From: Nitrososphaerales archaeon TH526 | Lineage (GTDB): Archaea > Thermoproteota > Nitrososphaeria > Nitrososphaerales > Nitrososphaeraceae | Length of the DNA: 18,417 bases | Reading direction: 5' to 3' | Assembly: GCA_014523665.1 (NCBI GenBank) | Contig: JAATVR010000144.1 | Coordinates: 1 to 18,417, forward strand | Shown: one piece after another, positions 1 to 18,417 of the stretch | Position numbering within the stretch: the stretch's first letter is position 1 | How the letters are laid out: each line of letters opens with the position of its first letter | Made by a program: the position numbers and the translations under genes | The notes under the pieces: generated by a model | Told to the model about the DNA's origin: nothing | Database searches by the model: none | What the model saw: only the letters and a program-made list of their open reading frames with translations

Positions 1-239
1 ATTGCTCTAGGACCTTGATCGGTCCCTTTTCTGGTGGCCAATGATTTGCTCTCATCGGCAACTAGTACTAGAGCGATCTCTGCTTCACTCATTGACGTAA
101 CATTTGCCAGCGGAAATCTATCACCGTTCAATACAACCTGTCCAATAAATCCAGTCAATATATAAACAGAGAGCAACAATACCAACCACTGCACTAGTGA
201 TATCCTTGATATTCTTTGATACCAACATGAAACTTGCAA
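1..239 (-). CDS. N-terminal part of an unknown membrane-anchored protein (cut by left edge)
   Basis: An open frame on the minus strand runs from a TTG at 239 to the left edge (79 codons visible, no stop), so only the N-terminus is present. The first residues are polar and basic, followed by a single hydrophobic stretch at about residues 15-37 (LVQWLVLLLSVYILTGFIGQ), then a soluble-looking segment (NGDRFPLANVTSMSEAEIALV). This pattern suggests a signal peptide or signal anchor with the remainder outside the membrane. In-frame TGA lies a few codons upstream of the TTG. No Shine-Dalgarno (SD) motif is visible. The family is not recognisable from this fragment. The frame is supported by the ordered hydrophobic-then-polar composition, not by homology. 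Confidence 0.45.
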   Translation of the reverse strand, partial: MQVSCWYQRISRISLVQWLVLLLSVYILTGFIGQVVLNGDRFPLANVTSMSEAEIALVLVADESKSLATRKGTDQGPRA

Positions 240-579
240 AAATCCGGGGCTAATTGTTCAGCTAATAGATTCAACTGGGCCCATCCCTGCTCAATTAAGG
301 CAGACCTTATAGTTCGGGTGGACTTCGAGTGTCGAGAAATTGAGACGCAGTTCCAAATATTACCCAAAATCGAATATCGAAAATGATGCCTGAAACTTCA
401 TCAGATGGAATACCTCTATTGCCAAGAAAGCACTTTCAGGTCTACATTTCAACATGCATAACTATACACCTGGCCTCAGGTACACCTCTGAGTGAGCGCT
501 CGTATTCTTGGAAAACATCTAGTGATCCTGATAGCTGAGAGACAATTAAGAGCCGTCTAGTATGATTAGCCAGTCTAGC
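240..579. other. Intergenic stretch without a recognised gene
   Basis: About 340 bases separate the left-edge fragment from the small Cys/His protein. The only frame of note is a 51-codon plus-strand ORF at 383-538, with no family motif and no SD. No tRNA, repeat array or terminator was seen. Confidence 0.5.
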
Positions 580-828
580 CTAAGTTAATTCACCACTGGG
601 AACTCTTTTTGATTTCCTTTTTTTAGTTTGGTCAAGATCTTTCTTAACCTTCCTAAATTCGGCACATCCACAGAACCCATACTCTGTAGAAACATGGTCT
701 TCGTAATCCAGCGTCACCATTAGGCACTTGCCATAATGCCAGAATCGTACATGGCCGCAAACACACATATCGTAGTCAAGCCCTTCGCTTTCCTTCCTTT
801 TGGTCTGCTTGTGCCGCGTCGAATCCAA
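580..828 (-). CDS. Small Cys/His metal-binding protein
   Basis: An 82-residue basic protein. The sequence shows CVCGH at residues 22-26, H31, C35 and a closing CGC at 53-55, giving the pattern CxCGHx4HxxxC...CxC, which looks like a small zinc-ribbon-like site. The C-terminal third is rich in Lys and Arg, which could contact nucleic acid; that is inference. The given start is a TTG directly preceded in frame by TGT and TGA. A TATA-like TTTATG around 852-861 lies at the right distance for a leaderless start here. The ATG at 768 (Met21) is an alternative that keeps every Cys. It has no operon partner and is flanked by non-coding DNA. The exact function is unknown. The ordered metal-ligand pattern is the main evidence that the gene is real. 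Confidence 0.6.
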   Translation of the reverse strand: MDSTRHKQTKRKESEGLDYDMCVCGHVRFWHYGKCLMVTLDYEDHVSTEYGFCGCAEFRKVKKDLDQTKKRKSKRVPSGELT

Positions 829-1217
829 ACATCACCTGTATCATGTAAACATGCTCATAAACATTAGCATCCATTTCCGAATTACAAAAGGAAACCTGAA
901 CCCTTCTGGAAGCAACACTCGGAAAACCATTGCGAATGATATAGGTATATGTACAGGATATAATTCTCTCCCTCCACCAAATGACTCTACACTGCTATTT
1001 CAATGACTCATCAGATAAATGCACGCATTTTTGGCAGATAGGGATGAAAATAATTTGTAAGGCCATGTTAACATTGTATATATAGCCTAAAAGAACGCAT
1101 TTATGACAACCGATCAAGAACTTTGTGACTATCCCTAAGAGGAGAAATCCATATTATGAAACACAGTCAAATCACGTAGACCACGTTAGCACGATTTACT
1201 ATGGGAACCTTTTTTAG
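829..1217. other. Non-coding stretch with a possible long leader of the amidohydrolase gene
   Basis: A clear TATA-like TATATATAG lies at 1077-1085 on the plus strand. An SD-like AGAGGAG at 1138-1144 precedes a 7-codon ORF at 1156-1179 (M-K-H-S-Q-I-T-stop). The rest of the gap shows nothing recognisable. A 68-codon plus-strand ORF at 800-1006 overlaps the 5' end of the minus-strand small protein and has no family signature. Confidence 0.4.
1077..1085 (+). promoter_or_regulatory. TATA-like box upstream of the amidohydrolase gene
   Basis: TATATATAG matches an archaeal TATA box. A start site about 26 bases downstream would leave a leader of roughly 110 nt before the TTG at 1218. A weaker candidate (GATTTACTATG, 1193-1203) would suit a nearly leaderless transcript instead. 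Confidence 0.4.
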
Positions 1218-2690
1218 TTGATTTTTTATCAATCTGGTTATTTGGAGAATGACTGTGATCTCTTAATCTCTGGAGCTTTGGGAATCGTGATACCCAAGGT
1301 AGGGGTACTTCAACTGGACATACTAGTTGAAGATGGGAGGATCAAGGATCTAAGAAAGGACTCTACAAACGTAATTGCCTCTAACAGGATTAATGCTTCT
1401 GGAAAGTATGTAATTCCAGGGGTAATTGATCCACATTCTCATTATGGCGTATTTACCCCTATCGAGAGAGCAGCAAGAACTGAATCAAGGTCGGCAGCAA
1501 TTGGTGGGATTACTTCTGTAATTCGAATGCTCAGACTTGATGGCAGCTATAGAAAATTGAGCAACCAATTCCGGATGAGCGCTAAGAATCATTATATCGA
1601 CTATTCAATCCATGCTTCAATCCTTAACGATGAACAGGTAAAGGATATTCCATTTCTAATCAGCGATATGGACATAACTTCGTTTAAGGTATATATGAAT
1701 CTCGGAAATGGTTACAATCGCATTCTCATGGATCTAGATCCTGGAAAATCAGAGTTGAATGAATGCGAGGTAAACGTAAATGACGATCTAATTGAAAACA
1801 TTTTGAAAAGCTGTTCCCATGTGAACGCTACCGTGATTATACACGCAGAAGATCCAGCTATCTGCGCAGAAAACACATCAAAGCAAAAGCTACTTGATAT
1901 ATCAAACCCAAAAGGATCAAATCTCCTGAAGTGGTCAGAGAGTAGGCCACCCGTATCAGAATCAGTAAGCATTTCGAGGATAGCAAATCTTGGAAGAAAA
2001 TACAATTCTACTTTATATTTCGCACATGTTGGTTCCACAGTCGCACTGGATGCAATTATCCGCGAGAAAGAGAAAGGCAATTTAGTAACCTTTGTAGAAA
2101 CATGCCCACATTATTTGACCCATACCATCGATTTTAGTAGTATCAAAGGAAAAGTAGTGCCCCCACTTCGCACAAAGTCAGACCAGCAAGCTATGTGGTA
2201 CGGATTGAAAAACGGGATAATTGATACCGTGGGAACGGATCATGTTGCAAATACACTGTCGTTAAAGCAAGGTAATGGAGATCTGTGGACTGCACTTTCT
2301 GGATTTCCAGGTATGGGAACGATGTTGCCAGTTTTGTTAAGTGAGGGTGTAAACAAAGACAGAATCACTCTTGAAAGGCTTGTAGAAATCACTTCCTATA
2401 GTGCTGCCAAAATATTTGATATGTACCCATTGAAAGGAACCATTATGAAGGGTTCCGATGCTGATCTTACCATTATCGACCTTGAAATGCAGAAGACCGT
2501 CACACCTGATCTATTGGCATCAAGTTCAGACTACACGATTTATGACGGATGGAAACTGACTGGTTGGCCGGTTACAACAATAGTGAGGGGCATGATTGTT
2601 ATGGATGACGGGTCGGTAGATGAAAACACTTTAGGCCATGGAAAATTAATCCCTAGGATCCGTGGTGGTGGGACCGGAATCAAAAAATAG
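1218..2690 (+). CDS. Dihydropyrimidinase/hydantoinase-family cyclic amidohydrolase
   Basis: A 490-residue metal-dependent amidohydrolase that should hydrolyse a cyclic amide bond (hydantoin, dihydropyrimidine or similar). The binuclear-metal motifs are all visible: DPHSH (H73, H75) after VIPGVI, Lys157 in SFKVYM (the lysine carboxylated in this family), H209 in IIHAED, H270 in FAHVGS, and D341 in GTDH. CPHYL (296-300) and PPLR (315-318) are also typical. Length fits D-hydantoinase/dihydropyrimidinase (about 460-490) better than a short dihydroorotase. The start is a TTG directly after an in-frame TAG and has no SD; a second TTG lies at 1242. The gene stands alone with no pyrimidine genes beside it. 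Substrate is open: hydantoinase, dihydropyrimidinase, allantoinase or dihydroorotase-like. Family assignment is firm, substrate is not. Confidence 0.85.
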   Translation: MIFYQSGYLENDCDLLISGALGIVIPKVGVLQLDILVEDGRIKDLRKDSTNVIASNRINASGKYVIPGVIDPHSHYGVFTPIERAARTESRSAAIGGITSVIRMLRLDGSYRKLSNQFRMSAKNHYIDYSIHASILNDEQVKDIPFLISDMDITSFKVYMNLGNGYNRILMDLDPGKSELNECEVNVNDDLIENILKSCSHVNATVIIHAEDPAICAENTSKQKLLDISNPKGSNLLKWSESRPPVSESVSISRIANLGRKYNSTLYFAHVGSTVALDAIIREKEKGNLVTFVETCPHYLTHTIDFSSIKGKVVPPLRTKSDQQAMWYGLKNGIIDTVGTDHVANTLSLKQGNGDLWTALSGFPGMGTMLPVLLSEGVNKDRITLERLVEITSYSAAKIFDMYPLKGTIMKGSDADLTIIDLEMQKTVTPDLLASSSDYTIYDGWKLTGWPVTTIVRGMIVMDDGSVDENTLGHGKLIPRIRGGGTGIKK

Positions 2691-2749
2691 TCGATTTGAT
2701 GCTGAATAGTTAGCTGCAAGGACGCTATTAGGGTTGTGACGCGTGGCAA

Positions 2750-2755
2750 TTTTTT
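2750..2755 (+). terminator. Oligo-T terminator candidate after the amidohydrolase
   Basis: A run of six T about 60 bases after the stop codon fits the archaeal habit of ending transcripts in T-rich tracts. No strong hairpin precedes it. Confidence 0.35.
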
Positions 2756-3039
2756 GATATTCAACTCTTAAACTGGACTTCGATGATTGTGAAGTAGCAG
2801 GTCATCGAGGTAAAACTTTGAGAAGGAATTAGAGCGTTAAAGTGTAATGCTACCATGGTCAGAATCCGAACTTATTTAGTATGTCTCCAGATGACTACTC
2901 TAGTTTAACTAAAAAAGGACTATTGCTACATTTGAAGTCAAAGGTAATCTGTTACCACCCACGACAAGTGTTAAATTTTAGGGTGGGCAGCGTATCTTTG
3001 TATAAAAACGATAATGATAGAAGAGAAAATGGATCTAAC

Positions 3040-3070
3040 CTATCGATCTGTCACGATAGTAGGTGTGACA
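3040..3070. repeat. Two overlapping inverted repeats downstream of rpiA
   Basis: CTATCG (3040-3045) pairs with CGATAG (3054-3059), and TGTCAC (3049-3054) pairs with GTGACA (3065-3070). The two 6-bp stems share sequence, so they cannot form together. They lie 20-50 bases after the minus-strand rpiA stop and may be part of its 3' end. Confidence 0.4.
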
Positions 3071-3090
3071 CAAATTAGGGTTTAATTCAG

Positions 3091-3813
3091 CTATGTGGTA
3101 ACGACATGTGGACCTTTTTTATAGAATGCGATAATCCTAAAAGGCCCTTCTGCTGAAGCCTCGTAATACCTCTCAGCCCGTCTAGTAAAGATTCCAACTT
3201 CAACAATACCAGGTATGCATGCTAATTCCTTTTCCAGTGCTTCAGGATTATGGATTGAAGAAAAATATGCATCAAAGATGATATTTCCATTATCTGTAAA
3301 ATAGGGGTAACCTGTTGCAGATTGTCGCAGCTCAAGTTTGGCGCCAAATTTGGTCAAGGTCCGATGAACTATTGACCTTGCAAAAGGACTAACCTCGATT
3401 GGTACGCTTCGATTGAATCGATCGACAAATTTCGATGAATCAGCTAATATTATGACTTTTCTTGCTGAATACATTAGTATTTTTTCCCGTAGTAATGCAC
3501 CTCCTCCCCCTTTAATCATAAAAAGGTTAGCGTCAATTTGATCAGCACCGTCAAATACGATATCAATCTGTTCGGTTTGCGGCGCATTCAAAATGAATAG
3601 CCCTGCTTTTTCAGCCTCAAGCCCTATTTGCAAAGAAGTAACTACAAATCTTAGTTTTTTCTTCTCAGACCTTCTACCTAATTCCTGTACAAAGCAGGCC
3701 ACGGCCCTTCCGCTTCCCAATCCTATGATCTGATTATCCTTTACATGCTTTCTTATTACATGCTTTATCATCGAAGTGAAATTCGGTTTACCACTGCCTT
3801 GAGAAGCCGACAT
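3091..3813 (-). CDS. rpiA: Ribose-5-phosphate isomerase A
   Basis: Interconverts ribose 5-phosphate and ribulose 5-phosphate in the cytosol, supplying ribose for nucleotides. The 240 residues match the RpiA length. Visible motifs are a phosphate-binding GLGSGRA at 31-37 (commonly GLGTGST), VTS near 58-60, DGADQID at 88-94 and KGGGGALLREK at 101-111. By analogy with the E. coli enzyme, D88, D91, K101 and E110 are the active-site residues. A Gln replaces the usual Glu after DGAD, and GSGRA departs from GTGST; neither removes a catalytic residue. ATG start at 3813. It follows the unknown coiled-coil gene with a 37-bp gap on the same strand, so the two may be co-transcribed. Confidence 0.93.
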   Translation of the reverse strand: MSASQGSGKPNFTSMIKHVIRKHVKDNQIIGLGSGRAVACFVQELGRRSEKKKLRFVVTSLQIGLEAEKAGLFILNAPQTEQIDIVFDGADQIDANLFMIKGGGGALLREKILMYSARKVIILADSSKFVDRFNRSVPIEVSPFARSIVHRTLTKFGAKLELRQSATGYPYFTDNGNIIFDAYFSSIHNPEALEKELACIPGIVEVGIFTRRAERYYEASAEGPFRIIAFYKKGPHVVTT

Positions 3814-3850
3814 AACGAATCAAAAGTTAGATAGCAGCCGAAAAATGAAA

Positions 3851-4684
3851 TCAGCTTTCATCGGTTTGGTCTTCTTCTAATAAGGAGGAGGAGGTCGTTT
3901 CTTTTTTTTCATTTGCGCTTTCTCTATCATTTCCTAGGATCGATTCAGTGTCCCTTCCAACTTGAATCATTGTTGAGCTTTGTAGGTCATCATTGCTGGC
4001 TGCAGCATTAGTCTCATCATTCTTTTCATCATCGTTCTCAAGTCTGTCAAGTTCTAACATTATTTGGTGGTGAAGATCTTCGAGTTGCTTAACTTCTGGT
4101 CGGTCATCTACAAAAGGTTGAGATGGAGTCTGTGCTGATGAGGCGGAAGATGAAAATTGTGTTATTTCATTAATGTGTTTTGAATCGCTCAGATTGTCAT
4201 GTACCGCTTCTTGAACAGCTTTTTCTACTACTCGTTCTATTGGGCTACCTTCTCTACTTCCATATGTGATTGCAAATTTATTGTGAATATCTTTTAATTT
4301 TTGGTCAATCGACGATATTCTCCTGTTCATTATATCAGTTAGATTATCTCGTTGGTTTCGGAGATCGGTAAAATCTAACAAGTTCTGATATTTTTCTACC
4401 TTTTCATCGTATTCCTCTATTTGTGTTGTGTATCGTTGAAGCAGCTTATCTCGCTCAAATACATCGATTCGCTTCTCATCGAATGCTTCATTCACTTTAA
4501 GGGCCGATTCAGATACTAAATTCCTTTCAAATTCAAGCGAATTTAACTCTGTTTTTACAGAATCATAAGATGCTAGTGTATTCTTGTTCGCTTTTGAGAA
4601 AGCAGGTTTTACTAACCTGTCGATCGCAATAGTTAAGAGGGAACCAGCTATAGCGCTCCCAACAAATATGATCTCTTCATTCAA
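3851..4684 (-). CDS. Unknown membrane-anchored coiled-coil protein
   Basis: A 277-residue protein of unrecognised family. The N-terminus (about residues 5-21, IIFVGSAIAGSLLTIAI) is one hydrophobic segment with only acidic residues before it and basic residues after it. Residues about 38-145 are heptad-like and charged (ERDKLLQRYTTQIEEYDEKVEKYQNLLDF and onward), predicting a long coiled coil. A Ser-rich linker near 176-190 leads to another charged helix (about 198-220) and a very acidic Ser/Asp/Glu tail. With a single N-terminal anchor, the bulk could face either side; the basic flank after the segment suggests the cytoplasm. A TATA-like box at 4736-4744 precedes it. rpiA lies directly downstream. 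It could be a scaffold, a membrane-shape protein or a chaperone-like partner; function is unknown. Confidence 0.75.
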   Translation of the reverse strand: MNEEIIFVGSAIAGSLLTIAIDRLVKPAFSKANKNTLASYDSVKTELNSLEFERNLVSESALKVNEAFDEKRIDVFERDKLLQRYTTQIEEYDEKVEKYQNLLDFTDLRNQRDNLTDIMNRRISSIDQKLKDIHNKFAITYGSREGSPIERVVEKAVQEAVHDNLSDSKHINEITQFSSSASSAQTPSQPFVDDRPEVKQLEDLHHQIMLELDRLENDDEKNDETNAAASNDDLQSSTMIQVGRDTESILGNDRESANEKKETTSSSLLEEDQTDES

Positions 4685-4735
4685 TCGATGTCAAACTATG
4701 CATGTAACTACCATATAGACTATTGTAAACCATAG

Positions 4736-4744
4736 AATATATTA
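4736..4744 (-). promoter_or_regulatory. TATA-like box for the coiled-coil gene
   Basis: TAATATATT on the minus strand, about 55 bases before the ATG at 4684. It separates this transcript from the LSm-L37e pair upstream. Confidence 0.4.
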
Positions 4745-4773
4745 CAAGTCAATGAGTAGTTTGAGGCCGCTAA

Positions 4774-4944
4774 TTAGATAACCCTACGTTTGATCCAGCT
4801 GTATTTTCTAATGTGTGGATCTGGGAATCCGCATTTCGCACATTGTTTTCCTCTTTTGTGAAATGAGTTATGGCCGCATCTTCTACAACGGATATGTGTC
4901 TTTTTTCGGGTGAAATTACCCATTGAAGTGGTGCCTTTTGTCAT
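4774..4944 (-). CDS. rpl37e: 50S ribosomal protein L37e
   Basis: A 56-residue zinc-ribbon ribosomal protein of the large subunit, found in archaea and eukaryotes. Translating the minus strand from the ATG at 4944 gives [10 protein letters not shown], then [20 protein letters not shown] and [15 protein letters not shown], ending at TAA (4774-4776). The four zinc ligands CxxC...CxxC are present (C20, C23, C35, C38), with the family landmarks [16 protein letters not shown] and CGF. It starts 13 bp after the LSm stop on the same strand; LSm followed by L37e is a recurrent archaeal pair. It is easily missed because it is short. Confidence 0.95.
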
Positions 4945-4957
4945 TTTACATTCTTCC

Positions 4958-5188
4958 CTACTCTGGAGGCGGAGATATTATGACAACATTGTCTCCTCTT
5001 ACAACGATGGTTCCCAAATCATTTGACTTACTTTCTTCTAATATTTCAACAGAGTTTTCAAGCAACAGATTCATATGTTGGTCGAATCCGTGTAGACTGC
5101 CTCTGATCACTTTACCGCCCTTTAGCTTAATAAGAACAACTTTCCCTAGGCTCTCGTCAAGAACCTTTACCGCCATGTCTACCGACAA
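4958..5188 (-). CDS. LSm/Sm-like RNA-binding protein
   Basis: A 76-residue Sm-fold protein expected to assemble into a ring that binds U-rich RNA. Sm1 is visible around [25 protein letters not shown] (residues 19-43) with the conserved G, D and N. Sm2 is [13 protein letters not shown] (59-71), containing the hallmark VRGDNV. Start choice: a TTG at 5188 has an SD-like GAGG 8 bases upstream; the ATG at 5176 would give 72 residues and also fits family starts. A TATA-like box at 5219-5227 lies just upstream. It leads the LSm-L37e pair. Confidence 0.93.
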
Positions 5189-5218
5189 TCTTGATTCCTC
5201 TATTAAGCAGTACTCACG

Positions 5219-5227
5219 TATATATTA
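5219..5227 (-). promoter_or_regulatory. TATA-like box for LSm-L37e
   Basis: TTAATATAT on the minus strand, about 34 bases before the TTG at 5188. Spacing predicts a very short 5' leader. Confidence 0.45.
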
Positions 5228-5270
5228 AAATTCTGATTGTGCAATAATCAGTACGGGCTTGATTTTAGAT

Positions 5271-5339
5271 GCAATTGCTAGGAGCGGCATACATGTCACT
5301 CACGCAATTAATGGATGTACCGCTTCTAATTGCCAGGAG
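5271..5339. repeat. Imperfect inverted and direct repeats after the creatininase-family gene
   Basis: GCAATTGCTAGGAGCGG (5271-5287) is an imperfect inverted copy of CCGCTTCTAATTGC (5320-5333). In addition AATTGCTAGGAG (5273-5284) recurs directly as AATTGCCAGGAG (5328-5339). On the minus strand the structure begins a few bases after the creatininase-family stop, so it may form a 3'-end stem. It could instead act upstream of LSm. Confidence 0.4.
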
Positions 5340-5341
5340 TA

Positions 5342-6076
5342 TTAACCTAACTCAAGTATTGTTTTGAGTAGGTTTTCATTTATTTCATTCAGCAACTTAT
5401 TCCCTTTGTCGGCTGACGCAAGTCTCGGATCTCCCCACACACCGTTGCCTGTTAACTCAGGGAAAGAACCTGGTCGGCAAGTCATGCTCCTGTAGGCCTC
5501 TCTCGACTTCATGAGACCTTTGCCACTAGCTTCTGCCTTATCCATCTTTACCAAAATTGGTTTTACAGCCAATAAAATTGAAGTTTCCACCTCTCCTGCA
5601 TGATCGAACTTTTCGTTGATCAAAGACCAGTAATTGATTACATGTACTACTGAATCAGGTGGCATTTTTTCAAATGTATTCTGAGGCACATATTGTAACA
5701 CTCCCATGTTCCCATGATGACCATTAATTATTACTATTTTCTTAATGCCAAGATGAGCTATAGATATGCATATATCACACAAAATATTGGAAAGTGTAGA
5801 ATCATGGACGGAGATGTTAAACATCGGGGAGTGTTCGAACGATACCCCATAGGGAACAACAGGGAACACAAAATATTTTAGTTTCCGAGCGGCCTCTTTG
5901 GCGATATGTTCAGCAATCACACAATCTGTTGACACTGGTAGATGTGGTCCATGCTGTTCAAGTGAACCTACAGGTATTATTGCGGAATGAGTTTGTTCTA
6001 ATTGGTAGCGAAATTCGCCGTCACTTAGATCATAAATGGAGAGGTCCATTACTCTTGTACGAACTAGGTAGAACAT
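5342..6076 (-). CDS. Creatininase-family amidohydrolase, ArfB-like candidate
   Basis: A 244-residue creatininase-fold metalloenzyme. Family motifs are GSLEQHGPHLPVSTD (E40, H42, D51 as metal ligands), NGHHGN (118-123) and HAGEVETS (159-166). In archaea a member of this family, ArfB, removes formate from a formylaminopyrimidine nucleotide in riboflavin and F420 synthesis; others are creatinine amidohydrolases or peptide-modifying MftE. The neighbour PurU also releases formate, and an organism with F420 would need ArfB, so ArfB is the preferred guess, by context only. The ATG at 6076 is used; the ATG at 6049 (Met10) would also be acceptable because the conserved part starts after it. It lies 55 bp after purU on the same strand. 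Confidence 0.85.
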   Translation of the reverse strand: MFYLVRTRVMDLSIYDLSDGEFRYQLEQTHSAIIPVGSLEQHGPHLPVSTDCVIAEHIAKEAARKLKYFVFPVVPYGVSFEHSPMFNISVHDSTLSNILCDICISIAHLGIKKIVIINGHHGNMGVLQYVPQNTFEKMPPDSVVHVINYWSLINEKFDHAGEVETSILLAVKPILVKMDKAEASGKGLMKSREAYRSMTCRPGSFPELTGNGVWGDPRLASADKGNKLLNEINENLLKTILELG

Positions 6077-6131
6077 CAGCCTTATATTGTTGGCGGAGAT
6101 CTATGCAGAACCTATACTCTGATGATCAATC

Positions 6132-7007
6132 TCAACTTTTGGATAAGGTATGTACTTTGGTCCAATAAACGTCTAACCTGTTTTCGAGAAAAAGTTTAAC
6201 TGCCTCCAATAAGGTAGCAGCCTCTAACTGCTGACCCTTCTTCCTTATCGTCTCTAGTGTATCGTCTTCCATTACTTTAAAGGCTTCCTGACAAATAATG
6301 GGGCCTTGATCTAGCTCCTCAGTAACAAAATGGGCAGTACATCCCACTATTTTTGCACCTCTCTCGAATGCCTGCACATAGGCGTAAGCTCCTGGAAATG
6401 CTGGCAATAAAGAAGGGTGAATATTAATGATTCTGTTAGGGTAACGCCAGACAAAATTAGGGGTCAATATGCGCATATAACGAGCAAGCACTATGAGATC
6501 AATGTTATAATTTTCGACAGCTTCCAAGATCTCGCTTTCTGCATTTGCAGAACCACTCTCATACGAAACTGAGCGAAAGGGGATCGAAAGCTCATCTGCA
6601 ATGCCTTTGAGGGTATTTTCACTGCCAATAATTACTGAAATATTAGAGTCAATTTCCTTCTTACGTAGAGCGGTCAATATCGATGATAAACAATGAGGTT
6701 CTTTGCTTACTAGAAGGGCTACATTCTTCTTTCTGCTAGGTTCTTCAACGTGAGCTTTGATCTCCATTTGCAATTTGGTGGAAAGATCGCGCAGTTCTGA
6801 ATGTATTTTTTGAAGTTTTATGGTGTTACGAAACGAAGCTTCCAGATGCATTCCAAATAAACCATGGACGACCTTCTGGTTAATCTGTTCAATATTTCCG
6901 CCATGACGAAAAATAGAGTTGGTTATTTCTGCTACTACCCCCTCTCGGTCCTTGCCCACCACGGTGATCTCGATTAATGTCTTGTCTCTTGTGCTCCGGC
7001 TAGCCAA
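6132..7007 (-). CDS. purU: Formyltetrahydrofolate deformylase
   Basis: Hydrolyses 10-formyltetrahydrofolate to formate and tetrahydrofolate. The 291 residues show an N-terminal ACT-type domain (about 10-85, ITVVGKDREGVVAEITNSIF) and a C-terminal formyltransferase fold. The hydrolase signature is clear: NIHPSLLPAFPGA with catalytic Asn and His, followed by CTAHFVTEELDQGPII with the catalytic Asp. The RYMRIL segment before it is also typical. The start is a TTG at 7007 with no ATG near. A TATA-like GGTTTATG at about 7033-7040 would put transcription start almost on it, so the mRNA is probably leaderless. It is followed by the creatininase-family gene. In archaea that make purines with formate-dependent PurP, such an enzyme could supply formate (inference). 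Confidence 0.93.
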   Translation of the reverse strand: MASRSTRDKTLIEITVVGKDREGVVAEITNSIFRHGGNIEQINQKVVHGLFGMHLEASFRNTIKLQKIHSELRDLSTKLQMEIKAHVEEPSRKKNVALLVSKEPHCLSSILTALRKKEIDSNISVIIGSENTLKGIADELSIPFRSVSYESGSANAESEILEAVENYNIDLIVLARYMRILTPNFVWRYPNRIINIHPSLLPAFPGAYAYVQAFERGAKIVGCTAHFVTEELDQGPIICQEAFKVMEDDTLETIRKKGQQLEAATLLEAVKLFLENRLDVYWTKVHTLSKS

Positions 7008-7030
7008 CGACGTAGAAGTGAGCGATACTT

Positions 7031-7062
7031 TACATAAACCTTACACCTTGAAAAAGTATAAA
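7031..7062 (-). promoter_or_regulatory. Promoter region of purU
   Basis: Two minus-strand TATA-like elements occur: GGTTTATGTA (7031-7040) and TTTATA (7057-7062). The nearer one fits a leaderless purU transcript starting near 7007-7012. Confidence 0.3.
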
Positions 7063-7154
7063 TCCTTCTGTCAAGTATGCGTAGTTAGAAACAAGAACCA
7101 TATGTTCGCGCACATTAAGGACTTCACATTTTGTCATACTGAATTGTAATGAGA

Positions 7155-7162
7155 CAATATTT
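7155..7162 (+). promoter_or_regulatory. TATA-like box for the small zinc protein
   Basis: CAATATTT is centred about 24 bases before the ATG at 7182, the spacing expected for a leaderless archaeal mRNA. Confidence 0.35.
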
Positions 7163-7181
7163 GCGATAGGCTAGAATTTAT

Positions 7182-7397
7182 ATGAAACGCGGGATCAATC
7201 GTAATCATCCACAGCAAAATAACAATAGTAGGGTTCGCGGACACAAAAAAAATTTTGATTACAATAAACCACTAGACAAATGCATTGTCTGTTATACGAT
7301 TTCAGGTTGGCGTTGCGGCGAATGTAACAACAATTTTTGTGCCGCACACTTCGATAATCATAAACAACTTGATCGCTGCATCAAGCCAATACAATGA
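7182..7397 (+). CDS. Small zinc-finger protein with eight Cys/His ligands
   Basis: A 71-residue protein. The first 30 residues are polar and basic (many Asn, Arg, Lys). The second half carries C34xxC37, C45xxC48, C53, H56, H60 and C66, enough for two zinc ions, likely in a crossed arrangement. The CxxC...CxxCxxxFCxxHxxxH layout resembles AN1-type or HIT/B-box-like fingers, which mediate protein or nucleic-acid binding. The function cannot be told from sequence. ATG start with a TATA-like element at leaderless spacing. It is divergent from purU and convergent with the tRNA gene, whose T-rich terminator begins at its 3' end. Confidence 0.75.
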   Translation: MKRGINRNHPQQNNNSRVRGHKKNFDYNKPLDKCIVCYTISGWRCGECNNNFCAAHFDNHKQLDRCIKPIQ

Positions 7398-7405
7398 AAT
7401 AAAAG
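7396..7405 (-). terminator. T-rich terminator of the tRNA-Leu gene
   Basis: CTTTTATTTC on the minus strand follows the discriminator base by five bases, a typical archaeal tRNA terminator. It touches the stop codon region of the convergent zinc-finger gene. Confidence 0.55.
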
Positions 7406-7453
7406 TTCATGCGGGGGGTGGGATTTGAACCCACGAATCCCTTAGGAACAGGG

Positions 7454-7477
7454 TTTTAGGAGAAAAGACCTGACCCA
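7454..7477 (-). other. tRNA-Leu intron 2 (24 nt, position 38/39)
   Basis: The central helix is U33-U34-A35-G36 (7480-7483) pairing with CUAA (7456-7459). Bulges are AAU (7479-7477) and AAC (7455-7453), and a short inner stem GGG/CUC closes the intron. Cutting after the second base of each bulge joins A38 to C39. Confidence 0.7.
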
Positions 7478-7485
7478 TTCTAAGC

Positions 7486-7520
7486 CTCGCACAACCATGT
7501 ATTCTTGTAACACATGAGGT
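7486..7520 (-). other. tRNA-Leu intron 1 (35 nt, position 30/31)
   Basis: The central helix is C25-G26-C27-A28 (7523-7526) pairing with UGCG (7488-7491). Bulges are GGA (7522-7520) and AGG (7487-7485). Inside, CAUGU (7512-7516) pairs with ACAUG (7496-7500). Cutting after the second base of each bulge joins G30 to G31. The inner helix next to the bulges is weak, so this is a relaxed BHB. Confidence 0.65.
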
Positions 7521-7579
7521 CCTGCGCCGTTGGCCAGGCTTGGCAACCCCCGCTCGTAAGCTGTTCACTGTGCGCTTCA

Positions 7580-7588
7580 ATATATTAG
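7580..7588 (-). promoter_or_regulatory. TATA box of the tRNA-Leu gene
   Basis: CTAATATATT on the minus strand, centred about 30 bases upstream of the mature 5' end (7553), the expected place for an archaeal tRNA promoter. Confidence 0.6.
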
Positions 7589-8169
7589 CGTTTATGGCTA
7601 TCTAGACACAATGCAATTATTACAAGAAACCTATACAAAACAAAAAACCATAATTGTCTCCATTGTATCTCGCAAGTAATTGAAAACCACTAGATTAGAA
7701 TAAAGAAACGTTCTTACCTAACATATCAATTGACTTGGGAAAGTTTCATTTTGAAGTTATTTTCCTTCCTTTAACTATGCATTTAACGCAATTAGATATT
7801 ATTGATAATTTTGTTAACCGTAAAAGGATTATAGTCTGCAATAAACGGTGTCATGCGTTAGCCATCAAGATCGCTTCTAGGGTACCAAACAACAAAGTTC
7901 TTAACCGACCCTGATCCCATGAAATTACCGTTGGTATATTCTAATGATATTATGTCAATAATAGTTACCACTAGCAGATTGGACAGGATACTAGCTGGTC
8001 TTCGCCCTCTGAAATGTTAATAATCTAAGATGTTCAATCAACTAATTCAGCAATGAAGCGAAATCAGAATCCCTTCTATAACACAATGGGATAATCTGAT
8101 ACCTGACATGCATCGGACACTCTTTTTTTAATTCGATACTTCTACTATTGAAAGATTCCCAGGCTTGGA

Positions 8170-8202
8170 CATTGCAGGGATAGTCATTGCAGTCAATGCA
8201 AT
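8170..8202 (+). repeat. CATTGCAG direct repeats plus an inverted copy in the glmM leader
   Basis: CATTGCAG occurs at 8170-8177 and again at 8185-8192, 15 bases apart (about 1.4 helical turns). TGCAAT at 8197-8202 is an inverted copy. The set sits 39-71 bases before the chosen glmM start and could be an operator or an RNA stem. Confidence 0.35.
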
Positions 8203-8240
8203 CATTATCATTAAATTACATTTCTGTGCTTAAAAGCAGA

Positions 8241-9632
8241 ATGAAACGTGAGCATACCCCCAAGTTATTTGGAACTAATGGAGTCAGAGGAATTTTTGGT
8301 CAAGATCTTGATCTCCCATTCATTATGAAGGTTTCTCGTTCGTTAGCGTCATTTTTTGCCAAAGGACCACTCTTGGTCGGTATTGATGGACGATTGTCTA
8401 GTCCGATAATCTCCAGAATCGTTTCTGCAACGCTCAACTCTTCCGGGACGGATACCTTTATGGCGGGCCTTCTCCCTACCCCGTGTTTGCAATACGCGAC
8501 CAAACACTTAGGCTATCAAGGTGGCATCATGATTACTGCTTCACACAATCCACCAGAGTACAATGGTATTAAGGTTATAGCAAGTGATGGAGTAGAAGTT
8601 TCAAGAGATGATGAGTCCAAAATAGAGTTCAATTTTAATTCTGGAAATATCTCGCCAGGTATGAAAATAGGAAGAGAGGGCAAGGAGGATAGGGTAATTT
8701 CTTCGTATGTAGATTCAGTTATCCACGTCGTCGAGTCAGAAAAAATTTCCTCAAAGGGATTCAAGATTGTAATGGATACAGGAAATGGAACACAATCATT
8801 AGTAGCCCCGATTATAGCACAGAAACTCGGATGTAAAGTTTTAACCCTTAATGGAAATATAGACGGTAACTTTCCTGGGAGAGGTTCTGAACCCACACCC
8901 CTTAACCTAAGTACTCTTACCTCGCTCGTAAAGTCTACAAATGCAGACCTGGGGGTGGCATACGATGGTGACGGAGATCGTAGTATATTTTGCGACGAGA
9001 ATGGACAAATCATTTGGGGTGATAGATTAGGTGCCTCATTGATAGCGTACCTATTAAAAAATGGCTATGAAGGGACGGATATCGTTTGCCCGGTGAACAC
9101 AACAATGATGGTTAATATGGTCGCTCAGAAAGCGGGATCCAAAGTTATTCATACTAAGGTAGGAAGTGTCGTAGTTTCGCGTGAGATGATCAAAAGAAAT
9201 GCGGTCCTAGGGCTTGAAGAAAATGGCGGTTTCATGAATGCGAGAATGAATAGCGTCCGAGATGGAGCCCTAACCACGCTATTGGTTTTGGAGATGCTGT
9301 CATCTGGCTCTGGAAAGCGACCACTTTCCAGAGAGATCATGGATCTTCCTCGAATCTTTCAATACAAGTCCAAATTCAGTTGTAACTCACTAGAGCTTGC
9401 AGAGCATGCCATTGCATCGTGTTCAAGCCATGGCACGAATCTTAGAATAGAGAATCTTGATGGCGTCAAGATCTGGATTGACGAGGAGACTTGGGTAATG
9501 GTGAGACCTAGCGGGACTGAACCACTGATAAGAATGTACGCCGAATCTACTGACAAAGATCTTTTGGACTCAAAGGTGCGCGAATACTCTAAAGTAATTA
9601 TGAATGCCCTCGACAATCACGAGATCAAATAG
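8241..9632 (+). CDS. glmM: Phosphoglucosamine mutase / phosphohexomutase
   Basis: An alpha-D-phosphohexomutase, expected to interconvert glucosamine 6-phosphate and glucosamine 1-phosphate on the way to UDP-GlcNAc, or to act as phosphomannomutase/phosphoglucomutase. Visible elements are KLFGTNGVRG at the N-terminus, the phosphoserine loop TASHNPP (Ser101), the Mg-binding DGDGDR (242-247), the sugar-binding GLEENGGF, and the C-terminal phosphate-binding RPSGTEPLIRMYAES. Start choice: the frame is open back to a TTG at 8187, but that start would lie inside the repeat cluster and add 18 non-conserved residues; the ATG at 8241 puts KLFGTNG at residues 8-14, as in relatives. The length, 463 residues, is usual. 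Archaeal members vary in sugar preference, so the GlmM role is likely but not proven. Confidence 0.9.
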   Translation: MKREHTPKLFGTNGVRGIFGQDLDLPFIMKVSRSLASFFAKGPLLVGIDGRLSSPIISRIVSATLNSSGTDTFMAGLLPTPCLQYATKHLGYQGGIMITASHNPPEYNGIKVIASDGVEVSRDDESKIEFNFNSGNISPGMKIGREGKEDRVISSYVDSVIHVVESEKISSKGFKIVMDTGNGTQSLVAPIIAQKLGCKVLTLNGNIDGNFPGRGSEPTPLNLSTLTSLVKSTNADLGVAYDGDGDRSIFCDENGQIIWGDRLGASLIAYLLKNGYEGTDIVCPVNTTMMVNMVAQKAGSKVIHTKVGSVVVSREMIKRNAVLGLEENGGFMNARMNSVRDGALTTLLVLEMLSSGSGKRPLSREIMDLPRIFQYKSKFSCNSLELAEHAIASCSSHGTNLRIENLDGVKIWIDEETWVMVRPSGTEPLIRMYAESTDKDLLDSKVREYSKVIMNALDNHEIK

Positions 9633-9648
9633 GTGTACCATGGATAAC

Positions 9649-9657
9649 ATATTTAAT
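9649..9657 (+). promoter_or_regulatory. TATA-like box of the L7Ae-aIF5B operon
   Basis: ATATTTAAT, 57 bases before the L7Ae ATG, leaves a leader of about 30 nt that contains the SD. Confidence 0.5.
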
Positions 9658-9696
9658 ACTCCACAGATCTCATATAGAGGAATTGAGATGATCCCA

Positions 9697-9705
9697 GAGG
9701 GTGAT
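9697..9705 (+). promoter_or_regulatory. Strong ribosome binding site for L7Ae
   Basis: GAGGGTGAT matches the archaeal anti-SD over most of its length and lies 8 bases before the ATG at 9714, fixing that start. Confidence 0.6.
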
Positions 9706-9713
9706 TATTTAAA

Positions 9714-10097
9714 ATGAGTAGACCGTATTATGTCAAATTCGAGACACCTAAAGACCTCGTGAATGTAATATATGAGGCAGTTAGAGTGGCTAAGCAGAGT
9801 GGGAAGGTACGTAGGGGAACCAATGAGACTACAAAGTCTATTGAACGAGGGAATACACGATTAGTAGTCATTGCAGAGAATGTGGAACCACCCGAAGTTG
9901 TCGCTCATCTACCAATACTTTGCGAAGAGAGAAATACTCCATATATTTTTGTTCCAAGCAAGGAACAGCTCGGAGCTTCTTTGGGTATGGACGTCGGCTC
10001 AGCGGCTGCAACCATCCTGGATCCGGGTGAAGCTCAGACTATTGTTGAGCAAGTTCTCAATTCCATACAACCGCTAAGAGACAAGAAAAAGGAATAG
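9714..10097 (+). CDS. rpl7ae: 50S ribosomal protein L7Ae
   Basis: A kink-turn RNA-binding protein of the large subunit. In archaea it is also a core subunit of box C/D and H/ACA guide RNPs and of RNase P. The 127 residues include the RNA-contact motif [14 protein letters not shown] (33-46), followed by the family segment [20 protein letters not shown] and the [10 protein letters not shown] element. The start at 9714 is fixed by the SD. It opens the operon L7Ae-S28e-L24e-Ndk-aIF5B, an order conserved in many archaea. S28e starts 8 bp after its stop. Confidence 0.97.
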
Positions 10098-10105
10098 GTG
10101 CGAAT

Positions 10106-10321
10106 ATGAGCAAGTCATCGGAAGAGAAGATAAATCCGGCAGAGGTAATCCAGATAGTAGGTCGAACAGGAATTGCAGGAGAGGTTATCCAAGTTAGAGT
10201 AAGAGTCCTTGAGGGCAGGGATAAAGGCCGGATCCTGACGAGGAATGTCAAAGGATCAATAAGAATGAACGACATATTGATGCTACGAGAGACTGAGCGA
10301 GAAGCTCGAAAAATAAAGTAA
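10106..10321 (+). CDS. rps28e: 30S ribosomal protein S28e
   Basis: A small-subunit protein with an OB-type fold, 71 residues. The family pattern is clear: [57 protein letters not shown]. It ends in the usual basic tail (REARKIK). A GGTG motif overlapping the L7Ae stop region serves as SD. Second gene of the translation operon. Confidence 0.97.
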
Positions 10322-10355
10322 GGTCTAGTGTTTTCTGGTGGTGTTAAACTAGTTA

Positions 10356-10571
10356 ATGAGCAAATCAGCAACCTCTTTGCGTAACTGTTCCTTTTGTGGA
10401 AAACATATTCCTCCTAGCCAGGGGATATTGCTGATTCGCAATGATGGGTCGATACAATGGACATGCTCTTCCAAATGCAAGAAAAATCTCAGAGAGCTAA
10501 AACGGGATCCTAGGAAACTGAAATGGACAAAAAAATACATGAAAGGTGGTATTAGAGTAGGAAAGGGCTAA
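10356..10571 (+). CDS. rpl24e: 50S ribosomal protein L24e
   Basis: A zinc-binding large-subunit protein, 71 residues. The ligands are C11xxC14 and C37xxxC41. NCSFCGKHIPPSQGILLIRNDG and the WTCSSKCKKNLRELKRDPRKLKWTKKY stretch are diagnostic. An SD-like GGTGG lies in the 34-bp gap after S28e. The stop codon lies four bases before the Ndk start, suggesting coupled translation. Confidence 0.97.
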   Translation: MSKSATSLRNCSFCGKHIPPSQGILLIRNDGSIQWTCSSKCKKNLRELKRDPRKLKWTKKYMKGGIRVGKG

Positions 10572-10575
10572 ATTT

Positions 10576-10983
10576 TTGGGAGAGCGAACCCTCGTTGTTA
10601 TTAAACCAGACGGAGTGAAAAGAAAACTAGCTGGAAAGATAATTTCCAGGTTTGAAGAAAAGGGATTCATTATTGAGATTTTGAAGTCCTACTCCTTTAC
10701 CACGGAAAAAGCCAAAGATTTTTACTCAGCTCACAGCAATAAGCCATTTTTCAATGAATTAGTCTCCTTTATTACTTCTGGCCCTACGATGGCTTTAATT
10801 CTGGACGGTAACAGCGCAATAAACGCAGTCCGGCTCATGATAGGCTCGACAAAATCATATGAAGCGGCTCCCGGCACAATCCGAGGCGATCTAGCCCTTA
10901 ACATAACAGATAATATTATCCACGCATCAGATTCATATGAAAGCTTCATAAAAGAGGCTGGAGTGATTTTTAATAGTACTTAA
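10576..10983 (+). CDS. ndk: Nucleoside diphosphate kinase
   Basis: Transfers the gamma-phosphate from ATP to nucleoside diphosphates through a phosphohistidine, supplying GTP and other NTPs. The 135 residues show RTLVVIKPDGVKR, KPFFNELVSFITSGP, EAAPGTIRGDLAL, and NIIHASDS with the catalytic His116 (commonly NIIHGSDS; Ala replaces the Gly). It begins with TTG at 10576, only four bases after the L24e stop; no ATG is available before the conserved start. Its stop abuts the aIF5B GTG. Supplying GTP next to an initiation GTPase is a suggestive pairing. Confidence 0.96.
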   Translation: MGERTLVVIKPDGVKRKLAGKIISRFEEKGFIIEILKSYSFTTEKAKDFYSAHSNKPFFNELVSFITSGPTMALILDGNSAINAVRLMIGSTKSYEAAPGTIRGDLALNITDNIIHASDSYESFIKEAGVIFNST

Positions 10984-12771
10984 GTGGCACTCAGGCACCC
11001 GGTTGTAGTTGTACTTGGTCACGTAGACTCCGGAAAAACCTCTTTATTGGACAAGGTTAGAGGAACCGCAGTTCAAGCTAGGGAGGTGGGAGGGATTACT
11101 CAACATATTGGAGCGAGTTTTTTTCCGATTGATACTATTAAAAAAGTAACAGGAGATCTGTTTAACAAGATTTCAACTACTGATTCCCAAATTCCAGGCA
11201 TATTGGTGATAGATACTCCTGGTCATGAAGTCTTTGCTACTCTGAGAGTACGAGGAGGATCCGCAGCCGACATTGCAATAATTGTGGTAGACGCAAACAA
11301 GGGATTTGAAGCCCAGACGGAGGAGAGCATTGATATCTTGAAAAGAAGAAAGGTTCCATTTGTTATTGCACTAAACAAGGTAGACACCGTTAGTGGATGG
11401 CGCAACGACCTGGGGGGAGATTCGATAAGTAGGGCAGTGAGCCTGCAGGATAAGTCAGTTCAAACTGCGTTGGATGAAATGATCTACAACGTCGTCGGCT
11501 CTCTTTCCGTATCTGGATATAATTCAGAAGCATTCTGGCGAATCAAGAATTTTACCAAGGAAGTAGCAATAGTGCCTGTCAGTGCAAGAACTGGAGTGGG
11601 GATACCAGAATTGTTTGCTGTCCTTATAGGATTAACCCAGCAATATTTGAGCAGTAAATTGGAGCGACACGAAGAGGAGGGAAGAGGGATTGTCTTAGAA
11701 ATCAACGAAGAGGTGGGCTTGGGGCCGGCGGCTAACGTAATTCTGTTCGATGGAATTCTCCGTCAGGGGTGCAGCATTATAGTTGCTAAAAGAAATAACT
11801 CAGTAGTAACCCGTGTGAAGGCCATCCTCCTTCCCAAACCACTTGATGAAATGAGAGACCCCCGGGATAAGTTTAGACACGTGTCGGAAGTAATTTCGGC
11901 TGCGGGAGTAAAAATTACTTCACCAGACCTCACCGGCGTCATGGCTGGAAGTCCTTTGTTCGTACTAAATCAGAAAGAAGACGAACCTCGACTTCGAGCA
12001 ATTGTCGAGGCAGAAATCAAGAACACGTTCGTAAGCAAGGATATCAATGGGGTAACAATGAAATGTGACACCATAGGGTCCATAGAAGCCATTAGTGATC
12101 TCCTCGGAAAGGAAAAAGTTCCTATCAGAATTGCGGATATAGGCCACGTCACCAAGAGGGACGTAATTGAAGCATCGGCAGTCAGGGAAAAGGACAGGTA
12201 TTTGGGTGTGATCTTGGCGTTTAATGTTAGGGTCCTAGATGATGCACTTAGGGAGGCACAGGAACGACAAGTGATGATCTTTGACGAGAAAATTATCTAT
12301 AATCTTGTTAGAAGCTATTTTGACTGGACAGCATATCAGAAAGATCATCGAGATGTAATAATATTTAATGAAATTCCACCAGTTTGTAAACTTCAGTTCT
12401 TGAAAAACTTTGTATTTAGACGTAACGATCCTGCAGTATTTGGAGCCGAGATACTAGTTGGAAAGCTACGACAAAAAATTCCTGTCATCAATCAAGAAGG
12501 CAAAAAAATAGGCACTATCCATCAAATACAGCAAAGCGGCAAGACTATCGAGGAAGCTACCAAGGGGATGCAGGTTGCGCTCTCCATGCGAGGTCCTACC
12601 ATCGGGCGACAGATAAATGAAGGAGACTTATTCTATACCGATTTGAATAGCCGGCAGGCAAAATTACTGAATGAACGGTTCATGCAAAGGCTAACTGAAG
12701 AAGAGCGGGACGTTCTAAATCATATTGTGAGTATGAAACGAAAGGGTGACGAGCTTTTTGGCTACATTTAA
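10984..12771 (+). CDS. infB: Translation initiation factor aIF5B (IF-2 type GTPase)
   Basis: A GTPase that promotes initiator tRNA placement and ribosomal subunit joining. The 595 residues match the archaeal length, with no long N-terminal extension. G motifs: GHVDSGKTSLLD (12-23; Ser where bacterial IF-2 has His), GGITQHIGA (switch I, 36-44), DTPGHE (77-82), NKVD (131-134) and SART near 200. These are followed by the beta-barrel domains (GRGIVLEINEEVGLGPAANVILFDG) and the IF-2 C-domains (LAFNVRVLDDA; IIYNLV). Start is GTG at 10984, directly after the ndk TAA, so translation is probably coupled. It is the last gene of the operon. Confidence 0.97.
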   Translation: MALRHPVVVVLGHVDSGKTSLLDKVRGTAVQAREVGGITQHIGASFFPIDTIKKVTGDLFNKISTTDSQIPGILVIDTPGHEVFATLRVRGGSAADIAIIVVDANKGFEAQTEESIDILKRRKVPFVIALNKVDTVSGWRNDLGGDSISRAVSLQDKSVQTALDEMIYNVVGSLSVSGYNSEAFWRIKNFTKEVAIVPVSARTGVGIPELFAVLIGLTQQYLSSKLERHEEEGRGIVLEINEEVGLGPAANVILFDGILRQGCSIIVAKRNNSVVTRVKAILLPKPLDEMRDPRDKFRHVSEVISAAGVKITSPDLTGVMAGSPLFVLNQKEDEPRLRAIVEAEIKNTFVSKDINGVTMKCDTIGSIEAISDLLGKEKVPIRIADIGHVTKRDVIEASAVREKDRYLGVILAFNVRVLDDALREAQERQVMIFDEKIIYNLVRSYFDWTAYQKDHRDVIIFNEIPPVCKLQFLKNFVFRRNDPAVFGAEILVGKLRQKIPVINQEGKKIGTIHQIQQSGKTIEEATKGMQVALSMRGPTIGRQINEGDLFYTDLNSRQAKLLNERFMQRLTEEERDVLNHIVSMKRKGDELFGYI

Positions 12772-12842
12772 TGCGCCTAGAATAGACTCAAGACCTGATC
12801 GTGGCTTTTGGCTAGAAGAGAAACTTGTGGAAATTGTCTATA

Positions 12843-12859
12843 AAATATCACTGATATTT
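12843..12859. repeat. 17-bp palindrome at the 3' ends of aIF5B and thioredoxin
   Basis: AAATATCA-C-TGATATTT is a perfect inverted repeat with 8-bp arms and one central base. It covers the thioredoxin stop codon and lies in the short gap between two convergent genes, so it may help end either transcript. Confidence 0.45.
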
Positions 12860-13183
12860 CTGTAGCAGACCTTCTAACCCCTTTTCTCCCACCGCGCCTA
12901 CCGCTCTATCGATCGCTTTGCCGTTCATAAAGATAATGAAAGTTGGTATGGCGTACACGTCATATCTCATTGCGACTCCTTGATTATCGTCCACATTTAG
13001 CCTCCCGAATGTGACTTTCTGACCATACTTCTTAGATAGCCTGTCGAAGATAGGTAGCATAAACTGACAGGGCCCGCACCAGGTTGCCCAAAAATCCACC
13101 AATACAGGTTTATTGCCAGATATGTTTTCCTCGAAGTTTTTATCGTTAAGCTCCACCAATGCTGGCTTCTTTATCTCACTCAT
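12848..13183 (-). CDS. trxA: Thioredoxin
   Basis: A cytosolic thiol-disulfide reductase of classic size (111 residues). It shows VLVDFWATWCGPC with both active-site Cys and YAIPTF with the cis-proline; the FIIFMNGK strand follows. Start choice: the frame is open back to an ATG at 13210, but a TATA-like TTAAATAT at 13213-13220 would place transcription start near 13190, downstream of that ATG, so the ATG at 13183 (MSEIKKPALVELND) is preferred. Archease lies upstream on the same strand with a 118-bp gap and probably has its own promoter. Confidence 0.95.
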   Translation of the reverse strand: MSEIKKPALVELNDKNFEENISGNKPVLVDFWATWCGPCQFMLPIFDRLSKKYGQKVTFGRLNVDDNQGVAMRYDVYAIPTFIIFMNGKAIDRAVGAVGEKGLEGLLQKYQ

Positions 13184-13212
13184 TGTGATACATTCAATAA
13201 AAGTTGTCATGC

Positions 13213-13220
13213 ATATTTAA
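13213..13220 (-). promoter_or_regulatory. TATA-like box of thioredoxin
   Basis: TTAAATAT on the minus strand, about 33 bases before the ATG at 13183. It supports the shorter thioredoxin start. Confidence 0.4.
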
Positions 13221-13301
13221 GACTTATCCGATTGATCCTATTCGGCGATCTGAAAATTCAACGCGGAGGAAATTTTTCATAGTGAATATGTGAGAGGACT
13301 T

Positions 13302-13748
13302 TCATAAGTCAACCAAGAACGTTGCAACAAATTTGGTGTCGATACGTTGGATTTTCAACTCGTGATAGGTAACTGCTTTGATCTCTATCTTGTAGTTATG
13401 CTTGTCATAATTGACTTTTTCCCCTCCTACGTATGCCTTAAGAAAATACCCTTTTTTATCGGCGTTCAAATATCTTTCAGATATTTCAATAGAGAACCTT
13501 GATAGAACAATCTGGTCGACGAGGATCTTCAACAAGACCTTCTCCAACCAGTCGTACAGTAGATTTTCAAGTTCTTCGCCATTAGCTGTGATCGTCATAG
13601 ATTGGCAGATTTCCACCTTTTCAATATCAAACATTATGTTAACCATTCCCTTCGCACAATTCTCGAATAGGTCATCCAAATCGCTACCGTAGGCCTGAAC
13701 AAAAGCGTCTGTGCTATGCTCCAAATATTCGTATCCTCCGGAGTCCAA
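13302..13748 (-). CDS. Archease (RtcB RNA ligase cofactor)
   Basis: Archease activates RtcB, the ligase that joins tRNA exons after BHB introns are cut, by promoting its guanylylation and turnover. The 148 residues carry the family features: GGYEYLEHSTDAFVQAYGSDLDDLFENCAKGM at the N-terminus, ENLLYDWLEKVLL, and the C-terminal VKAVTYHELKI-type segment seen here as IKAVTYHELKI. Acidic residues D14 and the C-terminal Asp (D147) match the places where metal ligands occur. The start is TTG at 13748 with no ATG option upstream of the conserved part. It is divergent from hisS across 62 bp. rtcB itself is not in the window. Confidence 0.93.
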   Translation of the reverse strand: MDSGGYEYLEHSTDAFVQAYGSDLDDLFENCAKGMVNIMFDIEKVEICQSMTITANGEELENLLYDWLEKVLLKILVDQIVLSRFSIEISERYLNADKKGYFLKAYVGGEKVNYDKHNYKIEIKAVTYHELKIQRIDTKFVATFLVDL

Positions 13749-13783
13749 TTTGGTTAACTCTCAAGGAGGATCGAACAATAATA

Positions 13784-13810
13784 ATGTGTCGAACAAAGAG
13801 TAAAATCTAA
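13784..13810 (+). CDS. Possible 8-codon minicistron directly before hisS
   Basis: The strongest SD-like sequence here, AAGGAGG (13763-13769), is 14 bases upstream of an ATG at 13784, not next to the hisS start. That ATG opens M-C-R-T-K-S-K-I and stops at TAA (13808-13810), with the hisS ATG immediately following in the same frame. It could be a leader that couples initiation to hisS, or chance. It contains no His codons, so classical attenuation is not suggested. Confidence 0.25.
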   Translation: MCRTKSKI

Positions 13811-15118
13811 ATGGTCACGAAGGTTGGTGTGGTTGTGAAATTGAGCCTTCCGCGTGGGATGAGAGATGTGGACGCTGACGAATTATCTAATATCAACTAT
13901 GTGAGAAATCGATTTATGCGAACTGTTGGTCTGTTTAATTTTAAGATCTTTCAGCCTTCTCCATTGGAGATGCTTTCTACCCTCGAGGCAAAAGGAGGTC
14001 CTACAATTTCAAAAGAAATCTATAATTTCAAAGACAAAGGTGATAGAGAGGTCGCGTTGAGGTTCGATCTCACTGTTGGCCTGACTCGTTATATCTCACA
14101 GAGAAGAGAAATGAAATTGCCTATCAAAGCAGCCGCTTTTGGAGGAGTGTGGAGGTATGATGAGCCTCAGGCAGGAAGATACAGATATTTTCATCAATGG
14201 GATGTAGAGATATATGACACCTACAATTTAGAGCATGAGGCTGAAATTATTCAGCTTGCGGCTTCCTTTTTTGAAGATCTGGGACTAAAGGTCACTATTG
14301 ATATTAGTGATAGAGAACTGCTGGAACAGTACATGAAATGGGAACTTGGGATGTCGGATCCCCAAATAGCCTTTGAGGTCTTCAGAGCAATGGATAAAGT
14401 TCAGAAAAAGGGAGTACAAGCCGTTTATTATGAATATGCACAAAGTATCAGCCCTACTTTACTCAAGCCGTTGTTAGAACTGTCCTCTCAGGTTGGGACA
14501 ATAAATGAAATTGAAGAACAAGCAAGGAAATTAAGTAAACTGCCCAGATGGCGATCTCTCCGTGAATTGGAAAGCTCACTGTCGGCGAGGGGAGTTACCA
14601 ACGTAAGAATTAACCTCGGAATAGTCAGAGGGCTTGACTATTATTCAGGAACTGTTTTTGAGATATTTGATCCCACTTCTACTGTAGGTGCATTAGCAGG
14701 TGGTGGTCGATATGATATATTGACATCTGCGTTTGATCGAAGGGATATAGGTGCTATTGGCGTTGCTGGGGGCGTCGAGCGTCTTCTGACTGCATTATGC
14801 CATCATGGATTGATGAGAGTCAAACCCAAGCCCTTGGTTTTTGTAGCCTCAGAGAATAGTAATAAAGAACTCGTGTTGAAATTGGTTTCAGAATTGCGAG
14901 GCGCAGGGATATCTGCAGATTACGACAGTAGAGCCCGATCCATCAGAAAGCAGATGGATTATGGATCCTCCATAGGGGCGACCGTTTTGGTGAGAGTAGA
15001 GCAGAAAGATAGTGAAAACAATATAACAGTAAAAAATCTAGTCAGCGGCCAAGAAATGAAAGGAAAAGTAATCCAAGTTCTGGATATTGTTTCGGAGATC
15101 CTTCGATCAAGCCACTGA
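13811..15118 (+). CDS. hisS: Histidyl-tRNA synthetase
   Basis: A class II synthetase that charges tRNA-His. The 435 residues show the N-terminal LPRGMRD, motif 1 region PLEMLSTLEAKGG, motif 2 ALRFDLTVGLTRYI and FGGVWRYDEPQAGRYRYFHQWDVEI, the histidine-specific LGIVRGLDYYSGTVFEI, GGGRYD, and motif 3 GVAGGVERL. A C-terminal anticodon-binding domain (KPLVFVASENSNKELVLKLVSELR) follows. The ATG at 13811 is used. Internal GTG/TTG codons before LSLPRGMRD (a TTG at 13841) are alternatives, since the conserved part begins there. A minicistron with strong SD precedes it. Confidence 0.96.
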   Translation: MVTKVGVVVKLSLPRGMRDVDADELSNINYVRNRFMRTVGLFNFKIFQPSPLEMLSTLEAKGGPTISKEIYNFKDKGDREVALRFDLTVGLTRYISQRREMKLPIKAAAFGGVWRYDEPQAGRYRYFHQWDVEIYDTYNLEHEAEIIQLAASFFEDLGLKVTIDISDRELLEQYMKWELGMSDPQIAFEVFRAMDKVQKKGVQAVYYEYAQSISPTLLKPLLELSSQVGTINEIEEQARKLSKLPRWRSLRELESSLSARGVTNVRINLGIVRGLDYYSGTVFEIFDPTSTVGALAGGGRYDILTSAFDRRDIGAIGVAGGVERLLTALCHHGLMRVKPKPLVFVASENSNKELVLKLVSELRGAGISADYDSRARSIRKQMDYGSSIGATVLVRVEQKDSENNITVKNLVSGQEMKGKVIQVLDIVSEILRSSH

Positions 15119-15125
15119 ATTGATA

Positions 15126-15383
15126 CTATATCTCTATCATGCCTGTATTTCTCATTTTTATCATTCCTGAACTTTTCTTTTCATAGACATTTCGTATAAC
15201 TAAATGGGGAGGCTCGTAACTGATGTACAAATCATTGACTTCCAGCTCTTGGACATTATAGTTGACCTCTATGTGTTCTTCCCTGATCCCACTTTCCTTC
15301 AATCGCTTCTTAGCACGATCAATGACTTGTTCATCTGAAGTGTTTGGTGCGAAGAAGACCTTCCCTGAATAGGAAATATGCAT
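15126..15383 (-). CDS. Unknown 85-residue protein
   Basis: An ATG-started minus-strand ORF, tail to tail with hisS (7 bp between stops). The composition is protein-like: an alternating beta-strand-rich sequence with a charged helix at about 18-40 (DEQVIDRAKKRLKESGIREEH), then strands EVNYNVQELEVNDLYISYEPPHLVIRNVY. There is no transmembrane segment and no Cys. The family was not recognised. It may be a small alpha/beta protein; function unknown. It is divergent from sdhA, with promoter elements in the gap between. Confidence 0.6.
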   Translation of the reverse strand: MHISYSGKVFFAPNTSDEQVIDRAKKRLKESGIREEHIEVNYNVQELEVNDLYISYEPPHLVIRNVYEKKSSGMIKMRNTGMIEI

Positions 15384-15467
15384 CAGGATAATCTAAAAAT
15401 TCACCAAGTAAATAAACTTCTGCTCTAGCATGGGAATTAGTGATCTCAATCGCAAATTAATACCGCG

Positions 15468-15475
15468 TTTTTATA
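15468..15475 (+). promoter_or_regulatory. TATA-like box of the sdh operon
   Basis: TTTTTATA about 70 bases upstream of the sdhA start leaves a leader of about 40 nt that carries the SD. A second T/A element, GTATTTATG (about 15488-15496), is an alternative. Confidence 0.4.
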
Positions 15476-15524
15476 GTATTGACAAAGGTATTTATGAGAA
15501 TTGCAATTCAGGATATCATCACTA

Positions 15525-15531
15525 GAGGGTG
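15525..15531 (+). promoter_or_regulatory. Ribosome binding site of sdhA
   Basis: GAGGGTG, 9 bases before the TTG at 15541. An in-frame TGA directly precedes that TTG, so this SD fixes the TTG as the start. Confidence 0.6.
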
Positions 15532-15540
15532 TTTTCGTGA

Positions 15541-17256
15541 TTGACTGAGGTTCTCTCCTATGATGTTTTGATAATGGGATCTGGCCTAGCAGGGCTTCGA
15601 TCTGCTATCTCTGCTGCGTCAGTTGACAGGAATCTGAGAGTCGCTGTCATTTCCAAGGTCCAGGTAATGCGCTCTCATTCCGTTTCTGCAGAGGGGGGAA
15701 CTGCTGCAGTGCTATTTGAAGAAGAAGGAGACAATAGAGAATCTCATATTTATGATACAATTCGAGGGAGTGATTTTCTCGCTGACCAAGATGTTGCGGA
15801 ACGGCTGGTCTCCGAAGTACCTTACGAAATATATCAGCTAGATCACTGGGGAATGCCTTGGTCGAGAAGAGCAGATGGACGGATCGATCAGAGGAAATTC
15901 GGTGGATACTCGTTCCCTCGTGCGACGTACGCCCAAGATAAGGTAGGATTTTACGAGATGCAGACTCTGTATGATACATGCCTGAAACATGAGAACATCC
16001 ATTTTCTAAACGAATGGTTCTGCACATCGATTTTATCAGATGGATCCAGCTTTCGAGGATTCACAGCTATTGAGATGAAGACTGGTCAATTCGTAATATT
16101 CAAGTCTTTGGCTGGAATCATTTGTACTGGTGGTGCGGGTAGAATCTATGGCTTCTCTACCTATGCTCATTCTTCAACACCAGATGGCTTGGATATGGCA
16201 TATAGAAAAGGATTAGCACTAAAGGATATGGAATTTGTGCAATTTCATCCAAGTGGGATTTTACCATCTGGAATTTTGATTACTGAGGGTGCTAGGGGAG
16301 AAGGTGGGTACCTTGTAAATAACCAAGGTGAGCGATTTATGAAGCGATATGCCCCAGAGAAACTTGAACTCGCTCCTCGCGACGTCGTATCTAGGGCTAT
16401 GATTCGTGAGATACAAGAAGGAAGGGGCTTCACTCACGAGACTGGTATAGATTGTCTTAAGCTCGATCTTTCTCATTTAGGGGCTGAACGCGTTAAGGAA
16501 AAGTTAGCCGGAATTAGGGAGATAGGGATCAAGTTCTCAGGGATAGATGTTATTGATGAACCTATCGAAGTCAGACCTGTTTGCCATTATATGATGGGAG
16601 GAATACACACAAATATTGAAGGTGAGACAGAAATGAGTGGCCTTTGGTGTGCTGGGGAAGCAGCTTGCAACAGTACGCATGGTGCGAATAGGCTGGGCGC
16701 AAACTCTACATCCGAATGTCTAGTATGGGGAAACATTACGGGAAAATATGCTGCTCAATATGCTCAAAGGACCAGGGATCGAAACATGATAGTGCCTGAA
16801 CAACAAGTAATAGAAGAGGAGAAGAGGATCTATGATGGGATATTTCACGGAAGAGGTGATCTGAATCCTTACGAAATTAAGAAACGACTTGCTGATTTAA
16901 TGGATTCTAAGGCATATGTATTCCGGGATGGAAATACGTTAGCGGAAGCATTAAGAGAAGTAAAGGAATTGAAGCGGGCATCTTGGAGGCATGTAGACGA
17001 CAAAGCCAACGAATATAACACTAACTACGTTAATGTAATGGAAATCGATTCAATAGCACGAATCTCTGAAATTGTCTTGGCAGGAGCCCTAAATCGGCAG
17101 GAATCAAGAGGAGCTCACGCAAGAGTTGATTATCCAAGTCGAGACGACGTAAATTATCTAAAACATACACTTGCATACTACACTCATGAAGGACCAGAGC
17201 TACGTTGGCATCCGGTTAACATTACTAGGTACGCACCAGTTGAGAGGAAGTATTAA
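15541..17256 (+). CDS. sdhA: Succinate dehydrogenase flavoprotein subunit
   Basis: Oxidises succinate to fumarate and passes electrons through covalently bound FAD (complex II, inner face of the membrane). The 571 residues show the dinucleotide-binding GSGLAG (13-18), SHSVSAEGG with His46 as the FAD-attachment residue, FVQFHPSG, the substrate-binding TEGARGEGG, RPVCHYMMGGI, and LWCAGEAA...HGANRLGANS. All key residues of a true SdhA/FrdA are present, unlike L-aspartate oxidase, which lacks the flavin-linking His. TTG start with a good SD. The stop overlaps the sdhC ATG by one base. Operon order here is A-C-D-B. Fumarate reductase activity cannot be excluded, but succinate oxidation is likely in an aerobic organism. 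Confidence 0.96.
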   Translation: MTEVLSYDVLIMGSGLAGLRSAISAASVDRNLRVAVISKVQVMRSHSVSAEGGTAAVLFEEEGDNRESHIYDTIRGSDFLADQDVAERLVSEVPYEIYQLDHWGMPWSRRADGRIDQRKFGGYSFPRATYAQDKVGFYEMQTLYDTCLKHENIHFLNEWFCTSILSDGSSFRGFTAIEMKTGQFVIFKSLAGIICTGGAGRIYGFSTYAHSSTPDGLDMAYRKGLALKDMEFVQFHPSGILPSGILITEGARGEGGYLVNNQGERFMKRYAPEKLELAPRDVVSRAMIREIQEGRGFTHETGIDCLKLDLSHLGAERVKEKLAGIREIGIKFSGIDVIDEPIEVRPVCHYMMGGIHTNIEGETEMSGLWCAGEAACNSTHGANRLGANSTSECLVWGNITGKYAAQYAQRTRDRNMIVPEQQVIEEEKRIYDGIFHGRGDLNPYEIKKRLADLMDSKAYVFRDGNTLAEALREVKELKRASWRHVDDKANEYNTNYVNVMEIDSIARISEIVLAGALNRQESRGAHARVDYPSRDDVNYLKHTLAYYTHEGPELRWHPVNITRYAPVERKY

Positions 17257-17726
17257 TGAAACCATCTAATGAAGATAGAATTTACTCGGACAGCAATAGA
17301 CGTGAAAACCATGAAGGTCTCAAAGCGTGGCTCAATCCTACAAGGTACGGTTGGGAGAGAATTTCCTATTGGCTCCAGCGTCTAACAGGAGTATTCCTGC
17401 TGATATATTTTGTTGGACATGTAGTTGAAACCAGCTCCCTAGTTGATGGCGAAGATGCCTGGAACGCTATGCTGGAACTTACCCAGACTACATGGGGGCA
17501 CCTATTCCTGATTTTGGTAATTGGAACGAGTACTTTCCACTCTGCCAACGGGATCCGATTGTTGTTTACCGAGACAGGCAGAGGGCTTGGTAAACCGGGC
17601 AGGCCAGACTATCCTTACTCTCCAGTATCGCTGAATTATCGACAGAAATCAGGAATTTGGATAGCTTTGATTCTGGCAGCGACTGCGATGTTATATGGAG
17701 CGAGTATTTTGTTTGCAGGAGAATAG
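17256..17726 (+). CDS. sdhC: Succinate dehydrogenase cytochrome b / membrane anchor subunit
   Basis: A 156-residue membrane anchor. After a polar N-terminus come three predicted helices, about 37-58 (ISYWLQRLTGVFLLIYFVGHVV), 80-103 (WGHLFLILVIGTSTFHSANG) and 131-153. SYWLQRLTG matches the quinone-site Ser/Arg pattern of SdhC. H55 and H95 are the candidate heme b ligands. The ATG overlaps the sdhA stop (TAATG), giving coupled translation. It is followed by the second anchor gene after 46 bp. SdhC assignment is by motif and position. Confidence 0.88.
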   Translation: MKPSNEDRIYSDSNRRENHEGLKAWLNPTRYGWERISYWLQRLTGVFLLIYFVGHVVETSSLVDGEDAWNAMLELTQTTWGHLFLILVIGTSTFHSANGIRLLFTETGRGLGKPGRPDYPYSPVSLNYRQKSGIWIALILAATAMLYGASILFAGE

Positions 17727-17748
17727 GCTAGTTCATATAATGGAGATT

Positions 17749-17755
17749 AGGAGGT
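17749..17755 (+). promoter_or_regulatory. SD-like AGGAGGT before sdhD
   Basis: A perfect AGGAGGT lies 14 bases before a TTG (17770) and 17 before the ATG at 17773. This is longer than usual, so the sdhD start is not settled by it. Confidence 0.4.
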
Positions 17756-17772
17756 TATTGTAAAACACGTTG

Positions 17773-18117
17773 ATGTTGAAAGAAAGTCAGATAATGAAAA
17801 TACATTACATTACAGGTATTGGTGCACTTTTTGTTGTAGCGGTGCATATCATTATGAGACTCATTATGCCTTTTTCTATGAGTTTAGAATACGAGAATGT
17901 CATTGCAAATTATCAGAATATTGCATACGCAGTGCTCTTGGAATCCATTCTCGTTCTGATTGCCATCCACGGCTTCAACGGGCTAAGAATTATTTTGCTG
18001 GAACTTAGACAGAATATAGCCTGGGAAAACGGAGTGACTATCTTTACACTAGTTGCAATGATTGCAATTGTAGCATACGGCACAAGAACAATAATAACCG
18101 CTAACGGCTTGGGTTAG
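17773..18117 (+). CDS. sdhD: Succinate dehydrogenase second membrane anchor subunit
   Basis: A 114-residue hydrophobic protein with three predicted helices: about 12-33 (YITGIGALFVVAVHIIMRLIM), 49-66 (AYAVLLESILVLIAIHG) and 88-107. H25 and H66 in HGFNGLR are candidate heme or quinone ligands; the H-G-x-N-G-x-R pattern recurs in small SdhC/SdhD anchors. The start may be the TTG at 17770, the ATG at 17773 or the ATG at 17794 (MKIHYITG); the first helix is intact in all. It lies between sdhC and sdhB in the operon. The SdhD name rests on position and topology. Confidence 0.82.
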   Translation: MLKESQIMKIHYITGIGALFVVAVHIIMRLIMPFSMSLEYENVIANYQNIAYAVLLESILVLIAIHGFNGLRIILLELRQNIAWENGVTIFTLVAMIAIVAYGTRTIITANGLG

Positions 18118-18125
18118 TTGATATC

Positions 18126-18417
18126 ATGACAGCCCTTGTTAATATTAAAAATAACCAAACGAAGCTAGAAGGTGATAAGAAAAAGGATAGTAGAATAAAG
18201 AGCAATCGGGAAGTGATCCAGTTAAGAGTTTATAGGAAGAACTCCAAGCAGTCTAAATCCTCACATTTTGACGAGTTTACAGTACCTGTTCAGCGTTGGA
18301 CAACTGTGTTGGATGCTTTGTTGCATGCTAAAGCCTATTTGGATAATAGCATAGCGATAAGGTATTCTTGTAGGATGGCATCTTGCGGATCCTGTGGCAT
18401 GAAGATAAATGGAATTC
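18126..18417 (+). CDS. sdhB: Succinate dehydrogenase iron-sulfur subunit, N-terminal part (cut by right edge)
   Basis: The first 97 residues of SdhB are present; the frame runs off the window. About 27 basic and polar residues precede the ferredoxin-like domain, which begins VIQLRVYRK, followed by FTVPVQRWTTVLDALLHAK. The 2Fe-2S motif is visible as YSCRMASCGSCG (C82, C87, C90). The remaining ligands, including those of the 4Fe-4S and 3Fe-4S clusters, would lie beyond the window. Start ATG at 18126 is 8 bases after the sdhD stop. No strong SD is seen. Confidence 0.93.
   Translation, partial: MTALVNIKNNQTKLEGDKKKDSRIKSNREVIQLRVYRKNSKQSKSSHFDEFTVPVQRWTTVLDALLHAKAYLDNSIAIRYSCRMASCGSCGMKINGI

Follow-up and report, generated by a model that had tools for sequence, protein, structure and literature searches.

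A clade-conserved tRNA-Leu(UAG) gene of Nitrososphaeraceae with two closely spaced introns, probably spliced stepwise

Archaeal tRNA genes with multiple introns were reportedly described by Sugahara in 2007 and 2008. In the tri-split tRNA of Caldivirga maquilingensis, the anticodon is carried by the middle piece. Passages of two papers describe tRNA genes of Thaumarchaeota and Thermoproteales that each contain two or three short bulge-helix-bulge (BHB) introns, closely spaced and at noncanonical positions, as in the gene described here (PMC8450103, PMC4033280). In thaumarchaeal tRNAs with closely spaced noncanonical introns, one intron must leave before the next BHB forms, as a passage of PMC8450103 states. 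Another example of two noncanonical introns in one gene is the Caldiarchaeum subterraneum tRNA-Thr(GGU), for which an excerpt reports introns at 24/25 and 45/46 and, in the same population, a form with a single intron; it differs from the present gene in being another tRNA, with other intron positions and a longer middle exon (PMC3293823). The Caldivirga tRNA likewise has three pieces, anticodon-bearing pieces and BHB-guided joining, but its pieces are separate transcripts in the account excerpted, whereas the gene described here would give one precursor (PMC4033280). The literature searched, in titles, abstract openings and passages, held no description of a tRNA-Leu(UAG) with the intron pair 30/31 and 38/39.

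The window, the whole stretch of DNA analyzed here, is the 18,417-nt contig C812 of Nitrososphaerales archaeon TH526. On its minus strand, and hence read as the reverse complement, 144 contiguous nt (7410-7553) form a tRNA-Leu(UAG) gene with segments of 33, 35, 8, 24 and 44 nt. Exon 1 (33 nt, 7521..7553) contains the acceptor 5' strand, the D arm and anticodon-stem positions 27-30 (CAGG), and its bases 1-33 were matched at 100% by BLAST even in two genomes from other families (G062 and G089). It is followed by intron 1 (35 nt, 7486..7520) at position 30/31, exon 2 (8 nt, GCTTAGAA, 7478..7485) with positions 31-38, including the anticodon UAG and A37, and intron 2 (24 nt, 7454..7477) at position 38/39. 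Exon 3 (44 nt, 7410..7453) supplies CCCTG at 39-43, the long variable arm, the T arm, the acceptor 3' strand and the discriminator A. Joining the exons yields an 85-nt tRNA-Leu(UAG) with the stem CAGGG/CCCTG and the loop CTTAGAA. These coordinates, intron lengths, product and anticodon arm had been proposed in an earlier note made from the letters of the window, and all were reproduced from the sequence. The exons lie within 144 contiguous nt and not at the separate loci of a split (trans-spliced) tRNA. A TATA-like box, AATATATTG (7578..7586, minus strand), lies at -33 to -25 relative to the mature 5' end; it was found in all five genus genomes compared, where the sequence farther upstream varies, and is the putative promoter.

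Both introns have the 4-bp helix, the 3-nt bulges and the cut after the second bulge base that characterize BHB introns, and the gene is of the known archaeal BHB-intron tRNA type. At intron 1, exon CGCA pairs with intron TGCG between the bulges GG|A and AG|G (BHB1). At intron 2, the helix TTAG/CTAA, in which intron CUA pairs with the anticodon UAG, lies between AA|T and AA|C (BHB2). The helices, bulges and cut points given in the earlier note are exact for the window sequence. The outer helix of BHB2 is imperfect, with 0 contiguous pairs in the motif search and C32 unpaired. Because 126 minimal BHB-shape motifs occur in the 144 nt and the chosen two are not the top scored, the motif alone is weak evidence, and evidence from outside the gene is needed.

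One such line of evidence concerns the exact joints. Taken alone, the window gene leaves the joints of intron 1 ambiguous by one base and those of intron 2 by two, since cuts at 29/30, and at 37/38 or 36/37, yield an identical product. Splice registers were compared in 51 distinct two-intron genes, drawn from 90 locus hits of which some were the same record reached twice. The pattern that selected these genes fixed the exon ends, so the comparison identifies the register with a uniform product rather than the absence of other gene forms: 30/31 with 38/39 gave a single anticodon arm in 51/51, and register 29/30 gave three variants (23, 17 and 11 genes). The invariance of exon 2 in these genes is likewise by construction, being part of the selecting pattern, whereas in the family loci described below it is unselected. 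The 51 genes yield 20 distinct mature sequences, all of 85 nt. Given the same two introns, a cut of the second one base earlier, at the canonical 37/38, is improbable. Such a cut would give the same product in the window gene, and a passage of PMC8450103 names 37/38 as the commonest intron position in archaea. However, the relatives would then differ at position 38, which would be A in 36, T in 14 and C in 1 of the 51 genes, where 38/39 leaves one sequence; the BHB rule, with the cut following the second base of the bulge, also agrees with 38/39.

Relatives with occupied and empty sites provide a second line of evidence. BLAST of the 144 nt matched 101 of 101 genomes, the distant ones often only in the 3' part among the matches listed. 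Fifty-five of the 61 sampled family genomes could be read, our own included; the other six (G008, G011, G031, G054, G056 and G060) lacked a full-length match, and 0/6 were recovered with a further pattern. Both introns are present in 52/55, and in the remaining three (G027, G032 and G037) only intron 2 is present, with CAGG joined directly to GCTTAGAA. The site of intron 1 is empty at loci L068, L074, L081, L089 and L091, and that of intron 2 at L092, L093, L089 and L091. At L092 and L093, intron 1 is retained and GCTTAGGA runs directly into CCCTG; L089 and L091 have neither intron. Among other families, intron 2 alone is absent in G062 (f3) and G070 (f11), and both introns are absent in G066 (f7) and G063 (f4). 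These empty sites fall exactly at the predicted joints. Together with the register comparison, they back the two introns, the positions 30/31 and 38/39 and the UAG anticodon that the earlier note had proposed. The note had also called an 8-nt exon between two introns unusual. The layout is real but its rarity was overrated: judging by the genomes read, it is standard in the family Nitrososphaeraceae and ordinary there.

These relatives also bear on the possibility of a single intron of at least 59 nt, or another single cut, with the 8-nt stretch intronic. Other minimal BHB motifs are numerous in the 144 nt and leave room for such a cut. However, relatives with one occupied site retain GCTTAGAA or GCTTAGGA as exon, and in the family loci the 8-nt stretch, which holds the Leu anticodon, is unchanged between two fast-changing segments. 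We regard a single intron as very unlikely and reject it because the one-site relatives retain the 8-nt exon.

Wider searches placed the two-intron gene among several related forms. A GTDB scan gave 118 pattern hits at 117 loci (L192 was matched twice), which is no census because intron 2 was limited to about 30 nt and a window-type exon 3 was required; both introns were found at 41 loci, intron 1 only at 2, neither at 63, a 38/39-type intron without intron 1 at 5 (4 with a D-arm insert) and other classes at 7. An odd partial match (L126) was to Micrarchaeota. Applied to the phylum, this pattern matched 16 of 349 genomes, all 16 in the same order. A different double-intron layout, with a D-arm insert and a 38/39 intron and without intron 1, occurs in family f13 (L086-L088, in G085, G094 and G072). 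The tRNA-Leu(UAG) gene L090 (G089:C16:53638-54313, minus strand), from another family of the same order, has a 591-nt insert at the canonical 37/38. The insert encodes a 188-aa protein with a predicted LAGLIDADG homing-endonuclease fold and a winged helix; Pfam names only the winged helix, the LAGLIDADG assignment coming from the fold prediction. In the same-genus genome G063 (L091), the site of this insert is empty. The insert may be a mobile archaeal tRNA intron.

Pairing across relatives, compared at the sequence level, raises the BHB motifs above chance. All four central pairs of intron 1 are kept in 46 of 48 distinct sequences. For both introns the means exceed all of 500 base shuffles, which do not remove relatedness: central pairs average 3.96 against 1.24 when shuffled (highest 1.58) at intron 1 and, in 42 distinct sequences, 3.26 against 1.80 (highest 2.33) at intron 2, and inner-helix runs average 4.5 against 0.66 (highest 1.10) and 4.5 against 0.63 (highest 1.14), respectively. 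The inner C:G of intron 1 is present in 48/48, and the next two inner pairs vary on both sides. The second is TA in 28, AT in 4, TG in 4, CG in 3, GT in 1 and unpaired in 8 sequences, and the third is CG in 24, TA in 11, GC in 4, GT in 2, AT in 1, TG in 1 and unpaired in 5. At intron 2, CUA lies opposite the anticodon UAG in 39/42 and the inner G:C is present in 42/42. The central helix of BHB2 has 4 bp in 12 of the 42 distinct introns, 3 bp in 29 and 2 bp in 1, the pair to U33 being absent in most relatives.

The gene is probably single-copy in its genome, a draft of 4.9 Mb in 833 contigs (96.6% complete, 5.3% contamination). Neither ARAGORN with the bacterial code nor Rfam at gathering scores reported a tRNA in the window, and a genome-wide Rfam tRNA search, with 150 of 261 candidates scored, gave 40 matches but none on C812, so that it misses the gene too. 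A T-arm pattern that tolerated as many as 3 mismatches matched 30 places in the genome, and BLAST of the 144 nt gave 5 matches, C812 among the matches listed. The UAG exon pattern, with intron 2 of up to 30 nt, matched one place, the window gene. Pattern scans of the draft and a reading of its Leu genes revealed no further Leu(UAG) gene, and the intact copy elsewhere that the earlier note named as counter-evidence did not appear at the DNA level. The other Leu genes, whose anticodons were read by eye, are GAG on C161 (intronless, G37), UAA on C626 and CAA on C739. As in the window gene, a 30/31 intron (CGTG:CACG) interrupts the tRNA-Leu(CAG) gene of this genome (L218, G000:C202:828-942), which carries a second insert near the anticodon. 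One draft genome contains two near-identical copies of the gene (G002:C121 and G002:C264), perhaps from assembly redundancy near contig ends. The nearest Pfam-named ORFs in the window encode a formyltransferase with ACT domains (6132-7007, minus strand) and a phosphosugar mutase (8187-9632, plus strand). A decayed tRNA pseudogene with insertions, which the silence of ARAGORN and of Rfam at gathering scores might suggest, is extremely unlikely and was rejected, as the exon arms are intact, the intron pairing and the TATA-like box are kept and this is the sole Leu(UAG) gene found.

We are highly confident that this is a functional, probably single-copy two-intron BHB tRNA-Leu(UAG) gene, whose precursor would be cut by the splicing endonuclease and whose exons would be ligated by RtcB. 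The host genome contains two tRNA_int_endo genes and RtcB, a gene set that fits a heteromeric splicing endonuclease acting with RtcB. By eye, the endonuclease gene on C78 keeps Y/H/K residues of what we take to be the catalytic kind, and the one on C393 is without the His. An archease gene lies in the window itself (13302-13748, minus strand; PF01951, E 8e-39), about 6 kb from the tRNA; archease is a known activator of the RtcB ligase. According to a passage of PMC4090602, Thaumarchaeota possess alpha2-beta2 type endonucleases, and unusual tRNA introns abound in this group.

In the proposed mechanism, a single precursor transcript would span all three exons, the endonuclease would excise the two BHB introns and RtcB, with archease, would ligate the exons to the 85-nt tRNA. 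Intron 1 would leave first, because BHB1 uses C25-A28 (positions 25-28) and blocks the anticodon stem. Intron 2 would follow, because the helix flanking BHB2 is the stem 27-31/39-43, which is continuous only after removal of intron 1. The occurrence of just one of the two introns in some genomes suggests that each is removable alone. The gene encodes a clade-conserved double-intron tRNA that is probably spliced stepwise. The precursor was also folded, a check put forward in the earlier note. With ViennaRNA, the BHB1 pairs of the window gene form at 0.50-0.56 in the full precursor and at 0.13-0.18 without intron 2; those of BHB2 form at no more than 0.01 with or without intron 1. When the 51 genes are folded with intron 1 removed, their anticodon-intron pairs reach a mean of only 0.16-0.18. 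Forcing the acceptor together with the BHB costs about 8 kcal/mol for BHB1 and about 4 kcal/mol for BHB2, and the BHB fold is not the MFE at 37 C. Folding alone did not prove the BHBs, and thermodynamic folding does not favor BHB2.

Position 37 of the tRNA (7479 in the window) is an A. Of 250 genomes, 81 matched a tRNA-Leu(UAG) pattern, giving 82 matches in all, with A37 in 55/55 gapped and G37 in 27/27 ungapped ones; this contrast may reflect one or two inherited events. One interpretation, which we hold only tentatively and think doubtful, is that intron 2 constrains the mature tRNA, such that lineages gaining it had to replace G37, the usual base and the site of m1G37, by A37. The proposed reason is that CCUA, at the 3' end of the intron, lies paired to the anticodon, and that a G37 would pair with the extra C and slip the splice motif. 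In silico, mean pairing with the C that precedes CUA is 0.66 for G37 and 0.0 for A37. In 34 of 51 genes G37 weakens the inner pair (mean 0.12 compared to 0.28), and it also raises anticodon-intron pairing to about 0.6-0.67 from 0.16-0.18. The host genome contains a Trm5-type gene. A rule that A37 needs an intron fails in tRNA-Leu(CAG), which was matched in 87 of the 250 genomes of the order. Four f13 genomes (G085, G101, G108 and G114) and G065 have A37 but no intron, and G064, G070, G075, G090 and G126 combine G37 with an intron. In the GTDB scan, Hadarchaeum (L210) has A37 without an intron, and Nitrosothermus (L201) has A37 together with a short intron that is best placed at 37/38. Because tRNA-Leu(CAG) breaks the association, and because unmodified A37 is allowed in archaeal tRNAs reading C-starting codons according to a passage of PMC7668247, the link between A37 and the intron is a lead only.

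ARAGORN with the bacterial code and the Rfam cut-offs miss what is apparently the sole tRNA-Leu(UAG) gene of this genome. Its relatives form a natural series, with both introns, either one or none in the same tRNA and with exact joints. This series would make stepwise tRNA splicing, and the gain and loss of introns, testable in related cultures. The contrast between A37 and G37 raises the question of whether an intron can dictate the base adjoining the anticodon.
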